Below are positions 1-64,000 of a stretch of DNA of 64,000 bases, piece by piece. Location: contig CAMWGV010000008.1 in the NCBI GenBank assembly GCA_947173945.1, positions 1-64,000 of the forward strand, given 5' to 3'. The notes below the pieces were generated by a model. The model was not told the origin of the DNA and ran no database searches. It saw only the letters and a list, made by a program, of their open reading frames with translations. Source of the stretch: an uncultured Lachnospiraceae bacterium (lineage in GTDB: Bacteria; Bacillota; Clostridia; Lachnospirales; Lachnospiraceae). Within the stretch, counting starts at the first letter, position 1. Each line of letters begins with the position of its first letter. Made by a program: the position numbers and the translations under genes.

Positions 1-598
1 AACACCGGCGTCCACCATTACAATGTCTGATTTTTCATTGAAAAAGGTTGAGAAGAAACCGGTAACACCGATAACACCGGTAGACCCAGATAAGGAAATG
101 TTAGGCAACCTCGATTTTTCAGATAACGGAAAAGGCTGGGAGAAGGCTATAACAGCTCCGGGTGCTGCCGAGGTAACATTTGCAGACGGAAAAGCAGTGT
201 ATGCAATTAGCAATGTTGGAACTGCAGACTGGAATGTGCAGTTAAAGCAGTCCGGTATTACCCTTGAAAAGGACAGTAACTATATGGCTACCTTTACAGT
301 GACCTCTGATAAGGCACGTACAATAAAGCTTGATTTTCTTGGTCAGATAGGGGAAAATCCATATGGTTGGTATGGTGGCACTAGCGTTACTCTGGAAGCA
401 GGAAAAGAAAAGGTAGTAGAGTATCCGTTTACAGTAAGTGAGGTTACAAACGATGCAATAACAATGGTTGTATCCATGGGACAGATACAGGAAGGTACAG
501 GAGAAAAGGATGAGGAAGGGAACGAGATAATGAAAGATGTTCCAACGCCGGCATCCACTATTACAATGTCTGATTTTTCATTGAAAAAGGTTGAGAAG
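1..598 (+). repeat. Near-identical direct repeat inside the CBM-protein gene (1-55 and 544-598)
   Basis: Bases 1-55 and 544-598 match with only about three differences. Both encode the module C-terminus and linker start (TPASTITMSDFSLKKVEK). The spacing equals one module, which indicates recent module duplication or gene conversion. Confidence 0.85.
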
Positions 599-1159
599 CA
601 GACGGTGGATCCTGATGAACCTGAGGTGCCTGCAGGTGGGAATTTGCTCAAAAATGCAGACTTCTCCAATATTGGCAATGATGGTAGTATAGTAGGTTGG
701 ACGGAAACGATTGCGAGTTCAGACTGGGGCAAGGAGTATACTGCAGAGGCTACACGTACTTTTGTGAAAGGTGCCAACGGAGAAAACGTTATTAGATACG
801 ACATTAAAAACGTTGGAACTGCAGACTGGCATGTACAGTTAAAGCAGAGTGGGCTTTCCCTGAAAAAAGACAAGACCTATAAAGTAGAATTTACAATAAT
901 GTCAACAGTGACAAGGGATATACGGTCAGGAGTAATGTCTAAAGATTATGATGAATACGCTTACGATTCTCAGTATTTGGATGCAAGAAAAGACACACCG
1001 GTAACGTATACGTTTACAATGAAAGAGGATGATGGAGCAGCAGAATTTTACATCTCCATGGGTAAGATGTCTGCAAATGCTAATAGTGAAAAAGATCTTG
1101 AAACTCCGGCATCAGTAATTAGAATTTCAAATCTTTCGATAACTGAGGTTACGGAATAA
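2..1159 (+). CDS. Secreted protein with tandem carbohydrate-binding-like modules (3' part only)
   Basis: The reading frame is open to the left edge, so this is the C-terminal part of a longer protein; the ATG at 23 is internal. Two beta-rich modules are visible (about residues 35-190 and 215-385 of the visible part), each with an 'NVGTADWxVQLKQSG' core and separated by Pro/Thr/Asp-rich linkers. The pattern resembles CBM4/9-type carbohydrate-binding modules of secreted Clostridia glycoside hydrolases. The first visible residues repeat the end of the first complete module, so at least one more module lies upstream. No catalytic domain or wall-sorting signal is in the window. The enzyme class therefore cannot be stated; glycan binding is inferred from the fold pattern only. 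Confidence 0.7.
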   Translation, partial: TPASTITMSDFSLKKVEKKPVTPITPVDPDKEMLGNLDFSDNGKGWEKAITAPGAAEVTFADGKAVYAISNVGTADWNVQLKQSGITLEKDSNYMATFTVTSDKARTIKLDFLGQIGENPYGWYGGTSVTLEAGKEKVVEYPFTVSEVTNDAITMVVSMGQIQEGTGEKDEEGNEIMKDVPTPASTITMSDFSLKKVEKQTVDPDEPEVPAGGNLLKNADFSNIGNDGSIVGWTETIASSDWGKEYTAEATRTFVKGANGENVIRYDIKNVGTADWHVQLKQSGLSLKKDKTYKVEFTIMSTVTRDIRSGVMSKDYDEYAYDSQYLDARKDTPVTYTFTMKEDDGAAEFYISMGKMSANANSEKDLETPASVIRISNLSITEVTE

Positions 1160-1199
1160 AAAGACTTTATTACAATTTTATATTTCTTAACTTCTTCGC

Positions 1200-1239
1200 A
1201 ACGCTCTTTGGATTTTCCAAGGAGCGTTGTTTTCGTTTG
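1200..1239 (+). terminator. Rho-independent terminator
   Basis: A 12-bp stem (AACGCTCTTTGG with CCAAGGAGCGTT, one G-T pair) with a short loop is followed by GTTTTCGTTT. It ends the CBM-protein transcript. Confidence 0.85.
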
Positions 1240-1268
1240 AGAGGAAACTTTGTTCTTAAGAAAATGTC

Positions 1269-1297
1269 TTGACATTTTGCGGTGTGAAAAATATGAT
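1269..1297 (+). promoter_or_regulatory. Sigma-A-type promoter for hisS
   Basis: TTGACA at 1269-1274, a 17-bp spacer and TATGAT at 1292-1297. No T-box leader is present; only about 35 nt separate the -10 box from the AAGGAGG site of hisS. Confidence 0.8.
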
Positions 1298-1337
1298 GGT
1301 AGGTAGAATGAAACGTGGCAATTAAGGAGGAACCAAA

Positions 1338-2600
1338 ATGGCAATGAAAAAAAAGCCGGTTACGGGAATGAAGGATATTCTGCCAAATGAAATGGCGGTT
1401 CGGGACTATGTAATTGATATGATAAAGAAAACTTATAAACAGTTTGGGTTTACATCAGTGGAAACACCATGTGTAGAGCATATTGAGAATCTTTCCAGCA
1501 AGCAGGGTGGAGAAAATGAAAAGTTGATTTTTAAAATTTTGAAGCGGGGAGATAAGCTTGCGTCTGCCATTGACAGTGTTTCACAGGAGGATGTGAATGT
1601 GCTGGTGGATGGTGGATTACGTTATGATTTGACACTTCCGCTTTCACGCTACTATGCCAATCATGTAAATGATTTGCCGAGTCCGTTTAAGGCATTGCAG
1701 ATGGGAAATGTATGGCGTGCAGATCGTCCTCAGAGAGGGCGCTACCGCCAGTTTATGCAGTGTGATATTGATATATTGGGCGAAGCCTCCATTCTGGCAG
1801 AGATAGAGCTGATTACAGCGACAACCACATTGCTGGGAAAGGTAGGATTTTCTGATTTTACAATTCGTCTCAATAACAGAAAAATGTTAAAGGCTATGGC
1901 TGCATACAGCGGTTTTGCGGAGTCTGATTACGACAGTGTATTTATTACGCTTGATAAGATGGACAAGGTTGGCATGGATGGTGTTGCTCTTGATTTAGTT
2001 CAGCAGGGATATCCGAAGGAACATGTAGATAAATATCTTGACTTGTTTAAAAACGTGTCTTCCGGTGTTGACGGTGTGCGTTATCTGGGCGAGACTCTTG
2101 GAGAGTATCTGGAGGCAGGTGTTGCCACGGATTTAGAGGCCATTATGACAAGTGTAGAGGCAGCAAAATCGGCTGATTTCAAAATTGTATTTGATCCTAC
2201 ACTTGTAAGAGGTATGTCTTACTATACAGGTCCTATTTTTGAAATTTCAATGGATGAGTTTGGCGGCTCCGTAGGTGGAGGTGGACGTTATGATGAAATG
2301 ATTGGAAGGTTTACCGGTCAGGAGACACCGGCATGTGGTTTTTCCATTGGATTTGAGAGAATCGTTATGTTACTTCTGGAAAGAGAGGACTATCAAATTC
2401 CGGGAAATTCAGATAAGAAGGCATATCTCATAGAAAAAAATATGCCGTCAGATAAGATGACTGCTATTTTGCAAAAAGCGAAGGCTGAGCGTGAGGCTGG
2501 CAGCCAGGTCAATGTAGTTATGATGAAGAAAAATAAGAAATTCCAGAAGGAGCAGATGGAGAAGGAAGGCTATACTTCCTTTGAGGAATTTTTTGTTTAA
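1338..2600 (+). CDS. hisS: Histidyl-tRNA synthetase
   Basis: Class II aminoacyl-tRNA synthetase that charges tRNA-His in the cytoplasm. Motif 2 is seen near residues 129-140 (RPQRGRYRQFMQ), the histidine-binding block near 287-296 (LVRGMSYYTG, where many family members have RGLDYYTG), and motif 3 near 334-343 (GFSIGFERIV). About 75 residues follow motif 3, which fits an anticodon-binding domain and argues against the catalytic-core-only paralogue HisZ. Length 420 aa is normal. The start ATG follows AAGGAGG at good spacing. hisS and aspS are often adjacent in Firmicutes; here three exporter genes lie between them. Confidence 0.93.
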   Translation: MAMKKKPVTGMKDILPNEMAVRDYVIDMIKKTYKQFGFTSVETPCVEHIENLSSKQGGENEKLIFKILKRGDKLASAIDSVSQEDVNVLVDGGLRYDLTLPLSRYYANHVNDLPSPFKALQMGNVWRADRPQRGRYRQFMQCDIDILGEASILAEIELITATTTLLGKVGFSDFTIRLNNRKMLKAMAAYSGFAESDYDSVFITLDKMDKVGMDGVALDLVQQGYPKEHVDKYLDLFKNVSSGVDGVRYLGETLGEYLEAGVATDLEAIMTSVEAAKSADFKIVFDPTLVRGMSYYTGPIFEISMDEFGGSVGGGGRYDEMIGRFTGQETPACGFSIGFERIVMLLLEREDYQIPGNSDKKAYLIEKNMPSDKMTAILQKAKAEREAGSQVNVVMMKKNKKFQKEQMEKEGYTSFEEFFV

Positions 2601-2610
2601 TAGGGAGCAG

Positions 2611-3414
2611 ATGAGGTTTGAAATGAAGATTTACAGCTATGTATGTAAAATGCAGATATTGAGGAGCATGACATATAAGTTTAATGTATATGGCAATATT
2701 ATTATGCAGACGATTATCATGCTGACGACTTCATTTTTCTGGAAAGCATTGTATCAGAATGCGGAGACCGTGCAGGGTGTGGAGATTGGCAGTATGCTTA
2801 CATACACGGTAATCTCGTCATGCATTTCTGTTATTCTTACCACAAATGTGGAACAAAGAATTACAAGGAGTGTTGAGAAGGGAACAATCGCTGTTGATCT
2901 GATGCGCCCGGTAAATATTTTTGCTGTATTTTTTGCAGAAGATTTAGGAAATGTGGTGGCATTGTTGTTTCAGAATTTATTGCCTATCATTTTTATCGGG
3001 TGTATTTTTATACAGGTGCCACTTCTGGCATCAGGTGCTTCTGTGCTTATGTTTCTGATAAGCCTGTGTCTGGCTTTTTTTATCAATTGGCTGCTTGCTG
3101 CCATATTTGGAATGTGGGCATTTACAGCAATCAATATGCATGCATTACTTCAGGTAAAGAGGCATTTAATACGTCTTTTGTCAGGAAGTATGATTCCTTT
3201 GTGGTTTTTTCCTGAGTGGCTGCGAATCGTTTTGGAGGCTTTTCCGTTTGTGTATCTGTACCAGCTTCCTCTCAGCATTTATATTGGAAAATGTGACGGT
3301 ATGTCGCTTATAAGAGGAATTACCATTCAGCTTGTATGGCTGGCGGTGTTATCATTTATATTCTATATTCTGCAAAAGCGGGCTGCCAGAAAGGTTATGA
3401 TACAGGGAGGCTGA
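2611..3414 (+). CDS. ABC-2 type transporter permease (first subunit)
   Basis: Integral membrane protein of about 265 residues with several hydrophobic segments, one of two different permeases preceding an ATPase gene. The set matches the poorly characterised ABC-2 exporter families near COG4587/COG3694/COG4586. The substrate is unknown. A TTG start at 2581 would overlap hisS by 20 bases. ATG at 2611 (after GGGAG, short spacing) and ATG at 2623 (after TGAGG) are both more likely; 2623 gives the N-terminus MKIYSYVCKMQ. Close packing with hisS suggests co-transcription from the hisS promoter. Confidence 0.85.
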   Translation: MRFEMKIYSYVCKMQILRSMTYKFNVYGNIIMQTIIMLTTSFFWKALYQNAETVQGVEIGSMLTYTVISSCISVILTTNVEQRITRSVEKGTIAVDLMRPVNIFAVFFAEDLGNVVALLFQNLLPIIFIGCIFIQVPLLASGASVLMFLISLCLAFFINWLLAAIFGMWAFTAINMHALLQVKRHLIRLLSGSMIPLWFFPEWLRIVLEAFPFVYLYQLPLSIYIGKCDGMSLIRGITIQLVWLAVLSFIFYILQKRAARKVMIQGG

Positions 3415-3418
3415 TAAA

Positions 3419-4243
3419 ATGAAAGGGATTGCAGGAACGATATTTCATTATATTGATGTCACATTCGTAAATATCCGTATGGCACTTTTAAGAGTGGTTG
3501 AGTATCCATCTAATATTATAGGATGGCTTTTGTCCAATCCGGTACAGTTTCTGGTAGGCTTTGCTACGATACAGTTTGCGGTGTCAGAGTTCGGTGATAT
3601 AAACGGATGGAATTATGGACAACTGGCATTTCTTTATGGATTGGCGGTATTGTCCCATGCTCTCTCCATGATTTTTTTTGTACAGGGATGGTTTATGGGA
3701 AATTATGTGATTCATGGAGAGTTTGACCGTTATCTTACAAGACCGATGAGCGTTCTGTACCAATTCTTTTTTACAAACATTAATATAATTGGTGTAACGG
3801 ATCTGATTCCCGGACTTTGTGTCTTTTTGTATGGATGTCATAAGGTTGGATTTCATTGGAGCATAGGAAATGTTTTTATGATATTTGTATTGTTGACCGG
3901 TGCGACTCTCATTCGGGGAGGTATCTATATTATATTGGGAACCACCACCTTCTGGACAAGAAGTAACAACGATTTTGCACAGTATACGCAGGAGATTTTT
4001 GATAAAACGACAATGTATCCATTGTCCATGTATCCGGAAGGGGTACAGTTTGTGCTGACCTATCTTATTCCCATCGGCTGGGTTACATTTTATCCGGTGT
4101 CCAATATGCTGGGGTTGTCCAATGACTATTTGCAGACATCTGCAGCAGTATGGCTTACCCTGTTAATCGGTATACTTGTTATGGTACTGGCGGCACTGTT
4201 TTTCCGTTTAGGCCTGAGAAATTATGAAAGTGCCGGAAACTAA
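3419..4243 (+). CDS. ABC-2 type transporter permease (second subunit)
   Basis: A 274-residue polytopic membrane protein starting 4 bases after the first permease, with a GGAGG site before the ATG. Hydrophobic stretches are spaced through the protein, and it has the general look of COG3694-type permeases, including an acidic/basic loop near residues 95-105 (HGEFDRYLTRP). It presumably forms a heterodimeric channel with the preceding permease, powered by the following ATPase. Substrate unknown: drug, lipid or peptide export are all possible. Confidence 0.86.
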   Translation: MKGIAGTIFHYIDVTFVNIRMALLRVVEYPSNIIGWLLSNPVQFLVGFATIQFAVSEFGDINGWNYGQLAFLYGLAVLSHALSMIFFVQGWFMGNYVIHGEFDRYLTRPMSVLYQFFFTNINIIGVTDLIPGLCVFLYGCHKVGFHWSIGNVFMIFVLLTGATLIRGGIYIILGTTTFWTRSNNDFAQYTQEIFDKTTMYPLSMYPEGVQFVLTYLIPIGWVTFYPVSNMLGLSNDYLQTSAAVWLTLLIGILVMVLAALFFRLGLRNYESAGN

Positions 4244-4296
4244 TAAATGAAGAGGGTTTTCATGCATGTGCATATATGAATTAGACGGAGGCATCT

Positions 4297-5271
4297 ATGA
4301 TTGAGGTAAAAAACATATGCAAATCATATAACGTAATTCAGAAGGGGGAAGGCTTCAGGGGTGCATTAAAAGGGCTGATTTCACGGGAAAGTGAAAAGGT
4401 ACAGGCTGTGAAAAACTTGAGCTTTCATATTCAACCGGGCGAGATAGTTGGCTTCATCGGACCAAATGGTGCAGGAAAAAGTACAACAATTAAGATGATG
4501 TCAGGTATACTGACACCAAGCAGTGGGGAAATATTAATCAACGGAAGAGATATACATAAGTACCGCAAACAGGTTGTACAGGATATCGGGGTGGTGTTCG
4601 GTCAGAGGTCACAGCTGGATTGGGACTTAAGACTGGGAGAGAGCTTTGAGCTGCTTCGCCATATATACAGGATTGATAAAGCAAAGTATGAGGAAACGCT
4701 GAACATCATGGACCAGATATTGGAAATCAAGCCACTGTTAAGTAAGCCGGTGCGTCAGATGTCATTAGGACAGCGGGTGAAAGGAGATCTGGTTGCAGCT
4801 ATGCTTCACGCACCATCCGTTTTGTTTTTGGATGAACCGACAATTGGGTTGGATGTAGGGGCTAAGTATTCACTGCGTAAGTTTGTAAAAGAAGTGAATG
4901 AGGAAAGAAATACGACGGTTATTTTAACTACCCATGATTTAGGAGATATAGAGCAACTTTGTGACAGAATTATTATAATTAACAATGGGGAACTGATAGA
5001 GGATGGCAATCTGGAGGAAATTGTTGACAGGATTGCACCTTATAAAACTCTGGTCGTGGAGTATTATGATGAAAAGGCTCCGGAACATGCACGATGCGAG
5101 CTGTTTTTTCATGAGGCAAATGTGGCGAAATACCGGTTTATGAAAAAGGATATTACAGCGGCGGCACTGATTCAGGCTTTGTCCGCTGAGGCACAAATTA
5201 AAGATGTATCCATAGAGGAAGCGGGAATTGATGATATTATTCGGATTGCATATGGACAACTTAAGGAGTAA
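4297..5271 (+). CDS. ABC transporter ATPase (COG4586-like)
   Basis: Nucleotide-binding subunit of the exporter. Walker A is at residues 55-63 (GPNGAGKST), a degenerate signature near 155-159 (MSLGQ instead of LSGGQ), Walker B near 174-181 (VLFLDEPT), and an H-loop TTHD follows. The degenerate signature and a C-terminal extension of about 80 residues are typical of the COG4586 group. GGAGG precedes the ATG. A 53-bp gap from the permease contains no obvious promoter, so the three genes likely form one unit. Substrate not predictable. Confidence 0.9.
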   Translation: MIEVKNICKSYNVIQKGEGFRGALKGLISRESEKVQAVKNLSFHIQPGEIVGFIGPNGAGKSTTIKMMSGILTPSSGEILINGRDIHKYRKQVVQDIGVVFGQRSQLDWDLRLGESFELLRHIYRIDKAKYEETLNIMDQILEIKPLLSKPVRQMSLGQRVKGDLVAAMLHAPSVLFLDEPTIGLDVGAKYSLRKFVKEVNEERNTTVILTTHDLGDIEQLCDRIIIINNGELIEDGNLEEIVDRIAPYKTLVVEYYDEKAPEHARCELFFHEANVAKYRFMKKDITAAALIQALSAEAQIKDVSIEEAGIDDIIRIAYGQLKE

Positions 5272-5313
5272 AATAGTACTAAATTTACAGGATATGAAAA
5301 ATAGGAGGCAGAT

Positions 5314-7104
5314 ATGGCAGAATCAATGAAGGGGTTGAAAAGAACCCACAGATGTACAGAGGTAAGCAATAAAAACGTGGGTGAAACCGTTACCGTAATG
5401 GGCTGGGTGCAAAAAAGCAGAAATAAAGGTGGAATTATATTTGTAGACCTCAGGGACAGAAGCGGTATACTTCAGGTTATATTTGAGGAAGCAAATGTAG
5501 GAGCAACAGGATTTGAAAAGGCGGAAAAACTCAGAAGCGAGTTTGTGGCTGCAATTACCGGAACTGTTTCAAAGCGTGAGGGAGCGGTCAATGAAAATCT
5601 TGCAACCGGTGATATTGAGATTATTGCGAAGGATATACGGATTCTTTCTGAGTCAGAAACACCTCCATTTCCTATAGAGGAAAACAGCAAAACAAAGGAG
5701 GAACTCAGACTTAAGTACAGATATCTGGATTTAAGGCGTCCGGATTTACAAAGCAATTTGATAATGAGAAGTAAGGTTACTACACTTACAAGGGCATTTC
5801 TTGCGGATGAGGGATTTATAGAAATAGAGACACCTACACTTTGTAAATCAACTCCTGAGGGAGCAAGAGATTACCTTGTGCCAAGCAGGGTTCATCCAGG
5901 TAACTTTTACGCACTTCCACAATCGCCTCAGATTTACAAGCAGCTTCTTATGTGCTCCGGATATGACAGGTATTTCCAGATAGCAAGGTGTTATCGTGAT
6001 GAGGATCTTCGTGCTGACAGACAGCCGGAGTTTACCCAGATAGACATGGAGCTTTCATTTGTGGATGTTGATGATGTTATAGATGTAAATGAGAGGCTTC
6101 TTGCAAAGCTCTTCAAGGAGGTAATCGGTGTTGATATTGCACTTCCTATACAGCGTATGACATACAGGGAGGCTATGGAGCGCTTTGGCTCAGACAAGCC
6201 TGATTTGAGATTTGGTATGGAGCTTAAGGACATAACTGACATAGTGAGAAACTGTGAGTTTGGTGTGTTCAAGGGAGCAGTCGATGCAGGTGGAAGCGTC
6301 CGTGGTATAAATGCAAAGGGACAGGGTGCAATGCCCCGTAAGAAAATAGATGCTTTAGTTGATTTTGTAAAAGGATATGGAGCAAAGGGGCTTGCATACA
6401 TTGCAATTGGAGAGGATAACACGATTAAATCTTCTTTTGCAAAGTTTATGAAAGACGAGGAGATGGATGCAATCATAAAGGCTATGGAAGGTGAGGCAGG
6501 AGATTTACTTCTTTTTGCTGCCGACAAGACAAAGCTTGTTTACGATGTGCTTGGTGCTTTAAGGCTTGAAATAGCTGAAAATCTTGGCTTGTTAGACAAG
6601 AACGAATACAGGTTTGTATGGATTACGGAGTTCCCGCTTCTTGAGTGGAATGAGGATTTAAACAGATATCAGGCAATGCACCATCCGTTTACAATGCCAA
6701 TGGAGGAAGACCTTCCGTATATAGACAGTGACCCGGGAAGGGTACGTGCAAAGGCATATGATATTGTACTGAATGGAACAGAGTTAGGTGGTGGAAGTGT
6801 CCGTATACATCAAAATGATGTGCAGGAAAAGATGTTTGAGGCACTGGGCTTCGACAAGGAGACGGCATACGACCAATTTGGATTCCTGCTCAATGCATTT
6901 AAGTATGGTGTACCGCCTCATGCAGGACTGGCATATGGACTTGACCGTCTCATAATGCTTATGGCTAAGGAGGATTCAATTCGTGATGTTATTGCATTCC
7001 CTAAGGTGAAGGATGCATCCTGCCTTATGAGTGATGCACCGAATGTAGTAGACCCGAAACAGCTTGAAGAGCTTGGAGTGGCGATTGCAACCGCCCAACA
7101 GTAA
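5314..7104 (+). CDS. aspS: Aspartyl-tRNA synthetase
   Basis: Class II synthetase that charges tRNA-Asp; 596 aa, the usual bacterial-type length with the GAD insertion. It has an N-terminal OB fold (about residues 20-105), RYLDLRRP near 140, motif 2 near 221-242 (RCYRDEDLRADRQPEFTQ), and motif 3 near 538-550 (GLAYGLDRL). The ATG follows TAGGAGG. Whether it is discriminating or also charges tRNA-Asn cannot be told from sequence alone. The gene ends directly at the left border of the inverted-repeat element. Confidence 0.96.
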   Translation: MAESMKGLKRTHRCTEVSNKNVGETVTVMGWVQKSRNKGGIIFVDLRDRSGILQVIFEEANVGATGFEKAEKLRSEFVAAITGTVSKREGAVNENLATGDIEIIAKDIRILSESETPPFPIEENSKTKEELRLKYRYLDLRRPDLQSNLIMRSKVTTLTRAFLADEGFIEIETPTLCKSTPEGARDYLVPSRVHPGNFYALPQSPQIYKQLLMCSGYDRYFQIARCYRDEDLRADRQPEFTQIDMELSFVDVDDVIDVNERLLAKLFKEVIGVDIALPIQRMTYREAMERFGSDKPDLRFGMELKDITDIVRNCEFGVFKGAVDAGGSVRGINAKGQGAMPRKKIDALVDFVKGYGAKGLAYIAIGEDNTIKSSFAKFMKDEEMDAIIKAMEGEAGDLLLFAADKTKLVYDVLGALRLEIAENLGLLDKNEYRFVWITEFPLLEWNEDLNRYQAMHHPFTMPMEEDLPYIDSDPGRVRAKAYDIVLNGTELGGGSVRIHQNDVQEKMFEALGFDKETAYDQFGFLLNAFKYGVPPHAGLAYGLDRLIMLMAKEDSIRDVIAFPKVKDASCLMSDAPNVVDPKQLEELGVAIATAQQ

Positions 7105-7105
7105 A

Positions 7106-7563
7106 CAGCGGGCAGTATTCCATGTCAGGACAGCACAGACACACGGAATCCCCAATTAAAAATGTTAGGATTTGAGTGGCTGTTTTTGCTTATATACAGA
7201 TAGTATGAAAACCGTTTGAAGACGTCGGTACTTGAATTGCCGGCATGGGGATGGGCTATACAGCCATACACAAAACATGCTTTCGCTCGTCTCAGACGTA
7301 GCGGTACTAAAAATTGCCAGTTTAAGGGACTCCCATATAAGGATTCTTTAGACTGGCAATTTAAGTACCGACGTCTTCAAACGGTTTTGTGTATGGCTGT
7401 ATAGCCCATCCCCATGCCGGCAATTCTTAGTACCGTTACGTCTGAGACGAGCGAAAGCGTGTTTTCATACTATCTGTATATAAGCAAAGGCAGCCACTTA
7501 TAGTAACACGCTTTGGGGATTCCGTGTGTCTGTGCTGTCCTGACATGGGATGCTGCCCCACTG
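7106..7563. repeat. Complex nested inverted-repeat element between convergent genes
   Basis: The whole gap between aspS and the kinase gene is made of long inverted repeats. Outer arms: 7106-7153 with 7515-7563 (imperfect). Second pair: 7176-7212 with 7461-7497 (37 nt, 2 mismatches). Inner pairs: 7208-7241 with 7355-7388 (34 nt, 1 mismatch), 7234-7276 with 7384-7426 (43 nt, perfect), and 7272-7318 with 7419-7465 (47 nt, 3 mismatches). A small central pair is 7313-7326 with 7347-7360. The three inner pairs run in the order a-b-c then a'-b'-c', not c'-b'-a', so they cross instead of nesting. Segments a and c resemble each other. No protein gene is credible here. It may act as a bidirectional terminator, be a MITE-like element, or encode a structured RNA. 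Confidence 0.9.
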
Positions 7564-7565
7564 TA

Positions 7566-9041
7566 TTATAGGTCGTAGCTCGTAAGCTTTGCTGTTTCAC
7601 CGGGACGCGGTTCCGGCTTGTAAATTTCAGGAGTTATTTTCTTTAAGGAGAAGGTAAATTCACTTCCTACACCTTCGGTGCTGACCACGTTTATATTTTC
7701 ATTGTGTGCCTTTACGATTTCTCTTGTTATGGCAAGTCCAAGACCGGTGCCCTGTTTGTCACGTCCACGGGAAGCATCTGCCTTGTAAAAACGAACCCAT
7801 ACCTTATTGAGGGAATCACTTGGAATTCCACAACCCTCATCCTTGACGGAAACGAATATTTTATCTCTCTTTTCCTCCAGTGTAATGTAAATATTTTTAT
7901 CATTCGGTGTAAACTTAATTGCATTGTCCAATAGATTGTATATAACCTGTTCAATTTTTGTTTTGTCAGCATTTACCGTAGTGATTTCACAGTGGTTGTT
8001 AAGTATGAGGGAAATATTTTTTTCCTGACATTTGCCTTCAAATGTGTTCATTGCATCTCTTACAAGATCAATAATGTCGAAGTCCTTTGTAATGAGCCAC
8101 AATCCATAGGAGTCGTAGTTGTTAAGCTCAAGAAGTCCTGTTGTAAGCTTGGTAAGACGCTGTGTCTCATTGAGGACGATACTAAGGTACTTGTCCTGCT
8201 TTTCCGGTGGTATCGTGCCATCCTGAATCGCTTCAATATAGCCTTTTATTGACGTGAGAGGAGACCTGAAATCATGTGATATGTTGGAGATGAATTCACG
8301 TCTGTATTCGTCAAGCTTTGAAAGCTCAGAAGCCATGTATTCAAGTGTTACTGCTAACTGTCCGATTTCATCATTTGATGTAATGTCCATTTTTGTCTCA
8401 AAATTTCCGGTAGAGTATTCCTCCGCTACGGAGTTGATTTTTTTGATAGGTCTCATTATTTTTCCGGATATGAGAGCAAGCAGCACAAAGGATATGATTA
8501 CAAGAAGTAGAAACGGAATGTATATAACTTGAAGCATGTCTCTTTGGACGCTTCTGATCTGTGAAACCGTGGAATGTATAAAAATCATTCCGTTTGGTTT
8601 ACCGAGGGTTTCAATCGGCATGGTAACGGTAATTACCTCGTCACTGAAAAGACCATAAAAATCACCCGTAAGAGTCTGTCCTGTAGTGATATCAAAATTC
8701 TGATCCAAAAGAAATATGTTTGCCGGAACTTCAATATTTTCTGCTGTGCTTGAGGAAACAATGACAATACCTTTATCATCAATGACCCAGATACTTGCAT
8801 TCAGTCTGTCGCTGTAGTATTCCAAACTCTTTTTGGTATATTCAAGTGTGTAGGTGCCACGCACAAAATTGGATATGGTCTGCTCGCCTATAAGGTATGC
8901 TTCATTTGTCAGTACCTCTGATTTTTCAGCAACCAATGCCTTTTTTGTAGCATAGGAGGAGTAAAATATAAGTACGGTAAATGTAGCCAGAAATATAAAT
9001 AGGAAGCTCAAAAAAATTCTATCAAACAGTGAATGTTTCAT
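7566..9041 (-). CDS. Membrane sensor histidine kinase
   Basis: Two-component sensor of 491 aa. It has a transmembrane segment near residues 9-31, an extracellular sensor region (about 32-170), a second transmembrane segment near 171-192, a HAMP linker (about 192-245), a HisKA domain with phospho-accepting His256 (SHDFRSPLTS), and a HATPase domain with N box (VIYNLLDNAIKF) and GTGLGLAI. It begins 1 base after the stop of the response regulator, with GAGGTGAG as ribosome site, so the two are translationally coupled. The layout resembles VicK/PhoR-type kinases, but the signal cannot be named. Its stop codon abuts the inverted-repeat element. Confidence 0.93.
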   Translation of the reverse strand: MKHSLFDRIFLSFLFIFLATFTVLIFYSSYATKKALVAEKSEVLTNEAYLIGEQTISNFVRGTYTLEYTKKSLEYYSDRLNASIWVIDDKGIVIVSSSTAENIEVPANIFLLDQNFDITTGQTLTGDFYGLFSDEVITVTMPIETLGKPNGMIFIHSTVSQIRSVQRDMLQVIYIPFLLLVIISFVLLALISGKIMRPIKKINSVAEEYSTGNFETKMDITSNDEIGQLAVTLEYMASELSKLDEYRREFISNISHDFRSPLTSIKGYIEAIQDGTIPPEKQDKYLSIVLNETQRLTKLTTGLLELNNYDSYGLWLITKDFDIIDLVRDAMNTFEGKCQEKNISLILNNHCEITTVNADKTKIEQVIYNLLDNAIKFTPNDKNIYITLEEKRDKIFVSVKDEGCGIPSDSLNKVWVRFYKADASRGRDKQGTGLGLAITREIVKAHNENINVVSTEGVGSEFTFSLKKITPEIYKPEPRPGETAKLTSYDL

Positions 9042-9042
9042 A

Positions 9043-9753
9043 TTATCTCACCTCAAATTTGTAGCCCTTGCCCCAAACGGTGCTTATGGACCAGTTATGA
9101 TTGTCGTTAAGCTTCTCACGGAGTCGTTTAATGTGTACGTCAACAGTTCTTGAGTCCCCGATGTACTCATAGCCCCAGAGTCTGTCAAGGAGCTGGTCTC
9201 TTGTGAAAACCTGATTCGGTTTTTTTGCAAGAAAATATAACAGTTCAAGCTCTTTTGGAGGCATTTCTATCTGATGTCCCTCAAAGGTAACGGTATAATT
9301 TGTGATATTGACAAGTAAATCCTCATATTCCACAAAGTCACCCTGGTGTTCCGTTTCAATTGCCACATTTGTTTTATCAGGCATGGTAACAGTACGTCTC
9401 AAAACAGCTTTTACACGTGCGACAAGCTCATTTGAGTCAAACGGCTTAATCATGTAGTCGTCAGCACCTATTTTAAGACCAAGCACCTTGTCAAATACCT
9501 CACCCTTTGCTGAGAGCATGATAATAGGAGTTTGTCTTGTTTTTCGAATCTCCGTACAGACCTCATAGCCGTCGATATCAGGAAGCATGATATCAAGAAG
9601 TATAAGGTGTGGGTTGTATGTTTTGGAAAGTCGTAATGCATCCTTTCCGTTGTATGCTATTTCTGTTGCAAAACATTCCTTCACAAGATACAGTGATATG
9701 AGTTCTGCTATATTTTCATCGTCATCCACAATGAGTATTCTTTGTTTTTCCAT
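9043..9753 (-). CDS. OmpR/PhoB-family response regulator
   Basis: A 236-aa DNA-binding regulator, partner of the adjacent kinase. The receiver domain (about 1-120) carries the acidic pocket (VDDDE), phospho-acceptor Asp54 (ILLDIMLPD) and the conserved Lys (MIKPF). A C-terminal winged helix (about 140-236) ends with RTVDVHIKRLREKL, typical of the OmpR family. It follows mutS2 by 31 bases with an ACGGAGG site, so transcription from the mutS2 promoter is likely. Target genes are unknown. Confidence 0.94.
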   Translation of the reverse strand: MEKQRILIVDDDENIAELISLYLVKECFATEIAYNGKDALRLSKTYNPHLILLDIMLPDIDGYEVCTEIRKTRQTPIIMLSAKGEVFDKVLGLKIGADDYMIKPFDSNELVARVKAVLRRTVTMPDKTNVAIETEHQGDFVEYEDLLVNITNYTVTFEGHQIEMPPKELELLYFLAKKPNQVFTRDQLLDRLWGYEYIGDSRTVDVHIKRLREKLNDNHNWSISTVWGKGYKFEVR

Positions 9754-9784
9754 TCGAAACCTCCGTTGAAATTAAAATATATAG

Positions 9785-12190
9785 TTACAGCTCTACAATT
9801 GTAACGCCGTGTTCTCCCTCGCCGTACTCACCGGCCCGGAAAGATTTAATATGCTTAAGTGTTTTAAGATACCGGTGTATTCCGGCTCTCAGGGCACCGG
9901 TGCCCTTTCCATGAATAATTGTCACCTTTTCCATGTGTGACAAGCAGGCATCATCAAGAAATTTATCGATTTCCATGACAGCCTCATCCACTGTCATTCC
10001 CATAACATTAAGCTCAGGTGAAAATGTCATTGCCTTGTTTATGGAGGAACGTCCCGAACTGTGGCTTCCACCTCCAAGAGCAGGACCTCTTTGCTTGTAT
10101 TTTGCTGCATCAGTAGTAAAATCCGGTTCATTCACAATAAGTAAATCGCTTATATGCAGCCTTGAACTGAGTATACCCATCTGAACGGTAACATTACCCT
10201 TTTGGTCGGGCAGGGTACTTAAAGTGCCCTTGGAGCCCATACTTAAAACGTGAACCTTATCCCCGATATGAAAGTCGGATGCCTTGTGGTTAGAGGTTGG
10301 CTTTTTGACATTATTATCATCTGCATTGTAGGACTTGAGTTTGTCACGCAACATTCCTCTTGAAGCTTCCATGGATTTCATGTCTGATTTTTCAGGGTTG
10401 CTGCGCCACTTGTTATAGTCGCTTATGGTCTTATCGGCTACATCTTTTGCCTCACCAATAATATCTCTTGCTTCGTTTCTTGCCTTTTCCAATATTTCTG
10501 CCTTTTTCCTGTCGAGGCTTTCTTCTTTTTCTAAAAGGCGTTTTTTCAGAATTTCAATTTCATTTTTGTAACGTTCGATTGCCGCTTTGTCAGTATCGAT
10601 TGCTATTTTGTTTTGTTCAAGCTCTGCAATCAGTGTCTCCATATCAACGGTATCGCTGTCAAGCTGCGCTTTTGCACTGTCGATTATGTAATCTGGCAGT
10701 CCGAGCTTGCTTGAAATGGCAAATGCATTTGATTTGCCCGGAATACCAATCATAAGCTTGTAGGTAGGCTTAAGTGTTGCAACATCAAATTCGCATGATG
10801 CATTTTCCACACCGTCAGTGGATAGTGCAAATGTCTTGAGTTCGCTGTAATGTGTTGTTGCCATGCACCGTGCTCCCATATCCTTGAGATGCCCAAGTAT
10901 CGCAATTGCAAGTGCAGCACCCTCCACAGGGTCAGTGCCTCCGCCAAGCTCATCAAAAAGACAAAGAGAGTCGGAAGTGGCATGGTTTACTATATATACA
11001 ATATTACTCATGTGGGATGAGAAGGTTGACAGGCTTTGCTCTATGCTTTGTTCGTCCCCTATATCTGCAAAAACATCATCAAATACGGCCAGCTTCGACC
11101 CCTCGTCGGCAGGAATATGTAACCCGGCCTGTCCCATGAGCGTAAACAGTCCTAAGGTTTTTAACGAAACCGTTTTGCCTCCTGTATTTGGTCCTGTGAC
11201 TATGAGAAGATTATAATCCTCACCCAATCGTATATCTACAGGAACAACGGAATGCTTATCCAGCAGTGGGTGTCTGCCACTGCGTATATCAATAATGCCA
11301 TCCGGGTTAAAAACAGGTTCACTGGCGTTCATTGCACGGGCAAGCTTTGCCCTTGCAAAAATGAAATCAAGCTCAGTGAGCAATTGGGAGTCGTAGGCAA
11401 TATCTTCAACTGCATCCGAAGCCATTTGGCTGAGATTTTCAAGTATTGCTTCTATTTCTAAAAGCTCTGCACCTTCAAGCTCCTTGATTTCGTTATTCAG
11501 GTTAACAACAGACATAGGCTCGATAAAAAGTGTTGAACCGGTCTGGGACCTGTCATGAATCATTCCGGGAAAACTGGAACGGTATTCCTGTTTCACAGGT
11601 ATACAATATCTTCCGTTTCTCATGGTGATAATACTATCCTGAAGCTGCTCCTTTGTTGCATCGCTTTTAATAAGCTTGCTGAGTTGTTGATGCAGCTTAT
11701 CGTTTGTGAGTTTTATGTTGCGTCTTATGGATTTGAGCTTGGCGGATGCATCGTCAGGAAATTCATTTTCCGACAGAATACATCTTTTTATTTCTGAGGA
11801 AATGTGCGTAAGGGGTATAAGCTGGTGAAAACGCTCCGAAAGGCTGTCGGATGGTTTTTCATCCGAAGCGTCATCATAGTTTTTTGCATTTTCACAAACA
11901 GTTAAAAGCGCGGCAATATCTAAAAGCTCCCTTGATGTCAGTGTTGCATTAACCTCAAGACGTTTTATCGAGGAGCCTGTGTCGGAAAGACCTGCAAAGG
12001 ATAAATTCCCCTGCTCCTCAAGACGAAGAAAGGCGTCCCTTGTTTCACACTGAAGTAATCGTATTGTATTGATATCTTTCTGCGGCTTCATTCTGTCACA
12101 GCGGCGTTTTGCCATTGGCGATGCTGCGTATTCTGTAAGCATCGATAATATTTTATTATATTCCAGTAATCGTAAGCTTCGTTTATTCAT
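9785..12190 (-). CDS. mutS2: MutS2 family ATPase/endonuclease
   Basis: 801 aa, the normal length. The core ATPase has Walker A near residues 330-340 (TGPNTGGKT), Walker B (LFDELGGGTDP) and a coiled-coil stretch around residues 520-600. A C-terminal Smr domain occupies the last 80 residues (MTVDEAVMEIDKFL; IIHGKGTGALR). MutS2 suppresses homologous recombination in some bacteria. In Bacillus it was also reported to split collided ribosomes, and which role dominates here cannot be read from sequence. The ATG follows AGAGGA. It is the first gene of a likely operon with the two-component system. Confidence 0.95.
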   Translation of the reverse strand: MNKRSLRLLEYNKILSMLTEYAASPMAKRRCDRMKPQKDINTIRLLQCETRDAFLRLEEQGNLSFAGLSDTGSSIKRLEVNATLTSRELLDIAALLTVCENAKNYDDASDEKPSDSLSERFHQLIPLTHISSEIKRCILSENEFPDDASAKLKSIRRNIKLTNDKLHQQLSKLIKSDATKEQLQDSIITMRNGRYCIPVKQEYRSSFPGMIHDRSQTGSTLFIEPMSVVNLNNEIKELEGAELLEIEAILENLSQMASDAVEDIAYDSQLLTELDFIFARAKLARAMNASEPVFNPDGIIDIRSGRHPLLDKHSVVPVDIRLGEDYNLLIVTGPNTGGKTVSLKTLGLFTLMGQAGLHIPADEGSKLAVFDDVFADIGDEQSIEQSLSTFSSHMSNIVYIVNHATSDSLCLFDELGGGTDPVEGAALAIAILGHLKDMGARCMATTHYSELKTFALSTDGVENASCEFDVATLKPTYKLMIGIPGKSNAFAISSKLGLPDYIIDSAKAQLDSDTVDMETLIAELEQNKIAIDTDKAAIERYKNEIEILKKRLLEKEESLDRKKAEILEKARNEARDIIGEAKDVADKTISDYNKWRSNPEKSDMKSMEASRGMLRDKLKSYNADDNNVKKPTSNHKASDFHIGDKVHVLSMGSKGTLSTLPDQKGNVTVQMGILSSRLHISDLLIVNEPDFTTDAAKYKQRGPALGGGSHSSGRSSINKAMTFSPELNVMGMTVDEAVMEIDKFLDDACLSHMEKVTIIHGKGTGALRAGIHRYLKTLKHIKSFRAGEYGEGEHGVTIVEL

Positions 12191-12371
12191 GCTGATTTTC
12201 CTCTGTGAACAAAGCAGATTCGATGCTGCTGTTCAAATATATCAAATAAAAAGTTTCTGATATATATTTTATAGTATAATCGTCAAAATATAAAGCTTAA
12301 TTTTGCTTGCTTTAAAGGAAATATAGTGTTATCTTGTTTGATAGGAAATGAAAAGGAGCACGGAACGCATA

Positions 12372-13313
12372 ATGAATTATATAAATGAACTCAGGGACGG
12401 AGATATGATATCGGAGGTTTATCTTTGCAAGTCGAAGCTTGATTTAAAAACCAAAGCGGGAAAAAGCTATTATTCCCTTTTGCTTCAGGACAGAACGGGA
12501 ACGGTTGATGCAAAGATTTGGGAGCTTAACAATGGCATATCGCATTTTGAAGCTATGAATTACATAAGAGTTGAGGCGCAGGTAACTACCTTTAACGGAG
12601 CATTGCAGCTAAATATAAAGAGGGTGCGGGTTGCGGATGAGGGAGAGTTTGATCCGTCTGATTATATGCCATGCTCTGAAAAGAATATTGAGGGTATGTA
12701 CAAGGAACTGTTAGGGCTCGTTGAAAGTATAAATGACGCGAATCTTAAGGCACTGTTAAATAAGGTATTTGTGGAAGATGCAGCATTTTCTGCAAGATTT
12801 AAAAAGCATTCGGCTGCAAAATCAATTCATCATGGTTTTATCGGAGGGCTGCTGGAGCATTCGTTATCCGTAGCAAAGCTCTGCGATTATCTTGCAAAGC
12901 AATATCCTATCCTAAAAAGGGATTTGCTTGTTGCAGCAGCTATGCTCCATGATATAGGAAAGGTGGATGAAATTTCTGATTTCCCTGAAAATGATTATAC
13001 GGATCAAGGACAGCTTTTAGGACACATCGTTATGGGAACAATGTTGGTGAGAGAGAAAATCGCAGAGATGGAAAACTTCCCTGAAGGGCTTGCTAATGAG
13101 CTTTTACACTGCATACTTTCCCATCATGGTGAGCTTGAATATGGCTCCCCGAAAAAGCCAGCAATTATAGAGGCACTTGCCTTAGCACATGCGGATAATT
13201 TAGATGCAAAAATGCAGACATTTACCGAGCTGCTTCATGCCAATAAGGACAAAAGCGGATGGCTTGGTTACAGTAAAATGTTTGAGTCAAATGTGAGAAT
13301 TACAGATGATTAA
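12372..13313 (+). CDS. yhaM: YhaM-type 3'-5' exoribonuclease (OB fold plus HD domain)
   Basis: An N-terminal OB-fold nucleic-acid-binding domain (about residues 5-95, YYSLLLQDRTGTVDAKIW) is followed by an HD phosphohydrolase-type domain (about 150-290) with SIHHGFIGGLLEHS and MLHDIGK. This is the architecture of YhaM, a metal-dependent 3'-5' exonuclease for RNA and single-stranded DNA. The start is uncertain: ATG 12372 has AAGGAG 13 bases upstream and the family-like N-terminus MNYINELRDGD; the upstream ATG at 12348 lacks good spacing. The 3' end overlaps rlmD by 8 bases, indicating coupled translation. Confidence 0.88.
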   Translation: MNYINELRDGDMISEVYLCKSKLDLKTKAGKSYYSLLLQDRTGTVDAKIWELNNGISHFEAMNYIRVEAQVTTFNGALQLNIKRVRVADEGEFDPSDYMPCSEKNIEGMYKELLGLVESINDANLKALLNKVFVEDAAFSARFKKHSAAKSIHHGFIGGLLEHSLSVAKLCDYLAKQYPILKRDLLVAAAMLHDIGKVDEISDFPENDYTDQGQLLGHIVMGTMLVREKIAEMENFPEGLANELLHCILSHHGELEYGSPKKPAIIEALALAHADNLDAKMQTFTELLHANKDKSGWLGYSKMFESNVRITDD

Positions 13314-14745
13314 GAATGATTGTTATGAGGTTTACATTGAGGATATAGGAAATGATGGTGAGGGAATAGGGCATATTGAGGACCGCCAGAATGGGAAAAG
13401 CTTTGCCCTGTTTGTTAAAGATACCCTTATCGGTGACAGGGCATTGGTCCGGATTATCAAGGTTAAGAAGACGTATGCCTATGGCAGGGTCGAGCAGATT
13501 ATAGAATCATCACCATACAGGGTTCATCCTGTATGTGAAAAGGCAAGAAGCTGTGGTGGTTGCAGCCTTATGCATATGTCATATGATAAACAGCTTGAAT
13601 ATAAGTGGAACAAGGTTAAGTCATGCCTTGAGAGAATAGGTGGTATCAGCGGAGTGGACGCTATTATGGAGCCACCATACGGAATGGAACTGCCATACTT
13701 TTACAGAAACAAAATGCAGCTTCCTGTCGGAAGGGACAGGGAGGGCAGGATTGTCATAGGCTTTTATGCCGGAAGAACCCATTCCATCGTTGACCTTGAT
13801 AAGTGTCATATCGGTCATCCCGTTAACGATTATATAATAAAATACATGAGAAAATGGTTTCGCAAATTTGACCGTGAAGACATTGCTTACAGTGAGGAAA
13901 GTCACAGCGGACTTGTGCGTCATATTCTTACAAGGGTGGGCTTTCGGACAGGTGAGCTTATGGTGTGCCTTGTCATAAACAAAGATGAGCTTGGTAAGTC
14001 AGAGGGTGAATCGCTAGTATGTCTGCTAAAGGAAGCAGTAAAGGAGTATAACACCTCGAAAGATACGGAACAGGAAATAATTCTCAAAAGCGTAAGTATA
14101 AATATAAATAAAGAAAAGACAAACAGAATATTAGGTTCCCATTGTAAGGTCGTATGGGGACGCAGTTATATACAGGACTATATCGGAGATATTTTATTTA
14201 ATATTTCCCCCATGTCCTTCTATCAGGTAAATCCTGTGCAGACGAAAGCTATTTATGATAAAGCAATAGAGTATGCAGAGCTTAAGGGTGGCGAGACGGT
14301 ATGGGATATGTATTGCGGAATCGGAACCATATCCTTATGTCTTGCAGCGTATGCAGGAAAGGTATTTGGTGTTGAGGTTGTGCCTCAGGCTATAGAGGAT
14401 GCAAAGGAAAATGCACGTGTGAATGGAATTGAAAATGCCAGGTTCTTTTGTGGAAAGGCAGAGGAGGTTGTGCCCGAATTTTATCGGGAAGCTGACAGTG
14501 ACGAGGGAAAGCATCCGGATGTGATTGTTGTTGACCCTCCCAGAAAAGGCTGTGAAAAGGTACTTTTAGATACGATTTCTTTCATGGCTCCCGACCGCAT
14601 TGTTTATGTGAGCTGCGACCCTGCAACACTTGCAAGGGATGTGAAAATCCTGTCAGACAAGGGCTACAGGCCTGAGAAGGTAGCTGTTTTTGACGCATTT
14701 TGTCAGGGAACCCATGTCGAGACGGTGGTACAGCTTTCCCATTAA
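13306..14745 (+). CDS. rlmD: 23S rRNA (uracil-C5)-methyltransferase, RlmD/TrmA family
   Basis: SAM-dependent enzyme that methylates C5 of a uracil in RNA, most likely 23S rRNA (RlmD/RlmCD group). It has an N-terminal TRAM domain (about 1-60), iron-sulfur cysteines near residues 75-85 (CEKARSCGGC) with a further Cys near 166 (DLDKCHIG), a SAM-binding motif (WDMYCGIGTISL), the VVDPPRKGC motif, and a catalytic Cys near 437 (YVSCDPATLARD). Length 479 aa is normal. The exact target uridine cannot be told, because Firmicutes paralogues differ in specificity. Confidence 0.9.
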   Translation: MIKNDCYEVYIEDIGNDGEGIGHIEDRQNGKSFALFVKDTLIGDRALVRIIKVKKTYAYGRVEQIIESSPYRVHPVCEKARSCGGCSLMHMSYDKQLEYKWNKVKSCLERIGGISGVDAIMEPPYGMELPYFYRNKMQLPVGRDREGRIVIGFYAGRTHSIVDLDKCHIGHPVNDYIIKYMRKWFRKFDREDIAYSEESHSGLVRHILTRVGFRTGELMVCLVINKDELGKSEGESLVCLLKEAVKEYNTSKDTEQEIILKSVSININKEKTNRILGSHCKVVWGRSYIQDYIGDILFNISPMSFYQVNPVQTKAIYDKAIEYAELKGGETVWDMYCGIGTISLCLAAYAGKVFGVEVVPQAIEDAKENARVNGIENARFFCGKAEEVVPEFYREADSDEGKHPDVIVVDPPRKGCEKVLLDTISFMAPDRIVYVSCDPATLARDVKILSDKGYRPEKVAVFDAFCQGTHVETVVQLSH

Positions 14746-14774
14746 TGAACAAATTGAGAAGGAATTAGAGCAAT

Positions 14775-14804
14775 AAAAAGTGCCACATTCTGTGGCACTT
14801 TTTA
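14775..14804. terminator. Bidirectional terminator
   Basis: AAAAAGTGCCACA, loop TTC, TGTGGCACTTTTT. With T runs on both strands it serves both rlmD (+) and the convergent lipoprotein gene (-). Confidence 0.9.
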
Positions 14805-14836
14805 TGAATGGGTCGATGCCCTTCAAGTTATGACAG

Positions 14837-15835
14837 TTATTTCGCCTTTAAGTAATAGAGATGTTTATATGTATGTTCCATTTCTATAAAATACAAATAC
14901 CCGTCACTGGTACATGGCGAATGGAATATCGTTCCCGTTGTGTCTGTTTCTTTACCGGAATTTTCTGTTATTTTCTGAATCTCCATTGTATCTAACTGTA
15001 CCAGATAAACATTCTCGTAAGAATCGTCATCCTCACTATAACTCTTAATATCGTCAATCGTTAGAAACATAATAAAATTTCCCGATAATACCGGTTCCAT
15101 TACAGAACCGTAATCCTCCATGCGAATCTGCTTCATTTTACCAAGTTTTCTATCATATATATTTATATAGCTGTCAGTGATTCTGCCCTCGGCATAAGGA
15201 TCCTCCAATTTTTGCGTGAAAACGGTATAGCTGTCAGTTTGACCTACAAAATGAATCTGATCGGATAAATATTCTTTTGGTATCTCCTGTTCCCATCCTG
15301 CAAACGCTTCTGTCAGGTCACGCTCCATTGTATCCCACGCATATTCGCCTTCCTTTGCTTCCAGCGCAACTTCTACGATGGAGGCATTTTCAATTGTGCA
15401 TTTATACATGATATCCTGCTGTTCATTTACCTGATACCAGACAAACTTCCCATTTTCAGTGGTAGCTGAGGCTACGGAGCGTCCCTCATCATAGAGCTTT
15501 TCTGCCAGAAGTTCAAACTCTGAGCTCCCGAAAGCCTGCTTATAGACTGCATATTGTCTGCACATAAAGTCTCTATACGTGTTATCATATGAAACAATGT
15601 AATATGCACCTTCGTCCGTAACCGCATATCCGGCGATTGTTCCTTTTGTTTCTGTAATCTGCTCTTGGTCAGGAAACGCAATCGGTAATGTTCCCTCCTC
15701 GGCACCTATAATTTTCACTACCGGAAGTCCTGATAAATCCATAGACTTAAGCTCATAACTTTTCTTTTTCTTATCGGTACACCCACTTAATAGAAAACAA
15801 CAAATGATAAGTAAAAGAAGACTGTGTTTTTTCAT
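14837..15835 (-). CDS. Lipoprotein of unknown function
   Basis: The N-terminus is a classical lipoprotein signal: MKK, a leucine-rich core and lipobox LLSGC with Cys19. The rest (about 310 residues) is hydrophilic, with repeated Tyr-rich beta-strand-like segments (YAVTDEGAYYIVSYD; SYINIYDRKLGKMKQI), suggestive of a beta-propeller or DUF5050-like fold; no catalytic motif is recognised. Start at ATG 15835 is chosen because GGAGGG lies 8 bases upstream and it gives a proper signal peptide; an in-frame ATG at 15853 would add six residues and lose the ribosome site. It is likely anchored on the outer face of the membrane. Confidence 0.75.
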   Translation of the reverse strand: MKKHSLLLLIICCFLLSGCTDKKKKSYELKSMDLSGLPVVKIIGAEEGTLPIAFPDQEQITETKGTIAGYAVTDEGAYYIVSYDNTYRDFMCRQYAVYKQAFGSSEFELLAEKLYDEGRSVASATTENGKFVWYQVNEQQDIMYKCTIENASIVEVALEAKEGEYAWDTMERDLTEAFAGWEQEIPKEYLSDQIHFVGQTDSYTVFTQKLEDPYAEGRITDSYINIYDRKLGKMKQIRMEDYGSVMEPVLSGNFIMFLTIDDIKSYSEDDDSYENVYLVQLDTMEIQKITENSGKETDTTGTIFHSPCTSDGYLYFIEMEHTYKHLYYLKAK

Positions 15836-15993
15836 ATGTAATCCCTCCTCCAATTATAGGTAGCGTCAAAAGACACCCCCCATTTTTCATTTACTTTAAG
15901 CAACTTTGTTCTGTACTTACAGTATAAACACGCTATATATCCTTTTTGTGTCCTTTTGCAATATCATAATGAATGAGACAATAACGAAAGACT

Positions 15994-16521
15994 TTAAATA
16001 AATATAAGTATGATTACAAAAAGTATCACAGCACCTAAAACAGTCATTATTTGGTTGTTTTTTTTCTTGTTAAAAAAATCCTGTAATTGGGATTCAGGTA
16101 TAAGCGCTTGCTGTTTTGCCATTTTAAAATGCCGATAAATACCTGTAATTATCATAATAATGGCAGAAATGCTGAAAAAACAAAAAGGCGCGTAGTGCAT
16201 TATAGAGTGGGTAATTTTATCAAGCTCTTCAGAGTAGGTTCTGGGATTAAGGCTATAGTTTATATTACCTGCAATAATATAAATTCCGAAGACAAACACG
16301 CCCCATAATAATATGGTTGTAATAATAATATCGCTAAAGGTTGGTTTTTTGGTTTGTTCGTCAGAATTTGCCGCACTGCCCATAAAATCAGCTTTTTTGC
16401 TTTTATTTAATTTGATAAGGGATTTAATGCCTTGCACAATAGCACATACGGATAACAATATCCCAAATAACACTCCGATTATTGTCTCAAAGAAATGTAA
16501 GTCGTCCGAAAAATTATCCAT
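15994..16521 (-). CDS. Small multi-pass membrane protein of unknown function
   Basis: 175 residues with four likely transmembrane segments (roughly 12-34, 65-85, 110-130 and 152-173) and a Lys-rich loop after the first. The start ATG at 16521 is supported by AAGGAAG upstream; an in-frame upstream ATG at 16596 lacks one. It lies 75 bases downstream of the XRE repressor gene and probably shares its autoregulated transcript. Repressor plus small membrane protein pairs occur in immunity and stress modules, but no family is recognised. Confidence 0.7.
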   Translation of the reverse strand: MDNFSDDLHFFETIIGVLFGILLSVCAIVQGIKSLIKLNKSKKADFMGSAANSDEQTKKPTFSDIIITTILLWGVFVFGIYIIAGNINYSLNPRTYSEELDKITHSIMHYAPFCFFSISAIIMIITGIYRHFKMAKQQALIPESQLQDFFNKKKNNQIMTVLGAVILFVIILIFI

Positions 16522-16596
16522 TTTTGTTTCTTCCTTTCTGGTGCTGTTCAAGCTTCTTTGAAATAAAATTTTATCACAAACAGTTATATAGTTCAA

Positions 16597-16812
16597 TTAA
16601 TGCCCATAAGGTTTCTTAATGTCAGTCTGGCATAAAAGGTAGTCAATACTTGTGTTATATATTTTTGAAAGCTTAATTAAAATCTGTGTTGGAATATCAT
16701 TTTCTCCGGTTTCGTACTTTGAGTATCCGGTTTGAGACATGCCAAGCATTGCGGCAAGCTTTGCCTGCGATAAGTCAGCGTCTTCACGTAATGCTCTCAA
16801 TCTGTTGCCCAC
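16597..16812 (-). CDS. XRE-family helix-turn-helix regulator
   Basis: A 71-residue Cro/CI-type DNA-binding protein: RLRALREDADLSQAKLAAM and the recognition helix region SQTGYSKYETGE lie within residues 4-45, and the rest is a short tail. The GTG start at 16812 is preferred because GAGGTGAT stands just upstream; a GTG three codons earlier (16821) has no such site. Two palindromic sites directly upstream (16840-16856 and 16865-16881) suit autorepression. A -10-like box (TATAAT on the minus strand, 16831-16836) touches the first site. Confidence 0.87.
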   Translation of the reverse strand: MGNRLRALREDADLSQAKLAAMLGMSQTGYSKYETGENDIPTQILIKLSKIYNTSIDYLLCQTDIKKPYGH

Positions 16813-16839
16813 TGTAATCACCTCATGGGTATTATATGT

Positions 16840-16881
16840 TAACCTGATACAGGGTATTGATTTCTAACCTGAAATAGGTTA
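16840..16881. promoter_or_regulatory. Paired palindromic operators for the XRE regulator
   Basis: Site 2 (16865-16881) is a perfect 6-bp-arm palindrome, TAACCT-gaaat-AGGTTA. Site 1 (16840-16856) is TAACCT-gatac-AGGGTA, with one mismatch. Their centres are 25 bp apart. Position next to the regulator promoter suggests negative autoregulation; binding is inferred. Confidence 0.75.
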
Positions 16882-16923
16882 GAATATTTCCGTTAAAAAA
16901 AGACAAAAAAAGAGCGTGAAATA

Positions 16924-16932
16924 TGGTATAAT
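16924..16932 (+). promoter_or_regulatory. Extended -10 promoter for the GGDEF gene
   Basis: TGGTATAAT matches the extended -10 consensus (TGnTATAAT). The -35 region is poor. It lies about 75 bp upstream of the start codon at 17008. Confidence 0.55.
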
Positions 16933-17007
16933 AAATATTGAGTGCAAAATTCAATTATATAAATCTTATAGTGAAGGTGTGCGAACTATAATAAAACGGA
17001 GAAAAAT

Positions 17008-18858
17008 ATGGACAATTACGTTAAAGGTAATCCTACAAAAGAAGAAATGGCAAGGCAGTTAAACTTAGATGCTGCATTAATGGAATGTGTGAAGACACTG
17101 TATGCCAGTGATGATGTTAATACTGCCATAAATGAGCTTCTTAAAATTATTGCTGATTTTCATGATGCGGACAGAGCATATATTTTTGAATTTGATGATG
17201 ATATGATTTTGATGGACAATACGTATGAGTGGTGTAAGCAAGATGTTGAGCCTCAGATTGATGTACTGCAAAATCTGGACATACATATCATTGATAGATG
17301 GTTTGCACATTTTGAGGAAAAAGGCGATTTTTTTATCAGCTCGCTGTCAGGTGAGATTAAAGAAGATTCAGAGGAATACAAAATACTTGCAATGCAGGGT
17401 ATTAGCAGCCTTATGGCAGCACCATTGTATTTAAAAGGCAAAATGTTAGGCTTTTTAGGGGTGGATAACCCAAACAAAAATACAGAAACCCTGTATTTAT
17501 TGCGGTCAGTTGCAGCGTTTGTTGTAAATGATATTGAGAGACGTGTGACACTGGAGCAAAAAATGGTAGAGGCACTTGCAGGCATTTATGTTTCCATGCA
17601 TGTGGTCAATATACAAGAGAATACGCTGAGAGAATTTCAAAGTAATGCAAATGTAAGAAAATTTGTAAATAAAGAGGAACATGCAGACAGGCAAATCAGG
17701 CATATGGCTATGGAACTTACAGATCCGGATTATGTAGAAGAGGCTATGGAATTTACTGATATTCACACGCTGAATGAACGTATGAAGGGTGTCAATATAA
17801 TTAGCAATGAGGTTTTGGCGAAAAGCGGCCATTGGTGTAGAGCACATTTTATACTTGTCAGCAGGGATGACACAGGCAATTTGACACAGGTCATTTATGC
17901 AATACGATATATTGATGAGGAGAAAAAACGTGAGCTTGAATATCAGCGTGCACTGAAACAGGCTCTTGAAAATAAGGATGAGATTTACACAGAAATGCTT
18001 CAGATGCAGAGCAGTGGAATCATAGCAATCGGAATTGAAAAAAATGAGCTTCTGATGGTGAACAGGGCTGCTTTAAATTTGTTCGGTTTTACCGATAAGA
18101 GTGAGCTTGATGGGGGACTTTTCAGCTTTGCCGACAAGATAATGACGGATGACAAGAAAAAGATTTTCCGAAGCCTGACGGAGCTTAAAGAGGTGGGAGA
18201 AGAATACACCTGTGAATATACCGTTCCAAACAGCCTGAATGAAAATGGGTACACATGTATCCTGTCACAGTCAAAGGTGGTTGTTATTGCAAACGGTGAA
18301 AAGATAAATATAACCTCACTGACGGATGTTACGGAAAAGAAGAAAATGGAGCAGCGGCTTATCATTCTTTCACAGACGGATGCACTTACGAAGATAAACA
18401 ACAGAGGAAGCGGAGAACATCAGATTGAGGCCATTTTAAAGGGAAATGTCAGCGGAATGTTTTGCCTTTTTGATGTTGATAAGTTTAAATCAGTAAATGA
18501 TACGTATGGACATACCGTTGGTGACAAAGTCTTAATAGAGATTGCAAACTGCCTGAAAAGAAGTTTTGGCAATGGGGATGTAATCATGAGACTGGGCGGT
18601 GATGAGTTTGCCGTTTTTGCTGTAGGTGTCTGCAGTGAAGAGGAAGGCAGAAAAAGAATTGAACACTTCTTTGCCGAGATTGAAAAAATATCAATTGAGG
18701 AAATGGGCAATAAAGGTGTGTGTGCAAGTCTTGGTGCTGTGCTGCACAAAAAAGAAAACAACGAAACCTTTGACCAACTCTACCAAAAAGCAGATGCTGT
18801 AATGTATATATGTAAAAAAGATAAAGAAAGAAAATTTGACTTTTATAAAGGATTCTAA
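17008..18858 (+). CDS. GAF-PAS-GGDEF diguanylate cyclase
   Basis: 616 aa, no transmembrane segment seen, so probably cytoplasmic. An N-terminal GAF-like domain (about 25-175), a middle region, a PAS-like domain (about 330-450) and a C-terminal GGDEF domain (about 455-612) with the active-site loop RLGGDEF near 527-533 are visible. The intact GGDEF predicts synthesis of cyclic di-GMP from GTP. The usual inhibitory RxxD site just before the loop reads GNGD, so product inhibition may be lost. No EAL domain is fused. The input ligand is unknown. Confidence 0.88.
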   Translation: MDNYVKGNPTKEEMARQLNLDAALMECVKTLYASDDVNTAINELLKIIADFHDADRAYIFEFDDDMILMDNTYEWCKQDVEPQIDVLQNLDIHIIDRWFAHFEEKGDFFISSLSGEIKEDSEEYKILAMQGISSLMAAPLYLKGKMLGFLGVDNPNKNTETLYLLRSVAAFVVNDIERRVTLEQKMVEALAGIYVSMHVVNIQENTLREFQSNANVRKFVNKEEHADRQIRHMAMELTDPDYVEEAMEFTDIHTLNERMKGVNIISNEVLAKSGHWCRAHFILVSRDDTGNLTQVIYAIRYIDEEKKRELEYQRALKQALENKDEIYTEMLQMQSSGIIAIGIEKNELLMVNRAALNLFGFTDKSELDGGLFSFADKIMTDDKKKIFRSLTELKEVGEEYTCEYTVPNSLNENGYTCILSQSKVVVIANGEKINITSLTDVTEKKKMEQRLIILSQTDALTKINNRGSGEHQIEAILKGNVSGMFCLFDVDKFKSVNDTYGHTVGDKVLIEIANCLKRSFGNGDVIMRLGGDEFAVFAVGVCSEEEGRKRIEHFFAEIEKISIEEMGNKGVCASLGAVLHKKENNETFDQLYQKADAVMYICKKDKERKFDFYKGF

Positions 18859-18903
18859 ACCATATAAGGACTTTTGCCTTGTTTTTGATATGGAGGTATA
18901 TGG

Positions 18904-19335
18904 GTGATTTATACGACACTTACGAAAAAAGCACTAAATATTTGTTACAGGGCACATCATGGGTACTTTGATAAGGGAGGAATTCCATACGTGTTTCATC
19001 CACTGCATCTTGCAGAGCAGATGAAAGATGAGGACAGTGTATGTGTGGCCCTGCTCCATGATGTTGTGGAGGATGGCGGAGTTGAACTTGAGGTATTAAG
19101 AGATGAGGGATTTGGTGAAGAGATTGTGGAGGCGGTCCGTCTTCTTACTCGTGATAAGAATGTTCCATATATGGACTACATAAGAAATCTTAAGCCGAAT
19201 GAACTGGCTGTGAGGGTTAAGCTTGCAGACCTTGAGCACAACATGGATATGTCAAGACTTGCGGCTGTTAACGAAAAAGATAGGAAACGTATGGAAAAAT
19301 ATAAAAAAGCAGTAGATATATTAGGAGAATTTTAA
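18904..19335 (+). CDS. Small HD-domain protein resembling ppGpp hydrolases
   Basis: A 143-residue stand-alone HD domain. Motifs match the hydrolase half of RelA/SpoT and the small Mesh1-type enzymes: GGIPYVFHPLHLAE, LLHDVVED and VKLADLEHN. The synthetase and regulatory domains of RelA/SpoT are absent. Hydrolysis of (p)ppGpp or a related nucleotide is inferred; related HD proteins can have other substrates. The start is GTG at 18904 after TGGAGG. Its stop overlaps the start of the Lrp gene by one base, so the two are co-translated. Confidence 0.8.
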   Translation: MIYTTLTKKALNICYRAHHGYFDKGGIPYVFHPLHLAEQMKDEDSVCVALLHDVVEDGGVELEVLRDEGFGEEIVEAVRLLTRDKNVPYMDYIRNLKPNELAVRVKLADLEHNMDMSRLAAVNEKDRKRMEKYKKAVDILGEF

Positions 19336-19799
19336 TGGAAAAGAAAGAAATGGTTTACTACAAACTTGATGCTGTGGATGAGCAAATACTTACGATGCTT
19401 CAGGACAATGCAAGGATTTCACTTAAAGATATAGCGGAACAGGTATTTATGTCCCCTACGGCAGTGGGAGCAAGGATAGACAAAATGCTTCAGGAAGGTG
19501 TTTTAGAGGGCTTTACAACGAGAATAAACCCTGAGGCTATGGGGCATTACATAAAAGCATTCATCAACCTTCAGGTTGAGCCGGACCAGAAAAAAGAGTT
19601 TTACCCATACATAGACAGTGTTATGAATGTGGTGGAATGTAATTGTGTTACCGGTGACTATTCTATGCTTATTGAGGTCAGATTTCCGACTACAGCAGAG
19701 CTTGACCGGTTTATCGGGGAATTACAGAGATTTGGCAAGACGAAAACACAGATTGTCTTCTCTACATGTGTAAAACACCGTTGTAAGTATTGGAGATAG
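19335..19799 (+). CDS. Lrp/AsnC-family transcriptional regulator
   Basis: 154 aa. It has an N-terminal helix-turn-helix (about 10-60, DEQILTMLQDNARISLKDIAEQV) and a C-terminal RAM ligand-binding domain (about 70-152). Family members respond to amino acids and control nitrogen metabolism. It sits directly upstream of gdhA but is separated from it by a terminator and a strong promoter, so gdhA is a plausible target and not an operon partner. The ATG overlaps the stop codon of the HD gene. Confidence 0.9.
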   Translation: MEKKEMVYYKLDAVDEQILTMLQDNARISLKDIAEQVFMSPTAVGARIDKMLQEGVLEGFTTRINPEAMGHYIKAFINLQVEPDQKKEFYPYIDSVMNVVECNCVTGDYSMLIEVRFPTTAELDRFIGELQRFGKTKTQIVFSTCVKHRCKYWR

Positions 19800-19856
19800 A
19801 AGATTAATTTTAAATGTAACATTGTGGTTTTTTGTTTTTTAAATATGAAATATGTC

Positions 19857-19896
19857 AAAAAACTTGTTTTTTTAAACTTAAAACAAGTTTTTTCTT
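19857..19896 (+). terminator. Terminator between the Lrp gene and gdhA
   Basis: Arms 19857-19870 and 19880-19893 (AAAAAACTTGTTTT and its complement) are followed by T-rich sequence. The stem is A/T-rich but 14 bp long. Confidence 0.7.
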
Positions 19897-19923
19897 TACA
19901 ATCCAAAGGGGCTGTAATATAAT
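19895..19923 (+). promoter_or_regulatory. Promoter of gdhA
   Basis: TTTACA at 19895-19900, 17-bp spacer, TATAAT at 19918-19923. It starts within the terminator tail. Confidence 0.8.
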
Positions 19924-19947
19924 CTTCACATCGGTTTCCTTTTTTGA

Positions 19948-21312
<1,365 letters not shown>

Positions 21313-21341
21313 TCATGAATTTATAATATAAGATATTAAGG

Positions 21342-21378
21342 AGTCCCGTAAACTTAGTGTTTATGGGACTTTTTTTAT
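21342..21378 (+). terminator. Terminator of gdhA
   Basis: AGTCCCGTAAAC (21342-21353) pairs with GTTTATGGGACT (21359-21370), followed by seven T. Confidence 0.92.
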
Positions 21379-21409
21379 TCTCCGGATGCATTTATCAGGG
21401 TTATTGCGT

Positions 21410-21438
21410 TTGACTACAAAATAGGAAAATGATATGAT
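21410..21438 (+). promoter_or_regulatory. Promoter of the ParB-BMP gene
   Basis: TTGACT at 21410-21415, 17-bp spacer, TATGAT at 21433-21438, about 55 bp before the start codon. Confidence 0.75.
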
Positions 21439-21492
21439 ACAGATTATAATGACACATAATTGCGTTTGCTTCCTACGGGGAAAGGAGAATAT

Positions 21493-23439
21493 ATGTCATA
21501 TGTTGAATACGAAAAGGCACAGAAATCAGGCCTGAAAGCATTTAAGAATGCCATAGCAAAGGGAGAACCTGAATATCTGCCTGTGCTTGATGAAATATTG
21601 GAAGGCGTTGAAATACAAAGTGAGGTAAGTCTTGGACTTGTAGATATACCCTTAGACCGGGTTGTTGGAACAAGCAATATGGGCAGAACCTATGCGTTTG
21701 CCAATAATTTTATGCCCATTCTTGATTACAAAACAGAATTTGGTGCAAAATGGTCATCCCTTTGTGACAGTCAGGTGGAAGAAGGAATACGTGACCCTAT
21801 AAAGGTTTATGAATATATGAACTTTTTTTATGTTGTAGAGGGTAATAAAAGAGTTTCTGTATTAAAATATTTTGAAGCAGTAACAATTCCTGCAATGGTG
21901 ATAAGGAAAATACCTAAGAAAACGAATGATTTGCAGGTGAAAATATATTACGAATTTATGGAGTTCCATAAAATTACGGGGATAAATTATCTGTGGTTTT
22001 CCCAGGAGGGGTGCTTCCAGAGGATGCTGGAGCTTACTTCCCCGGATGTGAATGCGGAATGGAATGAGGAGCAGGTCAAGGATTTTGGCTCTGCGCACCA
22101 CAATTTCTGTAAGGCATTACAATCAAAAAAAGGAGAAAAACTACCGATAACAAGCGGTGATGCGTTTCTCATATTTATAGATTTATATGGTTATGATGTA
22201 GTCAAGGAACTTACAGAAGCTGAAATGAAAGAGAAAATCAATCTTCTTTGGGAGGAGTTCCTCATAGAATCAAAGGGCAGGGAAGTAAAGCTTGCCATGG
22301 AACCGTCAAAGAAGGGAAAAAAGAAATTGACGGATTATTTCTTAAGCTCATCTCCGAAGAAGGTTATGGTGGCATTTATATTTGACAAAAATCCGGATGA
22401 ATCAGACTGGCTTTATGGACATGAGCTTGGAAGAATATATCTTGAGGAAAATTGCAGTGACCATATAAAGACGGTTAAGGTACATAACATCAACTCGGAG
22501 GAGGATGCCGTAATTGCCATGGAGGATCTCATTCTCATGGGAGTGAAAATTATTTTCACAACCTCCTCAAAGCAGGTTAAGGCAAGTCTTAAAGTTGCTG
22601 TAAATCACCCTGATGTAAGTATATTAAACTGTTCCCTTAATACATCACATAAGATTATAAGCACCTATTATGCAAGATTGTATGAGGTTAAATTTCTCGC
22701 CGGAATGGTTGCGGGAGCATTGACGAAAAACGGAAAGATAGGCTATATAGCGGACTATCCTATTATCGGTATGCCTGCAAATATAAACGCATTTGCACTT
22801 GGCGCCAAAATGGTTAATCCATATGCAAAGGTTTATCTTGAGTGGACAACAATCAGGGATGTGTCAACGGAAATTGTTTTAGAAAAATTCAGAACGCTGG
22901 ATATAGAATATGTTTCTGACCAGCTTATGTTCCGGTCTGAGGAAAATAACAGACAGTTCGGGTTATACAGTATAGTTGGGGACAAGATAGAAAACCTTGC
23001 CATGCCTGTATATTTGTGGGGAGTATTTTATGAAAAGCTTGTTGACTCGATCGTAAGTGGGGCAATGAATGAAGAAACCTCAAACATAGATGAGGCACTT
23101 AATTACTGGTGGGGCCTGTCATCCGGTGTTGTGGATCTTATATGTTCCGAGAAGATACCGGAGGGAACAAAGAAGCTTGTTGAAATTATGAAAGAACTCA
23201 TAATGGAGAATAAAATAAGACCATTTCAGGGAAACATTACCTCAAATACCGGTGGAAAGAAGAATGAAAAGGGTGAGGAAATGCTTCCGGAAGATATAAT
23301 GCTTATGAATTGGCTTGTAGATAATATAGTGGGTGAAATTCCGGAGCTGGATGAGCTTAAGGATGAAGCAAAGCGGATTGTTGAGCTGAAGGGTGTTGCG
23401 GAGAATATGGAAAATGCAGTATTGGGTGAGGAGAATTAA
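21493..23439 (+). CDS. Cytoplasmic fusion of a ParB-like domain and a BMP (PnrA-like) ligand-binding domain
   Basis: 648 residues with no signal peptide or lipobox, unlike ordinary BMP-family nucleoside-binding lipoproteins. The N-terminal part (about 50-150) has a ParB/sulfiredoxin-like pattern, FYVVEGNKRVSVLKYF followed by IPAMVI. A middle linker (about 180-290) is helical and charged. The C-terminal part (about 295-575) looks like a BMP domain: KVMVAFIFDKNPDESDW, IIFTTSSK, LAGMVAGAL and NAFALGAKMVNP. ATG 21493 is chosen for AAAGGAG; an in-frame TTG at 21460 is less likely. It is followed at 3 bp by the phosphoesterase. I infer a cytosolic sensor, perhaps of nucleosides; the function is not known. 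Confidence 0.75.
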   Translation: MSYVEYEKAQKSGLKAFKNAIAKGEPEYLPVLDEILEGVEIQSEVSLGLVDIPLDRVVGTSNMGRTYAFANNFMPILDYKTEFGAKWSSLCDSQVEEGIRDPIKVYEYMNFFYVVEGNKRVSVLKYFEAVTIPAMVIRKIPKKTNDLQVKIYYEFMEFHKITGINYLWFSQEGCFQRMLELTSPDVNAEWNEEQVKDFGSAHHNFCKALQSKKGEKLPITSGDAFLIFIDLYGYDVVKELTEAEMKEKINLLWEEFLIESKGREVKLAMEPSKKGKKKLTDYFLSSSPKKVMVAFIFDKNPDESDWLYGHELGRIYLEENCSDHIKTVKVHNINSEEDAVIAMEDLILMGVKIIFTTSSKQVKASLKVAVNHPDVSILNCSLNTSHKIISTYYARLYEVKFLAGMVAGALTKNGKIGYIADYPIIGMPANINAFALGAKMVNPYAKVYLEWTTIRDVSTEIVLEKFRTLDIEYVSDQLMFRSEENNRQFGLYSIVGDKIENLAMPVYLWGVFYEKLVDSIVSGAMNEETSNIDEALNYWWGLSSGVVDLICSEKIPEGTKKLVEIMKELIMENKIRPFQGNITSNTGGKKNEKGEEMLPEDIMLMNWLVDNIVGEIPELDELKDEAKRIVELKGVAENMENAVLGEEN

Positions 23440-23442
23440 CAA

Positions 23443-24033
23443 ATGAGAATTCTGTTGTTGGCAGATGAGGAGTCCAAGTATTATTGGGATTTTTTTGATA
23501 AAAAAAAGCTTGAAGGTATTGATCTCATTATATCATGTGGTGATTTAGCTCCTCAGTTTTTATCTTTTCTTGCAACATTTTCCAAGGTCCCAATCTTGTA
23601 TGTAAAGGGAAACCATGATTACTGCTATGATGAGACACCACCGGATGGATGTATTTGTATTGATGATGATATATATGTACATGATGGTTTGAAAATAATG
23701 GGACTTGGAGGCTGCATGAGTTATAATTATGGACCGTTGCAGTTTACTGAGGAGGAAATGAAAAAAAGAGCAAGGAAGCTGAGAAGAAAAGCGAAAAAAT
23801 TAGGTGGAATTGATGTACTTATAACACATTCACCGGCATTCAGGCTGAATGACAGTGAGGATTTACCACATACAGGTTTTCAGGTGTTTCTTGACCTGAT
23901 GGATGAGTATAGGCCGAAGCTTTTTGCACATGGACATGTGCACATAAATTATGGCAGAGACTTTAAGAGAGAATCCATGTATCATGACACGAAAGTTATA
24001 AATGCATTTGAAAAATATATTGTGGAAATATAA
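23443..24033 (+). CDS. Calcineurin-like metallophosphoesterase
   Basis: 196-residue single-domain protein. It has metal-ligand motifs CGDL (Asp34), GNHD (57-59, with Asn57 and His58), THSP and HGHVH near the C-terminus. The first motif, normally DxH, reads ADEES, so the usual His is replaced by Glu10; metal site 1 may be altered. Substrate unknown: related proteins cleave phosphoesters in nucleotides, proteins or RNA. It sits 3 bp after the ParB-BMP gene, so the two are surely co-expressed; the Ser/Thr kinase gene follows with its own promoter. Confidence 0.83.
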   Translation: MRILLLADEESKYYWDFFDKKKLEGIDLIISCGDLAPQFLSFLATFSKVPILYVKGNHDYCYDETPPDGCICIDDDIYVHDGLKIMGLGGCMSYNYGPLQFTEEEMKKRARKLRRKAKKLGGIDVLITHSPAFRLNDSEDLPHTGFQVFLDLMDEYRPKLFAHGHVHINYGRDFKRESMYHDTKVINAFEKYIVEI

Positions 24034-24038
24034 AGAAG

Positions 24039-24067
24039 TTGTGTAGATAAGCATATTTTGATATAAT
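24039..24067 (+). promoter_or_regulatory. Promoter of the Ser/Thr kinase gene
   Basis: TTGTGT at 24039-24044, 17-bp spacer, TATAAT at 24062-24067, with about 70 nt leader before the start. Confidence 0.65.
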
Positions 24068-24138
24068 TATTGAAAAATTTGTTCTTTAAGGAAATTTTGT
24101 TCTCACCTATAAGGTGGTTCAGAAGAGGAGGAAGCTAT

Positions 24139-26535
24139 ATGCAAACAAGGTACGACAGATGCCCAAATTGTATGCAGGCACTTCAGGAAAATGAAGATAT
24201 ATGTTCATACTGCGGATTTGATATAAATGGATACGAGGAACGTGCCAATTGTCTTAAGCCTTTCACAGTTTTGGAAAATAAGTACATGCTTGGACGTGTA
24301 ATAGGTGTTGGTGGATTTGGCATAACATATATAGGATGGGATTTGAATCTTCAGACATATATTGCAATCAAGGAATATTTCCCTGACAGTATAGCAGGAC
24401 GTGATGCGGCAAAGTCTAAGGAGGTTATACCAAATGAGACAAGCAGGGAAATATATAACAAGGGCTTGAAGCGTTATGTTGAAGAAGCACAAAACATTTC
24501 GAAATTTTACCAGCTTCAGGGTATCGTTTCCGTAAAGGATTTCTTCTACGAAAATGGAACAGCGTACATAGTTATGGAATACATAAACGGAATAAACCTT
24601 AAGGAGTATCTGAAGAACTGCGGTGGAAGACTTGATGAGGCAACCGTGCTTGCACTTATGAAGCCTGTATTTGAGTCATTGTACCAGATACATAATTCAG
24701 GACTTGTTCACAGGGATATCAGTCCTGACAACATTATGGTTGATAACGAGGGAAAAATAAAGCTTATTGATTTTGGGTCAGCAAGAGGACAGTCTGCAGA
24801 GAGTGATAAGACATATACTGTAATTTTAAAACATGGTTATGCACCGTCAGAGCAATATTATGCAAAGGGAAATCAGGGACCGTGGACAGATATATACAGT
24901 CTGTGTGCAACGATGTACAAAATGCTTACAGGTGTAATTCCGCCAAACAGTGTGGAGAGAATGGAACAGGATATGTACCAGACTCCTTCCTCCATGGGTA
25001 TACAGATTTCACAGCGTACGGAAAGTGTGCTTGCAAAGGGACTTGCAGTTAAAATAAACGACAGATATCAAAATATAGGAGAGCTTCTTACAGACCTTTA
25101 TGGAGAGGCACCTGTTATGCCAAAAAGCAGTAATATTCCGGTGTCATCTGTATCAGCACAGGCAAATCAGTTATCGTTGTCAAAACAGTCCATGCACATA
25201 AGCAGTCCTGTAGGAACAGATAGCAAGGATAAAAACAAGAAAAAAATAGGCTACATTGTTATCGGGTCACTTGCTGCCATTGTTATTATTGCACTGTTGG
25301 TAATATTGTTAAAGGGTGGTGGGGATGATAAGAAACCGTCAACGGATGCACCACAGCCTACAGCCTCAGCAGGGGAGCCGGATACAGAGAAACCTACAGA
25401 TACAGATACTGATACGGAAGAGGGTACTACGGAGAGTGGTGGCTATGAATACAAGAAGCCGACTGAGCTTTCCGATAACTGGAGAGACTACCAGTTCAGA
25501 CTTAACGAGACTATATACCAGCTGCCTGTGCCATATAATGAGTGGATGGCAATGGGCTGGAAGACTGACAGTATTCCGACTACTCTGGCAGCAGGAGCAG
25601 ACGATTACACATTGTTTTATATGGACAATGTACAATTGTATGCAATGATTGCCAACTTTGGACTGTCTGAGGCGGACATAAAGGATTGCTTCATTATAGG
25701 AATCAGTATTGATATGGATGATGATATCGGCAAGGATGTAGAACTTGAACTTCCGGCAGGAATCATGCTTGGCAAATCTTCTGAGGCAGATATAAAGTCA
25801 AGCTACGGAGCTCCTGAGTACAGAAGTGAGGATGAGGCCAAGGGAGAGATACGTCTGGATTATGCAGGTGATTCATGGGATGACGGAATGGATTTGAAGC
25901 TGAATGCTGATGGAAAGCTGAAGTCTGTCAGAATGGTAAATATTGCCGTTCCAGAAGGCATTGAGGCAGAACCGTCACAAATAAGCACGGATGCGCCGGG
26001 TATCAATGCAACATACAAGGCACCAGACGGACCATCAAAGGATAGATTTGATACTATTATCACTCTTGATGGAGAAAATTACCAGCTTCCGGTTCCGGCA
26101 TCAGTACTTGCGGAAAATGGATGGATTCTTGATACTGCTACGGATGATTATATTTTAGGTAATTCTACAACGAACACGTATATGGAGAAAAACGGAAGCA
26201 GAATAGAGGTGACTCTTTGCAACTACACAACAGATGCGATACTTCCGATAAATGCTTATGTTGTTAAGCTGGGTGTTGAGAGTGGATATATAGACCTTGA
26301 TATTACTTTCCCGGGAGGATTTGTCCTTGGGGGAGATGCTGCGGAATTCGGCAAAATATATGGTGATTTAGGTGATAATTATATGGTGAATGAGTACACA
26401 AGTTCAACCTACGAGTATGCATATTATTACTATTCCGACAGTTATGAATGTGTGGTAATGTCTATCAGGTCAAATCCGGAAACAGGAAAGATAGAAAAGA
26501 TAGACTGTGAAAATAAACCACGGAAAATAAATTAA
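24139..26535 (+). CDS. Zinc-ribbon Ser/Thr protein kinase with extracellular duplicated domain
   Basis: 798 aa. A zinc ribbon is at the N-terminus (Cys8, 11, 22, 25). The kinase domain follows: Gly loop GVGGFG, Lys78 (AIKEYF), HRDISPDN near 191-198 and DFGS at 211-214. The catalytic loop has Ser where most kinases have Lys (HRDLKPEN). A single transmembrane segment near 370-393 leads to a Thr/Pro/Glu/Asp-rich linker and two similar outer domains, each starting YQLPVP (about 458 and 647). The ATG follows AGGAGG; an in-frame TTG at 24070 is unlikely. It probably senses something outside and phosphorylates cytoplasmic proteins. The neighbouring phosphoesterase is not a PP2C, so the usual kinase-phosphatase pairing is not visible. 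Confidence 0.88.
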   Translation: MQTRYDRCPNCMQALQENEDICSYCGFDINGYEERANCLKPFTVLENKYMLGRVIGVGGFGITYIGWDLNLQTYIAIKEYFPDSIAGRDAAKSKEVIPNETSREIYNKGLKRYVEEAQNISKFYQLQGIVSVKDFFYENGTAYIVMEYINGINLKEYLKNCGGRLDEATVLALMKPVFESLYQIHNSGLVHRDISPDNIMVDNEGKIKLIDFGSARGQSAESDKTYTVILKHGYAPSEQYYAKGNQGPWTDIYSLCATMYKMLTGVIPPNSVERMEQDMYQTPSSMGIQISQRTESVLAKGLAVKINDRYQNIGELLTDLYGEAPVMPKSSNIPVSSVSAQANQLSLSKQSMHISSPVGTDSKDKNKKKIGYIVIGSLAAIVIIALLVILLKGGGDDKKPSTDAPQPTASAGEPDTEKPTDTDTDTEEGTTESGGYEYKKPTELSDNWRDYQFRLNETIYQLPVPYNEWMAMGWKTDSIPTTLAAGADDYTLFYMDNVQLYAMIANFGLSEADIKDCFIIGISIDMDDDIGKDVELELPAGIMLGKSSEADIKSSYGAPEYRSEDEAKGEIRLDYAGDSWDDGMDLKLNADGKLKSVRMVNIAVPEGIEAEPSQISTDAPGINATYKAPDGPSKDRFDTIITLDGENYQLPVPASVLAENGWILDTATDDYILGNSTTNTYMEKNGSRIEVTLCNYTTDAILPINAYVVKLGVESGYIDLDITFPGGFVLGGDAAEFGKIYGDLGDNYMVNEYTSSTYEYAYYYYSDSYECVVMSIRSNPETGKIEKIDCENKPRKIN

Positions 26536-26573
26536 ACTACATAGTAAAACGTATTCGAAAAGGAGATGATATA

Positions 26574-27932
26574 ATGGCAGAAATAAATTTTGATGAAATA
26601 TTAGATGAATACGTTCGTTTCTGTAACGAATCAGGAAAAATAGATTTGAATTTATATGAGGAATATAGCGTAAAAAGAGGACTCAGGGATTCTGATGGAA
26701 GAGGCGTACTTACAGGTCTCACAGAGGTTTCTGATGTTGTGGCATTTCGGTTAGAAGAGGGCAGGAGAATTCCGATACAGGGAGAGCTTTACTTTCAAGG
26801 GTATGAGGTAAAAAAACTTGTAGAGGGTTTTCGGAACAGTCTGTATGGCTTTGAGGAGGCTACATATCTGTTGCTATTCGGTGAACTGCCTACAAAGCTC
26901 CAGCTTGAGAGTTTTGTTGGGGTGTTGGAGGATTTAAGACAGCTTCCTGAGTCGTTTAACAGGGATGTCATAATGAAAGCACCAAGTAACGATATGATGA
27001 ACGTGTTGCAGAAATGTGTACTTACACTTTATTCATACGATGCAAACCCGAATGACCTGAGCATAAAAAATGTTCTTATGCAGTGTCTCAAGCTTATAGC
27101 ACAGTTTCCGGTTATGGCGGCTTATGGCTATCAGGCATACAGACATTACTACATGGATAAAAGTCTTGTTATCCACAGGCCGAAAAAGGGTCTTTCAACG
27201 GCAGAAAATATTTTGAGACTTCTTAGAACCGATGGAAAATACACAGAGCTTGAGGCAAAAGTACTTGATGTGTGCCTTGTAATTCACGCTGAACATGGAG
27301 GCGGTAATAACTCTACCTTTACAACGCATGTGCTTTCCTCAACAGGAACAGATACATATTCTGCTGTGGCAGCTTCACTTGGCTCTCTGAAAGGACCAAG
27401 ACATGGCGGCGCAAATCTTAAGGTGCAGCAGATGTTTGATGACTTAAAGAGCCATGTTAAGGATTGGGAAAATGAAGATGAAATAACAGAGTATCTTCAG
27501 GGGTTACTTGACAAAAAAGGCTTTGATAAATCCGGACTCATATATGGTATGGGTCATGCGGTTTACAGCGAGTCGGATCCGAGGGCTGTCATACTGAAAA
27601 AATATGCGAAAAAGCTGTCGGAAGAAAAAGGTCTCGAGGAGGAGTTTGCACTCTACGAAAGAGTGGAAAACATAGCAGCGAAACTTATCGCACAGCACAA
27701 AAAAACAGTTAAGACAGTAAGTGCCAATGTTGACTTTTTCAGTGGCTTTGTATATACAATGCTGAAGCTTCCGATAGAGATATTTACACCGATATTTGCT
27801 ATAGCAAGAATATCAGGCTGGTCCGCTCACCGTATAGAGGAGCTTGTCAACAAAGGCAAGATTATCAGACCTGCATACAAATTTGTCGGTTTGCATAAGG
27901 ACTATGTTCCTATCGAAAAAAGAAAATGGTAG
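26574..27932 (+). CDS. gltA: Citrate synthase
   Basis: 452 aa. It condenses acetyl-CoA with oxaloacetate. The catalytic triad blocks are visible: AEHGGGNNS (His), GPRHGGAN (His) and SANVDFFSG (Asp). A 2-methylcitrate synthase role cannot be excluded by sequence alone. AAAGGAG precedes the ATG. There is only a 38-bp gap after the kinase gene and no terminator, so read-through is likely. No aconitase or isocitrate dehydrogenase is nearby, but the enzyme supplies 2-oxoglutarate, the substrate of the gdhA product. Confidence 0.92.
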   Translation: MAEINFDEILDEYVRFCNESGKIDLNLYEEYSVKRGLRDSDGRGVLTGLTEVSDVVAFRLEEGRRIPIQGELYFQGYEVKKLVEGFRNSLYGFEEATYLLLFGELPTKLQLESFVGVLEDLRQLPESFNRDVIMKAPSNDMMNVLQKCVLTLYSYDANPNDLSIKNVLMQCLKLIAQFPVMAAYGYQAYRHYYMDKSLVIHRPKKGLSTAENILRLLRTDGKYTELEAKVLDVCLVIHAEHGGGNNSTFTTHVLSSTGTDTYSAVAASLGSLKGPRHGGANLKVQQMFDDLKSHVKDWENEDEITEYLQGLLDKKGFDKSGLIYGMGHAVYSESDPRAVILKKYAKKLSEEKGLEEEFALYERVENIAAKLIAQHKKTVKTVSANVDFFSGFVYTMLKLPIEIFTPIFAIARISGWSAHRIEELVNKGKIIRPAYKFVGLHKDYVPIEKRKW

Positions 27933-27941
27933 GTGGATTTT

Positions 27942-28811
27942 ATGTGGGTTGCAGATGGTTGGAAGGATTATGAGGTTATAGATTGCAGTGATGGAGAAAA
28001 ACTGGAGAGATGGGGTGAGTACGTTCTGCTCAGACCAGACCCTCAGGTTATATGGAGTACACCAAAGGAAACCCCGGTTTGGGGAAAAATAAATGCCCGA
28101 TATCACAGAAGCAAGAGTGGCGGTGGTGAATGGGAATTTATAAATCTTCCGAAGCAGTGGCAGATAGGATACAAGGGGCTTAGATTCAATCTTAAGCCCT
28201 TTGCCTTTAAACATACAGGACTTTTTCCTGAACAGGCGGTTAACTGGGACTGGTTTGGGAATATTATAAAGAGAGCAGATAGAACGGTTAAGATACTTAA
28301 TCTGTTTGCTTATACAGGTGGTGCGACACTTGCTGCTGCTTTGGCGGGCGCAAGTGTTACCCATGTTGATGCATCAAAGGGAATGGTAAGCTGGGCGAAA
28401 GAAAATGCCATATCCTCCGGTTTGGGGGATGCGCCTATAAGATGGCTTGTTGATGACTGTGTAAAATTTGTCGAGAGAGAAATAAGACGCGGAAACAAAT
28501 ATGATGGAATTATAATGGATCCTCCGTCATACGGAAGGGGCCCCAAGGGAGAAATATGGAAGCTGGAGGAACGGGTGTATCCTTTTATAGAGCTGTGCAG
28601 TGAGCTTCTGGCGGATGAACCCCTGTTTTTCCTTGTGAATTCCTATACGACAGGTCTTGCTCCGGCCGTACTTAATTACATGATTGCATCCACTGTGGGC
28701 AAAAAATTCGGAGGAAAAACAGAGGCCTCCGAAATAGGACTTCCGGTAACCAAGACAGGGCTTTATCTGCCTTGCGGAGCATCGGGAAGATGGATTGATA
28801 AGGAGTTATGA
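27942..28811 (+). CDS. Class I SAM-dependent methyltransferase, RlmI-like
   Basis: 289 aa. SAM-binding region ILNLFAYTGGATLAAALAGA, then THVDASKGMVSWAKEN, and the MDPPSYGRG motif characteristic of N6-adenine or RNA cytosine methyltransferases of the Methyltrans_SAM (PF10672) group. It lacks the N-terminal PUA domain of true RlmI, so an RNA target is likely but unproven. ATG 27942 is chosen for AGGTGGA just upstream; GTG at 27933 is possible. It starts within 10 bases of the citrate synthase stop and runs into cls after 3 bases, an operon arrangement. Confidence 0.82.
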   Translation: MWVADGWKDYEVIDCSDGEKLERWGEYVLLRPDPQVIWSTPKETPVWGKINARYHRSKSGGGEWEFINLPKQWQIGYKGLRFNLKPFAFKHTGLFPEQAVNWDWFGNIIKRADRTVKILNLFAYTGGATLAAALAGASVTHVDASKGMVSWAKENAISSGLGDAPIRWLVDDCVKFVEREIRRGNKYDGIIMDPPSYGRGPKGEIWKLEERVYPFIELCSELLADEPLFFLVNSYTTGLAPAVLNYMIASTVGKKFGGKTEASEIGLPVTKTGLYLPCGASGRWIDKEL

Positions 28812-28814
28812 TTT

Positions 28815-30386
28815 ATGCAAAAAAGCAGAAAAAAGGCGAATATAGGTTCAGCAAATAAAAACACGCAAATGTTTGTTTTTAAAATGATGTTGGTTGTTAC
28901 GCTCGTAATTCTGCAGATTATTTTATCTATTAAAGTGTACAGTGCATTGAAGCAATATGTTATATATTGGCGTTCCGGTGCAGTGTTGCTTAGTGCATTT
29001 GTGGTGCTTTATATTGTAAACAAACAGGACAATCCTGCCTATAAGCTGGCATGGGTTGTCGTTGTGCTTTCGGCACCTCTTATTGGCGGTGCCTTATATG
29101 TAATACTGGCAGGAAACAGGACAAGGGTAAAATTCATAGAGGAAGCACTGGAAAATCATACGGAAACGTTTGAACACTTACCGGATGATACTGAAAATCT
29201 TGAGGAGATAAAAAAACTTTCCAAGAGTGCCAACGTACAGTCAACCTATATATCGAGGACAGCAGGATATCCGGTTTACAAAAACACAAGTGTAAAATAT
29301 TTTTCACTTGGAGAGGAAAACTATGCCTGCCTTATGGAAGAGCTTAAAAAGGCAAAGCATTTTATCTTCATGGAATATTTTATAATAAAACAGGGAGAAA
29401 TGTGGGAGAGCATACTTGAGGTGCTTGCTCAAAAAGCGGCAGATGGTGTGGATGTGCGTCTTATATATGACGATTTTGGCTGTGCCATGTGGATACCTTC
29501 CAGATTTATATATGACATGAAGGCTCTTGGAATTAAAGTGGCACCCTTCAATCCGGTTACACCGCTCATATCTCTGCGGCAGAATAACAGGGATCACAGA
29601 AAAATAACTATCATTGACGGACATACAGGTTTTACCGGAGGAATCAATATTGCAGATGAATATATAAATAAAATAAACAGGTTCGGTCACTGGAAGGATA
29701 CAGGCATCATGCTTAAAGGTGATGCAGTGTGGAATTTGACAGTTATGTTTCTGCAGACATGGAGGATGCTTACAAAGGAAGATGACGACTATTCCATGTA
29801 TGAACCTACAAAATACAAGAGGACACCTGTATATTCAGACGGATATGTACAGCCTTACGGGGACACTCCGGTTGATGATGAGATTGTTGGAGAAAATATA
29901 TATCTCAATATGATTAATAAAGCGAAGCATTATGTGTACATTACGACACCATACCTCATTATTGATAACGAGATGTTTACGGCACTTACCCTGGCTGCAA
30001 AGGGTGGTGTGGATGTAAGGATAATTACACCGGGCATACCGGATAAAAAAACAGTATATATGGTAACGCAGTCCTACTACTATCACCTGATAAAGGCTGG
30101 AGTAAAAATATATCAGTATACACCGGGGTTTATACATGCCAAAACCTTTGTTATGGATGACCAGATGGCTACAGTCGGTACTATAAATATGGATTTCAGG
30201 AGTCTTTATCTCCACTTTGAATGTGGTGTATGGATGTTTAATTCGGGTGCGATTTTTGAAATTAAGGATGATTATATAAAAACACTGGAAAAATGTGATG
30301 AAGTGACTCTTGAGGAACTGGAAAAAACTGGTTTTGCTAAAAGATGCTTCCAAAGTATCTTAAGATTAATTTCACCTTTAATGTAA
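28815..30386 (+). CDS. cls: Cardiolipin synthase
   Basis: 523 aa membrane enzyme joining two phosphatidylglycerol molecules to make cardiolipin. Two N-terminal transmembrane segments (about 23-45 and 55-98) are followed by two phospholipase-D HKD motifs: HRKITIIDGHTGFTGG and HAKTFVMDDQMATVG. AAGGAG overlaps the end of the preceding gene. All catalytic His and Lys residues are present. No terminator is seen after it. Confidence 0.94.
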   Translation: MQKSRKKANIGSANKNTQMFVFKMMLVVTLVILQIILSIKVYSALKQYVIYWRSGAVLLSAFVVLYIVNKQDNPAYKLAWVVVVLSAPLIGGALYVILAGNRTRVKFIEEALENHTETFEHLPDDTENLEEIKKLSKSANVQSTYISRTAGYPVYKNTSVKYFSLGEENYACLMEELKKAKHFIFMEYFIIKQGEMWESILEVLAQKAADGVDVRLIYDDFGCAMWIPSRFIYDMKALGIKVAPFNPVTPLISLRQNNRDHRKITIIDGHTGFTGGINIADEYINKINRFGHWKDTGIMLKGDAVWNLTVMFLQTWRMLTKEDDDYSMYEPTKYKRTPVYSDGYVQPYGDTPVDDEIVGENIYLNMINKAKHYVYITTPYLIIDNEMFTALTLAAKGGVDVRIITPGIPDKKTVYMVTQSYYYHLIKAGVKIYQYTPGFIHAKTFVMDDQMATVGTINMDFRSLYLHFECGVWMFNSGAIFEIKDDYIKTLEKCDEVTLEELEKTGFAKRCFQSILRLISPLM

Positions 30387-30486
30387 AAATACGGAATTTT
30401 AAAATTAAAAAACAAAAGAGTTGACATAATTTGACTTTTTACGGTGGTTAAAATTCAAAAAATAAATGCTTTTGTGACAAATTTGC

Positions 30487-30516
30487 TTGACGTTGCATGT
30501 TGACATGGTGTAAAAT
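30487..30516 (+). promoter_or_regulatory. Probable promoter before the methyltransferase gene
   Basis: TTGACG at 30487-30492, 18-bp spacer, TAAAAT at 30511-30516. A second TTGACA at 30500 overlaps, so the exact start is uncertain. The 30387-30561 gap is AT-rich and otherwise empty. Confidence 0.5.
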
Positions 30517-30561
30517 GTTATGTTAAGTGGACATATTATTTCCTGATGTGTGGAGATGCTT

Positions 30562-31782
30562 ATGGGTGATATAGATATAAAAGCTGTTTTAAAAAATGAA
30601 ATACAGGAAAAACCCTATAGAATTGTCGTTAGCAACAGGCAGGAAAAAAGTTATAAGTATAAAAAGCTGGATGTTAGATACATAAAATCCGGTGAAAAGG
30701 ATATGTACCAGATAACGTCATATACAGACAGACAGGCTTTTCAGGAAAATGTGCAACCAGACAGTGTTACGGATTACATAGCAGATATATTTCCGGACAA
30801 ATTTAAGCAGATAAATATTTACTTTAAAAACAGGGAAAAGAGCTATAAGCAGTCAAAGAGCGGAAAACTGCTACAGCATGAAAATAAACTTATGGATGCT
30901 GAAAAGCAAATGTATCCACAGCATAACAGGACGAAAAATTACATATTTCAAGAGGGGATGAGTATACCGCCTCTGATAGACATGGGTGTATTTACGAAGG
31001 ACGGAAAGGTCGTAAGTTCCATGTACGATAAGTTTAAGCAGATAAACCGATTTGTTGAGATTGTTGATGATGTAGTCAGACACAATCCAAATGAGGAGCT
31101 TAACATTATTGATTTTGGTTGCGGAAAATCCTACCTCACGTTTATATTGTACTACTATTTAGTTTATATAAAACATATAAAAGCGAATATTACCGGACTT
31201 GACCTTAAGGCGGATGTTATAAAAAAATGCAATGATGCATCAAGGAAATATGGATATAAAGGACTGCATTTTCAGGTTGGAGATATACAGAATTTCGATA
31301 CGAAAATGAAAGTGGACATGGTTGTTACGCTTCATGCCTGTGACACTGCAACGGATTATGCACTTTCAAATGCTGTCTGCTGGAATGCAAAATATATATT
31401 GTCAGTTCCATGCTGTCAGCATGAGGTAAACGGACAGATTGACTGTGAAGAGCTTTCACCGATGATGAAGCATGGACTTATTAAGGAGAGAATGTCGGCA
31501 CTTGCCACAGATGCGGTAAGGGGTTCCATGCTGGAATTTTGTGGATACAAAACCCAGCTTATGGAATTTGTTGATATGGCACACTCACCTAAAAATATCC
31601 TCATAAGGGCGGTGAAGAGTAATATACCGAAGAAAAAGAAAGAAAAAGCTAAGTCTGATGTGGAGCTTATGTGTCAGACTTTAAAAATAAAACCCACAAT
31701 CTATCAACTGTTAAAGGATTATGGAATTAAGGAGAAAGAAACATCAGTAAATAAAGAGGAGAAGGATTATGAGAAACAATAA
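30562..31782 (+). CDS. SAM-dependent methyltransferase (Methyltransf_32-like)
   Basis: 406 aa. An N-terminal region of about 150 residues is rich in basic and Tyr residues. The Rossmann core has IIDFGCGKSYLTFILYYY (SAM motif I) and ITGLDLKAD, followed by VTLHACDTATD and VPCCQHE, which are typical of PF13679 proteins. This group is linked to RNA or glutathione-related methylation in various organisms, but the bacterial members are uncharacterised. ATG 30562 with GTGGAG at 6-base spacing is chosen over the GTG at 30550. The 3' end overlaps the next gene by 14 bases. Confidence 0.8.
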   Translation: MGDIDIKAVLKNEIQEKPYRIVVSNRQEKSYKYKKLDVRYIKSGEKDMYQITSYTDRQAFQENVQPDSVTDYIADIFPDKFKQINIYFKNREKSYKQSKSGKLLQHENKLMDAEKQMYPQHNRTKNYIFQEGMSIPPLIDMGVFTKDGKVVSSMYDKFKQINRFVEIVDDVVRHNPNEELNIIDFGCGKSYLTFILYYYLVYIKHIKANITGLDLKADVIKKCNDASRKYGYKGLHFQVGDIQNFDTKMKVDMVVTLHACDTATDYALSNAVCWNAKYILSVPCCQHEVNGQIDCEELSPMMKHGLIKERMSALATDAVRGSMLEFCGYKTQLMEFVDMAHSPKNILIRAVKSNIPKKKKEKAKSDVELMCQTLKIKPTIYQLLKDYGIKEKETSVNKEEKDYEKQ

Positions 31783-32785
31783 CAATCGGAAACCAAAGAC
31801 AAAGGGAGGATATATGCTGGCAGCGATTGGCTGGCTGTTGATGGCATTGCTATTTGCATGTGCACTTGTATTTGGTTTACAGAGTGGATTCAAATATGTG
31901 ATTCATGGAGCCACAAGCTATGAAGATATGGTGGCAGAGCATGGAGGATTGCAGAAGGGGGAGTATGTATCCATAGATGCAAATGCAGTCATTGACTGGT
32001 ATGCCGAGACAACGTATAAAATAAACGGAATTATACCGGCAGGCTCCAAGCAGCATTGCCTTTTGTGGATTGATGACAGCACCTTCGTTTCACTTACCGT
32101 AAAAGGTGATAAAAACAGAGCAAAGATTAATGCGTTGATTGATGGGACATACGCATATCTGAATTACGAGACGGATGAACTTCCTGCACCGATAAGATTT
32201 GAGGGAGAGATTACAAGCATTGGTACAGAGGTAAGCAAGTACTATGATGATATATTGAATAAGTGGCAAATTTCAGGAGATGAAGATTTAACGGTATACT
32301 ATCTTACAATAGATACAACAAGTACAAAGCTTTCCATAATAGGAATCGGGTTATTTGCACTACTTATGGTTGGAGTATTTATAGCATTATTCATATCCCG
32401 CATAAAAGGCTTCGTGAATTTTGGAAAGACAAATACACAGTTTGTATCAGGACAGGCAGGAGTGGGAGCTGCACAGCCGATGGCGAACGATAGTGTGTTT
32501 GGTAATATGTATAACGCACAAAATACTTATGCCGGAAATACAAACATGAATAACATGTATGGACAAAATGACTATACAGGAAATACGGATACAAATAATA
32601 TGTATACACAAAATACATATAATCAAAGCACGAATGCAGACAATACATATGCACAAAATACATACGAACAAAACACCTATACTGATACCACAAACAGCGT
32701 TGCCATGGAGGATGACGACGAACGTACAGTTCTGATATCAAATGTGTCAATGGGATATACAGAGGAAACAGAAAAAGATATGTAA
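31769..32785 (+). CDS. Membrane protein with Asn/Tyr/Thr-rich tail
   Basis: 338 aa. Transmembrane segments lie near residues 17-38 and 190-211, with an outer domain of about 150 residues between them. The cytoplasmic tail (about 235-320) is a low-complexity run of short imperfect Asn-Thr-Tyr-rich units (NNMYGQN, NTYAQNTYEQN). It ends in an acidic stretch, DDDERTVLIS, of the kind bound by FHA domains when the Thr is phosphorylated; that reading is inference. It overlaps the methyltransferase gene by 14 bases and precedes the giant adhesin by 12, so it belongs to that unit. No known family is recognised. Confidence 0.75.
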   Translation: MRNNNNRKPKTKGGYMLAAIGWLLMALLFACALVFGLQSGFKYVIHGATSYEDMVAEHGGLQKGEYVSIDANAVIDWYAETTYKINGIIPAGSKQHCLLWIDDSTFVSLTVKGDKNRAKINALIDGTYAYLNYETDELPAPIRFEGEITSIGTEVSKYYDDILNKWQISGDEDLTVYYLTIDTTSTKLSIIGIGLFALLMVGVFIALFISRIKGFVNFGKTNTQFVSGQAGVGAAQPMANDSVFGNMYNAQNTYAGNTNMNNMYGQNDYTGNTDTNNMYTQNTYNQSTNADNTYAQNTYEQNTYTDTTNSVAMEDDDERTVLISNVSMGYTEETEKDM

Positions 32786-32797
32786 GGAGTGATGTAG

Positions 32798-35700
32798 ATG
32801 AAAAAAATTTCGAACTGTTTAAAAATGAAATCTTCAAGAAAGAGGATTGTAGCTTTAATGCTCGCGCTTCTTATGGTCGTGACTCTTATTCCATCGAGCC
32901 TTAAGGCATTGGGTGCAGAAGCTGATTTGTTTACGGGAAATAACATTAGCATGGACTCATTTGAGCTTGGTGCCACCTATCAGGACGAGAACGGAAAGAC
33001 TCAGGCAATCGTAATTGAAAATGGTGGAGATTATACACTGCCGTATGATGCAACGGTTGACCTTAATATGCACTTTCAGGTAAAGGATGCAAGTGCAATT
33101 GATGGAAATACAGATTACATATATACGGTGCCAAACGGAATACGTGTGGATGTAGATGAGGAAAAGCCGCTTGTTACCTCGACTGGAAAAACGATAGGTA
33201 CCGTTAACATATCAAGCTCAGGAAAGCTGACATTTAATTTCGATGAAAATGAGCTTAACGGCGGTGACGGAGTAGAATTTTATGTCGGCTTCAATGGTGG
33301 CTTTTCATCTGATTTTGAGGAGGATGGACATAAGGCACAGATATCTTTCCCAACAGGAGCGGGAAATTACACCTTTGGTGTGACTTCCGAGGGAAAGACT
33401 GAGCAAGGCGACGATGATAATGTGAAGGATGTGGAAGTTTACAAAAGCGGAAGCTTGGAGATTGTAGACGGAAAACGATATATCAAGTGGAATGTACAGC
33501 TTAATGGAGGAGGACGTGATTCCTTTGGAGGACAAATTATAGATAACCTTCCTGCCAATGTGAAATATGTGGATTATAACAGTCTTCCAGCTTCACTTAA
33601 GGGTGCCTATGCAGGTGGATATCCGGGAGTAAGCAATAACATCGATGATGGGGCTGTGGAGGTCAATGCACAGGTTAATGGAAATAAGCTTACCATTGAC
33701 GTCAGCAATTGTAACGCTTACTGGACATCTGATGTTACATTTTATACGGAGGTGCTGGATTCTGCTTTTGGCGAAACAATTACAAACGGTACAGCAATCA
33801 CGGTAGATAACAGTGTTGTATTCAATCCGGATGACGATACGACGCCTGCGGAAGGTAAGGGACGTGTCGAAATAAAGCCTGACATGATTCGTAAGTCTGC
33901 CAGTGTATCAGGAGACACTATAACATGGACTGTTGTGATAAACAGCTCCAAGTTTGATATAGGGGGCACTACATACGAGGATGTATTCGGAAACAACATT
34001 GATTCAATCATTGATGGATTAAACGGAATAACGATAAGCGGAACAAATGCTACACCGGTACAAACAGCTGACGGTTTTAAGATTGACATACCTGACAATA
34101 CGAACAGCACGATTACACTGACCTATAAGACTAAGGTTAAAGAGGTAACAGAAAGTACCAAAAACACTGCGAAGCTTATAGGTGGGGATGAGCCAAGCTT
34201 TGATGTATCTGCTGAGGCTGTTGTGCCGGGGGCTAATATGATTAACAAAAGCTTTGCCGGCTATGACCCTATCGCCCATACTCTTACATGGAATATTACG
34301 GTAAATCAGGACAGCAAAAAGCTTACTAATGTGAAGGTGACAGATAGCTTTAAGGCGAATGGTGCAACTGACTGGGAGGGCACGATGGAATATGTCAGTG
34401 TTCAGGGAGCCGAATTGGATCCTTCTTCTGATGTTGCGAATGGAACCCTTGTGTTTAATCTTGGTAACATCAGTACACCGGTAACGATTACAGTTGTTAC
34501 AAAGGTAACAGGCGATGATGCATTTGAAAAATCCAAGGGCTATACGAATAACGTCGAGCTAACCTCGAAGGAGTATCCGGATCCTATTCCTGACGAAGCT
34601 AGTACATGGCTCAAGTTGGAAAAAGTTTCACTTATAAGCAAGGAAGGAACGGCAAGCTCACAAAACGATGGTACGATTACATGGAAAGTTACAGTTAATG
34701 GGCAGAAGCAGACACCAACAGCCTACACCTTTGAGGACCTGCTTCCTGAAAAGATGAAGTATGTCGATGGCAGCTTTAGAATTCAAGAGCAGTGGTATGA
34801 TGCCAATCCTTGCTATAGAAAGGTAAATGTAGTCAAGGATGCAAGTGGAAGGGAGAAGATTTCCTATACATTCGATAAAACAGCGGATGACAAATTTTTA
34901 GGAAAGACAGACAACACATTCGAGATTATATATGAAACCGTTGTATCCGATTATGTGGCAGCTGACAGCAACCGTGACTATGTAAACCATGCTAAAATGA
35001 AAGCGGAATTCCCAGGTAATGTAACACATGAGGATGAAACGGAAGCTACAGTTACGACTGTTGCAGGCGGTGCTCTTGACAAGGGCTTTAATTATAAAAA
35101 AGGAAACAGAGATGTCACATGGAATGTAACAATCAATGAAGCAAGAACGGATATGTCGGATATTACAAATCCAAGACTGACAGACAGGCTTGCAGATTAT
35201 TTTGATTATGTGGAAGGAAAGCTCTACAGGCTTGATGCGAAAGGAAATAAGACGGAAGTTCCGAAAAATGACTATAAGGTTATTGTTGTAAATGGAATGC
35301 TTACCGTGAAGATGCCGAACATAGGAAGTGATTGTTTCTTATTCCAATTCACAACAAGGTTTAATTGCCTTGAGGCGAATCTTCCGGATGATATTGTAAA
35401 TAAAATCAGTCTTGAGGGTGATGGAACGTTCCTTGAGACAACAAGCTCCAGCGTGGAAAATGTCTCATTCAGCTCTGCAATTGCAGGAGCTACAATAAAG
35501 AGAGATATCCAGATTATGAAGGTGGATAAGTCGAACCACTCCAAGGTACTTGAGGGAGCGGTGTTTGAGCTTTACCTTGCAGATCAGCAAACGCTTATTG
35601 GAACTGCAACAACCGATGAGAATGGTATGGCTATATTTGTAGATGCCGGGTCTTTACTTGGAGAGGTTCTTTATCTCAAAGAGACAGAAGCACCTGAGGG

Positions 35701-38700
35701 CTACAAGCTTAATGAAGATTGGATTAGAATTGATGATTATGATGAGGCTCATTTGGAGCTGGACCCTGCTACAGGAAGAAGATATTATGCTAAGCAGGTT
35801 GAAAATACAAGTGATGCAGAGGAAAATACAGGCACAATCAGAGTAGAGAAGCGGGATAAGGCTGATGCAACTGTTAAGCTGAGAGGAGCGGAATTTAGCT
35901 TATATAGTAATGCGGCATGTACAGCGCTTGTCACAAAAAAGCAAACCGATGAGAAAGGCTATGTATCATTTTCAAATATTCCATTAGGTAACTATTGGTT
36001 GAAGGAGACTGCTTCACCAGCGGGCTATAAGCTTGATTCCACAGTTACAATGGTAACTATTACAAATGATGGGGATGGCGTTGTCGTAAAATACGGAGCT
36101 GACGCAGCTTCCCTTGTTGAAGTGCCAAATGGACTCTATATAGCTGTGAATGAAAAAGCGAAAGCGTCACTGAAGATAACAAAATATGATTCAGATAATA
36201 AAAACACGAAGCTTCAGGGCGCAAAGTTTGAAATTTACAGGGATGAGAATTGCACATCGAGAGTTGCTAGTGCTACAACGGATGAGAATGGTATCATAAC
36301 ATTTGACGGACTTGTGCTTGGAAGGACATATTATTACCGTGAGGTTACAGCACCGGCGGGATATGCCCTTGACCCTACAATAAGAAGCTTTGTCGCAGGA
36401 AGTGCTAACGACAGACAGGATGTTGTTATTGAGAGAGAGCTTGGAAACAAATTGCAAAGAGGTGGCATTGCAATTCATAAGACTGATGATGCGGTACCGA
36501 CACCGAAGGAGCTTCAGGGAGTTGAATTTACACTTTACAGTGTTGACGCAGGTGGAAATGAAACGGCTTACATGAAGAATGGAATGGTATACAAGGTAAA
36601 AACAAATGTACATGGTGATGCACAATTTACAGACCTTCCGTTCGGAGAATATATTATAAAGGAAGGTAGCAATTCGGGTTATCATCCGGTTGCTGATATA
36701 CATGTTACCGTAGAAGATACAGGATTTGTTGATATTGAAGTTGTAAACGAGATAATAAGATTCGACCTTGAGATTTTAAAGCTTGAGAAGGACGATGATG
36801 ACGACGACAGCAATAACAAACCACTTGCAGGTGTAAGATTTGGAGTTTATAACGATGGCGGAGCAAGTATTGCTACAAAAGTAACTGATAAAAACGGAAA
36901 GATTTCCTTTGAGAATATTTCTATCAAGGATTACACCGGAGACTTTACAATAAAGGAATTATCAGTACCGGATGGTTATATTAAGGCAAATGATGTTGTC
37001 ATACCAAATGCAGAGGCAAGAGAAGCCTCAACGAATAAGATTGCTGTTCAAAGAACAATTAAAAATGAAAAGCAATCAGGAAAGCTGCTTGTAAAGAAGA
37101 TTGATTCCGGAACAGATGATGGTCTGGCAGGAGCAGAGTTTAACCTTCTGGATGCAAATAAGCTTAAGGTTGCCACTGCAACGTCCATGACTGCCGAAGA
37201 GGCTATGACAAGTGGTGTAGCGGGTGCAGAAGAAGGGTCTGTATACTTTGAAAACCTGAAATATGGAACCTACTATCTCGTTGAGACTAAGGCACCAGCC
37301 AATGGTGATGATATTTACCTTTTAAATACAATAGAATATAAGGTGGAAATTACAGATAATGTAGTTGTAACAAGGGTTATAGGTGAAAATAACACTACAA
37401 CCGGTGTTATACCAAATGAAAAGCAGAAAACAGCAGCACCGATTGTAAGCTTTTGGTTTGCAAAGACGGATGGTGAGGGAGAACCTCTGGCAGGAGCGTC
37501 ATTTGCAATGCAACGCAAGCTTGATGAAGCCGGTGCATGGACTACAATAGCTACGTCGGTCAGCAACGCTGACGGAAAGGTATTTTTCAGACGCGTATCA
37601 ATTGCGGATGACCCGGATACTGCAACATATAGGATTATTGAAACAGCATCGCCTACAGGATATGCGATGGATAAAGATTTTGTAGTCGATATTCCGAACA
37701 AAGCATGGTTTGCAGAAGAATACTCGGACAGTAAAACTTCACCTTTGAGTGACGCAAACATAAAGAGACTTCTTGAAAACGGACTTAACGGAGCTGAAGT
37801 TTCCGTTAAAAATGACGAAATACTTGGCATGATACAGATTACAAAAACGATTGTAAATTCAACTGCTAAGCTTGAGGGCGCAGAGTTTATGCTCTACGAT
37901 GTAAACGGAAATGAAATAAGCGGTATTACGCCAAAGAAAACAAATGATGAAGGTATTGTATTATTTGATAAGCTTCCGGTTGGAACCTATGTAGTGAAGG
38001 AAATCGGAGCACCGAAGGGATATACCTTAAGTACACAGGAAAGCAGAGTGGTAATTACGGATAATACCCTGAAAAAGGTGGAGTTTAAGGACTCACCAAT
38101 TAACCTTACAATCTCAAAGAGGACACTTACGGGTGCGACTGAATTGAGAGGGGCAAGCCTTGAGTTGAGAGACTCTGAGGGAACGTTAATTGATAGCTGG
38201 GTATCGTCCACAAGTGCACATAAGGTTAAGGCATCACTCCTCACGGTAGGGGAAACCTATACTCTTGAGGAGGTATCGGCACCTAAGGGCTATGCATACA
38301 GCACAAAGGTTGTATTTGAAATAACAGAAACAGGAGCGATAGTTCTTAATAGGGATGAGTCCGATGCCAATGCGTCAAGAAACGGACAGACAATTATAAT
38401 GAGAGATACACCTTTGGATGTAAACATTACGAAGGTGGACGAAAATGGTGATCCGATTCCTGGTGCAATTCTTGAAATAATAGATGCAAACGGCGTATCT
38501 GTTGCAAAATGGACAACAAACGGAAAAGGTTATAAGGCAGGACCTGTACTTACTGCACCTAAGCCGGGAACAGGAGTGAAGGAATATACTCTCGTTGAGA
38601 GAAACGCACCGGCAGGATATGAAATTGCAGATGAGATTAAGTTTACTGTTTCATCTGACGGAACAATCAAGGATGCTGACGGTCATACAATCACCGGCAT

Positions 38701-40927
38701 TACAATGCAGGATAAGGCTAAATCAGGTATATATATAAGAAAGCTTGATGACAAGTATGATGACCTTATAGGCGCAGAGCTTACAATATATGAGGGCGAT
38801 GACAGAACTTCGCCTGTTGCAAGCTGGAAGTCCGCAAGAACACCTAAAAAGTTTGTTGTAGGAACGGGTGATGGAGAACTTCATCGCAACACAGAGTATG
38901 TACTTATTGAGACGGGAGTACCGGTAGGATATGTAAAGGCAGCCGACATTAAATTTACGGTTGATGATGGCGGACAAATTACAATTATATCAGGAGGAAA
39001 CGACGATACTCTCAACGATGATAAGGATACAATTAACGTGATTGATAAGAAGCTTGAACTCAAGCTCAAGAAGACTGATGCGTATGGCTTTATATTAAAG
39101 GGTGCTACGCTTAAGCTTTCCGTATATGATGAGCAGAATTACTGTGCAGATGAGGAAAATGTAATACTGGAGGAAGTAGTCACCGGAAATAGTGTTATAT
39201 CTGTAGATTATAAGCTTCTCACTGCAGGAACAATGTATATACTGGAAGAGCTTCATGCACCGGCAGGATTTATGGAAGCAGATTCTATTGTCTTTGAGAT
39301 TGATGCAAAGGGAACTGTTACAAGAAAATATACGATACAAAATGGGCATCCTGTGGCTGACAATACATACGTGGCTGACAATACCATAGTCATGGAGGAT
39401 GAAGAATCAGGCTTAAGTGTAGGAAAGATAGACAAGGCAAGTCCAGATGGTGAGCCAATCTATGTTGCAGGCTCTACGCTTCAGCTTACAACTGTTGATG
39501 ATCCTGAATTCAGAGATGAATTCTTTGTAACAAAGGTATGGGAGAGCGAAGAATATCCTATGAATTGGTCGATAAACGACTTTACGCCAGGCTGTAAATA
39601 TATCCTGACGGAAATCGGAGCACCGGATGGATATGCTTATACAGATCCGATAGAGTTTATGGTGGAAGAGGATACACATGACATTGTTATAGAAACAATT
39701 CCGCAGGAAAACCGTACCGTATTTATTGCAGATGCGAAGATAAACCTCAATGTTGCAAAGGTGGATGCTGTTACGAATCAACCTCTTGCCGGAGCAAAAT
39801 TTGAGATACTTGATGCAGATAAGAAGGTTGTGGCAAGCTGGATTAGTACAAACAAAGTCAAATCTGTTGACACATCAAAGCTCCTTGCAGGTGGCTCGGA
39901 TACAGCAGATTACATGGTTTACACGCTCCATGAAGCAGCAGCTCCGAAAGGATATCAGGTTGCAGAGGATGTAACGTTTGCAATAGACAGAGATGGATAC
40001 ATGTTCACAGTAACTACCGGAGATGACGGAGCAGAGGTTTATACGCCTATCTCAACAACAGTGGGCGAAGCCATAATAAATCTGATAAAGATATCGGATG
40101 AACCGCAGACTGTTATCCGCAAGCAGGATGTAAACGGCAAAAATGTTTCAGGGGCAGAACTTACTATTTATGCAAAGGACGAGAGCAGTAGTTTTGAGCC
40201 TATAACATGGAATACTTCTGAAACACCTGTTATGTATATTGACACAGACAAATTTACCGTTTCTGAGAAATATATCATTCAGGAGAAGGGAACACCTTCA
40301 GGATATACATATGCCGGAAACATTGAATTTTACTATGATGTAGACGGAAATCTTTTCATAGATGGTACACAGAGTGATACAAGAACCATTACTATGATAA
40401 ATAAAAAGATTAATGTTGTAATAAGTAAACAGGATTCGGAAAGCGGAAATGAGCTTAAGGGAGCAACACTTTCTATTAAGAACAGCGATGATGAGGTTAT
40501 TTACACATATGAATCCAATGGTAAGCCAAAGCTTATACCGGCAGATACATTTAGTGTAAGTTCTGAGGGACTCACATACTATGTTCTTGAGGAGACGAAA
40601 GCACCTAAGGGCTATAAAATAGCAAAGCCGATTAACTTTGCCCTTGACAGTGCAGGAAATATTTACATAAAAAATTCAAAGGGTAAATATGTGCCTGTGT
40701 CTTCTGAGGATGGAATGCTTATCATGGAGGACGACAGGGAAGAGGAAACTACGACGGAGGAAACTACAACAGAGGAAACCACAACGGAGCAAACCCCGCC
40801 GGAGATAGAACCTCCAAAGCCGGAGGGACCGAATACGGGAGACAATGTACCTGTACCATTCATATTTATGACAGGCATACTTGCACTCGGTGGAATCATA
40901 TTTATACTTAAGAAGAAAAAACGATAG
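32798..40927 (+). CDS. Giant wall-anchored adhesin with SpaA/Cna-B repeats
   Basis: 2709 aa. Signal peptide about 1-40 (cleavage likely after LGA). Residues 45 to about 900 form several collagen-adhesin-type Ig-like domains (repeated TITWTVVIN / HTLTWNITVN patterns). About 16 SpaA-like prealbumin repeats of roughly 108 residues follow (904 to about 2640). Each starts with a Lys near KxD, continues with GAxFxL and ends with an E-box such as ETxAPxGY; these Lys and Glu residues suit isopeptide cross-links. A Glu/Thr stalk, sorting motif GPNTG (2677-2681, not LPxTG), membrane segment and KKKKR tail close the protein. AAGGAG precedes the ATG. No sortase gene is in the window. Likely a host or substrate adhesin. 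Confidence 0.92.
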   Translation: MKKISNCLKMKSSRKRIVALMLALLMVVTLIPSSLKALGAEADLFTGNNISMDSFELGATYQDENGKTQAIVIENGGDYTLPYDATVDLNMHFQVKDASAIDGNTDYIYTVPNGIRVDVDEEKPLVTSTGKTIGTVNISSSGKLTFNFDENELNGGDGVEFYVGFNGGFSSDFEEDGHKAQISFPTGAGNYTFGVTSEGKTEQGDDDNVKDVEVYKSGSLEIVDGKRYIKWNVQLNGGGRDSFGGQIIDNLPANVKYVDYNSLPASLKGAYAGGYPGVSNNIDDGAVEVNAQVNGNKLTIDVSNCNAYWTSDVTFYTEVLDSAFGETITNGTAITVDNSVVFNPDDDTTPAEGKGRVEIKPDMIRKSASVSGDTITWTVVINSSKFDIGGTTYEDVFGNNIDSIIDGLNGITISGTNATPVQTADGFKIDIPDNTNSTITLTYKTKVKEVTESTKNTAKLIGGDEPSFDVSAEAVVPGANMINKSFAGYDPIAHTLTWNITVNQDSKKLTNVKVTDSFKANGATDWEGTMEYVSVQGAELDPSSDVANGTLVFNLGNISTPVTITVVTKVTGDDAFEKSKGYTNNVELTSKEYPDPIPDEASTWLKLEKVSLISKEGTASSQNDGTITWKVTVNGQKQTPTAYTFEDLLPEKMKYVDGSFRIQEQWYDANPCYRKVNVVKDASGREKISYTFDKTADDKFLGKTDNTFEIIYETVVSDYVAADSNRDYVNHAKMKAEFPGNVTHEDETEATVTTVAGGALDKGFNYKKGNRDVTWNVTINEARTDMSDITNPRLTDRLADYFDYVEGKLYRLDAKGNKTEVPKNDYKVIVVNGMLTVKMPNIGSDCFLFQFTTRFNCLEANLPDDIVNKISLEGDGTFLETTSSSVENVSFSSAIAGATIKRDIQIMKVDKSNHSKVLEGAVFELYLADQQTLIGTATTDENGMAIFVDAGSLLGEVLYLKETEAPEGYKLNEDWIRIDDYDEAHLELDPATGRRYYAKQVENTSDAEENTGTIRVEKRDKADATVKLRGAEFSLYSNAACTALVTKKQTDEKGYVSFSNIPLGNYWLKETASPAGYKLDSTVTMVTITNDGDGVVVKYGADAASLVEVPNGLYIAVNEKAKASLKITKYDSDNKNTKLQGAKFEIYRDENCTSRVASATTDENGIITFDGLVLGRTYYYREVTAPAGYALDPTIRSFVAGSANDRQDVVIERELGNKLQRGGIAIHKTDDAVPTPKELQGVEFTLYSVDAGGNETAYMKNGMVYKVKTNVHGDAQFTDLPFGEYIIKEGSNSGYHPVADIHVTVEDTGFVDIEVVNEIIRFDLEILKLEKDDDDDDSNNKPLAGVRFGVYNDGGASIATKVTDKNGKISFENISIKDYTGDFTIKELSVPDGYIKANDVVIPNAEAREASTNKIAVQRTIKNEKQSGKLLVKKIDSGTDDGLAGAEFNLLDANKLKVATATSMTAEEAMTSGVAGAEEGSVYFENLKYGTYYLVETKAPANGDDIYLLNTIEYKVEITDNVVVTRVIGENNTTTGVIPNEKQKTAAPIVSFWFAKTDGEGEPLAGASFAMQRKLDEAGAWTTIATSVSNADGKVFFRRVSIADDPDTATYRIIETASPTGYAMDKDFVVDIPNKAWFAEEYSDSKTSPLSDANIKRLLENGLNGAEVSVKNDEILGMIQITKTIVNSTAKLEGAEFMLYDVNGNEISGITPKKTNDEGIVLFDKLPVGTYVVKEIGAPKGYTLSTQESRVVITDNTLKKVEFKDSPINLTISKRTLTGATELRGASLELRDSEGTLIDSWVSSTSAHKVKASLLTVGETYTLEEVSAPKGYAYSTKVVFEITETGAIVLNRDESDANASRNGQTIIMRDTPLDVNITKVDENGDPIPGAILEIIDANGVSVAKWTTNGKGYKAGPVLTAPKPGTGVKEYTLVERNAPAGYEIADEIKFTVSSDGTIKDADGHTITGITMQDKAKSGIYIRKLDDKYDDLIGAELTIYEGDDRTSPVASWKSARTPKKFVVGTGDGELHRNTEYVLIETGVPVGYVKAADIKFTVDDGGQITIISGGNDDTLNDDKDTINVIDKKLELKLKKTDAYGFILKGATLKLSVYDEQNYCADEENVILEEVVTGNSVISVDYKLLTAGTMYILEELHAPAGFMEADSIVFEIDAKGTVTRKYTIQNGHPVADNTYVADNTIVMEDEESGLSVGKIDKASPDGEPIYVAGSTLQLTTVDDPEFRDEFFVTKVWESEEYPMNWSINDFTPGCKYILTEIGAPDGYAYTDPIEFMVEEDTHDIVIETIPQENRTVFIADAKINLNVAKVDAVTNQPLAGAKFEILDADKKVVASWISTNKVKSVDTSKLLAGGSDTADYMVYTLHEAAAPKGYQVAEDVTFAIDRDGYMFTVTTGDDGAEVYTPISTTVGEAIINLIKISDEPQTVIRKQDVNGKNVSGAELTIYAKDESSSFEPITWNTSETPVMYIDTDKFTVSEKYIIQEKGTPSGYTYAGNIEFYYDVDGNLFIDGTQSDTRTITMINKKINVVISKQDSESGNELKGATLSIKNSDDEVIYTYESNGKPKLIPADTFSVSSEGLTYYVLEETKAPKGYKIAKPINFALDSAGNIYIKNSKGKYVPVSSEDGMLIMEDDREEETTTEETTTEETTTEQTPPEIEPPKPEGPNTGDNVPVPFIFMTGILALGGIIFILKKKKR

Positions 40928-40938
40928 GATATAAAGGG

Positions 40939-40976
40939 GGCTGTTGCACTATAGTGCAGCAGCCTTCTTTGTTTTT
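40939..40976 (+). terminator. Terminator of the adhesin transcript
   Basis: GGCTGTTGCAC (40939-40949) pairs with GTGCAGCAGCC (40954-40964), followed by TTCTTTGTTTTT. The arm sequence resembles the hairpins after secY and rplQ. Confidence 0.9.
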
Positions 40977-41012
40977 CAAAATGAAAAACTTTACAAATAA
41001 TGAAAAAAGTCC

Positions 41013-41041
41013 TTGCATTATGTGTTCCCTTGTTATATAAT
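41013..41041 (+). promoter_or_regulatory. Main promoter of the S10 ribosomal operon
   Basis: TTGCAT at 41013-41018, 17-bp spacer, TATAAT at 41036-41041. It lies 260 bp upstream of rpsJ, leaving a long untranslated leader. Confidence 0.82.
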
Positions 41042-41047
41042 AGCCAT

Positions 41048-41302
41048 TGCTGTGACATTGATAGCGTGGAAACGAAGGTTGCTGCGTATGTGAGCATAGG
41101 CAGGTTATTTCGCGGAGCGAATGTCAATTAAAGATAACTGGCGACAAGTCACTGTACTTAATACCATCCGCAGGTTATTACCAAAGAGGCGGAGATGACG
41201 TGTGAAGGATTGGAATGACAAAAAACATGACACACACGGGAAAGTTGTACAGTCACCACTTGTCGTACTACTATTAAGTGCGAAAAGGAGGCGGCTTTTT
41301 TT
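41048..41302 (+). promoter_or_regulatory. Structured 5' leader of rpsJ (candidate ribosomal-protein autoregulatory element)
   Basis: About 255 nt of leader with no open frame. A long closing stem joins 41143-41157 with 41247-41264 (GACAAGT...CACTGTAC against GTACAGTCAC...ACTTGTC, with a 3-nt bulge). Smaller pairings lie inside (CCGC with GCGG; CGTGTG with CACACG). The stem ends about 25 nt before the GGAGG site of rpsJ. Feedback by an operon-encoded ribosomal protein is inferred from position and from known leaders of this operon in other bacteria. Confidence 0.65.
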
Positions 41303-41614
41303 ATGGCAAGTCAAATTATGAGAATCACATTGAAGGCATACGATCACAAGTTAATCGATCAGGCTGCAAAGCAGATTATCGAAACTGTAAAGAGTACAGG
41401 AGCAAAGGTTAGCGGACCAGTTCCAATGCCTACAAAGGTTGAGAAGATTACAATCCTCAGAGCTGTTCATAAGTATAAGGATTCAAGAGAGCAGTTTGAG
41501 CAGAGAACTCACAAGAGACTCATTGATGTCTTGACACCATCACAGAAGACTATTGATGCTTTACAGAAGCTTGATATGTCAGCAGGTGTTTATATTGATG
41601 TTAAGATGAAGTAA
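41303..41614 (+). CDS. rpsJ: 30S ribosomal protein S10
   Basis: 103 aa, normal length. S10 of the 30S head, also the NusB partner in transcription antitermination. Diagnostic sequence: [18 protein letters not shown] and [10 protein letters not shown]. First gene of the ribosomal array; AAGGAGG stands before the ATG. A 134-bp gap to rplC follows, unusually wide for this operon. Confidence 0.98.
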
Positions 41615-41692
41615 TATTATTTTAAGAAAGAAAATGCAGTAAGTACCTAATTACATTTTATAAGGATATAACCTTGAAAATGAATTTAGTAT

Positions 41693-41715
41693 GATTACCA
41701 TATTATAAGGTAATC
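41693..41715 (+). other. Hairpin in the rpsJ-rplC gap
   Basis: GATTACC (41693-41699) and GGTAATC (41709-41715) are a perfect 7-bp inverted repeat in the 134-bp spacer upstream of rplC. It has no T tail. It may be a processing or control structure. Confidence 0.45.
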
Positions 41716-41748
41716 CGCTGTGAATTAAAATTAGGAGGAAATTTTATA

Positions 41749-42432
41749 ATGAAGAAGGCTATTTTAGCAACAAAAGTCGGAATGACTCAAATCTTCAATG
41801 AAGATGGTGTACTTACACCGGTAACAGTATTAGAGGCTGGTCCATGTGTTGTAACTCAGGTAAAAACAGTTGACAATGACGGTTACGATGCAATTCAGGT
41901 TGGATTCGGCGAAAAGAAAGAAAGAGTTACTACTAAGGATGTTTCAGGTAAGAAAGTTATCAGAAACCCACATGGCGCCGGTAAGGCTGAGGTAGGACAC
42001 TTCAAGAAGGCAGGAACAACACCTAAGAGATATGTAAGAGAATTCAGATTAGAGAACGTTGCAGATTATAATGCAGGTGACGAAATCAAGGCTGATATCT
42101 TTGCAGAAGGTGATAAGATTGATGTTACTGCTAAGTCAAAGGGTAAAGGATATGCGGGCGGTATCAAGAGATACGGCATGAAGTCAGGTCCTTCAGCTCA
42201 CGGTTCTAAATACCATCGTCATGCGGGCTCAAATGGTTCTGCAACTACTCCGGGTAGAGTATTCAAGGGAAAGAAGATGCCTGGACATATGGGTAATGTA
42301 AGAGTTACCGTACAGAATCTTGAGATAGTTAAGATAGATGTTGAAAACAATGTAATCTTGGTAAAGGGCGCAGTTCCGGGACCTAAGAAATCATTAGTAA
42401 TGATTAAGGAAACAGTAAAAACCGGTAAATAA
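41749..42432 (+). CDS. rplC: 50S ribosomal protein L3
   Basis: 227 aa, slightly longer than the B. subtilis protein. Early-assembly protein near the peptidyl-transferase centre. Recognised by [12 protein letters not shown] at the N-terminus and the central loop [15 protein letters not shown], which reaches toward the catalytic centre. TTAGGAGGAA ribosome site. Confidence 0.97.
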
Positions 42433-42461
42433 TCGGTTTTTAAGGAAGGAGGAACATATAG

Positions 42462-43082
42462 ATGGCAACAGTAGCTGTTTATAACATCGAAGGTAAGGAA
42501 GTAGATAAGCTTGAGCTTAACGACAACGTATTCGGTGTTGAAATAAATGAACATTTAGTACACATGGCTGTAGTAAGCCAGTTAGCAAATAGTCGTCAGG
42601 GAACTCAGAGTACAAAGACACGTTCTGAGGTATCAGGCGGTGGAAGAAAGCCATGGAGACAGAAGGGAACCGGTCATGCAAGACAGGGTTCAACAAGAGC
42701 TCCACAGTGGACAGGTGGTGGAGTTGTATTTGCTCCAAAGCCAAGAGATTATTCAAAGAAGATGAACAAGAGGGAGAAGCAGATTGCAATCAAGTCTGCG
42801 CTTACTTCAAAGGTTCAGGATTCAAAGCTTATAGTTGTAGATGAGATAAAGCTTGACGAGATTAAGACTTCAAGATTTGTAAAGATACTTGACAATCTTA
42901 AGGCTCCTAAGGCGTTGGTTGTTACTAAGGATAAGGATGAAAAGGTCATTCTTTCAGCAAGAAACATTCCAACAGTAAAGACTGCAATGACAAATTCAAT
43001 TAATGTATATGACATTCTTAAGTATGATTCACTTGTAATCACTAAGGATGCTGTAGCAGCAATCGAGGAGGTGTACGCATAA
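42462..43082 (+). CDS. rplD: 50S ribosomal protein L4
   Basis: 206 aa. L4 lines the exit tunnel; the tunnel loop region [19 protein letters not shown] is intact. In E. coli L4 is the autoregulator of this operon, which makes it one candidate ligand for the rpsJ leader here. Its stop codon overlaps the rplW start by one base, TAATG. Confidence 0.97.
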
Positions 43083-43381
43083 TGGCAGATATTAAATATT
43101 ATGACGTTATACAGAAACCGGTTCTTACTGAGAAGAGTATGAACGCTATGGCAGAAAAGAAATACACTTTCCTTGTACATCCGGAAGCAACCAAGACTCA
43201 GATTAAAGAGGCTGTTGAGAAGATGTTTGAGGGAACTAAGGTAGCTAAGGTAAATACCATGAACAACGAGGGAAAGACAAAGAGACGTGGCATGGTATAC
43301 GGTAAGACTGCAAAGACTAAGAAGGCAATTGTTCAGCTTACGGCTGAAAGTGCTGATATAGAGTTATTTGAGGGACTGTAG
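43082..43381 (+). CDS. rplW: 50S ribosomal protein L23
   Basis: 99 aa. L23 sits at the tunnel exit and docks trigger factor and the signal recognition particle. Typical start [15 protein letters not shown] and loop [20 protein letters not shown]. Translationally coupled to rplD. Confidence 0.97.
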
Positions 43382-43406
43382 AATGTAAATCGAAAGGAGA
43401 AAGAAA

Positions 43407-44249
43407 ATGGGAATTAAGACGTATAACCCATATACACCTTCTAGAAGGAACATGACTGGTCTTGATTTTGAGGAGATTACAAAGAGCACTCCTGAGAAGT
43501 CTCTTTTAGCTAAGAAAGCAAAGACAGCCGGTCGTAACAATCAGGGAAAAATCACTGTGAGACATCACGGTGGTGGAAATAGACAAAAATACAGAATCAT
43601 TGATTTCAAGAGAAGAAAAGATGATATACCTGCTAAGGTAGCAGCAATCGAGTATGACCCGAACAGAACTGCTAATATTGCACTTCTTCATTATGTAGAT
43701 GGTGAGAAGGCATACATTATCGCTCCTGTTGGACTTAAGGTTGGCGATGAGCTTATGAACGGCTCAAATGCAGAGGTTAGAATTGGTAACTGCTTACCAC
43801 TTGCTGATATTCCGGTTGGTACCGAAATTCACAACATTGAGCTTTATCCTGGAAAAGGAGCACAGCTTGTTCGTTCAGCAGGTAACTCAGCTCAGCTTAT
43901 GGCTAAGGAAGGCAAATATGCAACACTCCGACTTCCTTCAGGCGAGATGAGAATGGTTCCTATCGTTTGCCGTGCAACAATCGGTCAGGTTGGAAATATT
44001 GAGCACGGACTTGTTAACATTGGTAAGGCTGGACGTAAGCGTCACATGGGTATCAGACCTACAGTAAGAGGTTCTGTTATGAACCCGAATGACCATCCAC
44101 ATGGTGGTGGTGAAGGTAGAACCAGTATTGGTAGACCGGGACCATCTACTCCATGGGGTAAACCGGCACTGGGACTTAAGACCAGAAAGAAGAATAAACA
44201 GTCTAACAAGATGATAATAAGAACAAGAGACGGTAAGAACGTTAAGTAA
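43407..44249 (+). CDS. rplB: 50S ribosomal protein L2
   Basis: 280 aa. Highly conserved 23S rRNA binder close to the peptidyl-transferase centre. [17 protein letters not shown] near the N-terminus and [11 protein letters not shown] near the C-terminus with the functionally important His are intact. GAAAGGAG ribosome site. Confidence 0.98.
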
Positions 44250-44260
44250 GGAGGTAACAT

Positions 44261-44542
44261 ATGGCTCGTTCATTAAAAAAAGGACCATTTGCAGATGATT
44301 ATTTATTAAAGAAAATAGATGCGCTGAATGCAGCAAATGACAAGCAGGTTATTAAGACCTGGTCACGTCGCTCAACTATCTTCCCTTCATTTGTAGGTCA
44401 TACAATAGCAGTATATGATGGAAGAAAGCATGTGCCTGTATATGTAACTGAGGATATGGTTGGCCATAAGCTTGGTGAGTTCGTATCAACAAGAACATAC
44501 AGAGGACATGGCAAGGATGAGAAAAAGGGTAAGAAGAGATAA
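44261..44542 (+). CDS. rpsS: 30S ribosomal protein S19
   Basis: 93 aa, normal length. S19 of the 30S head binds with S13. Signature [20 protein letters not shown] and [15 protein letters not shown]. Starts 11 bases after rplB with TAAGGAGG. Confidence 0.98.
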
Positions 44543-44562
44543 GTTGAAAGGAGGAAACATTC

Positions 44563-44949
44563 ATGGCAAAAGGACATAGATCCCAGATTAAGAGACTCAG
44601 AAATGAGAACAAGGATACAAGACCTAAGGCTACAGTATCTTATGCCAGAGTCTCAGTGACAAAGGCATGCTTCGTATTAGATGCGATAAGAGGCAAGGAT
44701 GTAACTTCAGCACTTGGTATTCTTGCTTATAACAACAGATACGCTTCAAAGGTTATTGAGAAGCTTTTAAAGTCTGCGATTGCAAATGCAGAGAATAACA
44801 ATGGAATGAAGGCAGAGGACCTTTACATTGCGGAATGTTATGCAAATAAAGGACCAACAATGAAGAGAATTCAACCAAGAGCACAGGGTAGAGCTTATAG
44901 AATCGAAAAGAGAACAAGCCACATTACAATTGTGCTGGATGAAAGATAG
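44563..44949 (+). CDS. rplV: 50S ribosomal protein L22
   Basis: 128 aa. Extended-loop protein of the exit tunnel; the loop (MKRIQPRAQGRAYRIEKRTSHI), a known site of macrolide-resistance mutations in other bacteria, shows the usual sequence. AAAGGAGG ribosome site. Confidence 0.97.
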   Translation: MAKGHRSQIKRLRNENKDTRPKATVSYARVSVTKACFVLDAIRGKDVTSALGILAYNNRYASKVIEKLLKSAIANAENNNGMKAEDLYIAECYANKGPTMKRIQPRAQGRAYRIEKRTSHITIVLDER

Positions 44950-44961
44950 GAGGTAAGCAGA

Positions 44962-45627
44962 GTGGGACAGAAGGTTAATCCACATGGTTTAAGAGTTGGA
45001 ATAATCAAGGATTGGGATTCAAAGTGGTATGCAGATACAAAAAACGGTGAATTCGCAACAAACCTTGTTGAAGACTATAAAATCAGAGAGTATTTAAAGA
45101 AAGAGCTTTATGCGGCTAACATTTCTAAAATTGAGATAGAGAGAACAGCAGATCGTGTAAAGGTTAGTGTTTATACTGCAAAGCCTGGTGTCGTAATAGG
45201 TAAGGGCGGAGCCGGTATAGAGAAGGTTAAGGCTAAGGTTCAGAAGCTTACTTCTAAGAAGCTTATCATTGATATTAAGGAAATCAAAAAGCCTGATTTG
45301 GATGCACAGCTTGTTGCAGAGAACATTGCTGCACAGCTTGAGAACCGTATTTCTTTCAGAAGAGCTATGAAGTCATGCATGGGTAGAACTATGAGAGCCG
45401 GTGCACTTGGTATCAAGACTGCATGTTCAGGAAGACTTGGCGGAGCAGATATGGCAAGAACTGAGTTCTACAGTGAGGGTACAATACCTCTTCAGACTCT
45501 TCGTGCTGATATTGATTATGGATTTGCTGAGGCAGATACAACATACGGTAAAGTTGGTGTTAAGACATGGATTTACCATGGAGAAGTACTTCCTACTAAG
45601 GGAAATAAGGAAGGGAGCGATAAATAA
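44962..45627 (+). CDS. rpsC: 30S ribosomal protein S3
   Basis: 221 aa. S3 at the mRNA entry site has helicase-related function. The KH motif [17 protein letters not shown] is intact. GTG start at 44962 after TAGGAGGT. Its stop overlaps the rplP start by one base. Confidence 0.97.
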
Positions 45628-46061
45628 TGTTAATGCCTAAAAGAGTTAAGCGTCGTAAGCAGTTCAGAGGTTCTATGGCAGGTAAGGCGCTTAGAGGAAA
45701 TAGAATAACGAATGGTGAGTACGGTATTGTGGCTATGGAGCCTGCATGGATTAAGTCAAACCAGATAGAGGCAGCCCGTATTGCTATGACACGTTATGTA
45801 AAGCGTAATGGTAAAGTTTGGATTAAGATATTCCCTGATAAGCCTGTAACAGCTAAGCCGGCTGAAACACGTATGGGTTCAGGTAAAGGTTCCCTTGAGT
45901 ATTGGGTAGCAGTAGTTAAGCCGGGCAGAGTTCTTTTTGAGATTGCCGGTGTACCTGAGGAAACTGCAAGAGAGGCACTTCGTCTCGCAGTACACAAGTT
46001 ACCATTAAAGTGTAAAATAGTTGCTAAGGCAGATTTAGAAGTTGAAGAGGGAGGTAAATAG
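45627..46061 (+). CDS. rplP: 50S ribosomal protein L16
   Basis: 144 aa. L16 helps form the A site of the 50S subunit. N-terminus [17 protein letters not shown] and conserved core VRMGSGKG-like segment ([17 protein letters not shown]). ATG overlaps the rpsC stop (TAATG). Confidence 0.97.
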
Positions 46062-46063
46062 CA

Positions 46064-46264
46064 GTGAAGCTTAAGGAATACAAAGAAGAATTAAAGGCAA
46101 AATCACTTGAGGATTTACAGAGCGATTTAGTAGCTGCTAAGAAGGAATTATTTAACTTGAGATTCCAGAATGCCACTAATCAGCTTGAAAATACAAGTAG
46201 AATAAAAGATGTCAGAAAGAACATCGCTAGAATTCAGACAATTATAGCCCAGAAGGCTGAGTAA
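46064..46264 (+). CDS. rpmC: 50S ribosomal protein L29
   Basis: 66 aa, small helical protein near the exit tunnel. Pattern [20 protein letters not shown] is diagnostic. GTG start 2 bases after rplP, whose 3' end provides the GGAGG site. Confidence 0.96.
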
Positions 46265-46287
46265 TTATCGTAAAAGGAGGAAATATT

Positions 46288-46542
46288 GTGGACAGAAATC
46301 TGAGAAAAACACGTGTAGGCTTAGTTACAAGTGATAAGATGGATAAGACAATTGTTGTTTCAATCGTTGATAATGTAAAGCATCCTCTTTACGGTAAGAT
46401 TGTAAAGAGAACTTACAAGCTCAAGGCTCATGATGAGAATAATGAGTGTAAGATTGGTGATAGAGTAAGAGTTATGGAGACAAGACCACTTTCAAAGGAT
46501 AAGAGATGGAGACTTGTTGAGATAATTGAGAAGGCTAAGTAA
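46288..46542 (+). CDS. rpsQ: 30S ribosomal protein S17
   Basis: 84 aa OB-fold protein binding 16S rRNA early in assembly. [19 protein letters not shown] and [22 protein letters not shown]-type sequence. GTG start at 46288 after AAAGGAGG. Confidence 0.97.
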
Positions 46543-46556
46543 GGGAGGCGTAAACA

Positions 46557-46925
46557 ATGGTTCAGCAGGAAACAAGACTTAAGGTTGCTGATAATACAGG
46601 TGCTAAGGAAATCCTCTGCATCAGAGTATTAGGTGGTTCAACCAGAAGATATGCAAACATCGGCGATATCATCGTTGCCTCTGTTAAAGATGCAACACCA
46701 GGCGGAGTTGTAAAAAAAGGTGACGTTGTTAAGGCGGTAGTAGTACGTTCAAAGAAGGGTGCCCGCCGTAAGGACGGTTCATACATTAAGTTTGATGAGA
46801 ACGCAGCAGTTATTATAAGGGATGACGGAAACCCAAGAGGAACCCGTATATTTGGACCTGTAGCAAGAGAATTAAGAGATAAGAAGTTTATGAAGATCGT
46901 ATCTCTTGCACCAGAAGTATTATAG
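46557..46925 (+). CDS. rplN: 50S ribosomal protein L14
   Basis: 122 aa, exact family length. Subunit-interface protein. [18 protein letters not shown] and the C-terminal [24 protein letters not shown]-type end are diagnostic. GGGAGGCG ribosome site. Confidence 0.98.
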
Positions 46926-46937
46926 GAGGTAAAGACT

Positions 46938-47255
46938 GTGGCAACAATGAAAATCAAAAAAGACGATCTTGTCAAAGTAATTGCCGGCAAGGATAAAGGC
47001 AAAGAAGGAAAAGTATTGGCAGTTGATACTAAGAATAATACAGTATTAGTTGAAGGTGTTAATATTGTTCATAGACACAGCAAGCCTAGCATGCAGAATC
47101 AGCAAGGCGGAATCATAGATAAAGAAGCTCCTATCGATATATCTAACGTAATGTACCTTTATAAGGGTAAGCCGGTAAGAATCGGTTTTACAGGTGAGAA
47201 GAAGGACAAGGTAAGAGTTGCAAAGGTAAACGGCAAGCTCGAAGCCATCGATTAG
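46938..47255 (+). CDS. rplX: 50S ribosomal protein L24
   Basis: 105 aa. Assembly-initiator protein with a KOW motif (DLVKVIAGKDKGKEGKV). GTG start at 46938 after TAGGAGGT; an ATG three codons later is an alternative. Confidence 0.97.
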   Translation: MATMKIKKDDLVKVIAGKDKGKEGKVLAVDTKNNTVLVEGVNIVHRHSKPSMQNQQGGIIDKEAPIDISNVMYLYKGKPVRIGFTGEKKDKVRVAKVNGKLEAID

Positions 47256-47282
47256 GAATTATAGGAAAGGAGGCACAGCAAC

Positions 47283-47822
47283 TTGAGCAGACTTAAGGAT
47301 ATGTATAGCAACGAAATTAAAGATGCTATGACAAAGAAATTCGGATATAAAAATGTTATGCAGGTACCAAAGCTTGAAAAAATCGTAATCAACATGGGTG
47401 TTGGTGAAGCGAGAGAAAATGCTAAGGTATTGGATGCAGCTATAAAGGACCTCGAGACTATAACGGGTCAGAAGGCTGTTGTTACACGTGCGAAGAAGTC
47501 AGTTGCAAACTTCAAGCTCAGAGAGGGTATGCCTATCGGATGTAAGGTAACTCTCAGAGGAGAGAAGATGTATGAGTTCACTGATAGACTTGTAAACCTT
47601 GCACTTCCTCGTGTACGTGATTTTAGAGGTGTTAATCCTAATGCATTTGATGGTAGAGGAAACTACGCACTTGGCGTTAAGGAACAGCTTATTTTCCCGG
47701 AAATTGAGTACGATAAGATTGATAAGGTAAGAGGTATGGACATCATATTTGTTACTACAGCAAATACGGATGAAGAAGCTCGTGAATTATTAGGTCTTTT
47801 CGGTATGCCATTTAAGAAGTAA
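47283..47822 (+). CDS. rplE: 50S ribosomal protein L5
   Basis: 179 aa, exact family length. Binds 5S rRNA in the central protuberance. [16 protein letters not shown] and [20 protein letters not shown] are diagnostic. TTG start at 47283 after AAAGGAGG. Confidence 0.97.
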
Positions 47823-47836
47823 TAGGAGGGATTAAC

Positions 47837-48022
47837 ATGGCTAAAACATCAATGAAGATTAAGCAACAGCGTCCTCAGAAGTTTTCAACAAGAGAGTACA
47901 CTCGTTGCAAGATATGTGGTCGTCCACATGCATATTTGAGAAAATACGGAATCTGTAGAATCTGCTTCCGTGATTTAGCATATAAGGGACAGATACCAGG
48001 CGTTAAGAAGTCAAGCTGGTAG
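47837..48022 (+). CDS. rpsZ: 30S ribosomal protein S14, zinc-binding type
   Basis: 61 aa. Four cysteines in two CxxC pairs ([20 protein letters not shown]) make this the zinc-containing short S14 form; the longer Cys-free form appears under zinc limitation in other Firmicutes. Also named rpsN type Z. TAGGAGGG ribosome site. A palindromic repeat follows it. Confidence 0.97.
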
Positions 48023-48024
48023 TT

Positions 48025-48101
48025 GTCCTAAGGAGGGACCCACGAAGTGGGAGGATTCCTTAGGACCGACCCGCGAAGCTAAGGGACCCGCAGAGCAATT
48101 C
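48025..48101. repeat. GTCCTAAGG palindromic element, copy 1 (S14-S8 gap)
   Basis: Perfect 10-bp outer arms GTCCTAAGGA (48025-48034) and TCCTTAGGAC (48057-48066) enclose an inner hairpin CCCAC-GAA-GTGGG (48039-48051). A degenerate second unit (GACCCGCGAAG, GACCCGCAGAG) follows to about 48096. The stem buries an AAGGAGG sequence. The first 32 bases are identical to copy 2. Confidence 0.85.
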
Positions 48102-48128
48102 TAAATATAAATAGGAGGCAAAAGAATT

Positions 48129-48530
48129 ATGTCAATGAGCGATCCAATTGCAGATATGCTTACAAGAATCCGTAATGCAAATACTGCAAAACATGATACA
48201 GTAGATATACCAGCATCAAAGATGAAGCTGGCGATTGCAGATATTCTTCTCAATGAGGGTTATATCAAGGCAGTTGACGTTGTAGAGGAAGGAAACTTCA
48301 AGACTATAAAAATTACACTTAAGTACGGTGCAAACAAGAATGAGAAGATTCTTACAGGCCTTAAGAGAATTTCTAAGCCTGGACTTCGTGTTTACGCATC
48401 AAAGGATGAGCTTCCAAAGGTTCTCGGAGGACTTGGAACAGCTATTATCTCAACTAACAAGGGTGTACTTACAGATAAGGAAGCAAGAAAACAGAATGTT
48501 GGCGGAGAAGTACTTGCTTTCATTTGGTAA
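48129..48530 (+). CDS. rpsH: 30S ribosomal protein S8
   Basis: 133 aa. Central 16S rRNA binder, and the autoregulator of the spc operon in E. coli. [19 protein letters not shown] and the C-terminal [18 protein letters not shown] are diagnostic. TAGGAGGC site upstream of ATG 48129; the palindromic element lies in the 106-bp gap before it. Confidence 0.97.
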
Positions 48531-48574
48531 TAAATGGATAATGTATTTGAAATAATATAAGGAGGACAGGCGAA

Positions 48575-49114
48575 ATGTCACGAATTGGAAGAATGCCTAT
48601 CGCTGTACCAGCAGGAGTAACTGTTGATATAGCAGAAAATAATAAGGTGACTGTAAAGGGACCTAAGGGAACACTTGAAAGAGTGCTTCCGGCTGAGATG
48701 GAAATCACTCAGGAGGGTGCCGAGATATTAGTTAAAAGACCAAACGATTTAAAGAAAATGAAATCACTTCATGGTCTTACAAGAACACTTATTTATAACA
48801 TGGTTGTTGGAGTTACGGATGGATATGTAAAGACTCTTGAGGTTAACGGTGTAGGTTACAGGGCAGCAAAGCAGGGAAGCAAGCTTACTCTTTCTCTCGG
48901 ATACTCACATCCTGTAGAGATGACTGATCCTGAGGGAATTACAACAGCAGTTGACGGAAATAAGATTACAGTAAGTGGTATTGATAAAGAAAAGGTTGGC
49001 CAGTACGCTGCCGAAATCAGAGAAAAGAGAGCACCGGAGCCATATAAGGGCAAGGGTATCAAGTATGATTATGAGGTTATCAGACGTAAGGTTGGTAAGA
49101 CCGGTAAGAAATAA
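48575..49114 (+). CDS. rplF: 50S ribosomal protein L6
   Basis: 179 aa. Two-domain protein near the factor-binding site. [14 protein letters not shown] at the N-terminus and [19 protein letters not shown]-type end. TAAGGAGG ribosome site. Confidence 0.97.
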
Positions 49115-49130
49115 TTAAGGAGTGAATGAA

Positions 49131-49499
49131 ATGATTAAGAAGGAATCAAGAAGTGCTATACGCGCTAAAAAACATTTAAGAGTTCGTAACCGTTTTAGCG
49201 GCACAGCGTCAAGACCTCGTTTAGCAGTATTCAGAAGTAATAATCATATGTACGCTCAGATTATTGATGATACGGCAGGTCACACTTTAGTGTCAGCTTC
49301 AACAGTACAGAAGGATGTAAAGGATCAGCTTGAGAAGACAAATGATGTAGCAGCAGCAGCATACCTTGGAACAGTAATTGCCAAGAGAGCTTTGGATGCA
49401 GGTATAACTACAGTTGTTTTCGACAGAGGCGGTTATATATATCAGGGTAAGGTTCAGGCATTAGCAGACGCAGCAAGAGAAGCTGGATTAGAATTCTAA
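49131..49499 (+). CDS. rplR: 50S ribosomal protein L18
   Basis: 122 aa, as expected. 5S rRNA-binding protein: [18 protein letters not shown] and [23 protein letters not shown] 49131 is chosen because AAGGAG sits 8 bases upstream; an in-frame GTG at 49122 falls on the ribosome site itself. Confidence 0.96.
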
Positions 49500-49518
49500 T
49501 AAGGAGGAAAAGCGACGT

Positions 49519-50028
49519 ATGAAGCATGAAATCATAGATGCCAGTAAGTTAGAATTAGAAGAAAATGTTGTAAACATTAAGCGTGTTACTAAGGTTGTAA
49601 AGGGCGGACGTAACATGAGATTCGCTGCTCTTGTAGTTGTGGGTGATAAAAATGGACATGTAGGTGCCGGAGTAGGAAAGGCAGCAGAAATTCCTGAAGC
49701 AATCCGCAAGGGTAAAGAGGACGCAATCAAGAAACTCGTTAAAGTAAACATAAACGAAAATGGAAGTATCCCTTATGATTGGGAAGGAAACTTTGGTAGT
49801 GCTAAGGTGTTACTTAAGTCTTCTCCAAAGGGTACCGGTATTATCGCAGGTGGTCCTGCCCGTTCCGTATTGGAGCTTGCAGGCTACAAGAATATTCGTA
49901 CAAAGTCCTTAGGTTCAAATAACAAGCAGAACGTAGTTCTTGCTACTATCGAAGGTCTTTCAAAGATTAAGGCACCGGAAGAGATTGCAAAACTTCGTGG
50001 TAAATCTTTAGACGAGATTCTTAACTAA
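49519..50028 (+). CDS. rpsE: 30S ribosomal protein S5
   Basis: 169 aa. Decoding-fidelity protein. Double-stranded RNA-binding type N-domain with [19 protein letters not shown] and C-domain with [27 protein letters not shown] ribosome site. Confidence 0.97.
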
Positions 50029-50043
50029 GGAGGTAATTGTAAA

Positions 50044-50226
50044 ATGGCAGATAAGTTAAAGGTTACATTAGTTAAGTCGCCGATTGGAGCTATTCCAAAA
50101 CATAGAGCAACAGTTGCAGCACTTGGATTAAAGAAGCTTAACAAGAGCGTTGAGCTCCCGAACAATGTTGCTACTCTTGGAATGGTGAAACAGGTTAGTC
50201 ACTTGGTTAAGGTAGAAGAGATTTAA
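50044..50226 (+). CDS. rpmD: 50S ribosomal protein L30
   Basis: 60 aa, normal. LKVTLVKSPIGAIPKHRAT and LGLKKLNKSVELPN are diagnostic. It lies between rpsE and rplO as in most bacteria. TAAGGAGG ribosome site. Confidence 0.96.
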   Translation: MADKLKVTLVKSPIGAIPKHRATVAALGLKKLNKSVELPNNVATLGMVKQVSHLVKVEEI

Positions 50227-50256
50227 TGAAAGATTTGAATTAAAGGAGGTACAGTC

Positions 50257-50697
50257 ATGAATTTATCAAGCTTAAAGCCAGCCGATGGTGCTGTTAAAAG
50301 CGATAATTTCAGAAGAGGCCGTGGTCATGGTTCAGGAAATGGCAAGACTGCAGGTAAGGGACACAAGGGTCAGAAGGCTCGTTCAGGTGCTCCAAGACCA
50401 GGCTTCGAGGGTGGTCAGATGCCACTTTATAGAAGAATTCCAAAGAGAGGCTTCACATGCAGAAATCATAAGGAAATAGTTGCAATTAATATATCTGTTC
50501 TTGATAGATTTGAGGATGGTTCAGAGATAACAGTTGCATCACTCATTGAAGCCGGAGTTATTAAAAATCCTAAAGATGGTGTTAAGATATTAGGAAATGG
50601 AGAGTTGACAAAAAAGCTTACTGTTAAAGTAAATGCTTTTAGTAAGTCTGCTGCTGAGAAGATTGAGGCTCTTGGCGGAAAAGTTGAGGTGATTTAG
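50257..50697 (+). CDS. rplO: 50S ribosomal protein L15
   Basis: 146 aa. Late-assembly protein with the glycine/basic N-terminal extension [28 protein letters not shown] ribosome site. secY begins 2 bases after its stop codon. Confidence 0.97.
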
Positions 50698-50699
50698 GT

Positions 50700-52013
50700 A
50701 TGTTCAAAACCTTAAGAGATGCTCTTAGAGTAAAGGATATACGTAAAGGGTTACTCTTTACATTCTTTATCCTGATTGTAGTCAGGTTGGGGTGCATAAT
50801 TCCAGTACCGGGACTTGATACAGCAGCAATAAAAGAATATATGGAAGCAGCATTCGGAAACAGTGGCGACATTATAAGTACATTCACAGGTGGGTCATTT
50901 ACACAGATGTCAATCTTTGCATTGAATGTTACACCATATATCACATCTTCAATTATAATACAGCTCCTCACGATTGCTATTCCTGCTCTGGAAGAGATGC
51001 AGAAGGATGGCGAGGATGGACGTAAGAAGATTACAGCTATAACAAGGTATGTGACAATTCTCCTTTCCATTATAGAGGGCTTGGGTCTTGCAATTGGCTT
51101 TGACAGAGGACACTATTACACAATAAATACAACACTTGGATATTTTGTTGTGCTTATAACTCTGACAGCAGGTAGTGCCTTTGTTATGTGGCTTGGAGAA
51201 AAGGTTACAGATTACGGTGTTGGAAATGGTATTTCCATAATACTTCTGATAAACATTGTTTCAAGAATGCCGAGTGATTTAAAAGACCTTTATGATATGT
51301 TTGTAAAGGGTAAGGATATTGTAGACCAGGTTATTGCTGTAGCAATTGTTCTGGGAGTCATAATTGTGACGGTTGTCCTTGTTGTACTTCTTCAGGATGG
51401 TGTCAGAAAGATACCTGTTCAGTATGCACAGAAGGTTCAGGGAAGACGAAGCGTTGGTGGACAGCAGAGCCATATACCACTTAAGGTAAATACCTCAAGT
51501 GTTATTCCGGTTATCTTTGCTTCTTCCATACTTTCCGTTCCGGCTGTAGTGGTGAACCTGTTTAATTTGAAGGCATCAGGAACATGGGCAAAAATACTGG
51601 AGGGACTGAATCAGCATTACTGGTGTAATCCGAATCGTCCTTGGGCAAGTATAGGTTTGCTGGTTTACATTCTTCTTGTATTTTTCTTTGCATATTTCTA
51701 TACATCGGTTACGTTTAATCCGATGGAGATAGCAAACAACATGAAGAAAGGTGGAGGATTTATTCCGGGTATCAGACCGGGTAAGCCTACACAGGACTAT
51801 CTGAATAAAATATTGAACTATATAGTATTTATAGGTGCAGTTGGTCTTATAATAGTAGCTGTCATTCCAATCTTCTTCAATGGTTGGTTTGGTGCAAATG
51901 TTTCATTCGGTGGAACATCACTTATCATCATAGTAGGTGTTATTATAGAGACAATTAAGCAGATAGAGTCAAAGATGATTGTAAGAAACTATTCAGGATT
52001 CTTAAACAGCTAA
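50700..52013 (+). CDS. secY: Protein translocase subunit SecY
   Basis: 437 aa, ten predicted transmembrane segments. Forms the membrane channel with SecE and SecG for export of proteins such as the adhesin and lipoproteins in this window. Conserved ALNVTPYITSSIIIQLL and the cytoplasmic loop GVRKIPVQYAQKVQGRR are intact. The GAGGTGATT at the end of rplO serves as the ribosome site. Confidence 0.97.
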   Translation: MFKTLRDALRVKDIRKGLLFTFFILIVVRLGCIIPVPGLDTAAIKEYMEAAFGNSGDIISTFTGGSFTQMSIFALNVTPYITSSIIIQLLTIAIPALEEMQKDGEDGRKKITAITRYVTILLSIIEGLGLAIGFDRGHYYTINTTLGYFVVLITLTAGSAFVMWLGEKVTDYGVGNGISIILLINIVSRMPSDLKDLYDMFVKGKDIVDQVIAVAIVLGVIIVTVVLVVLLQDGVRKIPVQYAQKVQGRRSVGGQQSHIPLKVNTSSVIPVIFASSILSVPAVVVNLFNLKASGTWAKILEGLNQHYWCNPNRPWASIGLLVYILLVFFFAYFYTSVTFNPMEIANNMKKGGGFIPGIRPGKPTQDYLNKILNYIVFIGAVGLIIVAVIPIFFNGWFGANVSFGGTSLIIIVGVIIETIKQIESKMIVRNYSGFLNS

Positions 52014-52020
52014 TGATTGA

Positions 52021-52061
52021 GGCTGTCGTACAGAGATAAAAGCGGCTCTGGTGCGACAGCC
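52021..52061 (+). other. Stable hairpin between secY and adk
   Basis: GGCTGTCGTACAGAG (52021-52035) pairs with CTCTGGTGCGACAGCC (52046-52061) with one bulge. No T run follows, so it is not a standard terminator; an attenuator, processing site or relic terminator is possible. The arm matches the GGCTGT terminator family of the window. Confidence 0.6.
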
Positions 52062-52105
52062 CTGTTATGATATAAAAGAGATGTTAGAAAATATATATGT
52101 ATTAG

Positions 52106-52762
<657 letters not shown>

Positions 52763-52769
52763 GAAAAAA

Positions 52770-53537
52770 ATGGCTATTATTATTAAATCTCAAAGAGAAA
52801 TCGAATTAATGAAGGAGGCTGGCAGGATACTTGCCATAACTCATGAGGAAATTAAGAAGATTATCAGACCGGGAATATCAACCTATGAAATTGATAAACG
52901 GGGAGAAGAGGTAATAAGAAGCTTTGGGTGTATACCATCATTTCTAAATTATAATGGATATCCGGCATCTATATGTACCTCGGTAAATGATGAGGTGGTA
53001 CATGGTATTCCGTCAAAGAAAAGAATACTACAGGAGGGTGATATCATAAGCCTTGATGCCGGAGTAATATATAAGGGATATCATTCGGATTCAGCAAGAA
53101 CTTATCCAGTGGGTGAGGTCAGTGAGAAAGCAGAGAAGCTTATGAAGGCTACAAAGGAAAGCTTCTTTGAGGCCCTCAAAGTGTGTAGGGAAGGAAATCA
53201 TGTAAATGATATTTCAAAGGCAGTGTTTGATTATATCACTGCAAGAGGTTACTCTGCTGTAAGAGATTTAGTGGGACATGGAGTTGGAGCAAATCTCCAT
53301 GAGGCTCCGGAGATTCCGAACTTTACGAGAAACAAAAAAGGGCCGAGGCTGAAAGCGGGAATGACCATAGCGGTGGAACCCATGATTAATGCGGGTACTT
53401 ATGAGGTAGAGTGGCTAGATGACGATTGGACAGTAGTTACAGCAGACGGAGAGCTTTCCTCCCATTATGAGAACACAATTCTTATAACGGAAGGTGATCC
53501 GGTTATTTTGTCACAGGCAGAGGGAATTGAATTGTAG
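52770..53537 (+). CDS. map: Methionine aminopeptidase, type I
   Basis: 255 aa. Removes the initiator Met from nascent proteins. Two-metal ligands are in place: SLDAGVIYKGYHSDSART (two Asp), GHGVGANLHEAP (His), AVEPMIN (Glu) and SHYENTI (Glu). Starts 7 bases after adk. A GTCCTAAGG palindrome follows its stop. Confidence 0.96.
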   Translation: MAIIIKSQREIELMKEAGRILAITHEEIKKIIRPGISTYEIDKRGEEVIRSFGCIPSFLNYNGYPASICTSVNDEVVHGIPSKKRILQEGDIISLDAGVIYKGYHSDSARTYPVGEVSEKAEKLMKATKESFFEALKVCREGNHVNDISKAVFDYITARGYSAVRDLVGHGVGANLHEAPEIPNFTRNKKGPRLKAGMTIAVEPMINAGTYEVEWLDDDWTVVTADGELSSHYENTILITEGDPVILSQAEGIEL

Positions 53538-53540
53538 TAT

Positions 53541-53633
53541 GTCCTAAGGAGGGACCCACGAAGTGGGAGGATACCTTATGACGGACCCACAGAGCAAGGA
53601 GGATACCTTAGGACTTAGCACGTAATAACGTGC
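53541..53633. repeat. GTCCTAAGG palindromic element, copy 2 (map-infA gap)
   Basis: GTCCTAAGGA at 53541-53550, inner CCCAC-GAA-GTGGG, then an imperfect arm (CCTTATGAC, 53574-53582) and a second, better arm CCTTAGGAC at 53606-53614. A separate hairpin GCACGT-AATA-ACGTGC follows at 53618-53633. The first 32 bases equal copy 1. Confidence 0.85.
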
Positions 53634-53657
53634 AACAGAATATAGGAGGATTTATAT

Positions 53658-53876
53658 ATGCCAAAAGCAGACGAAATAGAAATGGAAGGCGTTGTTCTTG
53701 AAAAGCTTCCAAACGCAATGTTTCAGGTTGAGTTGGAAAATGGACTCAAGGTTCTTGCACATATAAGCGGAAAGCTCAGAATGAATTATATAAAAATTCT
53801 TCCGGGAGATAAGGTTACCGTTGTTTTATCTCCTTATGATCTCACAAAAGGAAGAATAACTTGGAGAGCAAAATAA
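53658..53876 (+). CDS. infA: Translation initiation factor IF-1
   Basis: 72 aa S1/OB-fold factor that occupies the A site during initiation. [19 protein letters not shown] and [13 protein letters not shown] are diagnostic. TAGGAGGA ribosome site. It lacks the KOW-type gene often found between map and infA in other Clostridia. Confidence 0.97.
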
Positions 53877-53891
53877 TATGTTAAAAATTGC

Positions 53892-53920
53892 TTGCAATAT
53901 ATTCTGATAAATGTTAGAAT
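53892..53920 (+). promoter_or_regulatory. Internal promoter before rpmJ
   Basis: TTGCAA at 53892-53897, 17-bp spacer, TAGAAT at 53915-53920. It would start a shorter transcript carrying rpmJ and the alpha operon. Confidence 0.72.
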
Positions 53921-53960
53921 ATCAATTTGTAGCGGACTTTTTTGAAAGGAGTGCATTTTA

Positions 53961-54074
53961 ATGAAGGTTAGAGCATCAGTAAAACCAATTTGCGATAAGT
54001 GCAAAGTCATTAAAAGAAAAGGCAGTATTCGTATAATCTGCGAGAATCCAAAGCACAAACAGCGTCAGGGTTAA
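53961..54074 (+). CDS. rpmJ: 50S ribosomal protein L36
   Basis: 37 aa, complete. [20 protein letters not shown] with a CxxC pair, a later Cys and His ([12 protein letters not shown]) marks the zinc-binding form. GAAAGGAG lies 10 bases before the ATG. Too short for routine open-frame cut-offs, but unmistakable and in its usual place between infA and rpsM. Confidence 0.97.
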
Positions 54075-54417
54075 TTATTACAAATTAACGGACAAAGAAG
54101 TTAGAACAAGGTATGTAGGATGATAGCCCATCCATGATTATGCCTTGTATTTGTGCACGTGGTATTATTCCGTATCACGTTACTAACTGCTAGCACGGTC
54201 CAAAGGGCCTTGCCGATAGAAAATGATGTTTTCTATCAAAAAATAAAGCGGCTGTAGCATTTGATATGCTAATTATATAACTATTACAGATATGTTTTTC
54301 TGTTACCACCGGTATGCATTTCACCCTTGCCTATGGATATAGTGCACCAATTCATGACAAAGGATACCGGAAAAGCAGAAAAAGGTGCAAGAAGAAAAAT
54401 TTCGGAGGTATGTTAGA
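54075..54417 (+). promoter_or_regulatory. Structured leader between rpmJ and rpsM (candidate alpha-operon control element)
   Basis: 343 nt without a gene but full of stems: 54106-54148 (ACAAGG/CCTTGT enclosing GGATG/CATCC), 54157-54180 (ACGTGGTA/TATCACGT), 54215-54237 (perfect GATAGAAAA/TTTTCTATC), 54255-54271 (TAGCAT/ATGCTA) and a long-range pair CCGGTAT/ATACCGG (54309-54315 with 54364-54370) close to the rpsM ribosome site. rpsD lies downstream in the same operon. Regulation by S4, as in E. coli, is a reasonable inference. Confidence 0.65.
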
Positions 54418-54786
54418 ATGGCTCGTATTTCAGGTGTTGATTTACCAAGAGAGAAGCGTGTCGAGATAGGTCTTACTTATATTTATGGTATAGGTAGAAC
54501 TTCAGCAACAAGAATTCTTAAAGAAGCAAATGTTAATCCTGATACCAGAGTTCGTGATTTGACTGATGATGAGGTTAAGAGAATTAGTGAAATCATCAAC
54601 GAGACTCAGGTTGTAGAGGGTGATTTACGTAGAGAAATAGCACTTAATATTAAGCGTTTACAGGAAATAGGCTGCTATCGTGGAATCCGTCACAGAAAGG
54701 GATTGCCGGTTCGTGGACAGAAAACCAAGACAAACGCAAGAACCCGTAAAGGTCCTAAGAAGACAGTTGCTAACAAGAAGAAGTAA
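54418..54786 (+). CDS. rpsM: 30S ribosomal protein S13
   Basis: 122 aa. S13 of the 30S head contacts tRNA and the 50S subunit. [19 protein letters not shown] and [20 protein letters not shown] are diagnostic. ATG 54418 follows TTCGGAGG; a GTG at 54385 in the same frame would add eleven non-family residues. Confidence 0.97.
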
Positions 54787-54843
54787 TTAGGCTTGCGTGA
54801 TTTACTCACGTCAGATAGAGAATAACCAGGGAGGTTTAGGTTA

Positions 54844-55242
54844 ATGGCTAAGAAAGTTACTAGTAAAAAAGTGACAAAGAAGCGTGTCAGAAAGAACGTT
54901 GAACGTGGACAGGCTCATATTCAGTCATCATTTAACAATACAATTGTTACATTAACAGATGCCGAGGGTAATGCATTATCTTGGGCAAGTGCAGGCGGAT
55001 TAGGATTCAGAGGTTCTAAAAAGTCTACACCTTATGCTGCACAGATGGCAGCAGAGACAGCAGCAAAGGCAGCTGCACCATACGGACTTAAGACAATTGA
55101 CGTTATGGTAAAGGGACCAGGCTCAGGAAGAGAGGCAGCTATTCGTGCTCTTTCAGCATGTGGTCTTGAGGTTGTCAGCATAAAGGATGTTACACCTGTT
55201 CCACATAACGGATGTCGTCCACCAAAAAGAAGAAGAGTCTAA
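54844..55242 (+). CDS. rpsK: 30S ribosomal protein S11
   Basis: 132 aa. Platform protein: [20 protein letters not shown] and [18 protein letters not shown]-type end. GGGAGGTT ribosome site; a small hairpin (CGTGA/TCACG near 54795-54809) lies in the spacer upstream. Confidence 0.97.
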
Positions 55243-55259
55243 TAGGAGGTACAAAGAAA

Positions 55260-55853
55260 ATGGCAGTAGATAGAACCCCAGTTCTTAAGAGATGCAGATC
55301 TTTGGGTATGGAGCCAATGTATCTCGGTGTTAATAAAAAGTCAAAGAGAAAGTTAAACAGAGCAAACAGAAAGGTAAGCGAGTATGGTTTACAGCTTCGT
55401 GAGAAGCAGAAGGCTAAGTTTATTTACGGTGTACTTGAGAAGCCTTTCCGTAATTTATTTGAGAAGGCACAGAAGATGCCGGGTCTTGCAGGTCCAAACC
55501 TTATGGTGTTACTTGAGCTCAGACTTGACAACATTATATTCCGTATGGGATTCGCAAGAACAAGAAGAGAAGCAAGACAGATAGTTGGTCACAAACATGT
55601 ATTAGTAAATGGAAAGTGCGTTAACATTCCATCATACAGAGTTGAGGTTGGTGACAAAATTGAAATAAGAGAAAAGAGTAAATCACTTCAGAGATATAAG
55701 GATATCGTGGAGGCAAATGCTGGACATACTTGTCCAGGATGGATGGAGTCTGACCTTGAGAGCTTAAGTGGTACAGTTTTAGAAAAGCCACTCAGAGAGC
55801 AGATTGACGTTCCTGTAAATGAGACCCTTATTGTCGAGTTATATTCAAAGTAA
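55260..55853 (+). CDS. rpsD: 30S ribosomal protein S4
   Basis: 197 aa. Primary 16S rRNA binder. The S4 RNA-binding domain is visible (LELRLDNIIFRMGFARTRRE...VLVNGKCVNIPSYRV). No zinc-type Cys cluster at the N-terminus. ATG 55260 follows TAGGAGGT. It is inside the alpha operon here, whereas B. subtilis has it elsewhere; this allows direct feedback on the operon. Confidence 0.97.
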   Translation: MAVDRTPVLKRCRSLGMEPMYLGVNKKSKRKLNRANRKVSEYGLQLREKQKAKFIYGVLEKPFRNLFEKAQKMPGLAGPNLMVLLELRLDNIIFRMGFARTRREARQIVGHKHVLVNGKCVNIPSYRVEVGDKIEIREKSKSLQRYKDIVEANAGHTCPGWMESDLESLSGTVLEKPLREQIDVPVNETLIVELYSK

Positions 55854-55897
55854 AATCTAAATGTAACTAGAGATGACATATAAAAGGAGGGGCAATA

Positions 55898-56854
55898 GTG
55901 TTTGAATTTGAGAAACCTAAAATAGAAATCGCCGAGATTTCTGAGGACAACAAATACGGAAGATTTGTAGTTGAGCCTTTGGAAAGAGGCTATGGTACCA
56001 CACTTGGCAATTCGCTTAGAAGAATTATGTTATCTTCATTGCCGGGTACTGCAGTAAGCTTAGTCAAGATTAAAGGCGTTTTACATGAGTTTTCTTCTAT
56101 TCCTGGTGTGAAGGAAGACGTAACTGAAATAGTTATGAACATAAAAGAACTTTGTATTAAAAACAACGGAACTACAAATGAGATAAAACAGGCGTACATT
56201 GAAGCCTCAGGTGACTGTGTTGTAACAGCCGGTGATATTCAGTTGGATGGTGACCTTGAGATTCTGAATCCGGAGCTTGTAATAGCTAACTTGAGTGGTG
56301 CAGATGCAAAGCTTGAGATGGAACTCACAATTACAAGCGGTAGAGGTTATGTAGGCTCAGACAAGAACAAGGATATCGATACATCAATTGATGCTATCGC
56401 GATTGATTCAATTTATACACCTGTTGAGCGCGTTAACCTTACAGTACAAAACACACGTGTAGGACAGATTACAGACTACGATAAGCTTACACTTGATGTA
56501 TTTACAAACGGTACACTTGCACCGGATGAGGCTGTAAGCCTTGCAGCTAAGGTACTTAGTGAACATCTTAACCTTTTCGTTGATTTGTCAGAAAATGCCA
56601 AGACGGTGGATGTCATGGTTGAAAAGACAGACGATGCAAAGGAAAAGGTACTTGAGATGAATATTGATGAGCTTGAGCTTTCTGTTCGCTCATACAATTG
56701 TCTCAAGAGAGCAGGTATTAATACCGTAGAAGAATTAACAAACAAGACCTCAGAGGATATGATGAAGGTTCGTAACCTTGGTCGTAAGTCGCTTGAAGAG
56801 GTTCTTGGTAAACTGAAAGAGCTCGGATTGTCGCTTAAGACAGGAGACGAGTAG
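55898..56854 (+). CDS. rpoA: DNA-directed RNA polymerase subunit alpha
   Basis: 318 aa. N-terminal assembly domain (about 1-230, [21 protein letters not shown]) and C-terminal domain (about 250-315) with helix-hairpin-helix [18 protein letters not shown] that contacts UP elements and activators. GTG start at 55898 after AAGGAGGG. The 186-bp gap before rplQ holds several hairpins. Confidence 0.98.
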
Positions 56855-56872
56855 GGCAGGACAGTCCCAAGG

Positions 56873-57020
56873 AATGCGTCACTGCGTGATACCTTAGGAC
56901 AAAAAAACACAAGGAAGCACGCTGATGCGTGCGTAGGTCGTATGTGATATGACACATATGACATGTCCACTTAAGCCGAAGGATTAAGTAAGCAAAGTGA
57001 AGACTCTAATGGGAATTAGA
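56873..57020. repeat. Cluster of four small palindromes, including GTCCTAAGG-like copy 3 (rpoA-rplQ gap)
   Basis: Hairpins in a row: GTCCCAAGG (56874-56882 approx.) with CCTTAGGAC (56892-56900), enclosing TCAC-TGC-GTGA; GCACGC-TGAT-GCGTGC (56917-56932); GTCGTATGTG with CACATATGAC (56937-56962); and CTCTAAT-GGG-ATTAGAG (57004-57020). The gap has no gene. The first palindrome is a diverged relative of copies 1 and 2. Confidence 0.75.
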
Positions 57021-57040
57021 GGTAAGGAGGAAAATTTATC

Positions 57041-57577
57041 ATGGCTATGTATAGAAAGCTTGGAAAGAAGTCAGACCAAAGAAAGGCATTGCTTCGCAAT
57101 CAGGTTACTCAGTTGCTTTATCATGGAAAAATTGAGACTACTGAGGCAAGAGCTAAGGAAGTTCGTAAAATTGCTGAGCATCTTATCACACTCGCAGTCA
57201 GAGAAAAGGATAACTTTGATGAGGTTACCGTAACTGCAAAGATTGCAAAGAAGGATAAGGATGGAAAGAGAATTAAGGAAGTTGTTGACGGAAAGAAAGT
57301 AACTCAGTACAGTGAAGTACAGAAGACTGTTAAGAAGGATCAGCCTTCAAGACTTCATGCAAGAAGACAGATGCTTCAGGTTCTTTATCCTGTAGTTGAG
57401 GTTCCTGAGGAGGCTGCCGGAAGAAAGGCAGGAACAAAGAAAGTTGACCTCACTGCAAAGCTTTTTGATGAGTATGGTACAAAGTATGCATCCCGTAAGG
57501 GTGGATATACCAGAATAATCAAGATTGGCGAGCGTCGTGGTGACGGAGCTATGAAGGTTATACTTGAGCTTGTATAA
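57041..57577 (+). CDS. rplQ: 50S ribosomal protein L17 (long form)
   Basis: 178 aa against about 120 in B. subtilis. The core is normal: [20 protein letters not shown] at the start and [21 protein letters not shown] at the end. An insertion of about 55 residues in the middle (around 70-125) is rich in Lys, Val and Glu and carries [27 protein letters not shown] ribosome site. Last gene of the ribosomal array. Confidence 0.95.
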
Positions 57578-57593
57578 ACTAAGTTTATTTAAA

Positions 57594-57633
57594 GAGGCTG
57601 TTGCACGAATAGAGTGTGACGGCCTCATTTTTT
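57594..57633 (+). terminator. Terminator after rplQ
   Basis: A 13-bp stem (57594-57606 with 57614-57626, including G-T pairs) is followed by ATTTTTTGATT. The T run ends only a few bases before the ATG of the ECF ATPase gene. Confidence 0.88.
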
Positions 57634-57640
57634 GATTACT

Positions 57641-59395
57641 ATGATTAAAATACGAAACCTTGCTTTTGAATATTTTGACAGAGATGACGAGGGGCATTTG
57701 ACAGAAATGATAAATGCAATCCGCGGCATTAATTTTCATGCAAAAAAAGGTGATTTTATTGCTGTAACAGGAAAAAATGGTTCGGGCAAAAGTACATTTG
57801 CAAGAATCCTTAACCGACTGCTTGTGCCTATAGAAGGCTCTGTTATAATAGGTGGTCTGAATGCAATGGATGAAGAAAACATAATGGCAATCAGAAAGAA
57901 TGTCGGAATGGTTTTTCAGAATCCCGATGACCAGCTTATCGGAAGTATCGTTGCGGAGGATGTTGCATTTGGTGCCGAAAATATCGGTGTTGACGAAAAT
58001 AAGCTTTGGAACCGTGTTATAGGCTCATTAGAAACCGTAGGATTTGAAAATGCGAGAGAGTTTGCAGAAAAAAGGATTAATCAGTTATCAGGTGGGGAAA
58101 GACAAAAGGTAGCACTGGCAGGTGTGCTTGCAATGCAACCCAGTTGTATCGTTCTTGATGAGGCGACAAGCATGCTGGATAAGAAGTCACGCAGTGATAT
58201 ACTAAAGCTTTTGCGTCAACTAAATAAAAAGGTTGGCATTACCATTATTATGATAACACATCTTATGGATGAGCTTGTTTATGCTGATCAGGTTTATGTT
58301 ATGAATCAGGGAACAATTGCAATGAAAGGACGCTGTCAGGAAATTTATCACAGGGAGGAACAGCTTGTAGATTTGGGGCTGGAAGTACCTGTTCAGGCTA
58401 AACTGGCAAGATTACTGTTTCAAAGAAGAATATTAGACCGAGCCGATTTATTTTCGGCAGATGTGGTTGCTGAAAATATAAAGAAAAGATATCCACACAA
58501 ATTTTATATAGATACAGCTATGCCGGTGGAACGTGTTTCGCACAGAAAACAGAATCCAATGAGGGCAATTATTGTAGATAATATAGATTTTTCATATGGA
58601 AACAATAAAGTCTTGGAAAATGTGTCATTTTCAATTGAAAAAGGCGAGTATGTGGCTCTGGTCGGTAGGACAGGAGCAGGAAAATCTACATTATTGCAAC
58701 AGCTTCCGGGGCTTTTAAAGCCAACAAAGGGAAGTATTTTTGTTGATGGAGTGGATATATGGGATAAGACTACAGATTTGCGTGGTATAAGATGTAAAAT
58801 CGGGTTTGTATTTCAATATCCGGAGCAACAGCTATTTGCAAAAAATGTGTACGAGGATGTAGTGTTTGGACCGAGAAATGTGGGTGTATCTGAGATTGAA
58901 GCAGAAAAAAGGTCCTATGAGGCAATCAGACTTGTAGGATTGCCTGAAGACGTATATGATTTGCCTATGGACAAGCTTTCGGGTGGGCAAAGAAGACGTG
59001 TCGCTCTTGCAGGGGTGCTTGCAATGCAGCCGGATTATCTCATATTGGATGAGCCGGTGGCAGGACTTGACCCTGAGGGCAAAAGAGAAATATTACAGAT
59101 TATAGATGCACTTCACAAGGAAGCGGGGATTACAATCATTGTAGTAAGCCATGATGTGGAGAGCGTATCACAATATGCGGACAGAGTTCTTATTGTTGGC
59201 GACAGGCAGGTAATGGATGGCGGAACTCCTGCGGAGGCTTTTTATACTCTTTATAAAAAAGAAAATGACATAAATATGCTCCCATATACAATGCAGCTTC
59301 TTGTGAGGCTCAGGGAGATGGGACTTGATGTAGATTGCTTTGAAACAGATATAAACGGGTGCGTAAGGCAAATAGAAAAAACTCTGGGCAGATAA
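57641..59395 (+). CDS. ecfA: Fused energy-coupling-factor ATPase (EcfA1-EcfA2 in one chain)
   Basis: 584 aa with two complete ABC ATPase domains. First half: Walker A GKNGSGKST (44-52), signature LSGGERQKVAL, Walker B CIVLDEATSMLD. Second half: Walker A GRTGAGKST (about 342-350), signature LSGGQRRRVAL, Walker B YLILDEPVAGLD. ECF vitamin transporters normally use two separate proteins, EcfA1 and EcfA2, encoded here in most Firmicutes. The linker is about residues 270-310. ATG 57641 has no clear ribosome site and sits right behind the terminator; a TTG at 57632 is an alternative start. It pairs with EcfT downstream to energise substrate-specific S components encoded elsewhere. Confidence 0.9.
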   Translation: MIKIRNLAFEYFDRDDEGHLTEMINAIRGINFHAKKGDFIAVTGKNGSGKSTFARILNRLLVPIEGSVIIGGLNAMDEENIMAIRKNVGMVFQNPDDQLIGSIVAEDVAFGAENIGVDENKLWNRVIGSLETVGFENAREFAEKRINQLSGGERQKVALAGVLAMQPSCIVLDEATSMLDKKSRSDILKLLRQLNKKVGITIIMITHLMDELVYADQVYVMNQGTIAMKGRCQEIYHREEQLVDLGLEVPVQAKLARLLFQRRILDRADLFSADVVAENIKKRYPHKFYIDTAMPVERVSHRKQNPMRAIIVDNIDFSYGNNKVLENVSFSIEKGEYVALVGRTGAGKSTLLQQLPGLLKPTKGSIFVDGVDIWDKTTDLRGIRCKIGFVFQYPEQQLFAKNVYEDVVFGPRNVGVSEIEAEKRSYEAIRLVGLPEDVYDLPMDKLSGGQRRRVALAGVLAMQPDYLILDEPVAGLDPEGKREILQIIDALHKEAGITIIVVSHDVESVSQYADRVLIVGDRQVMDGGTPAEAFYTLYKKENDINMLPYTMQLLVRLREMGLDVDCFETDINGCVRQIEKTLGR

Positions 59396-59410
59396 AAAGG
59401 AGGCACTGTT

Positions 59411-60190
59411 ATGCTAAGAGATATAACGCTGGGTCAGTATTACAGTGCTGACTCATCCATCCACAGCATTGATCCACGTGTAAAAATAAGGTTTGTGCTT
59501 GTATATATAATATTGTCCCTGATTGACAGAAACAGCCTGCTGTTCGGAATGTTGACAATACTGTTTATTACAGTGGCACTTTTAAGTCGTGTTCCATTTA
59601 TTTGTATATTGAAAGGAACAAAGGGCATCTTCATATTTATTGCCATTTGTTCTGCAATAAATATATTTACAACAACGGGTGATGCGTTGATCAGCATCGG
59701 AGGCATTACAGTTACAACGGAAGGAATAATTAAGTTTGGATTTGTACTGTGGAGAATGATACTTATTATACTTATGTCCTCCATGCTCATGTACACAACT
59801 ACCCCCTCCGAGTTAACGGATGGACTTGAAAAGTGTTTCCATTTAAGTGGTTCTGTGGCAATGACAATAACAATTGCGTTAAGGTTTATTTCCGTAATTT
59901 CATCAGAGCTTGACAGAATACTAAAGGCACAGGAGGCGAGAGGTGTTGATTTCAAGAGTGGTGGTCCCATTGTGAGATTAAAAAAGCTGAAAAATGTTGT
60001 TGTACCATTATTTCAACACTCAATAGACAGAGCTGCAAATCTTGGAGAAGCTATGGATGCAAGATGTTATACCGGGGGGCGGCGAAGAACAAAATTAAAG
60101 CCGCTTTCATATGATACGAGAGATTTTGCAATTTATCTGCTACTTATTGCGATTATTGGACTGGCAATGTTTCTGGCAGTGAAATTTTAA
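59411..60190 (+). CDS. ecfT: ECF transporter transmembrane subunit EcfT
   Basis: 259 aa membrane protein that couples the ATPases to vitamin-binding S components. Several transmembrane segments (about 25-80, 105-130 and 235-257) and the two coupling-helix motifs with Ala-Arg (AQEARGVDF and AMDARCYTG) are visible. AAAGGAGG precedes the ATG, 15 bases after the ATPase stop. No S component is encoded nearby, as expected for a shared (group II) ECF module. Confidence 0.93.
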   Translation: MLRDITLGQYYSADSSIHSIDPRVKIRFVLVYIILSLIDRNSLLFGMLTILFITVALLSRVPFICILKGTKGIFIFIAICSAINIFTTTGDALISIGGITVTTEGIIKFGFVLWRMILIILMSSMLMYTTTPSELTDGLEKCFHLSGSVAMTITIALRFISVISSELDRILKAQEARGVDFKSGGPIVRLKKLKNVVVPLFQHSIDRAANLGEAMDARCYTGGRRRTKLKPLSYDTRDFAIYLLLIAIIGLAMFLAVKF

Positions 60191-60236
60191 AATATAGTTT
60201 GGGAAAATAAAGAAAATTATTTAAAAAAGTGTGAAA

Positions 60237-60264
60237 TTGTTTTTAAATTAACAAAAGATATGAT
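60237..60264 (+). promoter_or_regulatory. Probable promoter of the trigger-factor-like lipoprotein gene
   Basis: TTGTTT at 60237-60242, 16-bp spacer, TATGAT at 60259-60264. Moderate match. Confidence 0.5.
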
Positions 60265-60306
60265 AAAATGGCACTAATAAAAAGAGGCAAAAGAAGGAGA
60301 AAAAAA

Positions 60307-61461
60307 GTGAAGAAGAAAATAGGAATTATATGTTTCATTATAGCAGCAATGGCACTGACAGGATGTGGCTCTAAAAAGGATAAGGATGACAATAAGAATG
60401 CCACAAAAGGTGACGCAGTAGCAACAGCATCTGATGCAGAGTTTAAGCTTGGACAGTACAAGGGGCTGGAGGCAAACAAGGTTGTATACGAAATTAGTGA
60501 TGAGGATATACAATCGGAAATAGACGCTTTGCTTTACGACTATGTGGATTATAACGAGGTTGACAGACCATCTCAGGCGGGCGATTATGTAAATGTTTTA
60601 TTTACGGGCAAAATGAATGGTGAGGTAGTATTGGATTTTTCTGATGAGGAAGAAGGTGGTTATGACTTCTTGATTGGAATGGCTGACTTAGGACAGGAGT
60701 TTGATCAGAAGCTTACCGGTGTTTCCGCAGGTGACAGCATGACATTTGAGATAAAATATCCGGAAGATTATGAGGATACTGACTTTGCCGGTCAGACAGT
60801 AGAGTACAGCGTAAATGTTACATCAGTTACAGAGGAGGTCATGCCTGAGCTTACAGAGGATTTCATTGTAAATGAGCTGGGTTATAAGTCTGAGGCAGAT
60901 ATGAGAGCAAAGATAACAGAGGATATTAAATCTTCCAATGAAACATATAGTGAGTCAGACATGAAGGAAAATCTCATTCAGCAGGTTATCGAGGATACAA
61001 CATTTGCAGGATATACAGATGAAATGTATGACAAATGTAAGGAAATCATGGATTCCAGCTATAGTGCATATATGGAAATGTTCGGATGCTCAAGCGTGGA
61101 AGAGGTATATTCCATGTTTGGCTTGACGGATGAGGATATTGAAAATGAAGTTGTTCAGCTTATTTACAGACAGATAGTGATTCAAGAGATAAGCAGGATA
61201 GAAAATATAACCGTAACGGACGAGGAATACAACAAGAGACTTCAGGAATATGCTGATATGTATGGATATGAGACAGCAACAGAGATGGAGGCAACTGTAG
61301 AACGTGAGGATTTAAAAGCAGTAATGCTTGAGGATATGGTTATTGAGCTTATACTTGAAAATGCTACTGTCAAGGAAATAACGATGGAAGAGTATGAAGC
61401 AATGTTCAATGAGTCGACAGAAATAAATGAAGAGGATCTGGAATACGAGGAACTGGAGTAG
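60307..61461 (+). CDS. Lipoprotein with trigger-factor-like FKBP and chaperone domains
   Basis: 384 aa. Lipoprotein signal with lipobox ALTGC and Cys20, then a short acidic/basic linker. A FKBP-type prolyl isomerase domain follows (about 75-165: AGDYVNVLFTGKMNGEV, YDFLIGMADLGQEF, FAGQTVEYSVNVTSV). The C-terminal region (about 170-365) resembles trigger-factor substrate-binding helices (LTEDFIVNELGYKSEADMRA). The ribosome-binding domain of cytoplasmic trigger factor is absent. I infer an extracytoplasmic folding factor for secreted proteins. GTG 60307 is chosen for AAGGAG and the signal peptide; an upstream in-frame ATG at 60268 would spoil the signal. Confidence 0.82.
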   Translation: MKKKIGIICFIIAAMALTGCGSKKDKDDNKNATKGDAVATASDAEFKLGQYKGLEANKVVYEISDEDIQSEIDALLYDYVDYNEVDRPSQAGDYVNVLFTGKMNGEVVLDFSDEEEGGYDFLIGMADLGQEFDQKLTGVSAGDSMTFEIKYPEDYEDTDFAGQTVEYSVNVTSVTEEVMPELTEDFIVNELGYKSEADMRAKITEDIKSSNETYSESDMKENLIQQVIEDTTFAGYTDEMYDKCKEIMDSSYSAYMEMFGCSSVEEVYSMFGLTDEDIENEVVQLIYRQIVIQEISRIENITVTDEEYNKRLQEYADMYGYETATEMEATVEREDLKAVMLEDMVIELILENATVKEITMEEYEAMFNESTEINEEDLEYEELE

Positions 61462-61487
61462 CAGATGGTCCAAAGAGAGAATATAGG

Positions 61488-62225
61488 ATGATACGAGTAA
61501 AGCTTATAGTTGCCTATGATGGGACAGGCTATTGTGGGTGGCAGATACAGGACAATGGAATAACTGTGGAGGAAGTACTTAACAAGGCATTATCAGAGCT
61601 GTTAGATGAGGACATAAAGGTAATAGGAGCAAGCCGGACGGATTCAGGTGTGCATGCACTCGGAAATGTTGCTGTATTTGATACGGAAACGAGAATACCT
61701 GCGGAAAAGATTGCTTTTGCACTTAACCAGAGACTTCCGGATGACATACGGATTCAAAATTCCTGTCAGGTTGCAGATGATTTTCATCCGAGATATTGTG
61801 ACTCGATAAAAACCTACGAATATAAAATATGGAATTCAAGATTTCCAAATCCGTTAGTACGCTTATATTCAAAGTTTGTATATTATAATATTGATATTGA
61901 AAAAATGCAGAAGGCAGCCGGTTATCTTATAGGTGAACATGATTTTAAATCCTTTTGTTCAGCAAGGACGCAGGTAGAAAGTACGGTGCGTCGTGTAACA
62001 GACATTCAGTTTGTGAAAGAGGGAAACATGATTACAATGTGTATAAAGGGGTATGGCTTTTTATACAATATGGTTCGCATTATTATGGGTACGCTGCTGA
62101 AATGTGGTATGGGGATGTATGAACCGGAACATGTTCTGGACATACTGAACGCATGTGACAGGGCAAAGGCAGGACCTAAGGCAGAGGCTTGTGGGCTTAC
62201 ACTTGTTGGTATCGAATATTTATAA
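61488..62225 (+). CDS. truA: tRNA pseudouridine(38-40) synthase TruA
   Basis: 245 aa. Isomerises uridines 38-40 in the anticodon arm of several tRNAs. Catalytic Asp52 in GASRTDSGVHA; YDGTGYCGWQIQ near the N-terminus and GYGFLYNMVRIIMGTLL near the C-terminus are diagnostic. The ribosome site is weak (TAGG). Often located after the ECF genes in Firmicutes. A tRNA-Arg gene follows. Confidence 0.96.
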   Translation: MIRVKLIVAYDGTGYCGWQIQDNGITVEEVLNKALSELLDEDIKVIGASRTDSGVHALGNVAVFDTETRIPAEKIAFALNQRLPDDIRIQNSCQVADDFHPRYCDSIKTYEYKIWNSRFPNPLVRLYSKFVYYNIDIEKMQKAAGYLIGEHDFKSFCSARTQVESTVRRVTDIQFVKEGNMITMCIKGYGFLYNMVRIIMGTLLKCGMGMYEPEHVLDILNACDRAKAGPKAEACGLTLVGIEYL

Positions 62226-62236
62226 TGGCAATCCTC

Positions 62237-62265
62237 TTGACAAAGATTATTCAATATTGTACAAT
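62237..62265 (+). promoter_or_regulatory. Promoter of tRNA-Arg
   Basis: TTGACA at 62237-62242, 17-bp spacer, TACAAT at 62260-62265. A perfect 9-bp hairpin (CACTGTTGC/GCAACAGTG, 62269-62297) occupies the leader right before the tRNA. Confidence 0.8.
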
Positions 62266-62303
62266 AACCACTGTTGCTGAAGATAACGGCAACAGTGATA
62301 TAT

Positions 62304-62377
62304 GCGGTTGTAGCTCAGCTGGATAGAGCACTTGGCTACGGACCAAGGTGTCGGGAGTTCGAATCTTCTCAGCCGCG
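62304..62377 (+). tRNA. tRNA-Arg (anticodon ACG)
   Basis: Full cloverleaf: acceptor GCGGTTG pairs with CAGCCGC (one G-T), D arm AGCTCAGCTGGATAGAGC, anticodon stem CTTGG/CCAAG with loop CTACGGA, T loop TTCGAAT. The ACG anticodon is normally deaminated to ICG and reads CGU/CGC/CGA. The 3' CCA is not encoded. Confidence 0.95.
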
Positions 62378-62381
62378 TTAA

Positions 62382-62422
62382 AGGGTTTGTCACATTAAGA
62401 AATGGTGACAAACCTTTTTTTC
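62382..62422 (+). terminator. Terminator of tRNA-Arg
   Basis: GGTTTGTCAC (62384-62393) with GTGACAAACC (62405-62414), followed by a long T run. Confidence 0.92.
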
Positions 62423-62451
62423 TGTTTCAGGAATGCAAAAATCATGCCGAT

Positions 62452-62487
62452 AAAAAAATAAAAAACCGGCTTCATACGAAACCGGTT
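62452..62487 (-). terminator. Terminator of tRNA-Gln (minus strand)
   Basis: AAACCGG (62462-62468) and CCGGTTT (62481-62487) with T run on the minus strand (A run at 62451-62461 on plus). Confidence 0.85.
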
Positions 62488-62489
62488 TA

Positions 62490-62561
62490 GCTGGGCTACA
62501 AGGATTCGAACCTTGAAATGCTGGAGTCAGAGTCCAGTGCCTTACCATTTGGCGATAGCCC
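62490..62561 (-). tRNA. tRNA-Gln (anticodon CTG)
   Basis: Read on the minus strand: acceptor TGGGCTA pairs with TAGCCCA, anticodon stem CTGGA/TCCAG with loop CTCTGAC (anticodon CTG), T arm CAAGG-TTCGAAT-CCTTG. The start with a U1-A72 pair is typical of bacterial tRNA-Gln. CCA is not encoded. Confidence 0.94.
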
Positions 62562-62593
62562 ATTAGAATGATTTATGTATCATCCAAAAACAG

Positions 62594-62622
62594 ATTATAA
62601 ATGATATAATAAAAAAATGCAA
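62594..62622 (-). promoter_or_regulatory. Promoter of tRNA-Gln (minus strand)
   Basis: On the minus strand TTGCAT (62622-62617), 17-bp spacer, TATAAT (62599-62594), about 33 bp before the tRNA. Confidence 0.8.
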
Positions 62623-62688
62623 GCTTTTTTTAAAAACTTCCTTAATATTATTTTCGACATAATAAAATTAATTATTTTTTTAAATTAT

Positions 62689-62717
62689 TTGACAAAACGT
62701 GAATCTTGGGTTAGAAT
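62689..62717 (+). promoter_or_regulatory. Promoter of the small orphan gene
   Basis: TTGACA at 62689-62694, 17-bp spacer, TAGAAT at 62712-62717. Confidence 0.82.
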
Positions 62718-62749
62718 TTCACGTGTTATAAACATTTAGGAGGAAAGTT

Positions 62750-63100
62750 ATGAGTAGCATAGTTTATGTAGTGCCATGGGCTATATGTGACACCGACAGT
62801 GTATATATAAAAAAAGTTCCAAGTGATGAAGTTACTGAGCTTGCTGTAGGAACTTCCGTGTGGGATTGGTGTATAAAAAAGGTTATTCCTAACCCTGATA
62901 AAAGAAGTAAGGATAAGTATGCAATAATAGATGTTTATAACGGCTATGAGTCCAAGAAAAATGAAAAGGGAATTTCTGTATTTTCATTAAATAATTCAGC
63001 AGACAAGCTGTTGGAGTATGGTTTTGAAAAGGCATCGGATCAGGAAGCTGCATATATAAAGCAGAAAGTTTTAAAAACAGATAAGTCCGGCAAGAAATAG
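62750..63100 (+). CDS. Small soluble protein of unknown function
   Basis: 116 aa, no transmembrane segment or signal. It is hydrophilic with a Lys-rich C-terminus (KQKVLKTDKSGKK) and a Trp-containing centre (SVWDWCIKKVIPNPDKRSKDK). No motif is recognised. It has a strong consensus promoter, an AGGAGG site and a following hairpin, which argue for a real, well-expressed gene. It stands alone between tRNA-Gln and the CvfB-like gene. Confidence 0.7.
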   Translation: MSSIVYVVPWAICDTDSVYIKKVPSDEVTELAVGTSVWDWCIKKVIPNPDKRSKDKYAIIDVYNGYESKKNEKGISVFSLNNSADKLLEYGFEKASDQEAAYIKQKVLKTDKSGKK

Positions 63101-63113
63101 AATTATTTTTCAG

Positions 63114-63142
63114 AGGAGCTTGAAGTTATTCGGCTCCTTTTG
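63114..63142 (+). terminator. Weak terminator after the small orphan gene
   Basis: AGGAGC (63114-63119) pairs with GCTCCT (63133-63138), followed by TTTTG. Short stem and a 13-nt loop. Confidence 0.5.
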
Positions 63143-63168
63143 CATTATCAAAGTTTGGGAGAAAAAAT

Positions 63169-64000
63169 ATGATTGAAGTTGGGAAATGGAACACGCTTAA
63201 GGTTATACGTTCGAAAGATTTTGGTATTTACCTTGGAGAGGATGGCAATGCAGGTGATACCATCCTTCTACCGAGAAAGCAGGTGCCTGAAAATATAAAG
63301 GCAGGAGCTGTAATGAATGTATTTGTATATCGTGATTCGCAGGACAGACTGATTGCAACAACAAATGTTCCATATATAACACTGGGTGAAATAAAAAGGC
63401 TCAGGGTCAGAAATGTAACAGAAATAGGGGCATTTATGGATTGGGGACTTGAGAAGGATATTTTTCTCCCGTTTAAGGAGCAGACCGCCAAAGTGGAGGA
63501 AGGCAGAGAATATCTTGTAAGAATGTATGCAGATAAATCCGACAGACTTTGTGTGTCAATGAAGCTTTATAAGTATCTCAAGCCTATCGAGGGATATGAG
63601 AAGGGACAGAGCTTCAAAGGAATGGTCTATGAGTATAAAAAGGGCATGGGTGCCTTTGTTGCCATTGATGACATTTATCCCGGTCTGATACATGAAAATG
63701 AGTTGTATAGCAAGGTGTATCCGGGAGATGAGGTAGAGGGCAGGATAATTGAAATAAGAGAGGATGGAAAGGCGAATATCACATTAAGGGAACCAGTCTA
63801 TAAGCAGATGGAAGAAGACAGTGACATGGTCTACGCAATTATAAAGAGCTATAAGGGTGTTCTTCCGTTTACGGATAAGGCAGACAAGGAAATAATAAAA
63901 AAGGAATTCGGTCTGAGCAAGAACGCATTTAAACGAGCAGTAGGCAGGCTTCTCAAGGAAGAAAAAATAAAAATTACGGAAAAAACGATTGAGATTATAA
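63169..64000 (+). CDS. cvfB: CvfB-like S1-domain RNA-binding protein (3' end cut by the window)
   Basis: 277 codons are visible and the frame is still open at base 64000. The protein has repeated S1/OB-type modules: residues about 1-65 (KVIRSKDFGIYLGEDG), 70-135 (RLRVRNVTEIGAFMDWGLEKDIFLPFKEQ) and 145-210 (YKKGMGAFVAIDDIYPGLIHENEL), then a winged-helix-like end (KKEFGLSKNAFKRAVGRLLKE). This order matches CvfB (YitL), a virulence-linked RNA-binding regulator in staphylococci. Family length is near 280-300 aa, so only a few residues should be missing. The ATG is preceded by GGGAGA. Confidence 0.87.
   Translation, partial: MIEVGKWNTLKVIRSKDFGIYLGEDGNAGDTILLPRKQVPENIKAGAVMNVFVYRDSQDRLIATTNVPYITLGEIKRLRVRNVTEIGAFMDWGLEKDIFLPFKEQTAKVEEGREYLVRMYADKSDRLCVSMKLYKYLKPIEGYEKGQSFKGMVYEYKKGMGAFVAIDDIYPGLIHENELYSKVYPGDEVEGRIIEIREDGKANITLREPVYKQMEEDSDMVYAIIKSYKGVLPFTDKADKEIIKKEFGLSKNAFKRAVGRLLKEEKIKITEKTIEII

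Follow-up and report, generated by a model that had tools for sequence, protein, structure and literature searches.

On balance we favour a reading in which the gap between aspS and a sensor histidine kinase gene in the window (the whole 64,000-nt stretch of Lachnospiraceae DNA that was analysed) is filled by a concentric inverted dimer of a dispersed Lachnospiraceae palindromic repeat, one that spreads as a mobile hairpin served in trans and is tolerated at gene ends.

The two flanking genes are convergent, and the gap is a single palindrome (7105–7564) that adjoins the aspS stop codon (7104) and leaves one base (7565) before the kinase stop codon (7566). Five inverted-repeat pairs, some nested and some crossed, were described here in the first-pass annotation, and a repeat search of the window recovered all of them in place: 46 nt, 96% (7110–7155/7513–7558); 38 nt, 95% (7175–7212/7461–7498); 43 nt, 100% (7234–7276/7384–7426); 49 nt, 84% (7193–7241/7355–7403); and 62 nt, 84% (7257–7318/7419–7480). 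Along the locus the segments run outer, outer, a-b-c, a'-b'-c', outer', outer'. Folded as a single strand, 7105–7565 reaches a minimum free energy of −323.7 kcal/mol, compared to −128.9±6.4 kcal/mol for 100 shuffled sequences (z=−30; 0/100 as low). The predicted fold is a continuous nested hairpin (7105–7564) that is interrupted by bulges and internal loops and carries two GC-loop-GC mini-hairpins; it has zero crossing pairs, as drawn by a program that cannot represent pseudoknots. The parts of the locus and its neighbours are as follows.

5314–7104, plus strand: aspS (aspartyl-tRNA synthetase), convergent neighbour, named in the first-pass annotation from the sequence alone
7105–7155, unstranded: outermost stem, left arm, pairing with 7513–7564; directly 3' of the aspS stop codon
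7175–7207, unstranded: left arm of the S0 stem, external to the outer E; partner 7466–7498
7208–7233, plus strand: block a, the 5' end of the outer E (block scan, locus L001 1604–1629; covariance model)
7234–7271, unstranded: left arm of the S1 stem (b), lying between the outer and the inner E; partner 7389–7426, zero mismatches
7272–7310, minus strand: block c, the 3' end of the inner, reverse-oriented E, with GCGAAAGC on the minus strand at 7279–7286
7311–7362, unstranded: innermost hairpin L and loop, a stem of the AATTGCC..GGCAATT type
7363–7388, minus strand: block a', the 5' end of the inner, reverse-oriented E (block scan, covariance model)
7389–7426, unstranded: S1 stem b', right arm, pairing with 7234–7271
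7427–7465, plus strand: block c', the 3' end of the outer E, with the GCGAAAGC mini-hairpin at 7451–7458
7466–7498, unstranded: S0 stem, right arm, pairing with 7175–7207
7513–7564, unstranded: outermost stem, right arm, one base (7565) short of the kinase stop codon
7566–9041, minus strand: sensor histidine kinase, convergent neighbour, likewise named in the first-pass annotation

Neither chance nor an assembly artefact, the outcome that the first-pass annotation saw as fatal to its description, is a credible source of these repeats: no supporting point was found, no shuffle folds as stably, and an artefact is ruled out because the identical architecture recurs in other copies in the host genome and in the assemblies of other species. 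A search of the 460 bp against the host and related genomes returned many copies, in which the number of layers varies at orthologous sites.

The many copies found by DNA search in the host genome (2.84 Mb, 108 contigs) share a recurring 258-bp core corresponding to window 7208–7465. Scanning of the copies with two blocks, a (AAAACCGTTTGAAGACG...) and c (AAAACACGCTTTCGC...), showed that the conserved core, hereafter E, spans a to c', and that c to a' is the reverse complement of E nested inside it. The a-b-c/a'-b'-c' order arises because E encloses its own reverse complement, and therefore no pseudoknot is required. A covariance model matches the outer E at 7202–7471 on the plus strand (68.7 bits, with a 176-base insert) and the inner E at 7266–7395 on the minus strand (93.2 bits), the latter being one of the 31 sequences on which the model was trained.

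Near-perfect matching of the crossing pairs had been taken as a sign of recent copying or selection. Most of that argument falls away, as each of a/a' and c/c' is a conserved block present twice, with an identity within a copy that barely exceeds that between copies. Among 43 doubles (two-layer copies), within-copy identity of the S1 arms is 93.3% and between-copy identity 63.5% (maximum of 300 permutations, 68.5%), compared to 95.1% and 94.3% for the a/a' blocks (1/300 permutations as high) and 91.9% and 87.3% for the c/c' blocks (0/300). With permutation confined to single genomes, the a/a' excess almost disappears (0.964 vs 0.956 in the host, 61/2000 as high; 0.946 vs 0.949 in a second genome, 2000/2000), and a small c/c' excess stays (host 0.906 vs 0.872, 0/2000; second genome 0.925 vs 0.903, 2/2000). 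The nested stems therefore covary strongly, and the crossing match mainly reflects family conservation plus a small c/c' residue, which could also be yielded by co-descent of the two layers or by occasional conversion. A conformational switch with a pseudoknot built from the crossing pairs (a/a', b/b' and c/c'), another of the earlier proposals, is very improbable on these figures: the crossing segments are 84–100% complementary in the window and c/c' does beat its permutations (a/a' weakly), but the excess is small beside that of the nested arms, co-descent of two layers accounts for it, and nearly the whole sequence is consumed by the nested fold.

E measures ~85–120 bp without inserts and sits at the tip of long, fast-changing, self-complementary arms. 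Its predicted fold, supported by covariation, is a three-way junction at which a base stem, an inner stem and, on its 3' side, a GNRA mini-hairpin meet. The inner stem carries a U.U mismatch in 31/31 aligned sequences as well as a two-base YU bulge, and the mini-hairpin has two pairs and a loop that fits GNRA in 30/31 (GAAA, GAGA, GGGA, GGAA, GCAA). As DNA, d(GCGAAAGC) is an unusually stable mini-hairpin. Changes on both sides were seen in 14 of 23 pairs (6.8±1.3 in shuffles), and 97.3% of alignment cells are paired vs 86.6% in slid controls, a comparison flattered by the fact that the structure was derived from the same 31 sequences.

With strict filters, the E model matches at least 66 of 150 genomes of the host family Lachnospiraceae, taken one per genus, with ≥20 matches in 11 of the 66 matched genomes (up to 23 candidates scored per genome), and at least 7 of 291 genomes across the class (12 candidates per genome), all seven belonging to the host family. 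As few candidates were scored and the filters were strict, both presence and copy counts are lower bounds. A structured repeat in at least 66 of 150 genera of a major gut family has no match in Rfam 15 at the gathering threshold (lowest E-value at the locus, 2; ten loci without a match at E≤0.1), and no description of it was found in a literature search of titles and abstract openings. Phages gave no match to the element; a viral contig with a lone 17-mer match was rejected as E after its sequence failed to fold as such. Plasmid searches by BLAST returned only 37–38 base matches, in two Lachnospira eligens records. The E model matches a 5-kb stretch of [Eubacterium] eligens plasmid NC_012780.1, a named megaplasmid, at 2062–2212, 2421–2545 and 4381–4505 of that stretch (L160); two of the three matches are equal in score and length, and one of them trained the model.

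In the host genome 19 doubles, among them the window copy, read a c a' c', and one triple reads a c a c' a' c'; in addition there are six singles of 85 bp, one of 117 bp, one diverged single and fragments. An opposite-strand nested E pair was found by the covariance model in 20/20 multi-layer host loci, some of which had trained the model, the triple's third layer not being among the matches listed. Together with loci from other genomes, 112 distinct clusters comprise 44 singles, 43 doubles, 3 triples and 22 partial copies. Nesting steps alternate in orientation in 50/50 cases; the steps are not independent, and judging by distinct stems our guess is that they go back to about five founding events. 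The S1 base resembles the innermost hairpin, lying within two mismatches of RARTTGCC in 30/43 doubles (~0.5 expected from shuffles), as expected if a unit had entered that loop. Locus L046 (1355–1539, genome G005) holds a single E whose loop contains apparently only the c half of a reverse-oriented second E, i.e. a partial nesting.

We propose that the unit, non-coding and hairpin-forming, would spread as a mobile element with the help of a putative trans-acting enzyme, its copies being tolerated at gene ends in the manner of REP/BIME elements. A layer would be added when a unit inserts into the loop at the tip of another unit's hairpin, and reverse nesting would survive since a direct nesting would yield direct repeats, which slippage tends to delete. 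Template switching during replication may let the arms diverge and yet stay complementary, whether or not the hairpin is also under selection.

Mobility is suggested by the presence of copies at unrelated places and by the composite pairs of genome G121. There, side-by-side inverted E pairs, 163–304 bases apart, were seen in 7/8 fetched loci, and 6/7 model matches in 400 kb sit in such pairs; eight aligned pairs read as one composite unit with two arm types, one of each, present in both orientations. These inverted pairs of two arm types (L240–L247, L305 and L312) resemble BIME hetero-dimers. Genome G160 has nine E copies that are 99% identical, their arms being 69% identical between copies and 81% within.

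Other observations count against a mobile unit. Bare hairpins of 35–70 bp without E account for 10/36 arm pairs, and the outer ends common to many copies, of the GGGGCTGTCGCACTAAG type, are absent from the window copy. Inspection of 36 arm pairs by eye gave no convincing target-site duplication, the palindrome often continuing into the flanks; beside L051 there is a possible repeat of 5 bases (TCACA). The host genome has no match to DDE_Tnp_1 (PF01609), DDE_Tnp_1_6 (PF13751) or Y1_Tnp (PF01797); of 14 other genomes tried, 5 have a PF01797 match and 9 have none. Reading of the ORFs at two G052 loci revealed no obvious transposase. Of the three guesses in the first-pass annotation, a MITE-like element fits best, in that E is a non-coding palindrome with many copies that differ at orthologous sites; no target duplication was found, however, nor a match to the three transposase families searched in the host. 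Elsewhere in the window, ~90 bases upstream of an S10-Clostridia leader (41059–41147), there is a short bare hairpin at 40933–40970 (AAAGGGGGCTGTTGCACTATAG..CTATAGTGCAGCAGCCTTCTTT) that resembles the outer ends seen on many copies of the family.

A bolder form of our proposal, which we put forward tentatively and think rather doubtful as it stands, is that E represents a new class of mobile hairpin found in much of Lachnospiraceae: a single-strand three-way junction with a GNRA mini-hairpin that is recognised by a trans-acting enzyme and inserts into hairpin tips, its own included, building Russian-doll palindromes of alternating orientation with arms kept by template switching.

Comparison of orthologous sites shows gain or loss of layers on the time scale of species. 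At the site downstream of aspS (27 loci compared, one unparsed and one ending at a contig edge), the host (G000) has two layers, G021 (aspS 96% identical) one truncated E and G028 (aspS 95% identical) a bare GGGGCTTGTC hairpin; G034 has three layers (L165) and G036 two (L166), with outer stems common to both, and this last site would be a good place for timing layer gain or loss. Long hairpins without E are seen downstream of aspS in G001 (L164) and G030 (L176); in their loops are short stretches similar to block a' or to the base of E, and these hairpins are possibly decayed elements. Site A carries a double, a single or a bare hairpin depending on the species. At site B there is a double in G000 and the core is absent from G021 and G028, the outer arm being apparently kept in G028; loss of the core in the species without it may be as likely as gain in G000. 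Five species of the same genus carry an E between aspS and mutS2 (one copy cut by a contig end), and G023 and G024 have none there. In four of these species E is 87–94% identical, left arms are 70–78% identical between species, and arms are 74–93% identical within copies. Conservation of E over many genera and its recurrence between aspS and mutS2 are compatible with a host function no less than with a selfish one. The host genome has a second aspS-like gene at 31268–32980 of contig C14, whose identity to the window aspS is 41% and which has a stop inside the match; such second aspS-like matches of 40–43% occur in many genomes of the genus.

Such a host function could be that of an RNA hairpin acting at 3' ends, as a terminator, 3' protector or processing site, with copies placed at many gene ends, which we consider rather unlikely as the overall explanation. 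Under this view the reverse-oriented double supplies each of two convergent transcripts with one correctly oriented E. Gene context was called by a crude ORF rule, with 23/112 clusters dropped for short flanks or lack of a gene call; of 87 intergenic contexts called, 44 were convergent, 41 tandem and 2 divergent, and two more elements lay inside ORFs. Convergent gaps hold 29 of 39 called doubles (8 tandem, 2 divergent) and 10 of 35 called singles, compared to 89 convergent gaps among 359 controls, a set that also counts the gaps with elements. The distance from an element to a stop codon is usually tens of bases, and the nearly invariant GNRA loop, the strong covariation and the orthologous presence in several species also agree with an RNA. 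Against it, the 25 tandem singles among same-genus and related loci comprise 12 sense and 13 antisense copies, and the 35 contexts called in other genera (after 5/40 loci were dropped) comprise 7 tandem sense, 15 tandem antisense, 8 convergent and 5 divergent. The S1 arms are equally balanced, with 1425 Watson-Crick, 26 G.T, 26 A.C and 15 other cells, and show no wobble bias of one strand. Mismatch cells in S0 number 16 G.T and 21 A.C in multi-layer copies and 38 and 19 in singles, and those of the inner stem 63 and 34 in doubles and 10 and 6 in singles; we take the G.T excesses to come from related copies and set them aside, although they do not speak against an RNA. A strand-specific RNA at most copies was rejected on the lack of sense preference and the equality of G.T and A.C in S1.

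The bidirectional terminator suggested in the first-pass annotation is unproven as a reading: doubles are biased towards convergent genes, but tandem singles have no sense preference and T-tracts lie at control level. T-tracts at arm ends were found in 15/85 vs 16/81 controls in one test and 38 vs 36 of 128 in a second, the two tests taking 85 and 64 of the 112 clusters. An intrinsic terminator, i.e. a GC hairpin followed by a T-tract, was rejected, as T counts equal those of controls and window 6900–7800 holds no terminator match. Two convergent tRNA genes (Rfam RF00005) are located elsewhere in the window, at 62304–62377 and 62491–62562.

BIMEs act between converging genes as DNA-level supercoiling or protein-binding sites, or as cruciforms. 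A DNA-level chromosomal site of this kind, i.e. a cruciform or a supercoiling/protein-binding element between converging genes, would suit the absence of orientation preference, the gene-end location, the bias of doubles to convergent gaps, the equal numbers of G.T and A.C mismatches in S1 and the very stable hairpin. We nonetheless regard it as unlikely, as no binding partner is known and 84 of the 150 sampled Lachnospiraceae genera gave no match under the strict filters.

Whichever reading holds, concentric growth, alternation and covarying arms make the element well suited, as a natural system, to the question of how very long palindromes are tolerated and copied in bacteria. The element also bears on how hairpin arms stay complementary and on whether hairpin tips are insertion targets.

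Among known hairpin systems, integron attC sites have core sites and extrahelical bases and are recombined by the integron integrase. With MITEs, the E family shares its non-coding nature, inverted arms, multiple copies, many of them with shared outer ends of the above type, and the absence of its core at some orthologous sites; it differs from them in having no convincing target-site duplication and no related transposase among the families searched in the host, in the window copy without the shared ends, and in arms that are hypervariable yet complementary. REPs are 20–40 bp palindromes with an unpaired GTAG or CGTC tag and an associated RAYT (Y1) transposase, according to PMC3733652, the text of which, by word search, makes no mention of Firmicutes, Clostridi or Lachno. 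As described there, REP/BIME elements are numerous intergenic palindromes at gene 3' ends, between both convergent and tandem pairs; the E family shows the same context, less cleanly in other genera, and E likewise forms inverted dimers, nested and, in other genera, also side by side. Unlike REPs, however, E is ~85–120 bp long, its dimers are concentric, it lacks the unpaired GTAG/CGTC tag (its CGTC sits in a paired stem, alignment columns 112–115), and no Y1 transposase domain was found in the host and 9/14 other genomes. IS elements use REP palindromes as insertion targets (PMC1525189); this is comparable to the insertion of one unit into another's hairpin that we infer, except that the inserted unit here is the palindrome itself and is gene-free. 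In RNA genes, template switching keeps stem arms complementary through multi-base changes, as stated in PMC8794818; E arms likewise stay complementary while changing, although that work concerns RNA genes and for E arms the mechanism is conjectural. We read the element as a REP/BIME- or MITE-like palindromic repeat that is probably mobilised in trans and nests at its own hairpin tip.
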